Shown here: one piece after another, positions 1 to 56,366 of the stretch
How the letters are laid out: each line of letters opens with the position of its first letter
Numbering within the stretch: position 1 is the first letter of the stretch
Assembly: GCA_903880005.1 (NCBI GenBank)
Contig: CAIRNV010000473.1
Span: forward strand, 1 to 56,366
Direction: 5' to 3'
DNA: 56,366 nt
Source of the DNA: an uncultured Verrucomicrobiota bacterium
GTDB lineage: Bacteria > Verrucomicrobiota > Verrucomicrobiia > Limisphaerales > UBA9464
Made by a program: the position numbers and the translations under genes
Notes under the pieces: generated by a model
What the model saw: the letters and a program-made list of their open reading frames with translations, nothing else
What the model was told of the DNA's origin: nothing
Databases searched by the model: none

Positions 1-1
1 A

Positions 2-559
2 ATCGTGATGGTGTCGATCCTCGCCTGCGCCGTCGCCAGCATGGCCGCGACGAGCCGCCTGATCTTCGCGCTGGCCCGTGACCGCATGGTCCCCGGATCG
101 CGGGTGCTGGGCTGGGTTCATCCCGCGAGCCAGACGCCCCTCGCCACGCTGGTCGTCGTCGGCGTGGCCTCCTCCGTCGTCGTCCTGCTCCTCGACAACC
201 TCGCCCTCATCACCTCCGTGTCGGCCACCGCGGGGTACCTTGGCTACGCCGGCATCATCGCCGCCGCGCTCCTCGCCCGGAACCCCTCGGGCCCCGCGCC
301 CGACGCCTTCTCCCTCGGGCGCGCCCGGGGTGCGGTCCGGTGGCTCGCGCTGGCATGGACGACGGGGTTGGTGCTGGCCCTGACGATCCCGGACACGGGC
401 GACGGCCGCCTGCCGGCCCGGGCGACGGCGATCGCGCTGGCGGCCGGCTTGCTTCTTTACCTGGTGGTCGTGCGACGTCGCATCCAACGCGGCACCGCCG
501 GCCTGCCGCAAGGAAACGGCCCGGCCGGGCCGACGCCTTCCATTGCCAGCAAACCCTGA
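2..559 (+). CDS. Amino acid permease (APC superfamily), C-terminal part, cut by window edge
   Basis: This is the last 185 or so residues of a polytopic membrane transporter; the 5' part lies outside the window and the reading frame is open from base 2. The visible start, with S-R-L-I-F-A-L-A-R-D-R-M-V-P followed by a loop and P-x-x-A, matches the loop after a transmembrane helix in APC-type amino acid/polyamine permeases, where the A-R-D-G/R motif is typical. About four hydrophobic segments follow, then a short basic, proline-rich cytoplasmic tail. Substrate cannot be told from this part. The stop is 15 bases before the next gene on the same strand, so the two may be cotranscribed. The family assignment is fairly sure; specificity is unknown. 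Confidence 0.75.
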   Translation: MVMVSILACAVASMAATSRLIFALARDRMVPGSRVLGWVHPASQTPLATLVVVGVASSVVVLLLDNLALITSVSATAGYLGYAGIIAAALLARNPSGPAPDAFSLGRARGAVRWLALAWTTGLVLALTIPDTGDGRLPARATAIALAAGLLLYLVVVRRRIQRGTAGLPQGNGPAGPTPSIASKP

Positions 560-574
560 CGCAAAGAAGCACCC

Positions 575-1573
575 ATGTCCCATTCCTGGCCCACCCCGCG
601 CATCGAGGAGCAACCGTGGCCGACGCTCACCGAGGCCCGTCCCATCCTCATGGTCTGCACGCGCTCCGCACTCGCGGCCGTGCGCGACCGGCTCCACCTC
701 AACGTCGCCTCCACCTGGGAGGTCGAGGACGCCGACCTAGCGCGCTGGGACGCCGCGTTGCCCTTGCTGCGGGGCGAGGTGGTGTACGCCGTGGGCGGCG
801 GGCTCGCCACGGATGCGGCCAAGCACGTCGCCGTCCGCCTCGGGCTGCCCTTGGTCAGCCTTCCCACGGCATTGTCCGTCGATGCGTTCTTCACGTGGGC
901 CTCCGGCGTCCGCGGCGACGGGTGCGTGCGCTACATTGAGACCCGTCCACCGGAACGCGTGGTGGTGGACTACGACGTGTGGCGGGCGGCGCCGCCGCAT
1001 CTTCGCGCGGGGGGCATCTGCGACGTGTTGTCCATCGCGACCGGGCTTTGGGACTGGCATCACGCGCATCAACGCGGGCTCAACCCGCCCCATGCACCCT
1101 TCATTCCATGGGTGGCCGACGTGTTCCGCGGCATCCTCCGGGGCTCGGTCGAGTGCGCGGCGGCGGCGGGGCGTGGCGACACCGACGGCCTGCGCCAGCT
1201 CCTGCATGCGCTCGCCACGGAGGTCATGGTTTGCAACCTCATCGGGCATCCCCGCCCCGAGGAGGGCAGCGAGCACTACTTCGCCTACTCCGTGGAGAAC
1301 CGCATGGGCAAGGGCCTGCCGCACGGCGACCTTGTCGGCCCGGGCATCCTCCTGATGGCGGCGTTGCAAGGGCAGGAGGTCGCCCCGCTGAGGGATGCGT
1401 TGCGCGCCTGCCACATCCCGTTGCGGAACATTCCCGACGCCGTGGTGCGCGAGACGTTGGCCGGGCTCCCGGCGTATTCGACGCGTCATGGGCTCGCCCA
1501 CGGCATCGCCCATGAACTCACGCCCGCGATGGTGGACGGCATCGACCTCGAAGCCGTCCTGGGCCCGCGTTGA
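575..1573 (+). CDS. Glycerol-1-phosphate dehydrogenase-like (EgsA/AraM family) enzyme
   Basis: A 332-residue member of the iron-containing alcohol dehydrogenase/dehydroquinate synthase superfamily, closest in motifs to sn-glycerol-1-phosphate dehydrogenases, which reduce dihydroxyacetone phosphate to glycerol-1-phosphate with NAD(P)H. The dinucleotide motif G-G-G-L-A-T-D is at about 74-80, followed by the S-L-P-T-A-L-S-V-D-A-F-F segment typical of this family. The three expected metal ligands are present: Asp150 (I-C-D-V-L-S), His234 (G-S-E-H-Y-F-A-Y) and His250 (L-P-H-G-D-L-V-G). Length fits the family (about 330-390). The ATG has a purine-rich stretch just upstream. In bacteria such enzymes serve unusual lipids or glycerol-phosphate metabolism (AraM-like); the actual substrate is inferred only from the family. 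Confidence 0.72.
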   Translation: MSHSWPTPRIEEQPWPTLTEARPILMVCTRSALAAVRDRLHLNVASTWEVEDADLARWDAALPLLRGEVVYAVGGGLATDAAKHVAVRLGLPLVSLPTALSVDAFFTWASGVRGDGCVRYIETRPPERVVVDYDVWRAAPPHLRAGGICDVLSIATGLWDWHHAHQRGLNPPHAPFIPWVADVFRGILRGSVECAAAAGRGDTDGLRQLLHALATEVMVCNLIGHPRPEEGSEHYFAYSVENRMGKGLPHGDLVGPGILLMAALQGQEVAPLRDALRACHIPLRNIPDAVVRETLAGLPAYSTRHGLAHGIAHELTPAMVDGIDLEAVLGPR

Positions 1574-1609
1574 TCCACCTGCCGTACGTCTTGACGCCAC
1601 GCCGGCGCA

Positions 1610-1936
1610 TCAGGCCTGGCGGGCGGCGAGGCGACGTCGGACCCCTTGCAGGATGGCGTAGGCGAGAAGCCATGGGACGAGCCACAACAGCGCAAGGGCC
1701 CAGCCGAGGAACAACGCGCCCATGTGGCCGGCCCCGCTTTCGGGCGAATCGTTGACCAGCGCGCTTGCAACGGCCAAGCCCCAGCCCAGCCCGATGGTCG
1801 TCGAGAACACCGCCCACCATGGCATCCAGCGCGGGCGCACGAACCGCACCCCCAACACGGCCAATGGCAGGACGGCAAACAAAGCAAGGCAGACGGCGGA
1901 CACCGCCGCGTTCATGGGGCCTGATCCAGCGCTCAT
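1610..1936 (-). CDS. Small hypothetical membrane protein
   Basis: A 108-residue protein with three clear hydrophobic segments: near residues 8-25, 37-53 (G-L-G-W-G-L-A-V-A) and 73-93 (A-L-F-L-G-W-A-L-A-L-L-W-L-V-P), ending in a basic tail R-R-R-L-A-A-R-Q-A. No family is recognised. The reading frame stays open further upstream to about 2188, but that part crosses an interspersed repeat (1981-2058) and carries no protein-like pattern, so the ATG at 1936 is preferred. It is convergent with the upstream dehydrogenase gene. It could be a transporter accessory or an orphan; nothing in the neighbourhood decides this. Confidence 0.5.
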   Translation of the reverse strand: MSAGSGPMNAAVSAVCLALFAVLPLAVLGVRFVRPRWMPWWAVFSTTIGLGWGLAVASALVNDSPESGAGHMGALFLGWALALLWLVPWLLAYAILQGVRRRLAARQA

Positions 1937-1980
1937 GGTCGCAACCCTGCGGTCACCAACCCGCCACGCAAAGCCTGAAG

Positions 1981-2058
1981 GCGGAGCGATTCCGTTGTGG
2001 GGGAAGGGATGGCGAAGCCGATCGAGCCAGCACGACCGACCCAACTGAATCGTCCCGG
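1981..2058. repeat. Interspersed TIR element, short form (copy 1)
   Basis: A 78-bp element with imperfect terminal inverted repeats: the right end reads CCAACTGAATCGTCCCGG, and its reverse complement matches the left end GCGGAGCGATTCCGTTG at about 13 of 17 positions. The core CGATCGAGCCAGCACGACCG is shared with copies at 51.1, 55.2 and 55.9 kb. It is the same size as the copy at 55837-55915 and lacks the internal block of about 87 bp found in the long copies. It lies between the small membrane protein and the ThuA-like gene. Confidence 0.7.
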
Positions 2059-2222
2059 ATAAGGCATCCACATCGGCGTCTGCGCGCCTTGGCTTGGACC
2101 CACCCGGATGCACCCAATGGCCTCGCGCCGAGGACGAGATCCACGGGAACCCAAGCGCGGCGAGGCATCGGTGGGTTTGGCAGTTCAAGTCCGGGGCGAT
2201 GCCGCGCTATCCTGGGTTGGTG

Positions 2223-3326
2223 ATGAAGTCCCGAGGGAACACGCCTTCCGCGCCGCATGCGGCTTTTTGCCCCACCGCTGTCTTCGCGCGCTCGCCGCTG
2301 GGGAGGGCGCATCGTGCCTTGCTGGCCGCCATCGCGATGGTCGCCGTCGCTTGGGTCGCCCGCGCGGCCGACGCCACCCCATGGCTCCGCTACCCCGGCG
2401 CGGATGGCCCGGGCAAGGGCCGTCGCATCGTCTTGATCGCGGCGGACCAGGAGTATCGAAGCGAGCATTCCATGCCCATGCTGGCGCGCATCCTGAGCAC
2501 GCATCACGGCTTTGATTGCACCGTGTTGTTCGGGGTCAACGAGGAGGGCGAGGTCGATCCCACCCTGCCCGTCTATCCCGAGAAGGGACGGCCGTTGCGG
2601 GAGCATCACATCCCGGGGTTGGAACACCTGGCGACGGCAGACCTGGTGATCTTCTTCCCCCGGTTGCTGACCCTTCCCATGGCCGAGCGCGAGCAGATCG
2701 TGCGGTACATCGACTCGGGCCGGCCCATCATGTCGATCCGGACGGGCAACCACGGCTTCCTGGCTCCCCTGCCCTACCGCGTGCGCGGCAAGGCGGTGCG
2801 CTGGGGGGAGGACGTGCTGGGAGGGAGCTTCATGGAGCATCATGGGCAATGGCAGGCCGACTCCACGCGCGGGATCATCGTCGCGGAGCAACGCGGGCAC
2901 CCGATCCTCGCCGGGGTGGAGGACATCTGGGGCCAGTCGGACGTGTACCGGACGTATGCGAAGGGCTCGACGTTGCCCGCGGGTTGCACCGCGTTGGTGT
3001 GGGGCCAGCCCTTGCTGGGGCGCAAGCATGACGACCCGCCCAACCCCAACCTCGAGCCCTTGCCCGTGGCGTGGTTCAAGCATTGGGAGACCAGCGAGGG
3101 CAAGCAGGCGCGCGTCTTCCACTCCACCATGGGAAGCGCCCATGACTTCCAATCGGCCGGCCTGCGTCGCCTGATCATCCAGGCCGCCTACTGGCTCATG
3201 AGCATGGAATCCCAGATCGACCCCGCCCGCAGCGTGGACATCGTGGGCCCCTACGCACCCCCCAAGAGCGGCTTCAACTACAAGGAACTCGGCGTCTTCC
3301 CGAGGCCGGTCGCGGAGTTTCGATAG
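2223..3326 (+). CDS. ThuA-like domain secreted protein
   Basis: A 367-residue protein with a basic N terminus and a hydrophobic stretch at about residues 30-46 (A-L-L-A-A-I-A-M-V-A-V-A-W-V-A-R-A-A), which looks like a long signal peptide. The mature part starts with R-I-V-L-I-A-A-D-Q-E-Y-R-S-E and M-L-A-R-I-L-S-T-H-H-G-F, the pattern of ThuA/trehalose-utilisation-like proteins with a class I glutamine-amidotransferase-like fold, very common in planctomycetes and verrucomicrobia. Later motifs R-T-G-N-H-G-F and V-F-H-S-T-M-G-S also fit. The exact reaction of these PVC paralogues is not established. The frame is open upstream to 2094, but the ATG at 2223 gives the signal peptide. Confidence 0.75.
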   Translation: MKSRGNTPSAPHAAFCPTAVFARSPLGRAHRALLAAIAMVAVAWVARAADATPWLRYPGADGPGKGRRIVLIAADQEYRSEHSMPMLARILSTHHGFDCTVLFGVNEEGEVDPTLPVYPEKGRPLREHHIPGLEHLATADLVIFFPRLLTLPMAEREQIVRYIDSGRPIMSIRTGNHGFLAPLPYRVRGKAVRWGEDVLGGSFMEHHGQWQADSTRGIIVAEQRGHPILAGVEDIWGQSDVYRTYAKGSTLPAGCTALVWGQPLLGRKHDDPPNPNLEPLPVAWFKHWETSEGKQARVFHSTMGSAHDFQSAGLRRLIIQAAYWLMSMESQIDPARSVDIVGPYAPPKSGFNYKELGVFPRPVAEFR

Positions 3327-3372
3327 CCCATCAAAGCGGCCCAACGCGCATGCCGGGCGCCGTCCTGGCCGT

Positions 3373-5736
3373 TCACCAAGGCGAGCGTTGCAAACGGAAG
3401 AATCGGAAACCGCCCACTGCCTGTAAGTAGGTCGTCTCGGACTCCTGGACGGCCTGTTGCCATCCGCCGCCGTCATGGTCGTGCCATTCCTTGAGATCTG
3501 CGCTGGCCTGCAACTTGTATTCGAGATCCAAGGACTGGTTGCGTCGATCCAAGCGCAGCGCCTCCGACACCAAAACGGGGACGGATCGAACGGGAGGTGG
3601 CTCTACAATGATCTCCGGGGGTTGCGAATACCCGCGCCCCGGGCTGTCCACCACGATTCCCACCACTTTGCCCTTCTCGACCACGGCGATCGCAGTCGCA
3701 CCGCTCCCGCCGCCCCCAACGAACTCAACCGAGGGCGCCACGGTGTATCCCGTGCCACCCTCCTCCATCACGACGTCCACTACGAACCCGTTCACCACCG
3801 AAGGCGTGGCGCGAGCCGTCAGCGGCAGCGGCAGTTCCGCCAACCGGAACGGGCGCCCATCATCAGGCCCGTCCAGATAACGGCCCGATCTCGATTGGTT
3901 GGTCAGGATCGGCCACCCGATCGACTGCCAGCCGCCCACCCGTAGCTGCTGCCATTCGTAGGCTTTTGTCGGGCTTAACCCATCGGCCGACAGGAGACGA
4001 TGCCCCGGCGTCAAAGACAACGAATGCTCCGGGACAACCGGCGGGCGTATGCGGGCCCGTGTCGCGGCTCCATAGCCCGAGCCAGGGTTCAACACCCGGA
4101 TCGCACTCACGCCGCCGTCCACGTCCAAGACGGCCTCGGAAACGCTCCCACCCCCCGAGGTATCAAACAACCGGATGTCCGGCGGCGTCGTGTAGCCGCG
4201 CCCCGGGTCCGTCACATCCCATTCCACCACGTATCCATTCACGATCCTGGGAACCGCCGTCGCGGTCCTGAGCACCCGGTCCGGCGACTCGATCTCGACC
4301 CGCGTGTCAGCCGAATAACCAGCCCCCGGCGACACCACCTGGATGGACGACACACGACCCGAGCCATCCAACACCGACTTCAACTCCGCGCCCGCGCCCG
4401 TCGTGGAAACCAAGCGGACCCGTGGAGGATCCGTGTATCCCGCGCCACCCCGACGGAGATCCACCTGCACCACATAGCCCCCCATCACCGTGGCGGATGC
4501 CGCCGCGCGGCCAGGTTCCACCACCCCGCCAATGTCGTACACAACGGTTGGACCACTGGGTTGCATCCCGACGTACAGCCACGAGCCCGATATCGCCATG
4601 GTCGATCCGTATACGGTCCGGAAACGCGCGACAGGGCCGGTGGCATTGGTTTGGCGTAGGTCAAAAGCGGCGACTTCATCGGGCGACGGAAGGCCGAGGA
4701 CGCCATTGCGGTCCTGAACGAAAAGCCAATTCCTGCTAACTGCAAAGCACCCCATCATGTTGCCAGCCGAAACACTCTGGAGCCTCGGATTCCATGGATC
4801 CGACACGTCAATGATGCGGTTGGGCATCGAGTTGCCCCCAAGGCCGATCAGGATGTTGGGCGCGACACGCACGAAGGACCAGACTTCGGGTGCCTCGATG
4901 GCCTTGTACTTCGGGGAATCAACCCTGCTGAAATCCTGAACAAATGGCTCATATGAGAACGAGACCCTCACCCCATAGACATAGGGCCATGCGACAGCGG
5001 GTTCAGTCGCGGACGGAATTCCCTGGGCCAAAACCAGCGGCATGGTGGGATCCATGACGTCATACAGATTCCATCCTTGATCACTCCGGACCAACAGCTT
5101 GCCGCCCATCATGGATGCCGCGGTCCAATTGTCCTCAGGGACGCCTTGAAGAGTGCCAAGCCACTCAACGGACCCTGACCCTACAGCCCTTGAGCCAAAA
5201 AGCTTGACACTGGAAACCCTAGAACCGTTCGGCATTCGACTCCTTCCCAGCGCGCAACCGATGTCACCATCCACAGAGATCGAGATGGGGGAGAAGTTGG
5301 TGACCAATCGGGTCATGAAGCGAAGCGGGGGCGGGTCTTGGTCCAACTGGTAAGCCTCAACGTAAGAATCCGCAGTTGAGTTGGGATTCGGGGTTGCCGT
5401 CATGCGGAACAAAGAGTTTCCCCAAATGCACGGGGAGAAACCCTCACCCCCAACCCCTCTGGGAATCCTCACAGGACGACCCCATGGGTTGCCGAGATCA
5501 AAGACGGAAAGGCCGCTGGCATCTCGTGCGAAGCGTTGCGGATCTGGGCTGCCTTGCGCTTGCCACGGCCTTTCAAACCCCTCGATCACGCGGATCATGT
5601 CCACCTGGACCAGCGGGGGCTGGGCATGGGCTGGGCCATGGAGGCCAATCCAGGCAAGCAACGCCCACCATGACGACGCGATGTAGGGGAGACGCATGCG
5701 CATAGGTCGCGGGGTAGCCGGTACGGTTGGGTGCAT
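3373..5736 (-). CDS. Large secreted protein with G-x-G-Y-x-x-P repeats, function unknown
   Basis: A 787-residue protein. The ATG at 5736 is chosen because AAGGAAGA lies about nine bases upstream; it leads into a signal peptide with a hydrophobic core (I-A-S-S-W-W-A-L-L-A-W-I-G-L) ending at about A-H-A. The N-terminal half has regularly spaced short blocks like a beta-propeller (for example Y-V-Y-G-V-R-V, W-L-F-V-Q-D-R-N-G-V). The second half holds three modules of about 70 residues, each made of two half-repeats of the type G-G-x-G-Y-T-x-x-P-x-V and S-P-G-x-G-Y-S. The last 60 residues, L-E-Y-K-L-Q-A-S-A-D-L-K-E-W ... F-R-F-F-R-L, match the C-terminal module seen on many verrucomicrobial exported proteins. 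Convergent with the ThuA-like gene. A surface or adhesive role is only a guess. Confidence 0.6.
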   Translation of the reverse strand: MHPTVPATPRPMRMRLPYIASSWWALLAWIGLHGPAHAQPPLVQVDMIRVIEGFERPWQAQGSPDPQRFARDASGLSVFDLGNPWGRPVRIPRGVGGEGFSPCIWGNSLFRMTATPNPNSTADSYVEAYQLDQDPPPLRFMTRLVTNFSPISISVDGDIGCALGRSRMPNGSRVSSVKLFGSRAVGSGSVEWLGTLQGVPEDNWTAASMMGGKLLVRSDQGWNLYDVMDPTMPLVLAQGIPSATEPAVAWPYVYGVRVSFSYEPFVQDFSRVDSPKYKAIEAPEVWSFVRVAPNILIGLGGNSMPNRIIDVSDPWNPRLQSVSAGNMMGCFAVSRNWLFVQDRNGVLGLPSPDEVAAFDLRQTNATGPVARFRTVYGSTMAISGSWLYVGMQPSGPTVVYDIGGVVEPGRAAASATVMGGYVVQVDLRRGGAGYTDPPRVRLVSTTGAGAELKSVLDGSGRVSSIQVVSPGAGYSADTRVEIESPDRVLRTATAVPRIVNGYVVEWDVTDPGRGYTTPPDIRLFDTSGGGSVSEAVLDVDGGVSAIRVLNPGSGYGAATRARIRPPVVPEHSLSLTPGHRLLSADGLSPTKAYEWQQLRVGGWQSIGWPILTNQSRSGRYLDGPDDGRPFRLAELPLPLTARATPSVVNGFVVDVVMEEGGTGYTVAPSVEFVGGGGSGATAIAVVEKGKVVGIVVDSPGRGYSQPPEIIVEPPPVRSVPVLVSEALRLDRRNQSLDLEYKLQASADLKEWHDHDGGGWQQAVQESETTYLQAVGGFRFFRLQRSPW

Positions 5737-6259
5737 ATACAAATCTTCCTTCGAGTGCCCCAGACGCTCATTTTGGGCAAGGGGAGAATCGATCCCCCCA
5801 CATCGGGACCGCCAGCCCCCACCCGCCCGGGATCCGCCCAAATCGCCTCGTCCGCATTGGGAATCTCTCGATCCAAAAGCGGGCGGGTTTGGTTAGGCTG
5901 CGGGCCAACGCACGATCGTAGCGGATGGGCATGAGCCTCGGCTTTGGAACCCAGGCACGTGCATTCTGCGCGTCTTGGCGTCTTCGCGTGAAAAGATTCC
6001 CGCTCTATGAATCCCGAAATCAACGCAGGGGAGGCCTTTCCTTTTCATCACGCAAAGGTTCCAAGACGCGAAGATGGTCTGCTGGGGCCATTCACCTGCG
6101 GCGCGGCATGAGGCGGGAACCGAGCTTTGAAAAGCGAGTGACGCGCGGATTGGGGATCCGACCCCGCCTTTCTCGTCCGAACGGGCATGGCCATGATGCG
6201 GACATGATAGGCCCGACCTGAAGCGACTGATCACCGAGCTGGCGGAGAGCGGCCTGCGC
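5737..6259. other. Intergenic region with a long imperfect inverted repeat
   Basis: No protein-coding pattern is convincing here. The main structure is the inverted repeat listed at 5968-6070. The flanks, about 5760-5900 and 6071-6200, show no hairpin, promoter or RNA gene that could be supported. Confidence 0.5.
5968..6070. repeat. Imperfect inverted repeat (GCGTCTTGG / CCAAGACGC type)
   Basis: Left arm 5968-5995 contains GCGCGTCTTGG and CGTGAAAAG; right arm 6041-6070 contains CTTTTCATCACG and CCAAGACGCG. The arms pair imperfectly around a 45-base loop. The right arm is about two bases longer in the A/T-rich part. This resembles intergenic palindromic elements scattered in many soil bacterial genomes. 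Only one copy is seen in the window. Confidence 0.6.
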
Positions 6260-6709
6260 GTGGACCGGCAATGGGCGGAGCTGGGCGCTCCATTGGGCGG
6301 CATCGGCAGCAAGTTCGGCACCTTCACCGAGGGGCTCGTCGGGGCCTCCCTCCGCCGCATCCTCCTCGAGAGGTTCCAGATGGACTTCGTCGGGCCCGTG
6401 CCGCAACGCCAAAGGAAGGAGGACGGCCGCAACCTGGAGGCGGACGAGGTGGGCTGGACCCATGGCACGGACAGCCGGGTCATCATCGTCGAGATCAAGA
6501 GCCAGGTGGGCGTGCGCGACCTGGATCAACTCGACGCGATCCTCCCGCGCTTCGGCGAGTTCTTCGCGGAGCATCGCGGCAGGACCGCCGAGGGCATGAT
6601 CGCCGCCGTGGGCATCACGGAGCCGATGGAGTCCCTGGTGCACCAACGCGGCTTCCAGCTCGCCAAGGCCAGCGATGAAAGGTGCCGGCCTACAATCCCA
6701 CCGCCTTGA
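6260..6709 (+). CDS. Short nuclease-like protein (DUF3782/PD-(D/E)XK type)
   Basis: A 149-residue ORF starting at GTG. The segment G-G-I-G-S-K-F-G-T-F-T-E-G-L followed by R-V-I-I-V-E-I-K-S-Q-V-G-V-R-D-L-D-Q-L matches the small proteins annotated as DUF3782, thought to have a PD-(D/E)XK nuclease fold; the E-I-K part is the typical metal-binding motif. The family usually has a longer coiled N terminus. Here the frame continues upstream only to 6197 without ATG or a good ribosome site (CTG at 6218 would add M-K-R-L-I-T-E-L), so the gene may be 5'-truncated or start at a weak codon. Its end overlaps the end of purB by 20 bases on the other strand, and its last dozen residues look non-native. Function unknown. 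Confidence 0.5.
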   Translation: MDRQWAELGAPLGGIGSKFGTFTEGLVGASLRRILLERFQMDFVGPVPQRQRKEDGRNLEADEVGWTHGTDSRVIIVEIKSQVGVRDLDQLDAILPRFGEFFAEHRGRTAEGMIAAVGITEPMESLVHQRGFQLAKASDERCRPTIPPP

Positions 6710-8024
6710 AGCGGGCGTTGACGTGCTTGAGGTGGAACCCGATGGAGCAAAGCTTGCCGAGCTCGCCCGGTGCGAAGTGGCGTGCGACGTCGGGATCGGA
6801 CATGAGTTGGCGGAGGAAGTCGGCGTCGTCACGGCCCGCGTGCTTGGTGGCCCAGGTCTCCATGGCGTTGCGTTGGACGAGGGCGTAGGCCTCCTCGCGC
6901 GTGAGGCCCTTGCGGATCAACGCCAGGAGCACCGTCTGCGAGTTCCACATCCCGAGGCTCAGCCCCAGGTTCCGCCGCATGTTGTCCGGGTACACGTTCA
7001 GCCCGGTCAACATCCGCTCCACCAAGCCCAGCATGTAGTCGAGCAGCGTGCACGAGTCGGGGAACACGATGCGTTCGACCGACGAGTGGCTGATGTCCCT
7101 CTCATGCCAGAGCGCGACGTTTTCCATGGCGGCGATGGCGTTGCCACGGAGGACGCGGGCGAGGCCCGTGATGCGTTCCCACGTGATGGGGTTGCGCTTG
7201 TGGGGCATGGCGCTGCTGCCCTTCTGGCCGCGCGTGAAGGGCTCCTCGGCCTCCAGGACCTCGGTCCGTTGCAAGTGACGGAACTCGACCGCCCATCGCT
7301 CGAGGCTGGCGCCAGCCAAGGCGAGCGCATTCATGAACTCCGCATGGATGTCGCGCTGCACGACCTGGGTCGCCAGCGGGGCCGGCCGAAGCCCCAGCTT
7401 GCGGCACACATGCCGCTCCACGCGCGGCGACAGGTGCGCGCTCGTCCCGACGGCCCCCGAGACCTTCCCGACGGCGGCCGACTTGCCCGCCCGCTCGACC
7501 CGCTCCAACGCCCGGCCCAGCTCGTCGTACATCAAGGCCAGCTTCAGCCCGAACGTCGTGGGCTCCGCGTGGATGCCGTGGCTGCGTCCGATGCAAGGGG
7601 TGGTGCGATGTTCCCGGGCGCGGGCCGCGACGGCCTTCCGCGCCGTCTTGAACGCCTCCGCGAGGAGCTTGGCGGATTGCACCAACTGGACGGCAAACGC
7701 GGTGTCCACGACGTCGCTGCTCGTGAGACCGAAGTGCAGCCACCGGCTCGCGGGGTCGTTGATCTGCTCCGTCACCGCCGTCGTGAATCCGATCACGTCG
7801 TGGTTGAGGGTCCTTTCCAGCTCCTTGGCCCGCGCCACGAGCGCCGGAAGGTCGGCCATGCAGCGCTCGATGCCCGCGCGAATCCTCTCCAGGTCGGCGG
7901 CGGGGACCACCTTCTCCCGGACCAAGGCCTCCGTCGCCAGAAGCTCGATCTCCAACCAGATGCGGAACTTGTTCTCCTCAGACCAGACCTCGCGCATGGG
8001 AGGCCGCGAATAACGTGCGATCAT
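6690..8024 (-). CDS. purB: Adenylosuccinate lyase
   Basis: A 444-residue cytoplasmic enzyme that splits SAICAR to AICAR plus fumarate and adenylosuccinate to AMP plus fumarate in purine synthesis. The fumarase/aspartase-superfamily signature G-S-S-A-M-P-H-K-R-N-P is at about residue 270. Other family motifs are L-T-S-S-D-V-V-D-T-A, G-R-S-H-G-I-H-A-E-P-T-T-F-G (with the catalytic His region) and the N-terminal R-Y-S-R-P-P-M-R-E-V-W-S. Length is normal. The start ATG at 8024 lies 11 bases after the stop of the dapA-like gene, so the two are probably cotranscribed. The assignment is very safe. Confidence 0.96.
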   Translation of the reverse strand: MIARYSRPPMREVWSEENKFRIWLEIELLATEALVREKVVPAADLERIRAGIERCMADLPALVARAKELERTLNHDVIGFTTAVTEQINDPASRWLHFGLTSSDVVDTAFAVQLVQSAKLLAEAFKTARKAVAARAREHRTTPCIGRSHGIHAEPTTFGLKLALMYDELGRALERVERAGKSAAVGKVSGAVGTSAHLSPRVERHVCRKLGLRPAPLATQVVQRDIHAEFMNALALAGASLERWAVEFRHLQRTEVLEAEEPFTRGQKGSSAMPHKRNPITWERITGLARVLRGNAIAAMENVALWHERDISHSSVERIVFPDSCTLLDYMLGLVERMLTGLNVYPDNMRRNLGLSLGMWNSQTVLLALIRKGLTREEAYALVQRNAMETWATKHAGRDDADFLRQLMSDPDVARHFAPGELGKLCSIGFHLKHVNARFKAVGL

Positions 8025-8035
8025 GGGGCGGCAGG

Positions 8036-8971
8036 CTATCGCAAGGCCGCCCGGATGGCGACGTCGATGGCGGCCACGGCCTCGGCAATGCGGGCGCGCT
8101 CGGCTTCGGATCCGTGGCCGAAGGGCTCGGACATGGTGTCGTCGCAGAGGTTGCGGGCGCGGAGGGCGGACTTGATGCCGCGAATGACCGAGGCCGCGTA
8201 GCCGGAGACCCCGTAGATCTCGCGGGAGACGCGTTGGACGATGTCGTTCAGGCTGCGGGTCAGGGCCAGGTCGCCGGCGGCGGCGGCGCGGCACAGCGCG
8301 ACGTAAAGGGTCGGGAAGACCTGGGCGCCGCCGCTGACCCCGCCGTGGGCCCCGAAGAGGACGGCGTCGCCCACGAGTTCCTCCGGCCCGATGTACACGG
8401 TGAAGTCGGGCCGCGAGCGCATGACTTGCAGGGCCTTGTGGAAGTAGCCGAAGTCGCCGCCGCTGTCCTTGAATCCCACGATGGCAGGCTGGTCCACGGC
8501 CCAGCGAAGCAGGTCGAGCGCGATGGGCGTCTTCACCAAGGAGGGCATGTTGTAGAGGAAGAGGGGCAAGGGAAGGCCGTCCAAGACCCGCTCCACGTGG
8601 CGCCGCATGTCGGGGCCGGTGGCGGGAAGGTAGAAGGGCGGGGCGAGGACGACGGCGTCGGCCCCGGCATCGGCGGCGACCTGCGCGAGCGCACGCGAGT
8701 CCTGGAGGGCGCAGGCCGTGATGCCCACGAGGACGGGGATGCGCCCTGCGGCGGCGCGGGTGGTGGCGCGGATCATGGCCTCCTGGACGGGCCGGTGATG
8801 GCAGGGGCCCTCGCCCGTGGTGCCGAGGATGAAGAGGCCCGAGACGCCTCCCTGGACGACGTGCTCGACGATGCGCGGGACGGCGGCGACGTCGAGGGAG
8901 CCGTCCGGAAGGAGCGGCGTCACGAGGGGGGGAACGATGCCCCGAAGGGGCGAGGAGAACGATCTCTGCAT
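8036..8971 (-). CDS. DapA-family aldolase/lyase (dihydrodipicolinate synthase family)
   Basis: A 311-residue class I aldolase of the DHDPS/N-acetylneuraminate lyase family. The fold signature G-V-S-G-L-F-I-L-G-T-T-G-E-G, the Tyr in L-Y-N-M-P-S (near 139) and the Schiff-base Lys in V-G-F-K-D-S-G-G (near 166) are present, so it should be an active pyruvate-type aldolase. The usual DapA motif G-T-T-G-E-S-x-T-L is replaced by G-T-T-G-E-G-P-C-H-H, and the C-terminal half differs from true DapA, so a sugar-acid or related substrate is as likely as lysine synthesis. The ATG at 8971 matches the family N terminus (R-G-I-V-P-P-L-V-T-P); the frame is open further upstream without a conserved pattern. 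It precedes purB by 11 bases. Confidence 0.8.
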   Translation of the reverse strand: MQRSFSSPLRGIVPPLVTPLLPDGSLDVAAVPRIVEHVVQGGVSGLFILGTTGEGPCHHRPVQEAMIRATTRAAAGRIPVLVGITACALQDSRALAQVAADAGADAVVLAPPFYLPATGPDMRRHVERVLDGLPLPLFLYNMPSLVKTPIALDLLRWAVDQPAIVGFKDSGGDFGYFHKALQVMRSRPDFTVYIGPEELVGDAVLFGAHGGVSGGAQVFPTLYVALCRAAAAGDLALTRSLNDIVQRVSREIYGVSGYAASVIRGIKSALRARNLCDDTMSEPFGHGSEAERARIAEAVAAIDVAIRAALR

Positions 8972-9237
8972 GGAAGAGGAGACCAGCGTTGCGCGAGGGA
9001 CCGGGGAAGTGCGAGCCCATGTTTTTGGATCCGATTGCTGGCCGTGCATCCCAAGGTTGTTGGCAGGAACGGGGCGGTGGCATGGAGTGGCGGCCCGGGA
9101 CGGCCGCGCTCGCAGGGTGGAGCAACCCACGACATCCCTGGAGTCCACCACAATGTCAGCCCGCGACGCCCTGGTGGTCCCCGCGAAAGAATGTGCTGCG
9201 CAACCCGGCCACGCCCCGTTGAATCGTCGCGACCAAG

Positions 9238-10707
9238 ATGAGCACGCAGAACGAGTCAGGAAGGGACGCCGTGATGGCGAGGGCTTGCGCATACCAGACC
9301 CACGCCGGGCTGCCGGCGCTGGCGGGGCTGGGTTCGATGGCGGAGGCGGTGCAACCCGGGTTGGCGGTGGCGGAATCCGTACGTCGGCTGAAGCGACACC
9401 ACTACGTGCTGAGGCGCCTGCACGGGGCATGGGTGGCGCGGATCACGTCGGAGCCGGTGTACGAGCTGAAGATGGCGTTCAGCCTGCACGCCCACCTGGC
9501 GGCCGAGCACGTGACGGCGTTGCGGGCGCGCGTGGGGGAGATGCGGGAGCCGCCCCTGGGCTTGGAGGACGTGCCCCATGCGGCGCTGGAGATCTTGATG
9601 GACGAGGTGGTGGCGTCTCAGGGGACGGCGGAGTGCCTGTTGGGGATTTACGAGGTGGTCTTGCCGTCGCTGCGCGAGTCGATGGAACGGCATCGCGGTG
9701 AGGCGCACGTGGTGGCGGACCAGCCCACGCGACGGTTGCTGCGCATGGCGGTGGCGGAGATCGACGAGATGCTGGACTGGGGGCGGGCAGCGGTGTCGGC
9801 CTTGGTGACGGCGGAGGCGAGGGAGGGCTGGGGGCCCGGGCGTCGGGTGCTGGAGGAGGCCATGGGTGCGGCGGGCGGATTGGACGGGACGGGCCCGGCG
9901 GCGGGTCCGATGCCGGCGCGGTGGAGGTCGGCGACGCCCTGGCGGTACGACGGCGTGCCGCGTCGGGATGGGCGGTTCGAGGACCCCTACAACATGGGGG
10001 TGAACGCGGAGGTGTTCCTGTACGACCCGGAGATGCCGCCGGACGCGAAGGTGTTGATGATGTACTACAAGCGGCTCCGGGAGATCGACGTCCCGGAGAT
10101 GATGGCGAGCATCGTGTCCGAGACGACGGGCAAGCCGTGGGGGTACTACCGGGACATGACGCGCCAGCTCTGGGACGAGGCGCGGCACGCGATGCTGGGG
10201 GAGGTGGGCTTTGTGTCGGCGGGGGTGGACTGGGCGAGGGAGGTGCGGGTGAACTTCACGTGGTCGCTGGGATTGAACACGCAATTGAGCCCGCAGGAGC
10301 GGCACGCGGTCCTGTACTTCATCGAGCAGGGGTTGATGCCCAGGACGGGGAAACGGCACGAATGGGAGGTGTCGTTGGCGGCGGCGAACCCGTTGGCGGC
10401 GACGATCCAGGACTTCGACTGGGCGGACGAGGTCCTGCACGCGCGGATTGGGCGCGACTGGTACGTGTCGGCGATGCCATCGGCCCACGAGGCGGTGCAA
10501 TACGGGGACCGATGCTGGAGCAAGGTGTTGATGGGGTGGGCGGATTGGCGGGCGCGGGGATGGACGGGCCACGCGAACTGGTGGCCGGCGATGTACGCGG
10601 GTTGGTGCGCGCGGGAGGGGCAGACGCCGCACGCGAAGGCGGCGGCGTACCACGTCACGTACGAGACGGTGCGGGCGGACCTGAGGGACGTGTCGGCGTC
10701 CGGCTGA
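9238..10707 (+). CDS. Diiron ferritin-like protein of unknown function
   Basis: A 489-residue protein with no named family that I recognise, but a complete ferritin-like diiron site can be read from its C-terminal half: Glu287 (V-P-E-M-M-A-S), Glu314 and His317 (D-E-A-R-H-A-M-L), Glu363 (F-I-E-Q-G) and Glu398 and His401 (D-E-V-L-H-A-R). The spacing E-x26-E-x-x-H, then E-x34-E-x-x-H, fits a four-helix bundle oxidase/oxygenase or ferritin. The N-terminal half is helical with an H-L-A-A-E-H segment and may be a degenerate second bundle. There is no signal peptide. It is transcribed away from the dapA-like gene, with 266 bases between the start codons. The ATG at 9238 is the first in frame. The substrate is unknown. 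Confidence 0.6.
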   Translation: MSTQNESGRDAVMARACAYQTHAGLPALAGLGSMAEAVQPGLAVAESVRRLKRHHYVLRRLHGAWVARITSEPVYELKMAFSLHAHLAAEHVTALRARVGEMREPPLGLEDVPHAALEILMDEVVASQGTAECLLGIYEVVLPSLRESMERHRGEAHVVADQPTRRLLRMAVAEIDEMLDWGRAAVSALVTAEAREGWGPGRRVLEEAMGAAGGLDGTGPAAGPMPARWRSATPWRYDGVPRRDGRFEDPYNMGVNAEVFLYDPEMPPDAKVLMMYYKRLREIDVPEMMASIVSETTGKPWGYYRDMTRQLWDEARHAMLGEVGFVSAGVDWAREVRVNFTWSLGLNTQLSPQERHAVLYFIEQGLMPRTGKRHEWEVSLAAANPLAATIQDFDWADEVLHARIGRDWYVSAMPSAHEAVQYGDRCWSKVLMGWADWRARGWTGHANWWPAMYAGWCAREGQTPHAKAAAYHVTYETVRADLRDVSASG

Positions 10708-10716
10708 GCCGGGCCG

Positions 10717-10734
10717 GCGGCGCTGGGGCGCCGC
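10717..10734. terminator. Possible bidirectional hairpin between convergent genes
   Basis: GCGGCGC and GCGCCGC form a seven-pair stem around the loop TGGG, between the ends of the ferritin-like gene and the SNF2 gene. No T-run follows on either strand, so termination here is uncertain. Confidence 0.3.
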
Positions 10735-10755
10735 GGCATGGCGGGTTGAGGGGGC

Positions 10756-13700
10756 CTAGTCCTCGCTGAAGAGGTACTCGAGGTCGTCCTTGGAGAGGTT
10801 GGTGGCGAAGCCTTCCTCGCCGAGGACGTCCTGGATGGCCTTGGACTTGCGTTGCTGGAGCTCCCAGATCTTCTCCTCGACGGTGCCCGGGGCGATGAGG
10901 CGGTAGGCGTTGACGGTGCGGGTCTGGCCGATGCGGTGGGAGCGGTCGATGGCCTGGGCCTCGACGGCGGGGTTCCACCAGGGGTCGTAGAGGACGACGT
11001 AGGAGGCGTTGGTGAGGTTGAGGCCCGTGCCGGCCGCGCGGAGGGACAGGAGGAAGACGCAGGGCTCGGGGTCGGCCTGGAAGGCATTGACGGCCTCCTG
11101 CCGGGCCTTGGTCTCGCCGGTGAGGATGTGGGTGCGGATGCCGCGTTCGCGGCAGAGGTTCTCGAGGATGCGCAGCATCTCCACGAACTGGGAGAAGAGG
11201 AGGACCTTGTTGCCGGAGGCGAGGACGGGCTCGAGGAGCTCGAAGAGGGTGTCGGTCTTGCCGGACACGCAGTCGTTGCCGACGAGGCGCGGATGGCAGC
11301 AGATCTGGCGCAGGCGGGTGAGGGCGGCGAGGACGTGCATCTTGGACTTGGCGACGCCCTTTTCCTGGAGGGTCTTCATGACCTGGTCGCGGCTGCGACG
11401 CAGCTCGGCCAGGTAGAGGGTGCGTTGCTCGGCGTCGAGCTCGCAGTCGAGTCGTTCCTCGATGCGCTCGGGGAGGTCCTTGGCCACCTGCCGCTTGAGG
11501 CGGCGGAGCATGAGGGGGCGGAGCTTGGCGCTGAGGCGGCGGCGCAGGGTGCCGGCCTCCCACTCGGGGCCGTCGCCCTTGCCCTCGTAGGTCTCGGTGA
11601 AGTTGGCCTGGTTGCCGAGGTAGCCGGGCTGGCTGAAGTCCACGATGGACCAGAGGTCGAGCATCCGGTTTTCCAGCGGCGTGCCGGTGAGCGCGAGCCG
11701 GTGGTCGGCGTCGATCTCCTTGACGGCGACGGTGACCTGCGCGGTGGGGTTCTTGATGAACTGGGCCTCGTCGAGGACCAGGGCGCGGAAGCGGAACTTG
11801 CCCAGCTCTTCGAGGTCGCGCCGCAGGATGGCGTAGTTGGTGACGACGATGTCGTGCTCGGGGATTTGGCGCCGGAGGTTGTGGCGGGCCTGGCCGGACT
11901 GGAGGACGAGCACCTTGAGGTGGGGGACGAACTTCTCGGCCTCGCGCCGCCAGTTGTGGAGGACGGAAGCGGGGCAGATCACGAGGGAGGGCTTCCGGTC
12001 CTTCTTGGGGGTGGTGTCGTGGAGCCACGTGAGCCACGTCAGCGTCTGCAACGTCTTACCCAAGCCCATGTCGTCGGCCAGGATGCCGCCGAGGCGCAGC
12101 CGGGAGAGGTTGGCGAGGAAGTTGAACCCCTCGCGTTGGTACGGGCGAAGGTCGGCCTTGACCGTGCCGGGCACGTCCGTGTCCGGGACGCCCTTGAACC
12201 CGGCGAGCTTCTCCCGGAGCTGGGCGATGGCCTTCTCGGAGCCGAGCCCGGCGAGCGTGGCGTCGTCGAGCTGCGTGGCGTGCAGGAGTGAGGCCTTTTG
12301 CGAGTCCGGGCTGAGGCCCTCGAGGCCGAGGGTGGCGGCCGTCTCATGCGCCCGCTTGTTGGCATCGACGTCGATCTCGACCCATCCGCCGTCGGGAAGC
12401 TTGACGAAGCGGGTGTTGGCGGCGGCGAGGCGCTGGACGTCCGCGGACGACAGCTTGAGGCCCTCGGCCTCCCACTCCGCGCTGACGGCGAGCCAGTCGA
12501 TGCCGGAGCCCTTGATGACGATGCGGGGCCGGACGACGCGGCGGTTGAGGAAGAGGCGCTGGAACGGGGGGTTGCCCAGGAACTCGGCCGCCTCGGGCCG
12601 GTCCTGCCAGGCGAAGGCAAGCTGGGACAACGCATGCTCGTTGGCGTCGAGCACCCACAGGCCGGGCTCCGGGGTGAACCAGTCCGAGCGTTGGAGCCAT
12701 TCAACCGCCGGCGCCAGGCGCGGGTCCTCCAGGAGTTCCGGCCGGCCCTCGGCATCGCGTCGGGCCACGACCCGGGACCACTCGTGGCCGTTCCATTGCC
12801 ACTCGGAACCGTCGCGCTCGCTGATCGCGAGGAGGCGGACGCGGACGACCTCGTCGGCCAGCTCGAAGACGAACTGGGGCTTGGCGGCGTGGGTTTCGCA
12901 GAGGGCGCCCCAGTCGGCGGAGGCGGAGCCCGGGGGCTTGATGCGACGCAGCTCCGTCAGGAGCCGCTGGGACAGGCGGCGCACGGGGACGACGGGGCGC
13001 TGGGCCCACGGGCCCAGGAGGCGTGCAGGGGGGGCGTCCCGGAGGACGTAGAACTCGTGGCCCACGAGGACCAAGGGCGGCTCGCCCACGAAGAAGCGGC
13101 ACTCGGGCAACGTGTGGGTCGTGCCGTCCGCCATGGCGAGCACATGGGTGAAGCTCATCTCGCCATCGAGGGTCTCCAGGCGGGGCTGCAAGGTGGCGAT
13201 GCGACCCATGAACGTCGCACCGGTCGGGGCCCCGGGCAGCTCGAGTCGCTGGCCGCGCCCGAACTTCGCGAGCCATGTCAGGAGGTCGGCCCCCTCCAGC
13301 ACCAGCGTCTCGCCCTCCTTCGTCTTCTCCGGCCAATGGTTGTACAGCCAGTCGATGACGACCCAGTCGTCGGCCGGGAACAGCTCCGCCTCGTGGGCCG
13401 CGCGCGTGCGCAGCTCGCACAGCTCCGTGATGCAACGCTCCTTCTCGCCGGAACGGCTCCGGAAGAGGAAGAAGCGCACGGCGAGCCGCCATTGGTTGAG
13501 GTCCTCGGCGACGCGACGCGGCTCGCACACGACGCGCAGGGCGGCGCGCGGCGAGTCGAGGTGGCTGTGGTTGGGAGGGAACAGCCACCTCTCCAGCTCC
13601 TCCACCAGGCCCGTCTCCTTCTCGGATTGCTCGACCTCGGCGAAGCGCTCGAAGTTGGCGTGCGGCGTGAGCTCCGTGGGGAGGGAACGGTTGGAGCGCA

Positions 13701-14037
13701 GGAACAGCATGGCGACCTCCTCCAGTCGCACCTTGCCCGTGGCGTTCTGGATGCGCGCCCACCAGTCGTGCTGGCCGAAGTCCGCCCGCCGCAGCGCGAG
13801 CTTCTCCAGGTAGTCGTCAAACAACAGGTACGCGCGCTGCGGGTCGGCGCAGGTGGCGAGCTGCGCGAGGACCGTCTCGCGCTCGGCGACCTGCTCGCGC
13901 GAGTCGGCCAGCTCACGCCGCAGGTCGGCGAAGCTGCCATACGTGTTCTTCAGGACCTTGTGGTGCGCATCGTACTTCGTGGTGTTCACCACGCGCGGCG
14001 CCGCCAGCTTTGAACTCCCCCGCACTCCCCTTGCCAT
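10756..14037 (-). CDS. SNF2-family DNA-dependent ATPase/helicase
   Basis: A 1093-residue protein. The C-terminal 480 residues hold a full SNF2 ATPase: Q-R-E-G-F-N-F-L and Walker A D-D-M-G-L-G-K-T near residue 657, D-E-A-Q (motif II) near 756, L-T-G-T-P-L-E-N-R (motif III) and Q-A-I-D-R-S-H-R-I-G-Q (motif VI) near 1030. The N-terminal 600 residues contain charged, helical and beta-rich stretches with no clear domain; bacterial RapA-unrelated SNF2 proteins of this length commonly have a SWIM or other N-terminal part, but no C-x-C-x-H zinc motif was seen. The start ATG has AAGGAAAG eight bases upstream. It ends convergently with the ferritin-like gene. A role in nucleoprotein remodelling or DNA repair is inferred from the family only. 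Confidence 0.9.
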   Translation of the reverse strand: MARGVRGSSKLAAPRVVNTTKYDAHHKVLKNTYGSFADLRRELADSREQVAERETVLAQLATCADPQRAYLLFDDYLEKLALRRADFGQHDWWARIQNATGKVRLEEVAMLFLRSNRSLPTELTPHANFERFAEVEQSEKETGLVEELERWLFPPNHSHLDSPRAALRVVCEPRRVAEDLNQWRLAVRFFLFRSRSGEKERCITELCELRTRAAHEAELFPADDWVVIDWLYNHWPEKTKEGETLVLEGADLLTWLAKFGRGQRLELPGAPTGATFMGRIATLQPRLETLDGEMSFTHVLAMADGTTHTLPECRFFVGEPPLVLVGHEFYVLRDAPPARLLGPWAQRPVVPVRRLSQRLLTELRRIKPPGSASADWGALCETHAAKPQFVFELADEVVRVRLLAISERDGSEWQWNGHEWSRVVARRDAEGRPELLEDPRLAPAVEWLQRSDWFTPEPGLWVLDANEHALSQLAFAWQDRPEAAEFLGNPPFQRLFLNRRVVRPRIVIKGSGIDWLAVSAEWEAEGLKLSSADVQRLAAANTRFVKLPDGGWVEIDVDANKRAHETAATLGLEGLSPDSQKASLLHATQLDDATLAGLGSEKAIAQLREKLAGFKGVPDTDVPGTVKADLRPYQREGFNFLANLSRLRLGGILADDMGLGKTLQTLTWLTWLHDTTPKKDRKPSLVICPASVLHNWRREAEKFVPHLKVLVLQSGQARHNLRRQIPEHDIVVTNYAILRRDLEELGKFRFRALVLDEAQFIKNPTAQVTVAVKEIDADHRLALTGTPLENRMLDLWSIVDFSQPGYLGNQANFTETYEGKGDGPEWEAGTLRRRLSAKLRPLMLRRLKRQVAKDLPERIEERLDCELDAEQRTLYLAELRRSRDQVMKTLQEKGVAKSKMHVLAALTRLRQICCHPRLVGNDCVSGKTDTLFELLEPVLASGNKVLLFSQFVEMLRILENLCRERGIRTHILTGETKARQEAVNAFQADPEPCVFLLSLRAAGTGLNLTNASYVVLYDPWWNPAVEAQAIDRSHRIGQTRTVNAYRLIAPGTVEEKIWELQQRKSKAIQDVLGEEGFATNLSKDDLEYLFSED

Positions 14038-14563
14038 GATCTTTCCTTGAGAAATCGAACGAAAAACCGCGCCCGTGGTCGGGCACGATTCGCCATCTTC
14101 TCCCCGTTCCACCGGGGCGGGGTCAACGGAAAACGCGGACGATGTTGGGCCGACGGTGGATCCCGAGGCTGGGGTGGATCCCGAAAACGTCGTGGGTCGC
14201 CCAACGCCAGAGGCGCGGTCATCCCCGGCCGGCAAAACGATCTCGCCCTCCGCCGCCCGGGGCGATAGACCCAAAGGCAACATCATGACGACGCGCCGGG
14301 ATCCCTTGCCTTGCCGGATGGATGAAGCCGGGACGATCCGGTCGGATCGGTCGTGCTGGCTGGATCTTCTTCCGCGGGAGCTTCGTCGCGCGCTCGTTAC
14401 GGGCCTCGTACAGGCCCGCGCCTCGCTTGCTCCTCGTCCCGCGAAAGAATCTGCTGCTCCATCCCTTCCCTCCCAACCGGATCGTCCCGGCATGGCCAGG
14501 ACGACCCAACCGGATCGGTCGTGCTGGCTGGATCTTCTTCCGCACCAGCTGCGTCGCGCGCTC
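14038..14563. other. Intergenic region holding interspersed elements
   Basis: The first 290 bases (14038-14326) show no supported gene or RNA. The rest is taken up by a long TIR element (14327-14491) and a partial copy (14496-14563) that runs directly into the presumed start of the sulfatase gene. Confidence 0.5.
14327..14491. repeat. Interspersed TIR element, long form (copy 2)
   Basis: A 165-bp element. The left end GCCGGGACGATCCGGTCGG and the right end CCAACCGGATCGTCCCGGC are inverted copies with one mismatch, the clearest termini in the window. Inside, GATCGGTCGTGCTGGCTGGATC and CGCTCGTTACGGGCCTCGTA match, in inverted orientation, the copies at 51.1 and 55.2 kb. It is followed at once by a partial second copy. 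Confidence 0.75.
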
Positions 14564-14566
14564 GTG
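14496..14566. repeat. Partial tandem copy of the TIR element
   Basis: Repeats CCAACCGGATCGGTCGTGCTGG and GGATCTTCTTCCGC of the preceding copy, then breaks off at CGTCGCGCGCTCGTGA, where the sulfatase coding sequence seems to begin. Its left end is degenerate and the right terminus is absent. Confidence 0.65.
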
Positions 14567-16165
14567 ATCCCGCGCCGGCGGGGCGCCTCGCTCGTGGCGG
14601 GCCTCGTGCTCGCGGTCGCGACGTGGCGGGCGGGCGAGGTCCACGCGGCCGCGCATCGCCCCAACTTCCTCGTGATCCTGGCCGATGACCTGGGCTTCTC
14701 GGACGTCGGTTGCTACGGCGGCGAGATTCCCACGCCCCACCTCGACCGCCTGGCGGCGGGCGGGGTCCGGTTCACGCAGTTCTACAACACGGGCCGCTGC
14801 TGGCCGTCGCGCGCGGCGTTGATGTCGGGCCATTACCCGCAGCAGGTGCGGATGGACCCGCCCCGCGGGCGGCTGCCCGCGTGGGCGCGCCTCCTGCCCC
14901 ACCATCTCCGGACGGCAGGCTACCGCTCCTACCACGCGGGCAAGTGGCACGTCATGGGCGCGCCCAAGGTCGTGGCGGATGGCGGCTTCGACCGCTCCTA
15001 CGTGGTGCATGACCACGACCGCAACTTCGGCCCCCGGAGCCATGCGCTGGATGACCAACCCCTCCCACCCGCCAACCCGGCGTCCGGCTACTACACCTCG
15101 ACCGAGTACGCCACGCGCATGGTGGGCTTCCTCAAGGACCACGCCCGCGACCATGCCGGCCAACCCTTCCTGGCCTACCTCGCGTTCACGGCCCCGCACT
15201 TCCCCTTGCAGGCGCCCGCCGCGGACATCGCGCGCCACATGGGCCGCTATGACGTGGGCTGGGACTTCATCCGCGACCGACGCTGGGTGCGCACGCTGGA
15301 GCTGGGGCTGTTCAAGGGCGAGAATGCACCCGCCGAGCCCGGCGTCGTGCCCCACTGGAACCTGGCGGACGCGGAGCTGCGCCGGCAGTTGGGCCCGGGC
15401 GAGGTCGCGCGGGCGGTCCCATGGAACCCGCTGTCCGCCGAGGAGAAGCGGTTCCAAGCCACAAAGATGGCGATCCACGCCGCGATGGTGGAGCGGATGG
15501 ACGCCGAGATCGGGCGGGTCCTGGAGCAACTGCGCGCCATGGATGCGTGGGAGGACACCGTCGTGTTCTTTGCCTCCGACAACGGCGCGAGCGCCGAGTT
15601 CCTGAATCGCGGCGACCGTCACGACCCGGGGTCCGCGCCGGGGTCCGCCGCCAGCTTCCTCTGCCTCGGCCCGGGCTGGTCCAGCGCGGCCAACACGCCC
15701 TTCCGGCTCCACAAGTCCTGGGTTCACGAGGGGGGCATTGCCACCCCGGCCATCGTCCATTGGCCGCGCGGCCTGAAGTCCGCAGGCGGCCTGCGCCGCA
15801 CGCCCGCGCACCTGGTGGACGTGGTTCCCACGTTGCTCGAGGCGGCCGGGGTTGCGTCGGCGCTGCCTGCCGGGGCGCCCCCGATGCCCGGGCGCAGCCT
15901 CGTGCCGGCGCTGGCGGCCGACGTGCCCGTCGCGCGCGACTTCCTGTACTTCCACCACGAGCACAACCGCGCCTTGCGGGTGGGCGACTGGAAGATCGTG
16001 ACGCGTCGCCCGGCCACCAACGACTGGTCCTTGTACCACCTGGGGGACGACCGGGCCGAGCAGGTGGACCTCGCCTCCAAGGAGCCCGCGCGGCTCCGCC
16101 AGATGGCCGGGGAATGGGAACGCATCACCCGCCAGTTTGCCGCCGACGCCGACGCATCACCATGA
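14564..16165 (+). CDS. Sulfatase (type I, formylglycine-dependent)
   Basis: A 533-residue arylsulfatase-family hydrolase, most likely exported. The N-terminal metal-binding motif I-L-A-D-D-L-G-F-S-D is followed by C-W-P-S-R at Cys79, the signature whose Cys is converted to formylglycine, and by G-H-Y-P and A-G-K-W-H. The C-terminal A-S-D-N-G-A and H-E-G-G-I-A-T-P blocks also fit. The GTG start at 14564 gives a clean signal peptide (I-P-R-R-R-G-A-S-L-V-A-G-L-V-L-A-V-A). The frame is open to 14075, and an ATG at 14492 exists, but that stretch is repeat DNA, so a longer N terminus is unlikely. Its stop overlaps the rdgB start (ATGA). The substrate, perhaps a sulfated polysaccharide, is inferred only. 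Confidence 0.88.
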   Translation: MIPRRRGASLVAGLVLAVATWRAGEVHAAAHRPNFLVILADDLGFSDVGCYGGEIPTPHLDRLAAGGVRFTQFYNTGRCWPSRAALMSGHYPQQVRMDPPRGRLPAWARLLPHHLRTAGYRSYHAGKWHVMGAPKVVADGGFDRSYVVHDHDRNFGPRSHALDDQPLPPANPASGYYTSTEYATRMVGFLKDHARDHAGQPFLAYLAFTAPHFPLQAPAADIARHMGRYDVGWDFIRDRRWVRTLELGLFKGENAPAEPGVVPHWNLADAELRRQLGPGEVARAVPWNPLSAEEKRFQATKMAIHAAMVERMDAEIGRVLEQLRAMDAWEDTVVFFASDNGASAEFLNRGDRHDPGSAPGSAASFLCLGPGWSSAANTPFRLHKSWVHEGGIATPAIVHWPRGLKSAGGLRRTPAHLVDVVPTLLEAAGVASALPAGAPPMPGRSLVPALAADVPVARDFLYFHHEHNRALRVGDWKIVTRRPATNDWSLYHLGDDRAEQVDLASKEPARLRQMAGEWERITRQFAADADASP

Positions 16166-16803
16166 GCAGCCTCTTCATCGCCACCGCCAATGCCCACAAG
16201 ATCGACGAGTTCAGGCAGCTCCTGGGGGCCCGCCACCTCGTCCTCTCATTCCGCGACACGTCGGCCCGCATCGACGTGCCGGAGACCGCCGACACCTTCG
16301 AGGGCAACGCCGCCCTCAAGGCGATCGCCTGGGCGCGCTACCTGGCCATCGACGCGTGCAACCTCGGGGCCGAATGGGTCGTGGCCGACGACTCCGGGCT
16401 GGAGGTGGACGCGCTGGGCGGGGCGCCCGGCGTGCATTCGGCGCGGTTCGCGGCGATCGACGACGGCGGGGCCTCCAACTCGCCTGACGCCGCCAACAAC
16501 GCGAAGCTTCTCCGGCTTCTCGCCGACGTCCCCGACGAGCGACGCACCGCGAGGTTCCGTTGCGTCCTCGCCGTCGTGCCGGTCACGGATCCCAACCCGT
16601 CGGCCGTGCGGCACTTCTCCGGCGCGTGCGAGGGCCGCGTGACGCGATCGGGCGCGGGCTCGCATGGGTTTGGCTACGACCCGTTGTTCGTGCCTTCGGG
16701 CGAGGCGCGCTCGTTTGCGGAGCTGGGCCCCGAGGCCAAGGCGCGCCTGTCCCACCGCGCGCGCGCGGCGTCGGCCCTGGCTCGTTGGCTGGACGGCCGT
16801 TGA
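16162..16803 (+). CDS. rdgB: Non-canonical purine NTP pyrophosphatase (RdgB/HAM1)
   Basis: A 213-residue house-cleaning enzyme that hydrolyses dITP, ITP and XTP to the monophosphate and pyrophosphate. Family motifs: I-A-T-A-N-A-H-K near the N terminus, D-T-F-E-G-N-A-A-L-K-A, D-D-S-G-L-E-V-D-A-L-G-G-x-P-G-V-H-S-A-R-F, and G-F-G-Y-D-P-L-F near 175. Length is slightly above the usual 195-200. The ATG overlaps the sulfatase stop codon, suggesting translational coupling. A well-supported call. Confidence 0.95.
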   Translation: MSSLFIATANAHKIDEFRQLLGARHLVLSFRDTSARIDVPETADTFEGNAALKAIAWARYLAIDACNLGAEWVVADDSGLEVDALGGAPGVHSARFAAIDDGGASNSPDAANNAKLLRLLADVPDERRTARFRCVLAVVPVTDPNPSAVRHFSGACEGRVTRSGAGSHGFGYDPLFVPSGEARSFAELGPEAKARLSHRARAASALARWLDGR

Positions 16804-16852
16804 CGCGCTTGCAGCCGGCGTGGAAAGCCCGCTTCATCGGCGCCTCACACGC

Positions 16853-17671
16853 ATGAAGATCATTCGATACCAGGATTCCCAGGGAGGGATTCATCACGCG
16901 GCGTTGCACCCCGACGGCTCGGCCCGCGTCATTCGTGGCGACCTGTTCGGGCGCTTTGAGGTGACGGACCAGTTGGCCACGCCGGCCCGCCTGCTGGCCC
17001 CGGTGGCCCCGCCCAACATCCTGTGCGTCGGGCTCAACTACCGGCGGCACGCCGAGGAAAGCGGCGCCCAGATCCCAAGTCACCCGGTGCTCTTCATGAA
17101 GGCGACGTCCGCCGTGCAGGACCCGGGGGGGCCCATCGTCCTGCCACGCCACCTGCGGAGCGACGAGGTGGACTACGAGTGCGAGCTGGCGGTGGTGATC
17201 GGGAAGCGCTGCAAGAACGTGCCGCGCGAGCGGGCCATGGAACACGTGCTGGGGTACACCTGCGCCAACGACGTGAGCGCGCGCGACTGGCAGATTCGCC
17301 ATGGCGGCAGCCAATGGTGCCGCGGCAAGACCTTCGACACCTTCGTCCCCCTCGGGCCATGCCTCGTGCTCCGCGACGAGATCGAGGACCCCGCCGCCCT
17401 CGGCATCCGGACGATCCTGAATGGCCAGGTCATGCAGGATTGGCGCTGCGACGACTTCATCTTCGACGTGCCCACCGTGGTGTCGTTCCTGAGCGCCAGC
17501 ACGACCCTGCTCCCGGGCACCGTCATCCTGACTGGCACGCCCCATGGGGTCGGCTTCGCCCGCAAGCCGCCCGTCTTCCTCAAACCCGGCGACGTCGTGA
17601 CCGTCGAGATTGACCGCATCGGCGCTCTCACCAATCCCGTGGTGGAGGAAGCCGGCCCGGATCAATCGTGA
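16853..17671 (+). CDS. Fumarylacetoacetate hydrolase (FAH) family protein
   Basis: A 272-residue member of the FAH superfamily, which cleaves or decarboxylates acidic keto compounds in aromatic and sugar-acid breakdown. The motifs G-L-N-Y-R-R-H-A-E-E, D-Y-E-C-E-L-A-V-V-I-G-K (metal-binding Glu residues), T-C-A-N-D-V-S-A-R-D and L-T-G-T-P-H-G-V-G are all present, so it should be active. Such paralogues act as 2,4-diketo-3-deoxyonate hydrolases, ureidoglycolate lyase-like enzymes or acylpyruvases; the genes around it do not settle which. It begins 50 bases after rdgB and its end overlaps the GH57 gene by ten bases on the other strand. Confidence 0.88.
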   Translation: MKIIRYQDSQGGIHHAALHPDGSARVIRGDLFGRFEVTDQLATPARLLAPVAPPNILCVGLNYRRHAEESGAQIPSHPVLFMKATSAVQDPGGPIVLPRHLRSDEVDYECELAVVIGKRCKNVPRERAMEHVLGYTCANDVSARDWQIRHGGSQWCRGKTFDTFVPLGPCLVLRDEIEDPAALGIRTILNGQVMQDWRCDDFIFDVPTVVSFLSASTTLLPGTVILTGTPHGVGFARKPPVFLKPGDVVTVEIDRIGALTNPVVEEAGPDQS

Positions 17672-19353
17672 GGCGGCCGCCCCACGCCTTGCTCGGGCTC
17701 GTCCCGTCCCAGCCATGACGCCGGGTCGATCTCCGGGAAGAGGTTGTCCTCGGCCTCCACCATGCCCAGCCACGACGGGTCGATGCCCTCGCGTCCATGG
17801 GCCATGGCCTCCAGCCGATCAAACCGCCCGACGTGTGATCGAAACCGCGACTCCGCATACGCCCGGGCCGTGTTCATCCGGATGAGGAAGGGCCAGTCGC
17901 TGGCCCATGCCAGCATCCATTCGCGGGCCGCTTGGCGGAGGCAACGATCCCGGGTCATCGCCGCCGCATCGCCGGCCCGCCTGCCCGCGGGTCCAGATTG
18001 GCGCGCGGCGTCCAGCCATCGTGCAAGCCGCAGGTTCATGGACCGGAGCGGTCGTTGCATCCAGGCGTTGGATGCGTCGAGCCACACCCCGAGGTGCCCG
18101 CCCTCGCCCCAGCTCGACGCGGCGGGGCGGGCCACGTGGGCGCCGCGACTCCACGCCGGGTGATCGGCGAGGGAAACCAGCCCCAATCCCCGCAGGCGGG
18201 CCTCGCGCGCGACCGCGTCGATGAACGCGGGCCCCTCCATCCACCAATGCCCGAACAACTCGGCGTCATACGGCGCCACGATGAGCGGGGCCGGGCTCGT
18301 TGGCATGCCATGGCCCACCGGCTCGCCCCGGTCCGCCCGCCCCGCCAACCACCGAAGCCGCGCCTCGACAAAGTGCCGGGCGTGCTCGCCCACGGCGGCC
18401 AGGGCTGCATCCGGGTCGTAGGGCTCCTTCTCCCCGCTGGCACCCGTGACGCGGTGCATCTTGAGGCCGGTGGGCACGCGGTGACCCGTTCCGGCCGCAT
18501 GGGGTTCCACGTAGCTCCACTCCGCGTCGTCGGCGACGTCCCGATGAAACTCCCGGTAACGAGGGTCGCCGGGGTAGCCCACGTCGCGGCTCCATACCTG
18601 GCGCGCGCTCGTGGGATCTCGCCCAAAGCACGTCAACCCGCCGGGCGTGCGGATGGGCGCCAGCACGCCGCGCGCGGGCGCCGGACGCGCCCCCAGCAAC
18701 CCATGCGTCTCCAGCACGGTCCATTCGATGCCCGCACCGCGCAGCGCGGGCTCCACGGCGGGCGCATAGGCGCACTCGGGCAGCCAAAACCCACGCGGCG
18801 GGCATCCGAAGTGCCGGCGATGCTCGCGGACCGCCGTGTCCACTTGCGCCCGCATGGCCCATGGCAGCTCCGACAGCAAGGACAGCAACGCATGCGTCGC
18901 GCCGCACGTCATCAGGTGGATGCGCCCGGCCCGTTCCCATGCCCGCCACGCGCCAAGCAAGTCCCCTCCAAGGGCCTCCCACGTCTGGCGCACGCGGGCG
19001 AGGCGCTGCCGATGGAACGAGGCCACGCGTTGCCACGCCGGCCGCAACGTTTGGCGCTCCTCCTCGTCCCGGGCCAGTCGCTCCCATCGCTCCAGGTGCC
19101 GCCCCACGCGCGACCGCAGCAAGGGATCGGACAACATCGCGGCCAACGTGGGCGAGATCGACATCGTCCACCCGCCCGGCACGCCGTCGCGCTCCCAACC
19201 CTCGAGCACCCAGAGCAACGGCACATGGCACCCCACCACCACCTCGAACAGCCAGCGTTCCTCCAGGAAATCGTCGTGCGCCGGGTGCCGCACGAACGGC
19301 AGGTGCGCATGCAGGACCAAGGCAAGCGATCCGGTCACGGGTGACGCCCCCAT
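17662..19353 (-). CDS. GH57 glycoside hydrolase, probable 1,4-alpha-glucan branching enzyme
   Basis: A 563-residue cytoplasmic enzyme of family GH57 (DUF1957 type). The N-terminal S-L-A-L-V-L-H-A-H-L-P-F-V-R-H-P is the family hallmark. The catalytic Glu sits in G-F-W-L-P-E-C-A-Y near residue 191 and the second catalytic acid, Asp, in P-Y-D-A-E-L-F-G-H-W-W near 362. Length and motifs match bacterial GH57 branching enzymes, which form alpha-1,6 branches in glycogen. It follows the DUF4912 gene on the same strand, a pairing seen in other bacteria. The ATG at 19353 puts the hallmark motif at residue 9. No other glycogen gene is in the window. Confidence 0.85.
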   Translation of the reverse strand: MGASPVTGSLALVLHAHLPFVRHPAHDDFLEERWLFEVVVGCHVPLLWVLEGWERDGVPGGWTMSISPTLAAMLSDPLLRSRVGRHLERWERLARDEEERQTLRPAWQRVASFHRQRLARVRQTWEALGGDLLGAWRAWERAGRIHLMTCGATHALLSLLSELPWAMRAQVDTAVREHRRHFGCPPRGFWLPECAYAPAVEPALRGAGIEWTVLETHGLLGARPAPARGVLAPIRTPGGLTCFGRDPTSARQVWSRDVGYPGDPRYREFHRDVADDAEWSYVEPHAAGTGHRVPTGLKMHRVTGASGEKEPYDPDAALAAVGEHARHFVEARLRWLAGRADRGEPVGHGMPTSPAPLIVAPYDAELFGHWWMEGPAFIDAVAREARLRGLGLVSLADHPAWSRGAHVARPAASSWGEGGHLGVWLDASNAWMQRPLRSMNLRLARWLDAARQSGPAGRRAGDAAAMTRDRCLRQAAREWMLAWASDWPFLIRMNTARAYAESRFRSHVGRFDRLEAMAHGREGIDPSWLGMVEAEDNLFPEIDPASWLGRDEPEQGVGRPPHD

Positions 19354-19426
19354 GAAGCCGGGCCCCGGGAACCGTCGAATCCTCGGCCCATGACCCGGGA
19401 GCGTCCGCGAAACGAGGCAGGGGCCG

Positions 19427-21043
19427 TCATCCCGCCCAACCGTCGATGGAGCCCTCGGCCCCGCCCTCAAATCCATGGACGCCCACGCCGCCTTCGGTCG
19501 TCGTTGACCGCAACAATCGCAACCGCGCCTCGCGGCGATCCCGCCCATCTCGCGCCACCGCGACGGCAGGCACGCGGAAGTCGCCGTCCGGCAAGATCCA
19601 CCGAAGGCTGAACGACCCGTCCGGCCTCAGCGCAACCGGCCGACCGCGCACCGTCACGCGGGCGTCCGGCTCCGTGCTGCCGTGGATGATGACCTCGGCA
19701 TGGACGGCGAAGCGGAAGGCCCTCGACCCGCTCGCGGCTTCGCCCGCGACGTCGCCGGCGACATCCACCGGAACGCCCCATGCGGCGCTGGAGGGCGCGC
19801 CGCCGGGTCCTTGCCCCACCCGAGGACGTTGCATCGCGACCTGCAACGATTCGGCAGACCCTCCCTCGCCCGGGGTGGCCCACGCGCCCGAGTCGGCGTT
19901 CCCGTCCGTTGCCCAGGCCTGCCAGGTGCGCCGCACCTCTGCGGGCAACGTCGTGACCTCGTGGGGTGCGTCACCGGGCACGTCGCCCTCCCATGAGGCC
20001 GGGGCGGCGGCGGACGTCACGGAGGGGCTCGGCATGGCATCCCCGCCGTCGCGCGTCGTCAAAGGCTCCATGGAAGGGGCTGGCGCATGCGTGGCGACGA
20101 CCGGATGCCAGCCGGATTGGAAGGCGTCGTAACCCAACTCCACCACGCAAGGCCGGCCCGGTGCCTCCACATGCACGACCACGGATCCCTCGTGCTCGGT
20201 GGCCGGTCGTTCGGCGACCACGCGGCCTCCGGGCGACGTCTCGCGGAGCCGCAACCACCATCGACCACGGCCTAGCTCCTCCTCGAACCGGGCGCGTCGC
20301 GCGGGATTGGCGGACCAGTGGGCGACCCAAGACGACGGATCGCGTGGCTGGAGCCAGACATCGTCCACCAACCCGCTCGTGGACGCCGCACCCTCGGGAC
20401 GCGAGGGGGACGCGGAGCTCGACGATGCCAACAAGCCCGGACGCTCGGCGGCGCGGCCCAACTCAACGGGATCGGTGGCATCCGCCGCCTCAGGAGGAGG
20501 GTCGCCGGTAAACAACATGGACGGCAGGAAGGACCAAGGGCCTTGGCTCATCCGAACCGGACTGGGCCGTTGGAACGCGGGGGATGCAACGGTCGATTCG
20601 CCCGGCGCCAGCGTCGCTGACATCAGGGACCGAGAACCTTCCATGCCAGCATCCGGCCGTCGCAAATGCCCCAGTTGGAGCGTCTCCCGCATGGCTTCCG
20701 TGACGGGAGAAGGCGAAGCGCTGACTCCTACCCCAACGACAGGGTTGCTGGCCTTGACCGCGACCTTCCGGGTCTGGCGGCGACGCGCCACGGGCGGCCG
20801 CGGGAGAATCCGTCGTCGCGTGGTCCATCCGAACCCCAAGGGATCCGTTGCTCTTCGGCCGAGCCCGACGGGGCGTTCCCGGGCAAGGATCGCGGGCACG
20901 GTCAGGGCCAAGCCTTGCCACGGGCGTCCGGGCCATCCTGCCGGCGTGGGACATGGGTCGGTTCGACGCCATGGCGTGGAAGCCACGGGACGAGGCGGGC
21001 CGTTCTTGGACGGTTCCTTGCGGGGGCGGGAGGAGCGCTTCAT
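19427..21043 (-). CDS. DUF4912-domain protein, partner of the GH57 enzyme
   Basis: A 538-residue protein with a basic, proline-rich and Ser/Pro-rich first half. A DUF4912-like domain lies near residues 220-300 (W-L-Q-P-R-D-P-S-S-W-V-A-H-W-S-A-N, then W-W-L-R-L-R-E, V-E-L-G-Y), and a second conserved block sits near the C terminus (F-R-F-A-V-H-A-E-V-I-I-H-G-S-T-E-P-D-A-R-V-T-V). DUF4912 proteins are often encoded beside GH57 branching enzymes and may bind glucan or cell wall, but this is not proven. The ATG at 21043 gives M-K-R-S-S-R-P-R-K-E; the stop is 73 bases before the GH57 start. Confidence 0.65.
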   Translation of the reverse strand: MKRSSRPRKEPSKNGPPRPVASTPWRRTDPCPTPAGWPGRPWQGLALTVPAILARERPVGLGRRATDPLGFGWTTRRRILPRPPVARRRQTRKVAVKASNPVVGVGVSASPSPVTEAMRETLQLGHLRRPDAGMEGSRSLMSATLAPGESTVASPAFQRPSPVRMSQGPWSFLPSMLFTGDPPPEAADATDPVELGRAAERPGLLASSSSASPSRPEGAASTSGLVDDVWLQPRDPSSWVAHWSANPARRARFEEELGRGRWWLRLRETSPGGRVVAERPATEHEGSVVVHVEAPGRPCVVELGYDAFQSGWHPVVATHAPAPSMEPLTTRDGGDAMPSPSVTSAAAPASWEGDVPGDAPHEVTTLPAEVRRTWQAWATDGNADSGAWATPGEGGSAESLQVAMQRPRVGQGPGGAPSSAAWGVPVDVAGDVAGEAASGSRAFRFAVHAEVIIHGSTEPDARVTVRGRPVALRPDGSFSLRWILPDGDFRVPAVAVARDGRDRREARLRLLRSTTTEGGVGVHGFEGGAEGSIDGWAG

Positions 21044-21139
21044 GTGACACCCGGCCGTCCGAGGTCGAGACGGCGGCCGACCCCGATATGGGCCAGCCCA
21101 TGCCGGGGCGCAACGATGGATTCCGTCCACGATCCGCCG

Positions 21140-22000
21140 TCACCGCTGGCATCGCGGGCAATGGAACGTGGCGCGCCCCGCCAGCATGGATCGCTGGATC
21201 AAGGAACCACAGCGCCGACATGCCTGGCCCGCCCGGTCGTACACGCCCCAGGCCTCGACCGCCGAGGGCACGGGCGACTCCGACGACTCCAAGTCGGGTG
21301 CTTGACCGAAGTAGAACAGCCCGTCCATGCCGTCGGCAAAGTCGAGTTCCATCGCCTTGCCCATCGCGATGGCCTTCGCCAACACGTGCCGGATGGCGGC
21401 ATGGAGGCGCTGGATCTCCGCAGGCCGAAGGTCCATGGCCGGGCGCGAGGGCCGGACGCCCGCCCGATGGAGCGCCTCGTTGGCGTAGATGTTCCCGATC
21501 CCGGCGACGACGGACTGGTCGAGCAGACGGGCCTTGATCGATTGCCGCGACGAGGCGAGCGCAAGGGCGAGGTGCTCGGGAAGAAACGCGTCATCCAACG
21601 GCTCCGGCCCAAGGCCATGGGGCTGGCCTAGGCCGACGCGACCAAACTGGCGCGGGTCCACGAGGACCCACCGGAGGTCGCGGGGGCCAAGGGCAAGCGT
21701 CACGGCGGCATGCCGCGGGAAGGCGTCGGCCGCGGGGTCGATCCGCACGCGGCCCGTCATGCCGAGGTGGACGTGCATCCATGCGTCATGGCCTTGCGGT
21801 TGGTTGAGACGAAACACGAGGTGCTTCCCGCGCCGCAGCACGGCGCGAAACGTGGCCCCCACGAGGGCTTGGGCGAGCTGGGCCTCCGTGACGGGCCTCG
21901 TGATGCGCGGCTTGAGGACCGTGACCGACCGCACCTGGAGGCCCGGCAAGCACTCGTGCAGGTGGGATCGCAGGACCTCGACCTCGGGCAGTTCCGGCAT
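21140..22000 (-). CDS. mutM: Formamidopyrimidine-DNA glycosylase
   Basis: A 286-residue base-excision repair enzyme that removes 8-oxoguanine and formamidopyrimidines and nicks the strand. The N terminus M-P-E-L-P-E-V-E-V gives the catalytic Pro and Glu after Met removal; Lys59 in R-R-G-K-H-L is the conserved active-site lysine. The helix-two-turn-helix region V-V-A-G-I-G-N-I-Y-A-N-E-A-L is intact, and the C-terminal zinc finger reads C-x-x-C ... C-P-R-C. Length is normal. Start and function are well supported. It lies 96 bases upstream of the DUF4912 start on the same strand. Confidence 0.96.
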   Translation of the reverse strand: MPELPEVEVLRSHLHECLPGLQVRSVTVLKPRITRPVTEAQLAQALVGATFRAVLRRGKHLVFRLNQPQGHDAWMHVHLGMTGRVRIDPAADAFPRHAAVTLALGPRDLRWVLVDPRQFGRVGLGQPHGLGPEPLDDAFLPEHLALALASSRQSIKARLLDQSVVAGIGNIYANEALHRAGVRPSRPAMDLRPAEIQRLHAAIRHVLAKAIAMGKAMELDFADGMDGLFYFGQAPDLESSESPVPSAVEAWGVYDRAGQACRRCGSLIQRSMLAGRATFHCPRCQR

Positions 22001-22181
22001 GGGCGAAGGCTGGCCCGCATGGGACGGCCGCTCAACCGAGGAGATGCGGTGCCGTCCCGTTGCGTCCGCAGGAGGCATGCGGACCGGCAGCAAGGATCGG
22101 GTGATTGCCGACGCGGGGGGGGCGTGATTCCATGTTGGCGTGCAAGAAGTGAGCGAGAAGCAACGAGCGGGGGGAAGGCCC

Positions 22182-22526
22182 ATGGCCTGGGCCTGGATCG
22201 CCGCGTGGATCGTCGGGGCCACGGCCACAGGCTGCATCCACGCGACGCGAACGGTGGTCCGGGACGAGGCGCGGCTGCCGGTGGAGTTCGAGAGCGAGGC
22301 GGCGGGCAGGATCTTCTACGAGACGCTCAGCAAGCGCCCGCCACAACAGGAGGGCGAGGAGCAGGTGACGCGGGTGACGTTGCCCGTGGTCTTCAGCGAC
22401 GAGCGCCGCGTCGTGAAGGGTCCGAACCAAGGCTTCAATCGTGCCGTGCGCGAATGCGATGCCAACGGGGACCGCAGGATCACCGAGGTGGAGGCCAAGG
22501 TCTGGGCCGGGAGAGGCAAGGAGTGA
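22182..22526 (+). CDS. Small lipoprotein with a single EF-hand-like loop
   Basis: A 114-residue protein. The start ATG at 22182 is preferred over a GTG at 22140 because GGGGAAGG lies just upstream. The N terminus A-W-I-A-A-W-I-V-G-A-T-A-T-G-C looks like a lipoprotein signal with Cys as the acylated residue. Near the C terminus, D-A-N-G-D-R-R-I-T-E-V-E matches the 12-residue EF-hand calcium loop (D-x-N-x-D-x-x-I-x-x-x-E). Function unknown. Its stop overlaps the GTG start of the next gene (GTGA), so the two are probably translated together. Confidence 0.6.
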   Translation: MAWAWIAAWIVGATATGCIHATRTVVRDEARLPVEFESEAAGRIFYETLSKRPPQQEGEEQVTRVTLPVVFSDERRVVKGPNQGFNRAVRECDANGDRRITEVEAKVWAGRGKE

Positions 22527-23248
22527 AGCCGGGAAGTGGGGCCCCGGGACCGAGTCGGCGGGTGCCCGGCGTGGCCCGGGACGAGGCCGCCGTGTCGCCG
22601 GGGCCTGAATGGGACGCGTCGGGAGCGGACGCGTCAGGCTGGGAGGACTTGCGCGATTGGGGGCAGCAACTGGTGGGGCTGAGTGCGGCCCGATCCGCAG
22701 GCGAGGGAGGGCCGTCCGCCGTCGAACCCATTCAGGCCGCCATGCAACGCGTCTTGATGGACTCCGTGACGGGGCATGATTGGCCGACCATCGTCCGCGC
22801 GCACGAGGCGGCTTCACGGGGCGACTGGCGGGCGCTGCTGGAGCTCGACCGGGAATGGGGTGGGCGGGCCGGGAGCACCGGCAAGATCGGGGAGGCGAGC
22901 TTTCGCGCCGGACAACGCCAGCTTGGGCGCATGCGGCCGATGCGCGACGTGCGGGTGGTGCAGCGCTACCTAGAGGCCATCGAGGACGGGACGGCCCGCG
23001 GCTGGCATCCGGTGGTGTACGGCATCGTGTTGGCGGTGCACGCCATCCCGCTCCGGCAAGGACTCGCGCATCATGCGATGCGCGTGGCGTCGGTCATGTC
23101 GCGGGCCATGCGGGAGTCGCTGGACGCGACGCCCGGGCCAAGGGCGGCCGTGGAAGGTTTTGAAGCGGCGGTGGCGGCGCGGATTCCAGCGGCGCTGGAG
23201 CAGGCTTTGGGGCCGGGACTCGGCGTTCTCCCGGGCCGGCGGGGATAG
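22523..23248 (+). CDS. UreF-like protein, orphan
   Basis: A 241-residue helical protein. I do not recognise a close family, but the order of motifs resembles the urease accessory protein UreF: a helix with R-A-H-E-A-A-S-R-G-D-W-R-A-L-L-E-L-D, then E-A-S-F-R-A-G-Q-R-Q-L, then H-P-V-V-Y-G-I-V-L-A and a run ending in A-M-R-V-A-S-V-M-S-R-A-M-R. The usual UreF N terminus (S-x-x-L-P-x-G-x-x-S-H-S) is not evident. No urease genes are near. The GTG start overlaps the lipoprotein stop and has AAGGAG directly before it. The UreF link is tentative. Confidence 0.45.
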   Translation: MKPGSGAPGPSRRVPGVARDEAAVSPGPEWDASGADASGWEDLRDWGQQLVGLSAARSAGEGGPSAVEPIQAAMQRVLMDSVTGHDWPTIVRAHEAASRGDWRALLELDREWGGRAGSTGKIGEASFRAGQRQLGRMRPMRDVRVVQRYLEAIEDGTARGWHPVVYGIVLAVHAIPLRQGLAHHAMRVASVMSRAMRESLDATPGPRAAVEGFEAAVAARIPAALEQALGPGLGVLPGRRG

Positions 23249-23377
23249 AGTCGCGCCGGATCGATCGTTGGCGTTTCGCAGCGAGGAGTTTTCGTGTCCA
23301 GCCACCGAGGCGCGATCACCGACGTGGGACGCGAAGATCCCTCGCGGCGAAACACCCGCCATCCGTGAGACCCGACC

Positions 23378-24769
23378 CTAGCCCTGCCCGGCGTAGTAGG
23401 CCTCGACCTTGGCGGCCACGTCGCGGAAGGAGATGTCGGACTCGTAGATGACCTTGTACTGGTCGATGGCCTCCTCCCGGCGCCCCATGGCCTCGAGGAC
23501 GGTGCCGAGTTGGTAGTGGATGTCCTTCTTCTCCTCGTCGAAGACGACCTTTTCCTTGAGGGCATCCTGGAGCTTGCGTGCGGCGAGGTCGTTCATGCGG
23601 CGGCGTGCGAAGCATTGCGCGAGGAGCAGCATGGCGGGGATGCGCCGGTTGGGGTTGTTCTGGGCTTTCTGGAGCTCCGCGATGGCCTCGGTGATGCGAT
23701 TGGCCTTGAAGTACAGCTCGCCGAGCTCGAACCGGACGAGGAGATCGGTGGGATTGGCGTCGGCACGGGCCTTGGCGTCCTCGAGGAGATAGGCCTCGCG
23801 CTCGGCGCGAATGGCCTCGGCTTGGGCGTCGGCGTCGGGGGCGTCCGGCGGGATGGCCTGGACGCGTTGATCCAGAAAGGCGACGCGGCAATCATGGATG
23901 GCCTTGAGGACGAGGGGATCCTGGACGCCGCCGATCCCGAGGACCTGCTGGTACGCGGCGATGGCGGCCGCGTGGTCGTTGCGCTTCTCGTGCAACTGGG
24001 CCGCCTCGCGAAGCAGGCGGACGTTGGCCGGGTCCTGCGCGAGCCTCGACAGGACGTCGGACAGGAGGCGGCCGGCGACGTCGGCGTCCTGGACGGTGCG
24101 TTGCTCCTGCTCCAAGAGGACCGCGCGATCCTTGTCCTTGAGGACGTCCCGGTAGGAGCCCGTTCCCCCCTCGAGGGATTGGTATCCCCCCTCGGACAAC
24201 GTCCGAGAAGCGAGGATGTTCTTGAGCTTCTCGTTGAGGCTGGGGTCGTTGGGATCCCCGAGAAGCAGGTCTTGGTAGAGCTTCTCGGCGCGCGGAAGCT
24301 GCCCCACCTGGGCGCACGAGTCGGCGAGGCGCTCCGCCAACCGACGGTCGGAGGGGTTTGCCTTGAAGGCGACCTCGAGGCTGAGGATCGCGGTGCGAGG
24401 AAGGCCGAGCTCGAGGGCCGCGTCCGCCAGGAGGAGGTGGGCATTCGCGTTGGTGGGGTCGTCGTTGAGGATCTCCTCCGCGACGGCGAGGGCCTCGGCG
24501 GGATTGGAGCGAAGGGCCAGCCTGCCCTTCGTCATGGCGTTGGTGCTGCCCAGGAACTTCCTGAAGAGGCCGCCGGAGCGGGATCCCATGCGACGATGCT
24601 GTGTGGCGCGGAGCGCTTGTCGGGTGTCGAAGCACCCAGGCTCGGCCCGGAGGACCTGCATGAAGAGCTGGATGGCGTAGTCGAGGTTGTTCTTCTGCAA
24701 GGCGGCGATGCCCTTGTCATGAAGCTCACGGAGGCTCGAGCGGAGGTCACCGGCTGAAGTTTCTGCCAT
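23378..24769 (-). CDS. TPR-repeat protein
   Basis: A 463-residue, soluble, helical protein made largely of tetratricopeptide repeats: examples are the N-terminal A-L-Q-K-N-N-L-D-Y-A-I-Q-L-F, the A-E-A-L-A-V-A-E-E-I-L-N-D-D-P-T-N-A-N-A-H block near 90-110, H-A-A-A-I-A-A-Y-Q-Q-V-L near 265 and G-R-R-E-E-A-I-D-Q-Y-K-V-I-Y near 435. Such proteins act as scaffolds for protein complexes. No signal peptide or catalytic motif is seen. Start ATG at 24769. It ends convergently with the UreF-like gene. The partner is unknown. Confidence 0.75.
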   Translation of the reverse strand: MAETSAGDLRSSLRELHDKGIAALQKNNLDYAIQLFMQVLRAEPGCFDTRQALRATQHRRMGSRSGGLFRKFLGSTNAMTKGRLALRSNPAEALAVAEEILNDDPTNANAHLLLADAALELGLPRTAILSLEVAFKANPSDRRLAERLADSCAQVGQLPRAEKLYQDLLLGDPNDPSLNEKLKNILASRTLSEGGYQSLEGGTGSYRDVLKDKDRAVLLEQEQRTVQDADVAGRLLSDVLSRLAQDPANVRLLREAAQLHEKRNDHAAAIAAYQQVLGIGGVQDPLVLKAIHDCRVAFLDQRVQAIPPDAPDADAQAEAIRAEREAYLLEDAKARADANPTDLLVRFELGELYFKANRITEAIAELQKAQNNPNRRIPAMLLLAQCFARRRMNDLAARKLQDALKEKVVFDEEKKDIHYQLGTVLEAMGRREEAIDQYKVIYESDISFRDVAAKVEAYYAGQG

Positions 24770-24956
24770 GCGTCGAGATTAGGGAGCGGAACGTTGCGCG
24801 CCAAGGTTCAGACGAGGCCGGGACGCCGCGCACCCGGCCGGCACGAGACGTTGCACCGCCGCCCCTGCTCCTTAGCCGGTACGATTCAGCCTGAAAACGG
24901 CAGTGGGTGTGGGGATCAGTCAGACCCTCAGGTGGAGCCAAGGGCTTGGCCCATGC

Positions 24957-25116
24957 TGTAGGCCGCGCGCCCTCACGCGGCGGCAAGGATGCCGCACTCC
25001 CAGCATCTCTGGGGCAGAGCAGACTGGCAGCGGCATCCTGCCGCTGGACGTGATCCAGCCAGAGCCGAGACGGCTCTGCCACGTTTTCGCCGGGTGAGGG
25101 CACCCGGCCTACAAAA
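24957..25116. repeat. 160-bp palindromic element with terminal inverted repeats
   Basis: The left end TGTAGGCCGCGCGCCCTCAC and right end GTGAGGGCACCCGGCCTACA are imperfect inverted copies. Inside are smaller hairpins: GCAAGGATGCCGC against GCGGCATCCTGCCGC, and AGAGCCG-AGA-CGGCTCT. Nothing protein-like is encoded. It sits upstream of the TPR gene and downstream of gltD, next to a 21-bp tandem array. The stretch 24770-24956 before it shows nothing recognisable. Confidence 0.7.
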
Positions 25117-25126
25117 CCGAGATCGG

Positions 25127-25232
25127 TTGGGGTGAACCCGGACCTTGCTTGGGGTTCACTCCAAGTAGGTTGGAGTGCACTCGAACCTTGATGGAGTCCG
25201 CTCGAACCTCGTTGGAGCGGAGTCCAGATGAG
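25127..25232. repeat. Tandem array of five 21-bp units
   Basis: Units starting at 25127 (22 bases), 25149, 25170, 25191 and 25212 share the pattern TTGGAGTNCACTCGAACCTTG. Adjacent units differ at several positions, so the array is old. The translation in one plus frame has no stop, but this follows from the repeat and is not taken as a gene. A related array with the same period lies at 55.3-55.7 kb. Confidence 0.7.
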
Positions 25233-25284
25233 TTGCGTAGGCCCCGTGTCCTCATACGGCAGCCAAGATGCCGTTCCGTGCGCC

Positions 25285-25332
25285 GGACGAAGCTCTTGCG
25301 GAAGAAGATCCAGCTAGGAAAACCGATCCAAC
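25285..25332. repeat. Remnant of the interspersed TIR element (right half)
   Basis: GGACGAAGCTCTTGCGGAAG, AAGATCCAGC and AACCGATCCAACGG match the right halves of the long copies at 51.1 and 55.2 kb with about 80% identity by eye. The left half cannot be recognised. It lies just after the 21-bp array and just before the end of gltD on the other strand. Confidence 0.55.
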
Positions 25333-25342
25333 GGCTTCGTAC

Positions 25343-26821
25343 CTAGGGCAGTTGGGTGGAACCCATTAGGAAGCGGTCGCACTCGCGGGCGGCACCGCGG
25401 CCTTCGTTGAAGGCCCAGACGACGAGGCTTTGGCCGCGTCGGCAGTCCCCGGCGGCGAACACCTTGGGGATGTTGGTGGTGTAGCGTCCGTGCTCCGCCT
25501 TGATGTTGGAGCGGGGATCGCGCTCAAGGCTCAGGGACTCGAGGAGCGGTTGATCCGGCCCGAGGAAGCCCATCGCCAAGAGGACCAGCTGGGCCGGGAC
25601 GACGCGGTCGGTGCCGGGAAGCTCGACGGGCACGAAGGCTCCCTTGTCGTTCTTCTCCCAGCGAATCTGGACGAGGTGGACGCCGGAGACATGCCCGGAG
25701 CCGTCGCCGATGAACTTCTTGGCGGTGGTGAGATAGACGCGGGGATCGGCACCGAACTTGGCGGCGGCCTCCTCCTGGCCGTAGTCCATCTTGTACACCT
25801 TCGGCCATTCGGGCCACGGGTTGTCCACGGCACGCGTCTCGGGCGGCCGGGGCAGGATCTCCACCTGGACCAAGCTGCGGCATCCGTGGCGCATGGAGGT
25901 GCCGACGCAATCCGTTCCGGTGTCGCCTCCGCCGATGATGACGACGTCCTTGTCCTGGGCGGAGATGGGCGGGGCGGACTTGTCGAGGAGGGCCTTGGTG
26001 TTGGCGTGGAGGAACTCCATGGCGAAGTGGATGCCATGGAGGGCGCGGCCCTCGATGGGAAGGTCGCGGGGCTTGGTGGCCCCGGTGCAGAGGACGATGG
26101 CGTCGAACTCCTCCATGAGCTGGGCGGAGGTGACGTCGCGCCCGACCTCGCAGTTGGTGCGGAAGGCGACGCCCTCACGTTCCATCTGGCGGAGGCGACG
26201 GCGGACGACCTTTTCCTTGTCGAGCTTCATGTTCGGGATGCCGTACATGAGGAGTCCGCCGGGACGGTCGGCGCGCTCGAAGACGGTGACCCAGTGGCCG
26301 GCGCGGTTGAGCTGGGCGGCGGCGGAGAGGCCGGCGGGGCCGGACCCAACGACGGCGACCTTCTTGCCGGTGCGCTTCTTGGGGGGCTCGGGCTTGATCC
26401 AGCCCTCGTCCCAGCCCTTGTCCACGATGGTGCGCTCGATCTCCTTGATGGTGACGGGCGGCGCATTGATGCCGAGGACGCAGGAGCCCTCGCACGGCGC
26501 GGGGCAAACGCGGCCTGTGAACTCGGGGAAGTTGTTGGTGCGGTGCAGGCGGTCGAGGGCCTCGCGCCAGCGGTCGCGGTACACGAGGTCATTCCACTCG
26601 GGAATGAGGTTGTTGATGGGGCAACCGCTGGCCATCCCCGAGATGAGGCTCCCGTTGTGGCAGAAGGGGATGCCGCAATCCATGCAGCGGGCGGCCTGCT
26701 GCCGGAGGCGGTCGTCCTCCAAGTGCTCGTGGAACTCGTTCCAATCGCGGATGCGGCGCAGCGCGTTGCGGTCCAAGGGGACCTCGCGGACGAACTCGAT
26801 GAATCCTGTGGGCTTTCCCAT
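25343..26821 (-). CDS. gltD: Glutamate synthase (NADPH) small subunit
   Basis: A 492-residue flavoprotein that passes electrons from NADPH through FAD and 4Fe-4S clusters to the large subunit for glutamate formation from glutamine and 2-oxoglutarate. The cluster ligands are visible: C-M-D-C-G-I-P-F-C at 46-54, C67 in [12 protein letters not shown], and C-P-A-P-C-E-G-S-C at 106-114. The FAD-binding motif [12 protein letters not shown] lies near 155 and the second nucleotide motif G-G-G-D-T-G-T-D-C near 300. Length is normal. It follows gltB by 45 bases as the second gene of the operon. Confidence 0.96.
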
Positions 26822-26866
26822 GTCTAGCTGTGGTCTTGGAGTGAAGGTTCCGGGTGGGACGGGGCA

Positions 26867-29800
26867 TCAACCCCCGCCGACGCGGGCGGCGTCCTTGGTG
26901 TTTTCGCTAAAGGCGCGAGCCATGGCCTCGTCGCCGGTGAGGCCTTCGGCCTCGGCCTTCTTCAACGCGGCCAGCACGCGCTTGTAGTCGCGGGGCATGA
27001 CCTTGACGAACTTCGGGGCAAAGGAGGCCCAATCGGCCAGGATGGCCGACGCGCGGGTGCTGCGGGTATGGATGGCGTGGTCCCCGATGACGGACTTGAG
27101 GAAGGCCTCGTCCTCGGGCTCCAGCTTCTCGAGGGCCACCATCTGTGCGTTGCAGCGGCGGGGGAACTCGCCGGACTCGTCCAGGACGTAGGCGACGCCG
27201 CCGGACATGCCGGCCGCGAAGTTCCGGCCCGTGGGACCCAAGACAACGACGCGGCCGCCGGTCATGTACTCGCAACCGTGGTCGCCCACGGCCTCAACCA
27301 CGGCGGTGACGCCGGAGTTGCGGACGCCGAAGCGCTCGCCGGCCATGCCGCGGATGTACACCTCGCCGGACGTGGCCCCGTAGAGTGCGACGTTGCCGAT
27401 GATGATGTTGGACTCGGCGGGGAAGGTGCTGCCGGCCGGTGGATACAGGATGAGCTTCCCGCCGGAGAGACCCTTGCCGACGTAGTCATTGGCGTCGCCT
27501 TCGAGGCGGAAGGTCATGCCCTTGGGCAGGAAGGCACCGAAGCTCTGGCCAGCGCTGCCTTGGAAGGTGATCTGGATCGTGTCCTCCGGCAGGCCGGCCG
27601 CCCCGTGACGCCGGGTGACCTCGCTGCCGGTGATCGTGCCCACGACCCGATGGACGTTGCGAACGGGCAGGGTGGCCTTGACGGGCTCGCCGCGTTCGAT
27701 GGCCGGGCGGCACAAGTCCAGCAACGTGGTCACGTCCAACGAGCGGTCGATGCCGTGGTCCTGGCTGATCTGGCAGTAGCGCCCGACCTCCGCGCCCACC
27801 TCCGGCTGGTACAGGATCTTGCTGAAGTCCACGCCCTGGGCCTTCCAGTGCTCGACGGCGCGCCGCGCCTCGAGCCGGTCGGTCCGGCCGACCATCTCGT
27901 CGATCGTGCGGAAGCCGAGCTGGGCCATGATCTCGCGAACCTCCTGGGCGATGAACCGCATGAAGTTGACGACATGGGCGGGGTCGCCGGTGAAGCGGCG
28001 GCGCAGCTCCGGATCCTGGGTGGCCACGCCGACGGGGCACGTGTTGAGATGGCAGACGCGCATCATGATGCACCCGAGGGAGACCAACGGGGCGGTCGCG
28101 AAGCCGAACTCCTCCGCCCCGAGCAACGCGGCGATGACGACGTCACGGCCCGTCTTCAACTGGCCGTCCGTCTCCACGACGATGCGTGAGCGAAGGTTGT
28201 TGAGGACGAGGGTTTGGTGGGTCTCGGCGAGGCCAAGTTCCCACGGGATGCCGGCATGCTTGATGGACGTCTGCGGCGACGCACCGGTGCCGCCATCGAA
28301 GCCGGAGATCAGGACGACGTCGGCGTGGGCCTTGGCCACGCCGGCCGCGACGGTTCCGACCCCGACCTCGGACACGAGCTTGACGGAGATGCGGGCGTGG
28401 CGGTTCGAGTTCTTGAGGTCGTGGATCAACTCGGCGAGGTCCTCGATCGAGTAGATGTCATGGTGGGGCGGCGGGGAGATGAGGCCGACGCCCGGGGTGG
28501 AATGGCGGGTCTTGGCGATCCAAGGATAGACCTTGCCGCCGGGGAGCTGGCCGCCCTCACCGGGCTTGGCGCCCTGGGCCATCTTGATCTGGATCTCGCG
28601 GGCGTTGACCAGGTAGTGGCTGGTGACGCCGAAGCGGCCGGACGCGACCTGCTTGATGGCGGAGTTCTTGGAGTCGCCGTTGGGCAGCGGAGTGAACCGT
28701 TCCGGATCCTCGCCGCCCTCGCCGGTGTTGCTCTTCCCACCGATGCGGTTCATGGCGATGGCCAGCGCCTCGTGGGCTTCCTTGGAGATGGAGCCGTAGC
28801 TCATCGCGCCGGTCTTGAAACGGCGGACGATGGACTCGACGGACTCGACCTCGTCGAGGGCGATGGCGGTGGCGGGCTTGAAGTCGAGCAGGCCGCGCAA
28901 GGTGCACCAGTGCTTGAACTGCTCGTCCACCTGCCGCGAGTAATCCTTGAATGCCTTGTAGTCCGCGTTGCGCACGGCCTTCTGGAGGCGGTGGACGGTC
29001 TCGGGGTTGAACAAGTGGTACTCGCCCTCGCGGCGCCATTGGTATTGGCCACCGACGTCGAGGGTGACGGACTTGGACTTGCGGTCCGGGAAGGCGCGCT
29101 GGTGCCGGCTTGAGACCTCGCGGGAGATTTCCTCGAGGCCGATGCCCTCGACCCGGGTGGCGGTCCACGTGAAGTACTTGTCCACGACCGCCTCGCTGAT
29201 GCCGACGGCCTCGAAGATCTGGGCGCCCCGATAGGACTGGATGGTGGAGATGCCCATCTTGGAGGCGACCTTCACGACGCCCTTCACGGCGGCCTTGACG
29301 AAGTTCTTGATGCCGGACTTGTACTCCACGCCCGGGAGGAGGCCCTGCTCGATGAGCCCATGGATGGACTCGTAGGCGAGATAGGGATAGATCGCCCCGC
29401 AGCCGTACCCGATCAGGAGGGCGAAATGGTGGACCTCGCGGGGCTCGCCAGATTCCAGCACGAGGCCGACGCGGCTTCGTGTGCCCTTGCGAATGAGATG
29501 GTGGTGCAGCCCCGAGACGGCCAACAGGGCGGGGATGGGCGCGTTGCGCGGGCCGATGCCGCGGTCGGACAAGACGAGGAGCTTGTGGCCCTCGGCGATG
29601 GCCTTGTCGGCCTTCTTGAACAGGTCGTTGAGGGCCTTCTCGAGTCCCTTGGCACCCTTCTCGATCTTGTATGTGATGGGAAGGGTGAGGGCGCGATAGC
29701 CCGAGTGGTCGATGTGCTTGAGCTTGGCGAACTCCTCCGGGGTGAGGACGGGGTTCTTGAGCTTGATGAGCGCGCAGGTCTCGGGCTGGGGCTCCAGGAG

Positions 29801-31489
29801 GTTGCCCTCGCAGCCGATGGTGGTCTCGGTGGAGGTGACGATTTCCTCGCGGATGCAGTCGATGGGGGGATTGGTCACCTGCGCGAACAACTGCTTGAAG
29901 TAGTTATAGAGCAGTTGCGGCTGGCTGGAGAGCACGGCCAAGGGCGTGTCCGTGCCCATGGATCCCACGGCCTCGACGCCGTCGCGGGCCATGGGGACCA
30001 TGAGCATGCGAAGGTCCTCGAAGGTGTAGCCGAAGGCCTGCTGGGATTGGAGGAGCGGGCCGGAGTCCTCGTGGGCGTCCTTGCCGGGCTCGGGCAGCAA
30101 CGCGAGGTCGATGAGGTGCTGGTTGAGCCATTGCCGGTACGGTTGCTCCCGGGCGATGCCCTCCTTGATCTCCTCGTCGGCCACGATGCGTCCCTCGGAC
30201 GTGTCGATGTAGAACATGCGGCCGGGTTGGAGGCGGCCCTTCTCGCGGACGTTCGCCGGGTCAACGGGAAGGACGCCCACCTCGGAGGCCATGATGACGA
30301 GGTCGTCCTTCGTCACGTAATAGCGCGCCGGGCGCAGGCCGTTTCGGTCGAGGGAGGCACCGATGCGGGTGCCGTCGGTGAAGGCGATGCAAGCGGGGCC
30401 ATCCCAAGGTTCCATCAGGCAGGAATGGTACTCGTAGAAGGCCTTCTTCTCGTCGCTCATGGACTCGTGGTTCGACCATGGCTCCGGGATCATCATCATC
30501 ATGGCGTGCGGCAGGGAGCGGCCGGCCAGGACGAGCAACTCAAGGACGTTGTCGAACATGGCGGAGTCGCTGCCATGGGGATCGACGACGGGGAGGACCT
30601 TTTCGACGTCCTCCCCGAAAAGCGCGGAGGCGAACATGGACTCGCGGGCGTGCATCCAGTTGATGTTGCCGCGGAGGGTGTTGATCTCGCCGTTGTGCGC
30701 GATGAAGCGGTAGGGGTGGGAACGGTTCCAGCTCGGGAACGTGTTGGTGGAGAACCGTGAATGGACGAGCGCCAGGGCGGTCGTCATGCGTTCGTCGCGC
30801 AGGTCGGGGAAGTACTTGGACACCTGGTCGGTGAGAAGCATGCCCTTGTAAACCAAGGTGCGCGCCGACAGGGAGCAGACGTAGAAGAACTGGCTGCCGT
30901 CCATCGTCGAGCACCGGATCTGGGTGTAGGCGCGCTTGCGGATGACGTAGAGCTTTCGCTCGAACGCCGCGGCGTCGGCCACGTCCTGGGACCGGCCAAT
31001 GACGGGCATCGCAATCCATGGCTCGCCCGCCTTGGCGGTCTCGCCAAGGGAGCTGTTGTCCGTGGGCACCTTGCGCCACCCGAGAAATTCCTGCCCCTCG
31101 GAGTGCACGATCTTCTCGAAGGCGAGCTCGACCTTGCGGCGTTGCTTGGCGTCGCGCGGCAGGTAGAGGAGCCCGGTGCCGTAGTCGCCCGGGGCCGGGA
31201 GCCGGATGCCCGACGTCGCGCAGGCCGCCGCCACGAACTCGTGGGGCATCTGCATGAGGATGCCCGCGCCGTCACCGGTGTTGATCTCCGAACCGCAGGC
31301 CCCGCGATGGTCGAGGTTGTTGAGGATCTGGAGGCCTTGCTGGACCAACGCATGGGATTTGACGCCCTTGACGTGGGCGACGAATCCGACGCCGCAGGCG
31401 TCATGTTCGTGGTCGGGGTTGTAGAGCCCCTGCTTGGCGGGCGGCTCAGTCCGTGGAGTGATGGCTCCTGACAACTTGGATGTGTCCAT
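26867..31489 (-). CDS. gltB: Glutamate synthase large subunit
   Basis: A 1540-residue enzyme. The N-terminal Ntn-type glutaminase has H-D-A-C-G-V-G-F; Cys32 should become the N-terminal nucleophile after removal of a 31-residue propeptide. The central and FMN-binding synthase domains follow, with the 3Fe-4S region [19 protein letters not shown] and the motif [10 protein letters not shown]. The C-terminal G-x-x-G-G-x-x beta-helix ([21 protein letters not shown]) is complete. With GltD it forms NADPH-GOGAT, the main ammonia assimilation route. The ATG at 31489 is chosen because it lies directly before the usual propeptide. Strongly supported. Confidence 0.97.
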
Positions 31490-31593
31490 GCTCGTGTTCA
31501 CTGCGCTGCGACATTGAAAGGACGACGGCCAAGGGGGGGAAGAACTTTCCTCCAGCTTGGGGCGATGTTGGGGCGACGCCGGGGTTTGCCAAG

Positions 31594-31622
31594 GGCCCGT
31601 CCCGAGGTTCGCGGGACGGGCC
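31594..31622 (-). terminator. Strong hairpin after secDF
   Basis: GGCCCGTCCCG and CGGGACGGGCC form a perfect 11-pair stem with a seven-base loop, 21 bases beyond the secDF stop. The following minus-strand bases (CTTGGC) have no T-run, so it may act as a processing or rho-assisted end more than as a classical terminator. It separates secDF from gltB. Confidence 0.5.
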
Positions 31623-31642
31623 GATGGAACCCGTTGCAAGGG

Positions 31643-34306
31643 CTAGGCCTTCCGGGGAAGGGCTCCGCCGACCTCAATGGAGGTCTCGGTGGAGGTCGCC
31701 GGGGAGGCGGAGCCGATGCTGGGACGCTCGCCCTTGTGCCACCAGAGGACGAGGGCGGAGGCGATGTAGATGGAGGAATAGGTGCCGGTGATGATGCCGG
31801 CGAGGAACGTGAAGGCGAAGTCGTTGATCGCGCCACCGCCGAACAAGTAGAGGATGATGGTGGAGATGAAGACGGTGCCGGACGTGATGACGGTGCGGCT
31901 GAGCGTCTCATTGAGGGCCGTGTTGATGATCTGGGAGAACGAGCCTCGCTTGCCCAGCTTCAGGTCCTCGCGGATGCGGTCGAAGATCACGATCGTGTCG
32001 TTGATGGAGAAGCCGATGATCGTGAGGAGCGCCGCGACGAAGGTGGCGTTGAACTGGCGGCCCAGGTGGCCCTCGTGGAAGAGGCCGGTCAGGCAGTAGA
32101 TGCCGATGGTCATGAGGACGTCGTGCAGGACGGCGAGGACGGCCCCGACGGCGAAGCTGAACTCATAGCGGAAGGCGACGTACACCAGGATGCCGAACAG
32201 CGAGAGGAGCGACGCGATGATGGCGGACTTCTGGACGGCAAAGCCGACGGAGGGCCCGACGGTGTCGAGGGCGACACGATCGAAGGAGGAATCGGGGAAG
32301 GCCTTCTTGAGGACCTGCTCGGCGCGGAGGCCGTTGCTGGGCTCGCCCTTGGCGGCGGCCTCGTCGCTGTGGGCCACGATGACGTTGAGGAACTGCTTGC
32401 CGGAGCCGGGATCCGTCTCGTAGCGGACGGCAGGCTCGCCGATCTTCAGCTCCTCCAGGGCCTTTTGGATGGCGGCGGTCGCGGGCTTCTTGGACTCGTT
32501 GAAGCGGAGCACCAACGAGTCGCCGCCCGCGAACTCGACCCCGAGCATGTTGCCGCCGCGCACGAACACGCCGTAGCCGATGCCGACGACGATGAGGAGC
32601 CACGAGGCGATGAACGCGGGCTTGGCCACCTTGAGGAAGTCGATTCGGGTGGCCTTGATCAGGGAGAACATGGGCAGCGACTTGCGCTCGCCGAGGGCCA
32701 GCCATGCGTCGAACACCAAGCGGGTCACGACCAACGCCGTGAACATGGACACCACGAGGCCGACGGTCAGCGCGACGCCGAAGCCCTTCACCGAGCCCGT
32801 CCCCAGGATGATGAGGAGGACGGAGGTGATGAGCGTGGTGAGGTTGGAGTCGAAGATGGTGCCGAAGGCCTTGGAATAGCCCGCCGCGACCGCCCCGCGG
32901 ACGGACTTGCCGAGGTGCAGCTCCTCGCGCATGCGCTCGTAGATGAGCACGTTGGCATCCACCGCCATGCCGACCGTCAGCACGATGCCCGCGATGCCGG
33001 GCAGCGTGTAGGTGACGTCGAGCGAGCACATCACCCCGAGCAGCAACAGCACGTTGAGCAGCAGGGCGATGTTGGCGACCACGCCGGCGAAGAGGTAGTA
33101 AGCGAGCATGAAGGCGGCGACGGCGATGACGCCATACACGGCGGCCTTGATGCCGGACGCCACCGAGTCGGCGCCCAGCGAAGGATCCACGCCTCGCTCG
33201 TCGATGATGCGAAGCGGCACCTTGAGGGGGTTGTCCAGCGCCGAGGCGAGGTCGATCGCCTCCTTCTGGTCAAAGTTGCCCGTGATTTGGCCGGATCCGC
33301 CCGTGATGGGCGTCTGGATGTTCGGGGCCGAGATGACCTCGCCGTCGAGCACGATGCCGAGGCGTTGCCCGACCATCTTGGTGGTGACGTCGGCAAAGAT
33401 GCGGGCCCCGTCGGAGGTCAGGCTGAAGAGGATGATGGGCTCGCCCGTCATGGGGTTGAGCGAGACGTCGGTGCTGCGGATGTACTCGCCGGTCAGGCCT
33501 TGCTCGGGCGTCTTCTTGATGATGACGGGCTCAACGGATTGGCGGCCGGTCTTCTTGTCCTTGATCACGATGCCCTTGCGCTCGTAGCCGGGCGGGATGA
33601 TGCCGGAGGCGAGGTGCTCCTGCATGCGGGGGTCGAGCATGCGAAACTCCAGGAAGGCCGCCCGCCGCAGTTGCTGGCGCGCATTCTCCTTGTCGGCCTC
33701 GGTCAGGCCGGGGAGTTGGACGAGGATGCTCTTTTCGCCGGCCGGCTGGATGATGGGCTCGGCGACACCCAAGGCGTCCACGCGCTTGCGCAGCACAGAC
33801 ATGGCCTGTTCGACCAAGGTGGAGTCACCCCGCCGCGACAGGAAGCTTTCCTCGGTCGGGGCATTGGTGCCGGATGGCGTGTTGGTGGCGGTGGCCACCT
33901 TCGTGGTGTCCAGCTCCAGCAAAAACGAGGTGCCGCCCTTGAGGTCGATCCCGAGCTTGAAGCGGCCTGCGGACTCGCGCTGCACCCGGTTCAGGACTTG
34001 CTGCGTCACCGGGAGGGTGGAGGCGCCCGGGAGGATGTAGTTCGTGGGGAAGTAACGGCGGATGTCGTTGGTGCCGATGGCGGAGAGAAGGTTCGTGTAG
34101 GAGATCGATGTCTGGTCCTGCTTGTTGGCCTTCTCGAGGTCCCGCGCCTTGGCGACAATGTCCGCGAGCACCTTGTCCGGATTCAGGCGCGCCGTGCGGT
34201 CGAATTGCTCCACCAAGTTGCGGTTCTTGTAGGGCAGGATTTCGGTGGTCGCCCAGAAGACGGTGAAGAGGACGAACAGGAACTTCCAAAGGTGGCTGCG
34301 GTTCAT
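31643..34306 (-). CDS. secDF: Protein translocase SecDF, fused single chain
   Basis: An 887-residue inner-membrane protein with both SecD and SecF halves, which use the proton gradient to pull exported proteins through SecYEG. SecD motifs: a first membrane segment at 7-20, R-F-K-L-G-I-D-L-K-G-G-T-S-F near 115 and the D-V-S-L-N-P block. The SecF half begins around residue 550 (I-D-F-L-K-V-A-K-P-A-F, G-V-E-F-A-G-G-D-S) and ends with the membrane region I-G-F-S-I-N-D-T-I-V-I-F-D-R-I-R-E-D near 770. Twelve membrane segments are expected. yajC lies 55 bases upstream on the same strand, the usual yajC-secD-secF order. Well supported. Confidence 0.95.
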   Translation of the reverse strand: MNRSHLWKFLFVLFTVFWATTEILPYKNRNLVEQFDRTARLNPDKVLADIVAKARDLEKANKQDQTSISYTNLLSAIGTNDIRRYFPTNYILPGASTLPVTQQVLNRVQRESAGRFKLGIDLKGGTSFLLELDTTKVATATNTPSGTNAPTEESFLSRRGDSTLVEQAMSVLRKRVDALGVAEPIIQPAGEKSILVQLPGLTEADKENARQQLRRAAFLEFRMLDPRMQEHLASGIIPPGYERKGIVIKDKKTGRQSVEPVIIKKTPEQGLTGEYIRSTDVSLNPMTGEPIILFSLTSDGARIFADVTTKMVGQRLGIVLDGEVISAPNIQTPITGGSGQITGNFDQKEAIDLASALDNPLKVPLRIIDERGVDPSLGADSVASGIKAAVYGVIAVAAFMLAYYLFAGVVANIALLLNVLLLLGVMCSLDVTYTLPGIAGIVLTVGMAVDANVLIYERMREELHLGKSVRGAVAAGYSKAFGTIFDSNLTTLITSVLLIILGTGSVKGFGVALTVGLVVSMFTALVVTRLVFDAWLALGERKSLPMFSLIKATRIDFLKVAKPAFIASWLLIVVGIGYGVFVRGGNMLGVEFAGGDSLVLRFNESKKPATAAIQKALEELKIGEPAVRYETDPGSGKQFLNVIVAHSDEAAAKGEPSNGLRAEQVLKKAFPDSSFDRVALDTVGPSVGFAVQKSAIIASLLSLFGILVYVAFRYEFSFAVGAVLAVLHDVLMTIGIYCLTGLFHEGHLGRQFNATFVAALLTIIGFSINDTIVIFDRIREDLKLGKRGSFSQIINTALNETLSRTVITSGTVFISTIILYLFGGGAINDFAFTFLAGIITGTYSSIYIASALVLWWHKGERPSIGSASPATSTETSIEVGGALPRKA

Positions 34307-34361
34307 GGCGTGGTATGGAAAGGAAGGGTCACGTTTCGGGGTATGGAACGATCTGCTGCCG

Positions 34362-34730
34362 TCAACGGGCGTCGCCGGTCGTGCTGGCAGGAGCCTCGGA
34401 GCCCTGCAAGACCTGGGAAACCGACGACTTCACGACCTCCAGCTTGGTGTCCGCAGAGCGCAGGGTCACGGTGTGTTCCTTGATGGAGACCACGGACCCC
34501 ACGATCCCGGACGACGTGGTGACGCGGTCGCCAGGCTTGAGGTTGGAAAGGAGCGACGCCTGTTCCTTGGCGCGCTTCTGCTGGGGCCGGATGAGGAGCA
34601 CCCAAAACACGACGCCCATCACGACGATCATGCCAATTTGGTAGATCATCTGCTGCTTCTGCGCGTTGGGGTCTGCGTTCGGTGCCGGCGGCGTGAGGGC
34701 CAGCAGTGCGGCGATCAATGGTTGAGACAT
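34362..34730 (-). CDS. yajC: Preprotein translocase subunit YajC
   Basis: A 122-residue single-span membrane protein. The membrane segment M-I-Y-Q-I-G-M-I-V-V-M-G-V-V-F-W-V-L-L-I is followed by R-P-Q-Q-K-R, L-K-P-G-D-R-V-T-T-S-S-G-I and V-G-S-V, which are the conserved YajC block. YajC associates with SecDF. It has a slightly long, alanine-rich N terminus. It starts the yajC-secDF unit; the gene on the other side is divergent. Confidence 0.95.
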   Translation of the reverse strand: MSQPLIAALLALTPPAPNADPNAQKQQMIYQIGMIVVMGVVFWVLLIRPQQKRAKEQASLLSNLKPGDRVTTSSGIVGSVVSIKEHTVTLRSADTKLEVVKSSVSQVLQGSEAPASTTGDAR

Positions 34731-34943
34731 GCGACTCGTGAAAATGAGGGCGAATCCTAGAAATGACGCCTTGAATGGCAAGCACGCGCTTTGGGCGCAC
34801 CCGTCGCGACACATGCCGCATGCCCGGGTGCAGCCCGCGACGACACCCTCCCGGCGGGGTCGCTCACCCCGGTCCGACGCCGGCGGCATGTCGTCATGAG
34901 GAATGGGTCGCATCCCGGGACCGGCACGTGCTTCGATGCCCAC

Positions 34944-35606
34944 ATGAAGGCGGCAAGCGGGCGATGGACGGCCAAGCGGGCCTACACGTTGACCGAGGTG
35001 TTGGTGGTGTGTGCCATCATCGGCATCCTGGCCTCGATGCTGATGCCCAGCGTCACGCGGACGATCCAGAACGGACGTCGCACGCGTTGCTCGGGGGGGC
35101 TGAGGCAAGTCGCCCTCATCATGAGCGCCTACGCGCACGAGCACTTCGATCGCTATCCCCAGGCCGTGCCCAAGGCGGATGGGGGTGCCCAGGAGGACAA
35201 TGGCGTCGTGCCGGTGTCCGAGGGCGTCATGGCCCTTCACCCCGGCGTGTTCCATGCGATGGCGAACGACTTCAAGTCGCCACAGGTCCTCGTGTGCCCG
35301 GTGACCAAGTACTGGTTGCCCCGGGTCCGGGACCTTGCGGTGAGCAACATCAGCTACGCCATCAACCTCCATGCCGAGGCCGGCGTGGCATCCGTGCCCC
35401 TGCTGGCGGATTCAACGCTTTCGACCCGATGGAAGGAACTTCGGGACTTCCCCCGTCATGGGACAAACGTGGAGTTCCGCTTCACGTTTGAGCGTCACCA
35501 GGGGCTCGGCAACGTCGTGTACGGCGACTGCCACGTGGAGTCGCGCAAGAAGTTCACGGCCGACCGGCCCGCCCAGGGACCCGCCCGGCGGCGACCCGCT
35601 TACTAG
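34944..35606 (+). CDS. Prepilin-like protein with N-terminal methylation motif
   Basis: A 220-residue protein with the pseudopilin N terminus K-R-A-Y-T-L-T-E-V-L-V-V-C-A-I-I-G-I-L-A at about 11-30; the residue before the cleavage site is Ala where Gly is usual, with the conserved Glu five residues on. The C-terminal part ends with G-N-V-V-Y-G-D-C-H-V-E-S, a variant of the D-G-H-V motif of the type II secretion/pilin-like proteins that are numerous in PVC bacteria. The ATG at 34944 is the last in-frame start before the motif; ATG at 34896 is possible. Divergent from yajC. The role is unknown. Confidence 0.7.
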   Translation: MKAASGRWTAKRAYTLTEVLVVCAIIGILASMLMPSVTRTIQNGRRTRCSGGLRQVALIMSAYAHEHFDRYPQAVPKADGGAQEDNGVVPVSEGVMALHPGVFHAMANDFKSPQVLVCPVTKYWLPRVRDLAVSNISYAINLHAEAGVASVPLLADSTLSTRWKELRDFPRHGTNVEFRFTFERHQGLGNVVYGDCHVESRKKFTADRPAQGPARRRPAY

Positions 35607-35713
35607 ACCTGCACGAGGCCTGTAACGATCGAGAGACGATGCCCTTGCCCCACACCTGCGGGGGCAGCACGACCGATTCAAACGGATGGCCTCGGATCCC
35701 CCCCTGCGCCGGG

Positions 35714-36949
35714 TCAGGAGATCCATGCGGCCCAGCCGAGGGCGGTGGCGGCGGCCACGGCGAAGGGCGGACCCACGCGGACGATCAACGCGCGGCCGCC
35801 ATAGACGCCCACCAAGATCCCCTTGAACACCAGGTTGGACGCCGCCGCCACCAGGATGCCTTGCAGGGCCTCCGTCGGCCGCACCGAGCCGGTGCCGGAC
35901 AACTGCGCGGCGGACAGCGTGATGGCGTCCATGTCCGTCAGCCCGGATAGGCCGGAGACCCAGAGGAGGCCATGGTTGCCGTGTCGATCCCGGGCGTAGG
36001 CGACCGCTAGCAAGACGACGGCGTAGAGGAGGGTGAACACCAAGGCGGACCGCAGCTCGGTGGGGTTGGATGGCCCGGGCAAGGGAGACGGCGCATCCTG
36101 GTGCCTCCACCACGCCCAGGCAGCGAACGCCGCCAGCAATGCCAGCAAGGCGCCGAAGGGCGCCAGATACTCCGTCGCGTGCGTCGGGTCGGTGGCCCAC
36201 ACGAGCACGGCCAGGCGGACGAACACGACGGCGGACGCCAGGAGGATGACGGCGGCCGCCGCCGGGGAGGAGGTCGCCCGGCCGCGGGCGTGGCGCGCCT
36301 GCGTGACGGTGGTGGCGGTGGAGGACACCAGGCCTCCCAGGATGCCGTTCGCGAGGATTCCCACGCGTTCGCCCGCCGACTTGTGAAGGAGGTAGCCCCC
36401 GAGGCTGATGCCGGTGATCAGCACGACCATCCACCAGACGCGATGCGGGTTGAGGGCGTTGAAGGGGCCGAAGGCCTTGTCTGGAAGGATGGGCAAGATG
36501 ACGAGCGCAATGACCACGAATTGCATGATGGCGCGGAAGTCGTGGTCGCCCAGCCGGTGGGCCAGGTCATGCAGCTGTGGCTTGAGGTGCAGCAAGACGG
36601 CGGTCGTCGCCGCAAGCACCATGGCCACGCGCGGGTCACCTCCCGGGATGTAGGCCCCCACGGCGAACATCAGCAACGTGGCGACCTCGGTCGTGATGCC
36701 GGCGTCGCGGTCACCGCCCTTCGCGCGCAGCACGTTGGCCATCACGACATTCGCCGCGAGGCCCAGCATGCCCGCTGCGATCACCCAGCCGCCCCATGTG
36801 CCCGCAAGCCATGCGCAGACCGTCCCCAGCGCCGTGACCAACGGGAACGTTCGGAAGCCTGCCAGCGGCGACTCGGCCCGCTCGCGCTGGAGCCCGACCA
36901 GCAGGCCCAGCGCGAGCGACCATGCAAGGGCTTTGAGTTCAGGGACCAT
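35714..36949 (-). CDS. MgtC/SapB-like (DUF4010) membrane protein
   Basis: A 411-residue protein with about 12 hydrophobic segments. The N terminus (A-L-A-L-G-L-L-V-G-L-Q-R-E-R) and P-L-V-T-A-L-G-T match the MgtC/SapB family, fused to a C-terminal DUF4010-type half with T-D-M-D-A-I-T-L-S near 350. Members are linked to magnesium or cation homeostasis, but the transported species, if any, is unknown. It is the last gene of a six-gene minus-strand run that begins with the zinc transporter, 18 bases after the S4 protein gene. Confidence 0.8.
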   Translation of the reverse strand: MVPELKALAWSLALGLLVGLQRERAESPLAGFRTFPLVTALGTVCAWLAGTWGGWVIAAGMLGLAANVVMANVLRAKGGDRDAGITTEVATLLMFAVGAYIPGGDPRVAMVLAATTAVLLHLKPQLHDLAHRLGDHDFRAIMQFVVIALVILPILPDKAFGPFNALNPHRVWWMVVLITGISLGGYLLHKSAGERVGILANGILGGLVSSTATTVTQARHARGRATSSPAAAAVILLASAVVFVRLAVLVWATDPTHATEYLAPFGALLALLAAFAAWAWWRHQDAPSPLPGPSNPTELRSALVFTLLYAVVLLAVAYARDRHGNHGLLWVSGLSGLTDMDAITLSAAQLSGTGSVRPTEALQGILVAAASNLVFKGILVGVYGGRALIVRVGPPFAVAAATALGWAAWIS

Positions 36950-36967
36950 GGCAGGGGTGGCGAACGG

Positions 36968-37330
36968 CTAGCCTTGAAGCGCGTCGATCCGCCGTCGGTC
37001 GCGCTTGGTGGGGCGACCCAGCCCGCGCGGGCGCATGGCGGCCTGTTCGCGTGCCCTTTGGCGGGCGGCCTCGACCACCTCCGGCGGCGTCTGGTCCTCG
37101 GCATGAAGCGGCACCAGGGCCGCCCCCACCCGGGACCGCGGCAGCGCGAGCGCCCGCAGCACCCGGACATGAAGCTCGGTCTTCACCGACACGACCTGCC
37201 CCGGGGTGACATCCTTGGAGGGCTTGGCCTCGACGCCATCCACGGAGACCCGGCCCGCGCGGATGGCCTCGACGGCCAGGGACCGGGTCTTGAACGCGCG
37301 GACACACCAAAGCCAGACGTCGAGCCGCAT
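36968..37330 (-). CDS. S4-domain RNA-binding protein (Hsp15-like)
   Basis: A 120-residue protein. The S4 domain starts at the N terminus: M-R-L-D-V-W-L-W-C-V-R-A-F-K-T-R-S-L-A and then G-R-V-S-V-D-G-V-E-A-K-P-S-K-D-V-T-P-G. This is the Hsp15/HslR pattern, which binds stalled 50S subunits carrying nascent chains. The C-terminal tail is rich in Arg and Lys. It begins two bases beyond the zur stop, so it is cotranscribed with the zinc genes; no functional link to zinc is implied. Could also be another short S4 protein. Confidence 0.8.
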   Translation of the reverse strand: MRLDVWLWCVRAFKTRSLAVEAIRAGRVSVDGVEAKPSKDVTPGQVVSVKTELHVRVLRALALPRSRVGAALVPLHAEDQTPPEVVEAARQRAREQAAMRPRGLGRPTKRDRRRIDALQG

Positions 37331-37332
37331 CG

Positions 37333-37824
37333 TCACGGGGCCTTGGGCGGCCCGGGTTCGGGGTCTTGGCACCGCGGGCAAACGCCGAAGAATTCCAACC
37401 GGTGGGCGATCCCGACGAAGCCATGGCGCCGGGCGATGGCCTCCTCGAGTGCGGCGGGGAAGCAGTCGTCCACCTCCACGACCATCCCGCATGCGCGGCA
37501 CACCAGGTGGTGATGGTGGGCGTCGCCCGTGGCGAGCTCGAACCGGGCCACGCCATCGCCAAAGTCACACCGCCGCACCACGCCCATCCCGAGGAGCGTG
37601 TGCATCGTGCGGTAGATGGTGGCGAGGTCGCAGCCGGACCCGCGGAGCGCGGCGTGGATCTCCCGGTTGGTGAGCGGGTTGGCGTGGCGACGCAGGACGT
37701 CCAGGATGGCCTCGCGTTGGCCCGTGACCTTGCGGCTGCGCGCGCGCAAGCGGTCGGTGAGCTCCGACAACGGCTGCTGCACGAGGCGGCGCGGGATCGC
37801 GTGTTGATGGCAAGGCTGGTTCAT
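37333..37824 (-). CDS. zur: Fur-family regulator, probable zinc-uptake regulator Zur
   Basis: A 163-residue Fur-family repressor. The winged-helix N-terminal half contains R-S-R-K-V-T-G-Q-R-E-A-I-L and D-L-A-T-I-Y-R-T-M near 67-74. The metal sites include the run H-H-H-H-L-V-C-R-A-C-G (Cys109 and Cys112) and Cys149 and Cys152 near the C terminus, giving a structural CxxC...CxxC zinc site. Its position inside the zinc ABC operon, overlapping the end of znuB by four bases, favours Zur over Fur, but family members cannot be separated by sequence alone. A candidate operator lies before znuA. Confidence 0.82.
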   Translation of the reverse strand: MNQPCHQHAIPRRLVQQPLSELTDRLRARSRKVTGQREAILDVLRRHANPLTNREIHAALRGSGCDLATIYRTMHTLLGMGVVRRCDFGDGVARFELATGDAHHHHLVCRACGMVVEVDDCFPAALEEAIARRHGFVGIAHRLEFFGVCPRCQDPEPGPPKAP

Positions 37825-38639
37825 GCCCTGGGGTGCGAACGGAGGCGCGACACGGCCAACGCGACCGCAAACAGGCACCCGAACACCATGGTGACCGTCG
37901 GGCCCGTGGGAAGGTTCAAGGGATACGACAAGAGAACGCCCCCGACGGCGCCCACGAGCCCCAGGACAACGGTGAGCAACACATGGGCACGCAGGCTGCG
38001 CACCAGCACGCGCGCGGCGGCGGGAGGCAGGACCACCATGGACGTGACCAGCAAGATGCCCAGCGCGCGAATGCTCAAGGACACCGCCAGCGTCAGCAGC
38101 ACGACGAAGCCGTAGTTGAGCAGCCGCACCCTCGCCCCCGAGACGTGCGCAAGATCCTCGTGCGCGGACAACAGGGCGAGCGGGTTGAGGAACGCCATGA
38201 CCAGCGCCGACACGGCCACCGCCGCGCCCGTGGACCAGGCCACGTCCGACCACCCCACCGACAACACGTCGCCGAGCAGGTACTTGTCGAGTTCCGCCCA
38301 GCGGTTGCGTTGGAGGCTCAGAAGAATCACGCCGAGGGCCACCGAGACGCTCAGCAGCACCGCCATGATCGTGTCGTTGAGCAACCGCGTGCGTTCCCGA
38401 AGCCACAGCATGGCCATCGCCACCAACAGGCAAAACAACAAGACCGGGACGGTGGGGTTGTCGAACCCGGCCAGGAATCCCGCCGCCACGCCGGTCAGGG
38501 CCGCATGCGAGACGGTGTCGCTGAAGAAGGACATGCGCCGCGCCGTGACAAACACGCCCAGAAGCCCGCAAGCGGGCCCCAGGGCAAGCGCCATCCACAA
38601 CGCCCGCTGCATGAAGGGTTCCATGAGAAACTCCGGCAT
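37821..38639 (-). CDS. znuB: Zinc/manganese ABC transporter permease
   Basis: A 272-residue, eight-to-nine-span membrane protein of the ABC-3 family (ZnuB/MntB type). Hallmarks are F-V-T-A-R-R-M-S-F-F-S-D-T-V-S-H-A-A-L-T-G-V-A near 30-50, L-L-V-T-S-M-V-V-L-P-P-A-A-A, and G-P-T-V-T-M-V-F-G near the C terminus. The gene lies three bases after znuC. Metal preference of zinc is inferred from the Zur neighbour and His-rich partner proteins; manganese cannot be excluded. Confidence 0.88.
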   Translation of the reverse strand: MPEFLMEPFMQRALWMALALGPACGLLGVFVTARRMSFFSDTVSHAALTGVAAGFLAGFDNPTVPVLLFCLLVAMAMLWLRERTRLLNDTIMAVLLSVSVALGVILLSLQRNRWAELDKYLLGDVLSVGWSDVAWSTGAAVAVSALVMAFLNPLALLSAHEDLAHVSGARVRLLNYGFVVLLTLAVSLSIRALGILLVTSMVVLPPAAARVLVRSLRAHVLLTVVLGLVGAVGGVLLSYPLNLPTGPTVTMVFGCLFAVALAVSRLRSHPRA

Positions 38640-38642
38640 GGT

Positions 38643-39443
38643 TCAACGCCTCGGATGAAATGCGATCGGCACGCCACCCTCGGGCGCGGTTCCGTTCGCG
38701 GGGTGATGGTGATGGTGATGGTACGGGGTCACGTGGATGCCATAGGCCGCCTTCAGCGAGTCGGCGTTCATGACCTCCTCCGGCCGTCCCTCGCAACAGA
38801 TGACGCCGTTGAGGGCATACACCCACGAGGCGCGCCGGAACACCATGCCGAGGTCATGCGACACCAGGACGACCGTGATCCCCAGGCGCGCGTGGACGTC
38901 GGCGATCAACTCGTAGAAGTCCTGCTCCCCGGGGGTGTCCACGCCGGCCGTGGGCTCGTCCAGCAGCAGCAACTCCGGCTCGCCCAGCAGGCTGTACGCG
39001 ATCAGCACCCGCTGCAATTGGCCGCCGGACAGGCCCGAGAGCGGCCGTCCCAGCAGCGTCTCCAGCCCGAGGCCCGGGGCATGACGAAGCAGGACGTCGT
39101 CCGTGGCCCGCGTGCGTTGGAAGAACCAGCGCCGGGTGTCGGGCCGGCGAAGCGCCAGGAACTCCCGCACGGACAAGGCAAACGACGGCTCCAGCGGCAG
39201 CCGCTGGGGCACGTAGCCGATCCGCCGCAGGACCCGAGGACCCACGGGTTCACCCAACAGGCGCACCTCCCCGGCGTCCAGTCGTTGGAGGCCAAGCAAG
39301 CAACGCAGCAGCGTGGTCTTTCCCGACCCGTTCGGCCCGATCAACGCGACCATCTGGCCCCTCGGCACGCGGAGCGACACGCCACGGAGGACCTCCACGT
39401 CCCCGAGGCGCACGCGCACGCCGCGCACGTCGATGGCCGGCAT
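38643..39443 (-). CDS. znuC: Zinc/manganese ABC transporter ATPase
   Basis: A 266-residue ABC ATPase. Walker A G-P-N-G-S-G-K-T is at 36-43, the signature L-S-G-G-Q-L-Q-R near 140, Walker B L-L-L-L-D-E-P-T and the switch His in V-S-H-D-L-G follow. The C terminus has an unusual H-H-H-H-H-H run (P-Y-H-H-H-H-H-H-P-A-N-G), which could bind zinc. The ATG at 39443 starts 21 bases after the znuA stop. A longer GTG start overlapping znuA is possible but adds no conserved sequence. Confidence 0.88.
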   Translation of the reverse strand: MPAIDVRGVRVRLGDVEVLRGVSLRVPRGQMVALIGPNGSGKTTLLRCLLGLQRLDAGEVRLLGEPVGPRVLRRIGYVPQRLPLEPSFALSVREFLALRRPDTRRWFFQRTRATDDVLLRHAPGLGLETLLGRPLSGLSGGQLQRVLIAYSLLGEPELLLLDEPTAGVDTPGEQDFYELIADVHARLGITVVLVSHDLGMVFRRASWVYALNGVICCEGRPEEVMNADSLKAAYGIHVTPYHHHHHHPANGTAPEGGVPIAFHPRR

Positions 39444-39463
39444 GGCTTCGCCAACGGGGGCCT

Positions 39464-40501
39464 TCACGGGAGCGATTCCACCAAGGCCTTGAGATTGCGG
39501 CGCATGCCCTCCTCGTAGAGGGCGGCCCCGGGCTTGCCCGTCTCGAGGACGTCCAGCTCCGCGACCGTGATCCCGAGGTCCTTGCCGAGCTGGCGCACCA
39601 GCCGGGGGTTGAACTGCGGCTCCGAGAAGACCACCCGCACCTTGCGGGAGCGAATGGCCGCCGAGAGCCGCGCCAGATACTTCGGGGACGGATCCACGGC
39701 GGGCACCTCCTCCACGACGCCCACCAACTCCATCCCGTAGCGTCGGCACAGGTAGGGGAACGCGTCGTGGAACGTCACGATGGGCTTGCCGGCATGGGGC
39801 GAAAGGGCCGCGGCCATGTCGCGATGCAAACTCTCCAATCGGGCCGAATAGGCCTCGCCCCGCGCCGCGTAGGCCGCCCGGTGCTCCGGGTCCGCCGCGC
39901 CGAGGGCCACGACGATGTTGCTGATCGCGTGGCGCGCCAGGACCGGGTCGAGCCACACGTGGGGGTTGGGCACCTCGCCCGCAGCCTCGTGGTCGTGGGC
40001 ATGGTCATGGCCGTGACCGTGGCCGCTCCCAGAGCCCTTCTTGGGGTCCGCCAACTCGAGTTCCGGCAGGTGATAAATGAACTGTTCCTTGGAGATGCCG
40101 TCGGTCACCCGGACCACCTTCTTGGCGGCGTCGCGGGCATTGTTTCGGATGGCCTTGTCGAGCCATGACTCGACCCCGAGTCCGTTGGCGATGATGACGT
40201 CGGCCTTGCGGATGCGGCGGAGATCTTGGGGCTTGAGTTGAAAGTCATGCGGTCCGACGTCGCCAGGCAGGAGGAGTTCCACGTCGGCGTCGGGTCCGGC
40301 GACGTTGAGGGTCCAGGAGTGGAGGGTGGCGAAGGTGGCGAGGACGACGGGCCGTTTGGTGGGGGTGGATGGGGCTTGGGCGGCGAGGGCAAGGGGCCAC
40401 GAACCGATGGCGAGGAGCCAGGCGAGGAGGACGGAAGGGAAGGGAGAGGGGAGGGAACCGCGGCGTGGGCGGGCGAGGGTGGGCGAGGCGGGCGTGTTCA
40501 T
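39464..40501 (-). CDS. znuA: Zinc-binding periplasmic protein of ABC transporter
   Basis: A 345-residue cluster A-I solute-binding protein. A signal peptide is present (L-A-W-L-L-A-I-G-S-W-P-L-A-L-A-A-Q-A). The metal-binding His residues fit the family: G-P-H-D-F-Q near 84, N-P-H-V-W-L-D-P after a His/Asp-rich loop (H-G-H-G-H-D-H-A-H-D-H-E), and F-H-D-A-F-P-Y-L. The His-rich loop is typical of zinc-specific ZnuA over manganese proteins. The ATG at 40501 is chosen because the upstream ORF extension crosses the rpsR terminator and the putative operator. First gene of the zinc operon. Confidence 0.9.
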   Translation of the reverse strand: MNTPASPTLARPRRGSLPSPFPSVLLAWLLAIGSWPLALAAQAPSTPTKRPVVLATFATLHSWTLNVAGPDADVELLLPGDVGPHDFQLKPQDLRRIRKADVIIANGLGVESWLDKAIRNNARDAAKKVVRVTDGISKEQFIYHLPELELADPKKGSGSGHGHGHDHAHDHEAAGEVPNPHVWLDPVLARHAISNIVVALGAADPEHRAAYAARGEAYSARLESLHRDMAAALSPHAGKPIVTFHDAFPYLCRRYGMELVGVVEEVPAVDPSPKYLARLSAAIRSRKVRVVFSEPQFNPRLVRQLGKDLGITVAELDVLETGKPGAALYEEGMRRNLKALVESLP

Positions 40502-40517
40502 GGCTCCGTGGGTTGCT

Positions 40518-40532
40518 TGCAAATCAATTGCA
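40518..40532. promoter_or_regulatory. Candidate Zur operator before znuA
   Basis: TGCAA-ATCAA-TTGCA is a perfect inverted repeat of two five-base arms with a five-base spacer, 16 bases upstream of the znuA ATG. Its position in front of a zinc-uptake operon that ends with a Fur-family gene suggests a regulator site. The sequence is not one of the classical Zur boxes, so the assignment is inferred. Confidence 0.45.
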
Positions 40533-40544
40533 GTTGGGGCTGAC

Positions 40545-40578
40545 AAAAAAACCGCCGCCATCGGTTGGATGGCGGCGG
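40545..40578 (-). terminator. Rho-independent terminator after rpsR
   Basis: On the minus strand CCGCCGCCATC pairs with GATGGCGGCGG (11 perfect pairs, five-base loop) and is followed by a run of seven T. It ends the dksA-like/rpmG/rpsR transcript, separating it from znuA. Confidence 0.85.
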
Positions 40579-40593
40579 CCTTTTGGGCGCGTC

Positions 40594-40842
40594 CTACTTC
40601 ACCAACAGCATCTGACGGGCGCGCTTGATCGCCGTCGAGAGGCGCCGTTGGTACGGGGCGGGCAGGCCCGTGTACTTGCGGGGAAGCAAGCGGCCGTTCT
40701 CCGTCACGAACTGGCGCAGCAGCGCCACGTTCTTGAAGTCGATGGTGTCGATGGTGAAGTCCACCTTGGGCTTCGGACGCGGCGTGCGCTGCGTCGAGCT
40801 GCGGCGCTTCTTCTTGTCGTCGGTGCTCGTCTTGCGGGGCAT
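40594..40842 (-). CDS. rpsR: 30S ribosomal protein S18
   Basis: An 82-residue ribosomal protein. The conserved block I-D-F-K-N-V-A-L-L-R-Q-F-V-T-E-N-G-R-L-L-P-R and the C-terminal R-R-L-S-T-A-I-K-R-A-R identify S18, which binds the 30S platform with S6. A basic N-terminal tail is rich in Lys, Arg and Ser. It starts three bases after the rpmG stop. It is followed by a clear terminator. Confidence 0.96.
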   Translation of the reverse strand: MPRKTSTDDKKKRRSSTQRTPRPKPKVDFTIDTIDFKNVALLRQFVTENGRLLPRKYTGLPAPYQRRLSTAIKRARQMLLVK

Positions 40843-40845
40843 GGC

Positions 40846-41013
40846 TTACTTGATTTCGCGGTGAAGGGTGTGGCGGCGGAGGAAGGGATTGAACTTCTTC
40901 TTCTCAACCTTCTCCGTCTGGAGCTTCTTGTTGCGAGTGGTCTGGTAGCGGGAGGGCGGCTTGCCCTCCTTGCGGGCCTCGGTGCACTCGATGGTGACGA
41001 TCTCTCGGGGCAT
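40846..41013 (-). CDS. rpmG: 50S ribosomal protein L33
   Basis: A 55-residue ribosomal protein: [13 protein letters not shown], then Y-Q-T-T-R-N-K-K, and [17 protein letters not shown] at the C terminus. The usual C-x-x-C zinc motifs of the C+ type are absent apart from one Cys, so this is the zinc-free type of L33. It lies three bases before rpsR and 12 bases after the dksA-like stop, in one transcript with them. Confidence 0.93.
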
Positions 41014-41025
41014 GGTGTTGTTTCC

Positions 41026-41661
41026 TTATTCCTTTTCCTTGGAAGGCTTCTCCTCGATCTCGACGTCGTCGTCATCGACTTCGACGCCGGCGCCGCTCTC
41101 CACGGTGCCGAGGGACCCAAGGCGATTGCGCGAGCGAAGAGCTCCCTCCTTCTCGAGCCGGGCCTGGGCTTCCACGGTGAACCGGGTCCAAGGAATGGCG
41201 TCGAGGCGGGCCTTCGGGATCTTCTCGCCGGAATCCTCGCAGACCCCGTAGGAACCCCGCTCAATGCGCTTGAGGGCTTCCTCGATCTCATAGACCGCGT
41301 CTTGGTCGGAGGAGAGCAGGCTCAGCGCGAAGTCACGGTCGAAGTTGTCCGTGCCGGAATCGCCCATGTGAAGCGAGTAATGCTCCATCTCGGCCTGGGA
41401 TTCCTTCGCAAGGCCGCTCATCTGGTTCCGAAGGCGCTCGTGCAGGTCCAGAAGGTTTTGGTAGTACTTCTGCCATTCCGGCTTCACCCGCGAGACCGGC
41501 GTCCATGCCACCGAGGACTTGCCAAGCTTGGCCTGCGGACGCCCAAGGATCGCGGCCGCGCTCGCCGCACCAATGGTGCGACCCTTCGCGGGCGGGTTGG
41601 CGACCGGCTTTGCCTTCGCCTTGGGCGCGGCATTCTTCGGCGTCTGCTTCTTTGCACTCAC
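41026..41661 (-). CDS. DksA/TraR-family protein with degenerate zinc finger
   Basis: A 211-residue protein. After a basic, alanine/proline-rich N terminus comes a coiled coil (about 65-95) with the conserved D-x-x-D region (N-F-D-R-D) and the family block G-S-Y-G-V-C-E-D-S-G-E-K-I-P-K-A-R-L-D-A-I-P-W. The usual four zinc cysteines are reduced to Cys141 alone: Ser144, Thr162 and Ala165 occupy the other positions. DksA proteins tune RNA polymerase with ppGpp; zinc-independent members are known. The GTG start at 41661 is favoured as it precedes the conserved Lys-rich part; a TTG further upstream is possible. The C terminus is acidic. Upstream of rpmG in the same transcript. Confidence 0.75.
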   Translation of the reverse strand: MSAKKQTPKNAAPKAKAKPVANPPAKGRTIGAASAAAILGRPQAKLGKSSVAWTPVSRVKPEWQKYYQNLLDLHERLRNQMSGLAKESQAEMEHYSLHMGDSGTDNFDRDFALSLLSSDQDAVYEIEEALKRIERGSYGVCEDSGEKIPKARLDAIPWTRFTVEAQARLEKEGALRSRNRLGSLGTVESGAGVEVDDDDVEIEEKPSKEKE

Positions 41662-41913
41662 GGCGTGTCCCAGGAAATCGTTCCAAGCTCGTGGCGGACG
41701 CACACAACCATCCATGTTGTGAATGTGAACCAGCGCGCTCGCACGAAGGCCGAAGACGTTACCGGCCAATCAATGGAAATCCACACCTTTTTTCCGCGAA
41801 GACCAAACCGCACGTCGATGGGGTCCCGTGCGACGCACATCGGACGGGACGTCGGACCTCGTGCTGGCCCCTTCGTGATCCACGCTTCTTGAATCCCATG
41901 CTATCCTTGCCCC

Positions 41914-44892
41914 ATGCGCGTCGCAGCCTGCCTTGCCTCCTTCCTGCTCCTGCTCGTGCCGCCGTGCTGCCCAGCCCTCGCACGCGTCCAAACCCCGCCT
42001 CCTCCCGTCGGCCACCCAAGCCTGGCCATCTCCCTGTGGGCGGCCGAGCCGCGTGTCGTGGATCCCGTGGCCATCGCATGGGATCACCTCGGCCGGGCGT
42101 GGGTCGCCGAATGCCGCGACTACCCCTACGGCGTGGGCCCCGGCGGAAAAACCGGCTCGGCCGTCCGATGCATCGAGGCTCGCGACGGCGACGGCGCGGC
42201 GGACCGATCGGTCGTCTTCGCCGAGGGCTTGTCCTATGTGACCTCCGTGCTGCCGTGGCGGGACGGGGTCCTGGTGGCGGCCGCCCCGGACATCCTCTTC
42301 CTGCGTGACACCAACCACGACGGCGTGGCCGACCAACGCGACGTGATCCTCACGGGGTTTCGGCGGGGCGTCAGCGACAGCCTCGTCAATGGCCTGCGCT
42401 TTGGCCTCGACGGCCGGGTGCATGGCGCCAACGGGGGCAACGGCGGAAGGCTTTCCTCCCCCAAGCGGCCCGGCGTCGTCCTGGACTTGGGCGACGATGA
42501 CTTCGCCTTCGACCCCGACACCGGCGTCGTCGAGCGAACCGGCGCTTCCGGAGGCGGCTTCGGGCTCGTGATGGACGACTGGGGACGCTTCTTCACCACC
42601 TACAACATCGACCACATCCAGCATCGGTTCATGAACCGCGCCGACGTCGAGGGACGCGTCGGGTTTCCCCCGGTCCCCCTCACCGGGAGCATCTCGGACC
42701 ACGAGGACATGGCCCGCATCTTTCCCGTCTCCGTCGCCGTCACCCGCCCCAACCACCCCGAGCAAGCCGGGCATTTCTCGGCGGCGGGCGGCATGGGCCG
42801 CGTCGCGAGCCTGCGGTGGCCCGCGCCGTTCCAGAACTCAGTCTTCGTCTGCGACGTCGTGGGCAACCTGGTGCACCGCGATGTCTTGAACCCCCGCGGC
42901 GCCGCCTTCGTCGCGTCGCGCGCGCCCGACGAGTCCCGCAGCGAGTTCATCGCGTCGGCCGACCCCGCGTTTCGTCCCGTGGGGTTGGAAATGGGGCCGG
43001 ACGGGGCCTTGTACCTGCTGGACATGCAACGCGACGTGATCGAGCACCCGGACTACATCCCGGCGAAGGTGCGCGAGAAGCTGGATGTCCGCGCCGGCGC
43101 GGACCGTGGCCGCATTTGGCGGGTCGTGCCTCGGCAGGGAACGTGGGCCCCGGAGGTTGCGGCGGCTCGGATGGATTGGGTCTCGGCCGATGGCGTGCGG
43201 TGCCTGGAGCATCCGGACCAGTGGTGGCGGCTGACGGCCCAACGCCGGATCATCGAGGCCAAGGCGGTCCAGCTTGTCCCCGATCTCCGTCGGATGTTGG
43301 CACGGCGTGATGCGGTCCCTGCCCACGCGTTGGGACGGCTGCATGCCTTGTGGACCCTCCGGTCCCTTTCGGCGCTTACGGAGGCGGACGTCTCAGGTGC
43401 GTTGTCCGACCCCGTTGCGGGCGTTCGCGAGAACGCCCTTCAACTCATGCCGAAGGACGCGGGCACGAACGCGGTGTGGATGGTCGCCGTGCGTGGCTTG
43501 GTCGCCGATCCCGATCCGCGCGTTCGCCAGAGGGCGTTGCTGGCGTTGGCGAACTCGTCCTCGGACGAGGCCCCGACATTCCTGGCGGCCTTCCAACGGG
43601 ACGCGGCCGATCCGTGGGTGCGCCGCGCGATCCTGGCCGCCGCGCCCGCCGGGGCCCGCGTCGCGGTGGCGAAGGCCATCGTGCTCGATGCCGGCGGCAA
43701 CGGGATTCCGGGCGGCGACGAGGCGACCTCGGAGCTGGCCCAATCCATCGCGGCCGACGGGTCGGTTCCGACCGCGGACATGGCGTCGCTGTTGCGTGCC
43801 GTGTCGCCGGCGATGGCGCGCGAGGCTCGCATGGCATGGCTGGGCGGTTGGTGGGCGGGGCTCCAACGGTCGGGGCGAAAGGACGCGTGGCCCGACGACC
43901 TCAAGGCGCACTGGTCCGCGTGGGCGGGGAAGGCCGAGGACGACGAATGGGCGATCCTTTGGCGGGTGGCCCGGACTTCGGGCATGGAGTCGATGCCCGG
44001 CGTGGCGGAGCGGATGGCGGGAGCGCGCGGGCGTGCGTTGGATACGGCGCTGCCGCCGTCGCGGCGCGTGGCGGCGATCCGGGTGATGGAAGGGGACGGC
44101 GGCTCGACGGAGACGTTGTTGGGCTTGCTGGACGGGCTGCATCCGGGGGCGGTGCAGGAGGCGGCCTTGGCGGCGTTGCGCGAGGTCAAGGATCCCGCGA
44201 TGGGCCGGGCCTTGGTCGAGCGTTGGCCCAGGCTGGGGCCAGGCGTTCGCCCGCGCGTGCTCAACCTCATCCTGTCGCGCCGCAACTTCCATGAGCCGTT
44301 GGTCGCCGCCCTGGAGGCCGGCCGCGTCAAGGTGGGCGACCTGAACCTCGACCTGGAGCAACGCCGACGTTTGCTGCGGGACGGCCCGGCGGAGGTTCGG
44401 CAACGCGCGGCCCGATGGGTCCAGGACGAGGAATACTCCCATCGGAAATCCATCGTGTCCGACTGGCTGGCGCGCCTGCCGTCCTCGGGGGACGCCGCCA
44501 AGGGCAGGGGAGTCTTCGAGGCGTCCTGCGCGACGTGTCACCGGTGCGCGGACGTGGGCCACCGGGTGGGGCCGGACCTTTCGGGCGTGGCCCATCGCAG
44601 CGTGGAGGATCTCCTGGGCAACATCCTGGACCCCAACATGGCGATCAACCCGGGCTTCGTGGCTTACCAGGCCGAGACGCGCGATGGCGAGACCCACGCC
44701 GGCCTTTTGTCGGCGGAGGGGCCGGATTCGATCACGCTGTTGCAGGCGGCGGGCCAGACGGTCGTGCTGCCGCGGCGCGATGTGGTGCGGTTGGCGAGCA
44801 CGGGAGCCTCGTTGATGCCGGAGGGCCTGGAGGCCGGCCGCACCCCGCAGGACCTGCGCGACCTGATCGAGTTTCTTCAATCCGCCCGCTGA
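41914..44892 (+). CDS. PVC-type membrane-bound dehydrogenase with C-terminal haem domain
   Basis: A 992-residue exported protein with a signal peptide (L-L-L-L-V-P-P-C-C-P-A-L-A-R). The N-terminal part is a beta-propeller of the PVC putative dehydrogenase type: W-A-A-E-P-R-V-V-D-P-V-A-I-A-W-D, D-T-N-H-D-G-V-A-D, N-G-L-R-F-G-L-D-G-R-V-H-G-A. Helical HEAT-like repeats follow around residues 440-800. The C terminus is a c-type haem domain with C-A-T-C-H at 872-876 and the V-G-P-D-L-S-G motif. Such proteins are numerous in planctomycetes and verrucomicrobia; their substrates are mostly unknown, probably sugars or alcohols. The start ATG at 41914 is the first before the signal peptide. Convergent with the following gene. 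Confidence 0.88.
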   Translation: MRVAACLASFLLLLVPPCCPALARVQTPPPPVGHPSLAISLWAAEPRVVDPVAIAWDHLGRAWVAECRDYPYGVGPGGKTGSAVRCIEARDGDGAADRSVVFAEGLSYVTSVLPWRDGVLVAAAPDILFLRDTNHDGVADQRDVILTGFRRGVSDSLVNGLRFGLDGRVHGANGGNGGRLSSPKRPGVVLDLGDDDFAFDPDTGVVERTGASGGGFGLVMDDWGRFFTTYNIDHIQHRFMNRADVEGRVGFPPVPLTGSISDHEDMARIFPVSVAVTRPNHPEQAGHFSAAGGMGRVASLRWPAPFQNSVFVCDVVGNLVHRDVLNPRGAAFVASRAPDESRSEFIASADPAFRPVGLEMGPDGALYLLDMQRDVIEHPDYIPAKVREKLDVRAGADRGRIWRVVPRQGTWAPEVAAARMDWVSADGVRCLEHPDQWWRLTAQRRIIEAKAVQLVPDLRRMLARRDAVPAHALGRLHALWTLRSLSALTEADVSGALSDPVAGVRENALQLMPKDAGTNAVWMVAVRGLVADPDPRVRQRALLALANSSSDEAPTFLAAFQRDAADPWVRRAILAAAPAGARVAVAKAIVLDAGGNGIPGGDEATSELAQSIAADGSVPTADMASLLRAVSPAMAREARMAWLGGWWAGLQRSGRKDAWPDDLKAHWSAWAGKAEDDEWAILWRVARTSGMESMPGVAERMAGARGRALDTALPPSRRVAAIRVMEGDGGSTETLLGLLDGLHPGAVQEAALAALREVKDPAMGRALVERWPRLGPGVRPRVLNLILSRRNFHEPLVAALEAGRVKVGDLNLDLEQRRRLLRDGPAEVRQRAARWVQDEEYSHRKSIVSDWLARLPSSGDAAKGRGVFEASCATCHRCADVGHRVGPDLSGVAHRSVEDLLGNILDPNMAINPGFVAYQAETRDGETHAGLLSAEGPDSITLLQAAGQTVVLPRRDVVRLASTGASLMPEGLEAGRTPQDLRDLIEFLQSAR

Positions 44893-44949
44893 AGGTTTGG
44901 GGCGCGGGCCGGTTGTTGTGTGGACGCAATCGTCCCGCCCCATGTGCCT

Positions 44950-46611
44950 TCACCCGGCCAGGCGCATCCAGACGGTCTTGAGGTAGGCGGGTTCGTCGCG
45001 TGTCACCGGGAAGTCCGGGGGTTGCGGCGCGTAATGCTCGGACCGCACGACATGGCCGGCCCGGCCAATGCCCGACCGCACCATGCCCAGGAAGTCGTCC
45101 GGGGCGAGGCGGGCGGCGTTGGTGGAGAAGAAGAGGACGGCCCCGGGGGCGGCGAGCCGCGCGGAGGCCTCGGCCAGGCGCCCGTAGTCCTTCTCGGCGC
45201 GGAAGTCGCCGTGCTCGCGGGACCGGGAAAACGTGGGCGGATCCACCATGATGAGGTCAAACCGACGACCCTTTCGCGCGAGCCGCCCCATCCAATCGAG
45301 GCAATCCCCATGGATGAAGTCGTGGTCCTCGGGGGCGATGCCATTGCGCCGGAGGTTGTCCCGGCACCATTCGAGGTATTTTTTTGAAAGGTCGAGCGAC
45401 GTGACGCGGGCGCCGGCCCGGGCGGCGCAAACGCTGAAGCCGCCGGTGTAGGCGAAGGCATTCAAGGCCTCGCGGCCCGCCAACCCTTCGTCCGGCCATG
45501 GGAAGGCGTGCCCGACGTGGCCTGCCAAGAGCCTTCGGCGATTGTCGCGTTGGTCGAGGAACAGCCCGGCGCTGTATCCCTCCTCCATCGACAGCCCGAA
45601 GCGCACGCCGTTCTCGACGACTTCAAAGCGCGGGGGCGCGGGCGAGCCGGCGATCAACACGGGGCAAGCCTCCTCGGGCCTGGCCCGTCGGACGTCGCGT
45701 CGCCAGGCCTTGAGGTAGATGCCGGCCGGCCCTGCGGGGGCACCTGGCCATGCGGACTGCACGTCGTCGTGGACGGCGCCCGCCTCCGCCGCGGCCAGCA
45801 AGAAGTCGCCCAACCGATCCACATGCCATCCCGCGCGTCCGTGGGCCGCGCCGTGCCAGCAACGGTGAACGTTCGTGTCCGCCTCATGGAGCATGGCGCG
45901 CGTGACGGCGGCCGTTCCCGGCGCTTCCCCGTCAAAGGGGGCCGCCTCGCGGAACGTCATGGGCTTGAGGTCCAGGGGATGCAGGAAGGAAAGGGACTCC
46001 GCGTGCAGGAACATGCGGGAAGCCTCCAGGCCTCCATAAAGGCGGTCCCCAAGGATGGGCATCCCCAGGGCCGCCGCGTGCACCCGGATCTGGTGCGTCC
46101 GTCCCGTGAGCGGGCGTGCGAGCCATTCGCGGGCCGACGTCGGGACGAATTCCGTGACGGCCTCGGCACCGGGATCTCCGGCGGGCCGGCTGGCTTGGCG
46201 GTCGCCCTCCTTGGACAACCAGGACGTCACCCGCCATGCGCCGTCGGGAAGCGGGTCGAAGCGGGCGTCGTGGGTCCGGGGTTGGGCCGCGCATTGGGTT
46301 CGCAGCCGGTATTCCTTGCGAACGCACCGTTCGGTGAATTGCGAGGTCAGTGCGCGGTTGGCCCTGGGCGTCTTGCCGAACACCATGAGGCCACTCGTGT
46401 CGCGGTCGAGCCGGTGGACGATGGCGAGGGACGCCCACCTGGGCTCCCGGTCCCGCAGCCACTCGTAGATGCCCTCGCCCACGAACGGGGCGGGCGCATG
46501 CGTGTTCCAACCGTGGGGCTTCGACACCACGAGGACGTCCTCATCCTCGTGTCGGACGCATGGCGGCGCCGGGGATCGCCAGGCGCGCGTGGGGTCCTGG
46601 GCGGGGTCCAT
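44950..46611 (-). CDS. Fused RluA-like pseudouridine synthase and RlmI-like methyltransferase
   Basis: A 553-residue protein with two enzyme domains. Residues about 15-240 are an RluA-type pseudouridine synthase with the catalytic Asp69 in H-R-L-D-R-D-T-S-G-L and the later R-T-H-Q-I-R-V-H-A-A motif. Residues about 250-553 are an RlmI-type SAM-dependent rRNA methyltransferase: E-G-Y-S-A-G-L-F-L-D-Q-R-D-N-R-R near 340, A-Y-T-G-G-F-S near 388, and D-P-P-T-F-S-R-S near 457. Both halves look intact. Each normally modifies 23S rRNA, so one chain could carry out two modifications. The ATG at 46611 overlaps the stop of the CPBP gene (TGATG). Confidence 0.85.
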   Translation of the reverse strand: MDPAQDPTRAWRSPAPPCVRHEDEDVLVVSKPHGWNTHAPAPFVGEGIYEWLRDREPRWASLAIVHRLDRDTSGLMVFGKTPRANRALTSQFTERCVRKEYRLRTQCAAQPRTHDARFDPLPDGAWRVTSWLSKEGDRQASRPAGDPGAEAVTEFVPTSAREWLARPLTGRTHQIRVHAAALGMPILGDRLYGGLEASRMFLHAESLSFLHPLDLKPMTFREAAPFDGEAPGTAAVTRAMLHEADTNVHRCWHGAAHGRAGWHVDRLGDFLLAAAEAGAVHDDVQSAWPGAPAGPAGIYLKAWRRDVRRARPEEACPVLIAGSPAPPRFEVVENGVRFGLSMEEGYSAGLFLDQRDNRRRLLAGHVGHAFPWPDEGLAGREALNAFAYTGGFSVCAARAGARVTSLDLSKKYLEWCRDNLRRNGIAPEDHDFIHGDCLDWMGRLARKGRRFDLIMVDPPTFSRSREHGDFRAEKDYGRLAEASARLAAPGAVLFFSTNAARLAPDDFLGMVRSGIGRAGHVVRSEHYAPQPPDFPVTRDEPAYLKTVWMRLAG

Positions 46612-47390
46612 CAACTAAACTCCCATCGGCCGGTCCCGATGGCGTAGCCGCTGATGGCGAGGTTGGTGACCGCGTGGGCGAGCATGGCGTCGCCGAGGCG
46701 TCCCTTCCGGATCACCAGCCCTTGGTAGGCGGCCCCGCAGAGGATCGCCGGCAGCCAATGCTCCGTGTGCGACAAACCAAACAACAGCGACGTGGCCGCG
46801 AACGCCCCGAGATGAAACGTCCCGAGGGCCACGACCTCGAACTTCGGGCTCACGATGTAGCGATAGACCAACGACCGGTAGAAGACCTCCTCCATGGCCG
46901 GGACCACCAGCGATCGCCCGAGGACGCGAACCGCCACGAAGCCCCATCCCAAGGCGGGATTCGAGGCGAAGTAGGCCACCGGGTTCCATGCCTCCGGCGG
47001 CTTCGGTTGCGGGGCCTTGGGGCCGCCGGTCCATTCGCGAACCAGGTCCCAGAGGCGACCCAGCGAGGGCACCCGGCCTTCCAGCCCAATCCACAGGCCC
47101 GCGATCGCCAGTCCCACCACCACCCCGGCCACGCTGAAGGACCATCGCATCTCCGCGATGCGGTCCCGCCACCACCACAGCAGCGCCCCCGCCACGGCCG
47201 TCTTGGCCGCGTACATCCAATACTCCGACCCCGCAAACGCCTTCGCCCCGAGCGCCCCAATCACCAGGAAGGCGGCAAACGGGACGAAACGGATGATGTC
47301 CGGGCTGTCCATCCACGATGGACTTGGGCCCGCGGCCCGGGTGGGTCCCGCCGACGGGGTCGGCGGACGTGTGCTGGAATCGCTTCCCAT
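46611..47390 (-). CDS. CPBP-family intramembrane protease, PEP-CTERM-associated type
   Basis: A 259-residue multi-span membrane protein. The CPBP/CAAX-protease motifs are clear: V-P-A-M-E-E-V-F-Y-R-S (catalytic E-E-x-x-x-R), F-G-L-S-H-T-E-H and M-L-A-H-A-V-T-N. The start of the domain (Y-W-M-Y-A-A-K-T-A-V-A-G-A-L-L-W-W-W) and the tail G-T-G-R-W-E-F-S match the subgroup found in bacteria with exosortase/PEP-CTERM systems. A Thr/Pro-rich N terminus is present. Its stop overlaps the start of the pseudouridine synthase fusion, so the two are cotranscribed. The start of the divergent secreted-protein gene is 405 bases away. The substrate is unknown. Confidence 0.8.
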   Translation of the reverse strand: MGSDSSTRPPTPSAGPTRAAGPSPSWMDSPDIIRFVPFAAFLVIGALGAKAFAGSEYWMYAAKTAVAGALLWWWRDRIAEMRWSFSVAGVVVGLAIAGLWIGLEGRVPSLGRLWDLVREWTGGPKAPQPKPPEAWNPVAYFASNPALGWGFVAVRVLGRSLVVPAMEEVFYRSLVYRYIVSPKFEVVALGTFHLGAFAATSLLFGLSHTEHWLPAILCGAAYQGLVIRKGRLGDAMLAHAVTNLAISGYAIGTGRWEFS

Positions 47391-47794
47391 GATGGCAACG
47401 TTGACGCCAACGCCCGGGGGACGTTCAACCCCAAATGCGCCCTGATGTGCCATCCGCGCACGGCGTGTGATGGGTCCGGAGGTGGCGGCCGCCAAGTATC
47501 ATTCCCGAACTTGGGTTCATGGCGTCAGATCGACAGGCCACACAACGGCTGGGATGGGGAGGCGGTGCGGCGGTCCGAGTAGCCTGGATTTTGGATGGAA
47601 TTTGCCACCCCTGTCATACGCGCGGCTACGGCAAGGAAAAGTTTCAGGTCTGGGATTGAACACGGGGCCGGGATGGGAGTACTACCGGTCCCAATCCCCT
47701 TGGACGTCGGTGTGACGGGTGCGGCGCATGTCGTTTCCCTTGCGCGCAGGGCGCCTGTTTGGGGAAGGCATCACAAGAAGAACAAATCCTTATC
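47391..47794. other. Intergenic region between divergent genes
   Basis: About 400 bases with no ORF that looks like a gene. It should hold promoters for the CPBP gene and for the secreted-protein gene, but no clear -35/-10 pair could be picked out. A weak stem (GGGATGGGA against TCCCAATCCC) lies near 47670-47700. Confidence 0.4.
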
Positions 47795-50700
47795 ATGAAA
47801 CGATCCTCACTCAGATTCCGCCTTCGCGGGGCCTTGCCCGTGGCGGGCCTTTGCCTTGGCTCCTGGAGCCTGTTGGCCCAGGCCGTCCCAGGCGCGCCCG
47901 AAAACAACGGCGTCCAGCCCACCAGCGACACGGTTTACGTCAACACGAGCAACGGGGCCGACATCAACAACAGCTCGACGGAAAGCCTCGGCGTCGCGAT
48001 CGCCCGGAACGGCAACGTGGTCGTGGGCTGGGAGGACGACGGCGGCGACCTGGCGGACCTGCAAGCCGCATGGACCCTGTACAACAGCCAGTCCCAGCCG
48101 CTGATCGAGCCCGTGGAGATCAAGTCCATCGACCCCGCCTTCGCCGGCCAGGTCATTACCTCCCGATTCCTTTCCTACTTCCGGGCCGACAAGTCGCCGA
48201 CGCCGGCGCGCACGGGATGGGGGCCGAAGATCCAGTCCAATCCCTTCGGGGACGGCTTCGGCATGGGGTCAACTTCCTTTGAGCTCGCGCTGGAGGTTCC
48301 CGCCTTCGCCTCCATCGAGAACAACGCCGCCGGCGAGAACGCGGGCGACTACCCCACCGTCCAGTTGCTCGACAACTCCGGGGCCCCCGTCGGGACCGTC
48401 TCCGGCGTCACCGATGCCTACGCCGAGACCGCGGGCAACATCCGCATCGGCGACTGGGGCTACCTCTCCACCGGCAACATCGTCGTGGCCGGCGAAAGCC
48501 GTCAGACCGACGACCTCGTCTCCGTCTGGGGCGGCGCGGCGACGGCCAACCACGTCACCCTTCGCATCGTGAAGCCGGACGGGTCCGAGGTGAAGGCCAT
48601 CCAACTCGCCTCCGCCACGCCGACCAAGGCCGAGATGTGGCACGGCATCGGCACCATCAAGTCCGGCTTCGGCGTCCGCTTCGGCGGCGACGATGGCCGT
48701 GCGAAGGTGCGGCTCTTCGACAACACGGGCACCCCCACCACCACCACGAACATCGACCTCGGGACGTTGGTCGGGAACCCGGTCGCGGCGACGGGCGGCC
48801 GTGGCGACGGCGTCGGTTTCCACGGCAACGGCAACGACGCCTACGCCGTCGTCGGCGTCGGCAACGACGATGCCGGCAAGCCCACCGTCTTGGTGACCGT
48901 CTTGAACGCCAACGGCACGGTGCGGTGGAGCCGGTCGGCCGCCGACGACATCGACCTTCTCTCGCCGGGCCGCGCCGACGTCGCCATCGATGCCTTGGGG
49001 CGCGTGGCCGTGGCCTTTGATTCCACGTCCGCCTCCGTCAACGGCGTGCGCGGCGTCCTGGCCCGGGTGTTCGACGCCAAGGGCACCCCCCTGGGCGGGA
49101 CCTTCTACGTGTCCGAGCGCGAGACGCCTGATTCCCTCGCCTCGGAGTCGCGCCGGCCTCGCATCGCCTTCCGCAACGACACGATCGCGATCGTGTGGGA
49201 GACGTTGACCGCGGAGGTGCCGGACGTCCGGACCGTGGCCCTGCGCCAGTTCGTGGTGCCGGTCAAGCCGGGCTCGATCGAGGCGGCGGGACTGACCCGC
49301 ATCGTCTCCGACACGCCGTTGATCAACCAAGGCCTGAACGCCTTGGGCAACTGGGAGCCCTACGTCTCCGTGCTGGGCACGAGCACCTTCCTCATCGAGG
49401 GCAACGCGTTTGCCGAGGACACCCAGGACAAGCAGCGCTTCGTCGTGGGCTTCCAACCCGCCGCCGGCGGTGCCTACAAGCTCGGCGAGGCCGTCTTCGC
49501 CGACAACGGGACCCCCTTCCGCGGCGCCATCAACGCCTCGCGCCAAAATGGCAACCCCGGCCGTGTTGGCGGCGATCCCCGCCCCGGCGCCGTCAACTTC
49601 GTGGCCGGCGGCGAGATGTCGCCCCACACCCTGGCCGAGTTCGGCTCCGACAATCGTTGGAAGCTGGGCTATGACCGCCTCACGGCTTCCGGGACCGACA
49701 GCCGCTACGGCACCGTCCAGCCCTTCGCGCTGAACCCCTCCACCCTCGCCCAAACCCCCCTCGCCAAGGCGTTCGACGCCGCCCATGGCCGCCGCACCGA
49801 GGGCGTCGTGTTCTCCGACCAAAACACCCGCTTCGGCGGTGACATCGTCGGCCTCGGCAACGGCAACTTCGTCGTGGCCGTCGAGGACCGTTCCCGCTTG
49901 TTCCGGGCCGATGGCAACTGCGCCGTCGCCACCGTCATCAAGCCCGACGGCACCATCGTGAAGGAGACCTTCAAGGTGGCCGACGGCGACTACTGGTCCA
50001 ACCTCGCCGCCTTCAAGGGCGGGTTCGCCGTCCGCGTGGCGGGCGTGCTGTACTTCTATGACAACGACGGCAACAGCCTCGGGTCGGTCGATCAGAACAC
50101 CTCGGGCGAGTCCTTCGACCGCGGTCGTGGCGACGGCACCCGCATCGCGGGCCATGTGAACCAGCCCTACGTGTACGTCGCCGGCAAGGTCAGCACCGCG
50201 CCCGTCGTCCGCGTCGCCGCCTTCAACGCCCTCACCAAGTCCTTCGTGGCCGTCGCCGAGGTCTCCGAGGGCGGGTTCCGCGGCGACTTCGACCGCGCCA
50301 CCGTCGCGGCCGATGCCTTGGGCCGCGTCGTCGTGAGCTGGGTGGCCAAGCCGGACGGCTACGAGCTGCAGCAGGTTGCCGCCCGCGTCCTCGCCTTGGA
50401 GGGATCCTCCTTCCGTGCGCTCACGCCCAGCTTCCTGCCCTTCGTCAACCAAGCCCCGGTCGGCGGCATCCGTACCTTCCAGATGTCCGTCGCCATGACT
50501 ACCCGCCAAATCCTTGTGGCGGCCAAGGGCGAGATCAACCTGTCCAACAAGCCCGAGCAGGGAGCCGACTCGCCCACCGAGCTCAACTTCTTCACCGTCG
50601 TCTCTCATCCGGCCCCGGCCGATGATCCGACGCCGTCTGCCAACGCCCCGCAAACCACGGTCGGGACCACCGCCCCGGCCGGCCTGTCTGGCGGCGCCTT

Positions 50701-50845
50701 CAGCAACGTCGTTGTGGACGAGGCCACCAAGACCATCACGGCCGACCTGCCTGCCTCGGGCGAGCAAGGCTACCTGACCATCGCCCCGGCGCGCCCCATC
50801 AAGAGCGTCCAGAAGGTGGGCAACAAGCTGGTGATCCAGTACTGA
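47795..50845 (+). CDS. Large secreted protein with beta-propeller-like repeats, unknown function
   Basis: A 1016-residue exported protein. The ATG at 47795 leads into a signal peptide (F-R-L-R-G-A-L-P-V-A-G-L-C-L-G-S-W-S-L-L-A-Q-A). The body consists of recurring strands of the type G-N-V-V-V-G-W-E-D-D, G-N-I-V-V-A-G-E-S, D-A-L-G-R-V-A-V-A-F-D, D-A-L-G-R-V-V-V-S-W, separated by about 40-80 residues, as in beta-propellers. Composition is rich in Gly, Asn, Asp and Ala with few Cys (one outside the signal). No membrane anchor, LPXTG or PEP-CTERM tail is seen; the C terminus is K-L-V-I-Q-Y. No catalytic motif is recognised. A strong terminator follows. Possibly an abundant extracellular protein; this is inference. 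Confidence 0.65.
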   Translation: MKRSSLRFRLRGALPVAGLCLGSWSLLAQAVPGAPENNGVQPTSDTVYVNTSNGADINNSSTESLGVAIARNGNVVVGWEDDGGDLADLQAAWTLYNSQSQPLIEPVEIKSIDPAFAGQVITSRFLSYFRADKSPTPARTGWGPKIQSNPFGDGFGMGSTSFELALEVPAFASIENNAAGENAGDYPTVQLLDNSGAPVGTVSGVTDAYAETAGNIRIGDWGYLSTGNIVVAGESRQTDDLVSVWGGAATANHVTLRIVKPDGSEVKAIQLASATPTKAEMWHGIGTIKSGFGVRFGGDDGRAKVRLFDNTGTPTTTTNIDLGTLVGNPVAATGGRGDGVGFHGNGNDAYAVVGVGNDDAGKPTVLVTVLNANGTVRWSRSAADDIDLLSPGRADVAIDALGRVAVAFDSTSASVNGVRGVLARVFDAKGTPLGGTFYVSERETPDSLASESRRPRIAFRNDTIAIVWETLTAEVPDVRTVALRQFVVPVKPGSIEAAGLTRIVSDTPLINQGLNALGNWEPYVSVLGTSTFLIEGNAFAEDTQDKQRFVVGFQPAAGGAYKLGEAVFADNGTPFRGAINASRQNGNPGRVGGDPRPGAVNFVAGGEMSPHTLAEFGSDNRWKLGYDRLTASGTDSRYGTVQPFALNPSTLAQTPLAKAFDAAHGRRTEGVVFSDQNTRFGGDIVGLGNGNFVVAVEDRSRLFRADGNCAVATVIKPDGTIVKETFKVADGDYWSNLAAFKGGFAVRVAGVLYFYDNDGNSLGSVDQNTSGESFDRGRGDGTRIAGHVNQPYVYVAGKVSTAPVVRVAAFNALTKSFVAVAEVSEGGFRGDFDRATVAADALGRVVVSWVAKPDGYELQQVAARVLALEGSSFRALTPSFLPFVNQAPVGGIRTFQMSVAMTTRQILVAAKGEINLSNKPEQGADSPTELNFFTVVSHPAPADDPTPSANAPQTTVGTTAPAGLSGGAFSNVVVDEATKTITADLPASGEQGYLTIAPARPIKSVQKVGNKLVIQY

Positions 50846-50885
50846 CCCCGCCCCCGGTCCTGCCCCTGTGGGACCGATGGAATCC

Positions 50886-50918
50886 AACGGCGTCCGGCCC
50901 CGGCCGGACGCCGTTTTT
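50886..50918 (+). terminator. Rho-independent terminator after the secreted-protein gene
   Basis: AACGGCGTCCGG and CCGGACGCCGTT pair perfectly (12 pairs) with a six-base loop, followed by TTTCTTCC. It starts 41 bases beyond the stop codon and should end the transcript efficiently. Confidence 0.88.
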
Positions 50919-50926
50919 CTTCCTCA

Positions 50927-51183
50927 CAAGGCAAAGGGGTCACATCTAAACTATTGACAAATGCAACGGCACGCCAACGGCGCAGTCGCCGACCCCGGAG
51001 CATCATGTCCAAGCTGAGCCGGCGCGATGCAGTTGGGAGGGACGTGATGGCGCAGCCGATGCTTTCGCAAGCCGAGGAGTGAGCGGGGCGCGGGCCGGTC
51101 TGAGGCCCGTAACGAGCGAAGGACGAAGGATTTGCGGAAGCAGATCGAGCCAGCACGACCGATCCAACTGAATCGTCCCGGCC
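50927..51183. repeat. Long TIR element with extra block, left flank of the ATPase-ldhA cassette (copy A)
   Basis: The 166-bp TIR element proper is 51018-51183, with left end GCCGGCGCGATGCAGTTGG and right end CCAACTGAATCGTCCCGGCC as inverted copies. The preceding 91 bases (50927-51017), starting CAAGGCAAAGGGGTCACATC, are nearly the same in the copy at 55.1 kb but absent from the copies at 2.0, 14.4 and 55.9 kb. Read on the minus strand that block gives V-N-S-L-D-V-T-P-L, which might be the end of an old coding sequence. The rest of the region to 51333 shows nothing recognisable. Confidence 0.75.
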
Positions 51184-51333
51184 AATCATGAAAAGGAGGT
51201 AACCCCATTGGAACTTCCTTCCTCGGGCCCTGTCCCCTTTTGCATCAATCGCGAGTCTCCTTTTGAACCCTTGCCGACAAGAGGCCTGGTTCTGGTTGCG
51301 CTCCGATACAAGGCTCAACAAGCTGTGAGATAG

Positions 51334-54042
51334 GTGCCCGAGGGATTGTATCGCATTGACGCGCAGGCTGCGGCGCTGTCCTTGGAGGCCGACCTTCAAG
51401 GCGGCCTTTCCGCATCCGACGTTCGTCTTCGCTTGGCGAAGTTCGGGCCCAACCGCATCCGATTCCGACCCGGTGTTCCCGCTTGGCGGAGATTCCTCCA
51501 GCAGTTTGGACAGCCCTTGGCGTACATCCTCCTGCTGGCCGCTGGCGTGGTGGCGTTTCTGGGGTCCTGGATCGACTCCGGCGTGATCGCCTTGGTCGTG
51601 GTGATCAACGCCATCGTGGGCTTCATTCAGGAATCGAAGGCCGAGAAAGCCATCGCTGCGCTTTCCGCGATGGTTCTCACGGAGGCCACGGTGCGACGCG
51701 ACGGCATCCAACGCCGTGTCCCGTCGGAGGAACTCGTGCCCGGCGATCTCGTTGTTCTGCGCTCCGGCGACCGCGTCCCGGCGGACCTTCGCCTGTCCCA
51801 GGTGCGGAGCCTCCAGATCGATGAATCCACCCTCACCGGCGAGTCGCTGCCGGTGGACAAGCATGCCGATCCGCTCCCCGCGGACACCCCCCTGGCTGAC
51901 CGGCAAAACATGGCCTATGCCGGCACGCTGGTGACGATGGGGTTGGCCGAAGGCGTGGTTGGAGCGACCGGGGACCAGACCGAGACCGGCCGGATCGCCT
52001 CGCTGATGGCGGAGACCACGTCGATGGCCACGCCGCTGACGCGCAAGATCGAGCACTTCAGCCGGGTCCTGCTCAGGGCGATCCTCGCCCTGACCGTGCT
52101 GACGTTCTGCGTCGGGCTTCTCCATGGTGAACCTTGGGTGGACCTCCTCATGGCTTCCGTCGCGCTGGCCGTCGGTGCCATCCCCGAGGGACTGCCTGCG
52201 GCGGTGACGATCGTCCTCGCCGTCGGCGTCAAGCGCATGGCCGCGCAGCGTGCAATCATCCGCAAGCTCCCGGCCGTGGAGACGCTCGGCAGCACCACGG
52301 TGATTTGCTCCGACAAGACCGGGACGCTGACCGAGAACCAGATGACCGTGCTTCGGATTTTTGCCGGCGGTCAGTCCTTCGATGTCACCGGTGCAGGCTA
52401 TGCGGCGGCTGGGGCGATCCAACAGGGAGGCCACGTGGTGGACGCGACGCAACACCCGGCGTTGGCCGAGTGCCTTCGCGCGGGACTGCTGTGCAACGAC
52501 GCCCTGCTGCTCTCCGATGACGGACGCCCGGTGGTCCAGGGAGATCCCACCGAGGCGGCGCTCATCGTCGCTGCCGCGAAGGCGGGCATCCTGCGCGAGG
52601 CCACCCACCGCGGGGCGCCGCGCTTGGACATGATCCCCTTTGAATCCGAGCACATGTTCCGTGCCACGCTGCACGCGGCTGCCGGGGGGAGGATGATTTA
52701 CAAGGTGGGCGCGGTGGAGCGACTCCTTGATCGCTGTGAGGTCGCCCTTGGACCGGACGGGCGCGCGGCTCCCCTTGACCGACTCGCGATCCAGGCCGCA
52801 GTCGAGGCCATGGGCCGCGAAGGCCTGCGCGTCCTCGCGATGGCGCGGCGATCCACCCATGACGGGCACGAACGCCTCGAGCACGATCACGTCGGGAGGG
52901 GCCTCACCTTCCTGGGCCTGCAAGGAATGATCGATCCACCCCGACCGGAGGCGATCGCGGCGGTGGCCAAGTGCCGCGCGGCCGGGATCTGCGTCAAGAT
53001 GATCACCGGAGACCACGCCACGACCGCGCGGGTCGTGGCCATGCAGATCGGGATCGGAGTCGCCGGGACGGAGCTGCGTTGCCTCACCGGCCGCGAACTG
53101 GCGGAGGTGTCCGATGCGGATCTCCCGCGGGTGGCCGACGAGACCTCCGTGTTCGCCCGGGTTGCACCGGAGCAGAAGCTCCGCCTCGTCCGTGCGCTCC
53201 AAGCCCGCGGCCACGTCGTCGCCATGACCGGCGACGGCGTGAACGACGCTCCGGCTCTCAAGCAGGCCGACATCGGCATCGCCATGGGGATCACCGGAAC
53301 CGATGTCGCCAAGGCAGCGGCGGACATGATCCTCACGGACGACAACTTCGCGACCCTGCAGTTGGCCGTCGAGCAGGGCAGGGGAGTCTTCGACAACCTG
53401 CGGAAGTTCATTCTCTGGACCCTGCCGACCAATGCGAGCGAGGCGGCGGTGTTGCTGATCGCGATCATCCTGGGCTGGACCCTGCCGATGCTCCCGGTGC
53501 ACATGCTGTGGATCAACCTGTGCACCGCCATCTTGCTCGGCTTGATGCTGGTCTTTGAGCCAAACGAGTCCGACCTCATGCAGCGGCCGCCGCGGGACCC
53601 GGCGAGCCCGCTGCTGACCAAGGCCCTGCTGCTGCGCACGGGACTCGTGACCGCGCTGATCACCGTCGGCGCCTACTGGCTTTTCGCCTTGGAGCGGAAC
53701 CTGCCGGGGAATTCAATCGCCGCCGCCCGGACGGCCGTTGTGAACGTCATCGTGGTGGCCGAGATCGCCTACCTCTTCAACTGCCGTTCGCTGCACCGGA
53801 GCCTCTTCCGCATCCGATGGTTCGGGAATCCCTGGGCCGTCGGCGGCGCGGCGGCAATGCTTGGCATCCAAGTTCTGTTCACGCACTTGCCGATCATGAA
53901 CCGTCTTTTCCACTCCGCCCCACTGACCCTCGGGGCATGGTCGCGCATCGTCGCCGTCGCCATCGGGGTCCTGCTGATCGTCGAACTCGAAAAGTGGCTG
54001 CGCTTCGGCGGCGGGCGCGGCCGCAACCGGATTCCGGAATGA
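51334..54042 (+). CDS. P-type cation ATPase, CtpF-like (P2 type)
   Basis: A 902-residue membrane pump. The N-terminal cation-ATPase domain, T168-G-E-S (actuator), the phosphorylation motif D327-K-T-G-T, and T-G-D634-G-V-N-D are present. Membrane helix 4 has P-E-G-L-P as in calcium pumps, but in helix 6 the usual N-x-x-T-D is replaced by N-L-C-T-A followed by L-G-L-M-L-V-F-E-P, as in CtpF-like bacterial pumps induced in hypoxia. Ion specificity is therefore uncertain (calcium, or a different cation). The start is a GTG at 51334 without a strong ribosome site. Its stop overlaps an in-frame ATG of the next gene (ATGA), suggesting coupling. The pair lies between two repeat copies. Confidence 0.88.
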   Translation: MPEGLYRIDAQAAALSLEADLQGGLSASDVRLRLAKFGPNRIRFRPGVPAWRRFLQQFGQPLAYILLLAAGVVAFLGSWIDSGVIALVVVINAIVGFIQESKAEKAIAALSAMVLTEATVRRDGIQRRVPSEELVPGDLVVLRSGDRVPADLRLSQVRSLQIDESTLTGESLPVDKHADPLPADTPLADRQNMAYAGTLVTMGLAEGVVGATGDQTETGRIASLMAETTSMATPLTRKIEHFSRVLLRAILALTVLTFCVGLLHGEPWVDLLMASVALAVGAIPEGLPAAVTIVLAVGVKRMAAQRAIIRKLPAVETLGSTTVICSDKTGTLTENQMTVLRIFAGGQSFDVTGAGYAAAGAIQQGGHVVDATQHPALAECLRAGLLCNDALLLSDDGRPVVQGDPTEAALIVAAAKAGILREATHRGAPRLDMIPFESEHMFRATLHAAAGGRMIYKVGAVERLLDRCEVALGPDGRAAPLDRLAIQAAVEAMGREGLRVLAMARRSTHDGHERLEHDHVGRGLTFLGLQGMIDPPRPEAIAAVAKCRAAGICVKMITGDHATTARVVAMQIGIGVAGTELRCLTGRELAEVSDADLPRVADETSVFARVAPEQKLRLVRALQARGHVVAMTGDGVNDAPALKQADIGIAMGITGTDVAKAAADMILTDDNFATLQLAVEQGRGVFDNLRKFILWTLPTNASEAAVLLIAIILGWTLPMLPVHMLWINLCTAILLGLMLVFEPNESDLMQRPPRDPASPLLTKALLLRTGLVTALITVGAYWLFALERNLPGNSIAAARTAVVNVIVVAEIAYLFNCRSLHRSLFRIRWFGNPWAVGGAAAMLGIQVLFTHLPIMNRLFHSAPLTLGAWSRIVAVAIGVLLIVELEKWLRFGGGRGRNRIPE

Positions 54043-54050
54043 CATCTCCT

Positions 54051-55046
54051 ATGAAGACCATCGCCTTCTACGACGCCAAATCCTACGACCGTGAATTCAT
54101 GGGCGCCGCTCCGGGCGCCGGGCGCCTGCGATGGGTCTTCCATGAATTCCGGCTCACGGCGGAGACGGCGACCAGCGCTCGGGGCGCGGACGCCGTCTGC
54201 GGGTTTGTCAACGATCGGCTCGATCGGGAGTGCCTCGAGACGCTCGCGGCCCTTGGGGTGCGCCACGTGGCGCTGCGCTGCGCGGGCTTCAACAACGTCG
54301 ATGCGACGGCCGCGCGCAGGCTGGGGATCGCCGTCACGCGAGTGCCCGCCTATTCGCCGCACGCCGTCGCGGAGCACACGGTCGCGCTGCTGCTGTCGCT
54401 CAACCGGCGGATCCACCGCGCCTACAACCGTGTCCGCGAGCAAAACTTCGCACTGCACGGCCTCGTGGGTTTCGATCTCTTCGGGAAGACCTGCGGGATC
54501 CTGGGCACCGGCAAGATCGGACGGATCACGGCCCAGATCCTCCGGGGCTTCGGCATGCGGGTCCTCGCCCATGATCCGTCTCCCTCGATTGAGTGGGCGG
54601 CGGCGAATTCAGTTGCCTACAGCCCGCTGGCGAAGGTCCTCGCCGAGAGCGATGTCCTCTCCCTCCACCTGCCGCTCAGCCCGGCGACACATCATCTCAT
54701 CGATGCCTCCGCCCTCGCGCAAATGAAGCCCGGCGTCGTCCTCGTGAACACCAGCCGGGGCAAGCTCCTTGACACCGCTGCGGTCATCATGGCGCTCAAG
54801 GCCGGCCATCTGGCCGGGGTGGCACTCGACGTCTATGAGGAGGAGGAGGGCGTCTTCTTCGAGGACCTTTCGGGGACTGTCCTGCAGGACGACGAACTCG
54901 CTCGGTTGCTGGTGTTCCCCAATGTCCTCATCACCGCCCACCAAGCCTTCCTCACCCGGGAGGCCCTTGCGGAAATCGCCCGGGTCACGGTGACCAACCT
55001 CGCGGCAGGTCCCGGCGGCTTCCTTCCCGGCACCGTCGTGACGTGA
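54051..55046 (+). CDS. ldhA: D-lactate dehydrogenase-like 2-hydroxyacid dehydrogenase
   Basis: A 331-residue NAD-dependent enzyme expected to reduce pyruvate to D-lactate during fermentation. The start M-K-T-I-A-F-Y-D-A-K-S-Y-D matches the LdhA N terminus, so the ATG at 54051 is preferred; an ATG at 54039 overlapping the ATPase stop is possible. The nucleotide motif G-I-L-G-T-G-K-I-G-R is near 150, the catalytic Arg in N-T-S-R-G, the Glu in L-D-V-Y-E-E-E-E-G and the His in T-A-H-Q-A-F. The length fits LdhA (329 in E. coli). Coupling to a cation pump suggests a low-oxygen or energy-stress module; this is inference. Confidence 0.88.
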   Translation: MKTIAFYDAKSYDREFMGAAPGAGRLRWVFHEFRLTAETATSARGADAVCGFVNDRLDRECLETLAALGVRHVALRCAGFNNVDATAARRLGIAVTRVPAYSPHAVAEHTVALLLSLNRRIHRAYNRVREQNFALHGLVGFDLFGKTCGILGTGKIGRITAQILRGFGMRVLAHDPSPSIEWAAANSVAYSPLAKVLAESDVLSLHLPLSPATHHLIDASALAQMKPGVVLVNTSRGKLLDTAAVIMALKAGHLAGVALDVYEEEEGVFFEDLSGTVLQDDELARLLVFPNVLITAHQAFLTREALAEIARVTVTNLAAGPGGFLPGTVVT

Positions 55047-55052
55047 CCCTCT

Positions 55053-55306
55053 CAAGGCAAAGGGGTCACATCTAAACTATTGACAAATGCAATGGCACAC
55101 CAACGGCGCAGTCGCTGACTCCGGAGTCCCATGTCAAAGCTGAGCCGGCGCGATGCGGTTGGGAGGGACGTGGTGGCGCAGCCAATGCTTCCGCAAGCCC
55201 AGGAGTGATCGAGGCGCGGGCCCGTACGAGGCCCGTAACGAGCGAACGACGAAGCTCTTGCGGAAGCAGATCGAGCCAGCACAACCGATCCCCTTGCATC
55301 ATTACC
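55053..55306. repeat. Long TIR element with extra block, right flank of the cassette (copy B)
   Basis: Matches 50927-51183 in the same orientation over its whole length, with identity of roughly 85-90% by eye; the first 40 bases are identical. The TIR part starts at 55144 (GCCGGCGCGATGCGGTTGG); its right terminus (CCCCTTGCATCATTACC) is decayed. It begins seven bases after the ldhA stop. A 21-bp tandem array starts 15 bases beyond it. Confidence 0.75.
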
Positions 55307-55321
55307 GCGAAGGCTGCCGCA

Positions 55322-55675
55322 GACCCTTGGTCGGACGCGTCCGACCTTTGTCCGGATGCCCCCGACCTTTGTCCGGATGCCCCCGACCTTTGTCCGGATG
55401 CCCCCGACCTTTGTCGGGATGCGTCCGAGGCTTTCCCAGACGCACCGGACATAGAATCAGACGCCCAAGAGTTTTGTTCGGGAGCACCCGACCTTTGTCC
55501 GGATGCCCCCGACCTTTGTCGGGATGCGTCCGAGGCTTTCCCAAACGCACCCGACCTTGAATGAGACACCCAAGAGTTTTGCTCGGGTGCACGCCACCTT
55601 GATTCGAATGCGCCCAACCTCTGTTGGATGCACCCGACCTTTGTTGGGAAGCGTCCGAGGCTTTCTCGGGCACCC
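55322..55675. repeat. 21-bp tandem array with 105-bp higher-order period
   Basis: About 17 units of 21 bases, the most regular being GACCTTTGTCCGGATGCCCCC repeated at 55343, 55364 and 55385 with no difference. From 55385 a block of five diverged units (105 bases) is repeated at 55490, giving a higher-order period. One later unit is 20 bases and the final one is incomplete. The period of 21 keeps both strands open in several frames; in one plus frame the unit reads D-L-C-P-D-A-P. There are no unique spacers, so this is not CRISPR. No ribosome site or start suggests translation. Confidence 0.85.
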
Positions 55676-55836
55676 ATGGAACAACATCGGACACGCGATG
55701 ACCCGTGTGCTGGCCTCGTGCCATCTGCGCGTCGAGTTCAAGCCGACCGTCGAGGTCGAGGCAGCGGCTGATTCTGGGTTTCCAGCAACGGGTCGCCTCG
55801 GGTACAACATCCCCGGCGCGATTCCTACGATTCCAA

Positions 55837-55915
55837 GCCGGGACGATTGAGTTGGGAGGGAAGTGATTGCGAAGCAGATCGAGCAAGCACGACCGATCCA
55901 ACTGCATCGTTCCGG
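55837..55915. repeat. Interspersed TIR element, short form (copy 5)
   Basis: A 79-bp element with left end GCCGGGACGATTGAGTTGG and right end CCAACTGCATCGTTCCGG (15 of 18 positions pair). The core GCAGATCGAGCAAGCACGACCGATC aligns with all other copies. It is the same size as the copy at 1981-2058. The rest of 55676-56096 shows no gene that can be supported. Confidence 0.72.
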
Positions 55916-56096
55916 TCAAGGCCGGGCGTCCATGGGTCGTCACGCCGACCAAGACATGAAAGCCACGCCGCCCCATGGCGACCGACCCCATCCCGCCGAC
56001 ACGGGCAGGACCGGGTCATGCAGTCCCGGCGCGGATCCCTGGCCCGCCCTGGATGTTGGCCCCCGTGCCAATCCCTGACCGGACCGCCGTCCCCGG

Positions 56097-56366
56097 ATGG
56101 AGATCATCGACAACATCAACCGGCTTCTCGGTGACGACCTCAAGAAGACCTTGGTCCCTGGGGCCAGGCTCAAGGTCGCCGCGTCGTGCTTCTCCATTTA
56201 CGCCTACGAAGCCCTGAAGGCGGAGTTGGAACGGATCGATTCCCTCCAGTTCATCTTCACCGCGCCCACGTTTGTTCCCGGCGATGCCGCCGACAAGGTG
56301 CGCAAGGAACGCCGCGAGTTCTACATCCCCAAGCGCGAGCGCGAGCGCAGCCTGTACGGCAGCGAG
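56097..56366 (+). CDS. Start of a large helicase-type protein (PLD-like N terminus), cut by window edge
   Basis: The first 90 residues of a longer protein. M-E-I-I-D-N-I-N-R-L-L-G-D-D-L-K, then L-K-V-A-A-S-C-F-S-I-Y-A-Y-E-A-L, then F-I-F-T-A-P-T-F-V-P-G and R-R-E-F-Y-I-P-K-R-E-R-E-R-S-L-Y-G-S-E match the N terminus of large proteins that combine a phospholipase-D-like part with a SNF2-type helicase and are often found beside DNA methyltransferase genes in defence or restriction loci. The helicase motifs would lie beyond the window, so the function is inferred from memory of the family. No good ribosome site is seen before the ATG. Confidence 0.6.
   Translation, partial: MEIIDNINRLLGDDLKKTLVPGARLKVAASCFSIYAYEALKAELERIDSLQFIFTAPTFVPGDAADKVRKERREFYIPKRERERSLYGSE

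Follow-up and report, generated by a model that had tools for sequence, protein, structure and literature searches.

Short sequences that occur in many, mostly intergenic copies are familiar from bacteria as MITE and REP-type repeats, which are recognized by their terminal inverted repeats or their hairpins and are not tandem. The heterocystous cyanobacteria carry two tandem families, LTRR and STRR, with unit lengths of 37 bp and 7 bp, respectively. STRR is dispersed, and LTRR is likewise a tandemly repeated family dispersed in a bacterial genome (PMC2408588). A survey of prokaryote satellites (PMC6749651) describes scattered families of short repeats in a few species, and transposed, non-coding families of long repeats in two species. 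The scattered short-repeat satellites are called eukaryote-like and probably transposed there, and the survey's statement on rarity concerns repeats of over 30 nt. In the short-repeat class (10-30 nt), Fam_1_14_23 of Chloroflexus aurantiacus is species-specific and scattered through the genome, its 14-nt repeat coming from a heptamer microsatellite. In Leptospira interrogans and Methanocella conradii, related non-coding tandem arrays with repeats of 37-69 nt (Table 2 of the survey) are scattered over the genome, which is read there as a sign of satellite transposition. Satellite DNA that spreads is a feature of animals and plants, and reports of it from prokaryotes are limited to a few cases. 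A literature search in which subscription journals were thinly covered found no 21-bp satellites in Verrucomicrobia.

Here, we analyze a 21-bp tandem repeat, called the window array, in a contig of 56,366 nt that is referred to as a whole as the window. It is contig 473 of a genome assembly (G000) of 5.02 Mb in 492 contigs, with a completeness of 96.6%. We will argue that the window array belongs to a satellite (minisatellite) family that is lineage-specific, dispersed and non-coding, a reading to which we assign a probability of roughly 75%. With 17 units, the array falls within the survey's definition, which asks for four or more tandem repeats of 10-200 nt (PMC6749651). The family resembles Fam_1_14_23 in being a species-specific family of short repeats scattered through one bacterial genome, but it differs in its 21-bp period, its strongly diverged units and its possession of an element with fixed unit order. 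With the families of L. interrogans and M. conradii it shares the scatter of related non-coding arrays over one genome, whereas the repeat here is 21 bp and is accompanied by a second, unrelated 21-bp family. LTRR and STRR, although organized in a similar way, belong to another phylum and have another sequence. The arrays are also comparable to MITE and REP-type repeats, being built of short repeats, mostly intergenic and found beside MITE copies; unlike these, they are tandem, and no bounding inverted repeats were seen.

All 17 units of the window array fit one register of a circular 21-column profile, one late unit, near 55614, being 1 base short. The coordinates of this array and of the other repeats discussed below are given in Table 1. 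TRF reports a period of 21 at 55341-55527 and a period of 105 at 55368-55600 (2.2 copies, 89%). On the kilobase of the array the best TRF score is 375, whereas none of 200 shuffles that preserve dinucleotides exceeds 54. The runner-up tandem repeat of the window (25171-25217, score 66) is part of the second array listed in the table. The preliminary description of this DNA, which counted ca 17 units of 21 bases and noted that three are identical and that a five-unit block is duplicated, is borne out by these results. It had also placed the start of the array 15 bases after a TIR element. The closeness holds, but the inverted-repeat element ends at ca 55308-55311, so that the array begins ca 10-14 bases beyond it. 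The three identical units would reflect a recent local amplification.

Table 1. Repeat features and their positions (numbering of the window unless a locus handle is given).
Feature	Position	Strand	Remarks
21-bp satellite array, 17 units	55322..55675	+	family consensus CCGAGATTTGTTCGGGCGCGC; here mostly CCGACCTTTGTCCGGATGCCC
Three identical 21-bp units, CCGACCTTTGTCCGGATGCCC	55341..55403	+	consecutive
Duplicated block of 105 bp (5 x 21)	55383-55487 and 55488-55592	+	97/105 positions identical
Second array, same superfamily, subfamily B, degenerate, 6 units	25117..25234	+	in the window
MITE-like inverted-repeat element	55143..55310	+	inverted ends; separate from the window array
MITE-like copies and pieces in the window	51017-51182, 55143-55310, 55836-55919, 25286-25329, 14344-14565
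Family D arrays	L202:7530-7760 (G000:C107), L279-L282

Related arrays are widespread in the same genome. A 63-base profile built from seven loci (R1) gave 82 matches at E <= 0.01, with 150 of 1,730 first-look candidates scored, and a second profile (R2), derived from a variant carrying GATTGGTTCGAG at five loci, gave 40 at E <= 0.001, with 150 of 867 scored. Setting the fetched loci in register with the circular profile yielded 28 arrays, two of them in the congener G004, the sister of this species, and 26 in the own genome. The latter therefore holds at least 26 distinct related arrays with together 327 units, the modal bases of which read CCGAGATTTGTTCGGGCGCGC. The number of units per array varies from 3 to 22, and the array with 3 units, L086, is truncated where its contig ends. 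This array (score 32) and L106 (score 38) are the least certain of the 26. It is important to point out that the profile searches scored 137-150 of the 558-2,546 first-look candidates per genome, so that 26 is a lower bound and diverged arrays in the congeners could escape detection. In addition, the assembly is fragmented, and several arrays sit at contig ends. The family to which the window array belongs is made up of three subfamilies, A, B and C. Local growth is also seen elsewhere in the family, namely a 105-bp higher-order spacing in L085 and a 167-base higher-order unit in L079. The alternative that the window array is a chance relic, proposed earlier for the case that no similar array exists elsewhere, is refuted by the presence of these similar arrays. 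We also observed that the dinucleotide TA is strongly under-represented across the 26 arrays, with 43 occurrences compared to 102 expected from column shuffles.

The arrays are almost wholly intergenic. According to a simple and crude codon-usage gene caller, 6,312 of the 6,381 array bases lie outside called genes, and the remaining 69 lie inside one weak gene call at L081. The flanking genes have varied orientations, and neither a common orientation nor a common gene context is found. A dispersed repeat at 24921-25091 of the window directly adjoins the array at 25117; matching stretches are present in L070, L078, L088 and L105, as well as in G004 (L107, L108). The neighbour of the window array is a dehydrogenase gene, whose best-scoring relatives are mostly from metagenome assemblies, many labelled Verrucomicrobia and some 'Akkermansia'; the two nearest, with an identity of 74-75%, carry the labels Planctomycetia and Kuenenia. 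From these relatives, the uncultured bacterium probably belongs to Verrucomicrobiota.

Seven arrays (L070, L071, L073, L076, L077, L078 and L080) are copies of one element, called element A, in which ca 13 non-identical units follow each other in a fixed order, and they are colinear unit by unit. The identity of the other six to L077 is 71-80%, and L086 is an eighth array of this kind, cut by the contig end mentioned above. A non-repeated leader of ca 75 bases is common to L073, L076, L078 and L080; it is partial in L070 and absent from L077 and L071. A similar tail is found in L070, L073 and L077. Genome-wide matches of L073 extend from upstream into the array at C209, C6 and C95. The fixed unit order, together with these leader matches running into the arrays, shows that the element-A arrays were copied as blocks. 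The alignment of the copies contains 50 pairwise indels, which are not independent of each other. Thirty of them are short (14 of 1 base, 8 of 2, 5 of 3, 1 of 4 and 2 of 5), and the other twenty differ by no more than one base from 21 or 42 (2 of 20, 12 of 21, 4 of 22, 1 of 42 and 1 of 43), which is the pattern expected from gain and loss of units plus drift.

Among the genomes searched, the family is nearly restricted to one or two species. With R1 at E <= 1e-5 and 137 candidates scored per genome, the own genome gave 57 matches and the congener G004 one, while seven other congeners, 15 genomes of the same family and 15 of the same order gave none. R2, with 150 candidates scored in each of the eight congeners, gave three matches in G004 and none in the other seven. 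A 33-base two-unit pattern had no exact match in viral contigs and 84,980 named genomes. This is weak evidence, since the pattern has a low sensitivity (of the 26 own arrays it finds 4, and not the window array) and the collection may lack records close to the own genome.

We have also compared orthologous loci. Both genes flanking the L073 array (L073:4174-4481) have matches in all eight congeners, and no array was found in the 15 fetched loci around these orthologues, some of which end at contig ends; one left-gene match, in G003, lies outside the 15 loci. The two genes never occur in one locus (within ca 1.5 kb) among these 15, and the right-gene match in G004 is preceded by a contig end at a distance of 39 bases. 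The L073 array sits as if at a rearrangement breakpoint, its flanking genes being apart in the 15 congener loci. For the dehydrogenase gene that precedes the window array, an orthologue was found in three of the eight congeners, and the 1.5 kb beside it contains no array in any of the three. No clean empty site for an array was found in the congener loci compared.

A second scattered family with 21-bp units, called D, was first met as L202 when 353 kb from elsewhere in the own genome were surveyed, and its 13 matches are spread over nine contigs. Compared on one strand, its profile resembles A-C no better than permuted columns do (P 0.57), and five aligned copies gave no clear sign of codon selection (forward frame 1: synonymous share 0.329 vs 0.277 expected, 0 stops). 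At L072:6370-6540 (G000:C122) there is yet another array, E, with 21-bp-spaced palindromes such as GGGGCAACCGGTTGCCCC, which matches only at its own locus. To see these arrays in the context of the genus, further stretches of G000 (353 kb), G007 (364 kb), G004 (165 kb) and G006 (254 kb) were surveyed. The selection was non-random, as the stretches of G000, G007 and G004 are mostly contigs with MITE matches and those of G006 were taken by contig number. Seventeen TRF arrays with a score of at least 90 were obtained; none has a period of 21, and two have a period of 42, namely family D in G000 and a GCC-rich array in G004. Weaker signals at lag 21 are also present in these stretches. That two unrelated families share a 21-bp period is a coincidence beyond plain slippage, and it counts against the reading preferred here. 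One could take A-C, the unrelated D and the third array at E to mean that the lineage has a process that makes or spreads satellites of 21-bp period whatever their sequence, which we consider quite improbable.

Since a coding origin would make the period a multiple of three, the arrays could be the remains of genes for heptad-repeat peptides (PEFCPDA / PEIGSSA), or even still be such genes. The preliminary description had suggested a heptad-coding origin, having seen several frames open on both strands. Long ORFs do cross the window array on both strands (55072-55677 minus, 201 aa; 55153-55560 plus, 135 aa), but four of the six frames are interrupted inside it by one or more stops, and the PEFCPDA frame itself has one. 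In the family as a whole, the PEFCPDA frame is free of stops in 17 of the 26 arrays and is open without frame shift in five full copies of element A (L070, L071, L073, L077 and L080). Column information in this frame is lowest at the wobble phase (0.668 vs 0.728 and 0.914), while in element A it is codon position 2 that is least variable (0.217 vs 0.271 and 0.281). Against this, the most open plus frame of the 26 arrays has 16 stops, similar to the 15.4 and 19.9 of the column-shuffled nulls (global and within arrays, respectively), and the synonymous share of the most open frame in the element-A copies, 0.284, matches the expected 0.274. One minus frame has 8 stops compared to 16.0 in the null (P 0.01), with a synonymous share that is not raised (0.282 vs 0.302), whereas reverse frame 2 has a raised share (0.358 vs 0.290) in a phase that holds 36 stops; the frames of the stop and substitution tests were here paired by us. 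The avoidance of TA leads to fewer stops in general. The six ORFs across the window array have codon scores of -0.19 to -0.45 bits per codon, while 99 called genes of at least 200 aa, themselves called by codon usage, average +0.255 with a 5th percentile of 0.005. The copies of element A differ, among others, by indels of 1, 2, 20 and 22 bases, which are not multiples of three, and the weak call at L081 is the only called gene that any array touches. The arrays show no clear coding signal, with weak signs to the contrary. The heptad-coding origin is not supported by these results, and we regard genes of this kind, past or present, as very unlikely.

Another option is that the arrays are phased binding sites for a protein, e.g. 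a nucleoid or partition-like protein, and are maintained by either the host or an element. A period of 21 bp corresponds to about two turns of the DNA helix, and a mostly regular spacing of this length is found in two families unrelated in sequence. Dyad symmetry is seen in subfamily B (P 0.03, core GAGTGCACTC) and in family D (P 0.0025, from 76 units of five related copies). For the window array's family overall, however, with the best dyad centre of the unit at 17|18, the self-symmetry of the profile is not significant (P 0.116), nor is it in subfamilies A (0.37) and C (0.36), which makes a palindromic protein site a weak candidate. The few matches in congeners, the differences of 20-29% between element-A copies and the lack of an orientation or gene context common to the arrays also speak against phased sites. 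Protein binding by the arrays, although possible, is thus without support, and we judge it highly improbable. A mobile, non-autonomous element of larger size, of which the arrays would be an internal part and which would carry them around, is in our estimate unlikely. The leader and tail shared by copies of element A fit such a carrier, as does the proximity of the arrays to a MITE-like element of ca 166 bp starting with AGCCGGCGCGATGCAGTTGGGAGG. This element has 534-535 first-look candidates in the genome (21-40 scored), and matches also in G004, G007, G023 and G035. Five of the 26 arrays have a copy no more than 60 bp away (null mean 1.3, P 0.012), and 10 have one at up to 200 bp (null mean 3.2; none of 500 draws as high). 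The null points were drawn from all non-coding bases irrespective of intergenic length, and the excess may thus in part reflect long, repeat-rich spacers. The closeness is a modest tendency. At L074 and L085, and at L282 for family D, the edge of the array directly meets a MITE end. On the other hand, the flanking repeats vary from array to array, comparison of the flanks revealed neither a common outer boundary nor bounding terminal inverted repeats, and the leader is missing or partial in three copies of element A.

A structured RNA array was also considered and rejected. RNAalifold gave no consensus fold or pairs in 25 aligned three-unit pieces, Rfam had no match at E <= 0.5 within 50000-56366 of the window, and pair covariation within the arrays is slight, with little or no excess pairing. 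The structural reason for which the array might be kept, suggested in the preliminary description, is thus not borne out, the dyad result above included.

For the dispersed satellite family, which is the reading we prefer, the following course of events can be proposed from the sequence comparisons. An ancestral 21-bp array would have grown by replication slippage or unequal recombination, and such local growth is still visible in the three identical units and the 105-bp duplication of the window array. Whole blocks would then have been copied to other intergenic sites by recombination or transposition, perhaps helped by the abundant surrounding MITE-like repeats or by recombination between repeats, and the copies would have drifted since. 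Most likely, the family does nothing for its host and survives as DNA that is tolerated or selfish; it is, in other words, probably selfish or neutral.

These results thus describe a satellite family whose period is a multiple of three, for which the tests made gave no support for coding, and which is present in at least 26 places while being nearly limited to a single species or a pair of species. They call for caution, as a period that is a multiple of three need not mean coding. The family offers a bacterial system in which the birth and spread of satellites can be compared between close relatives.
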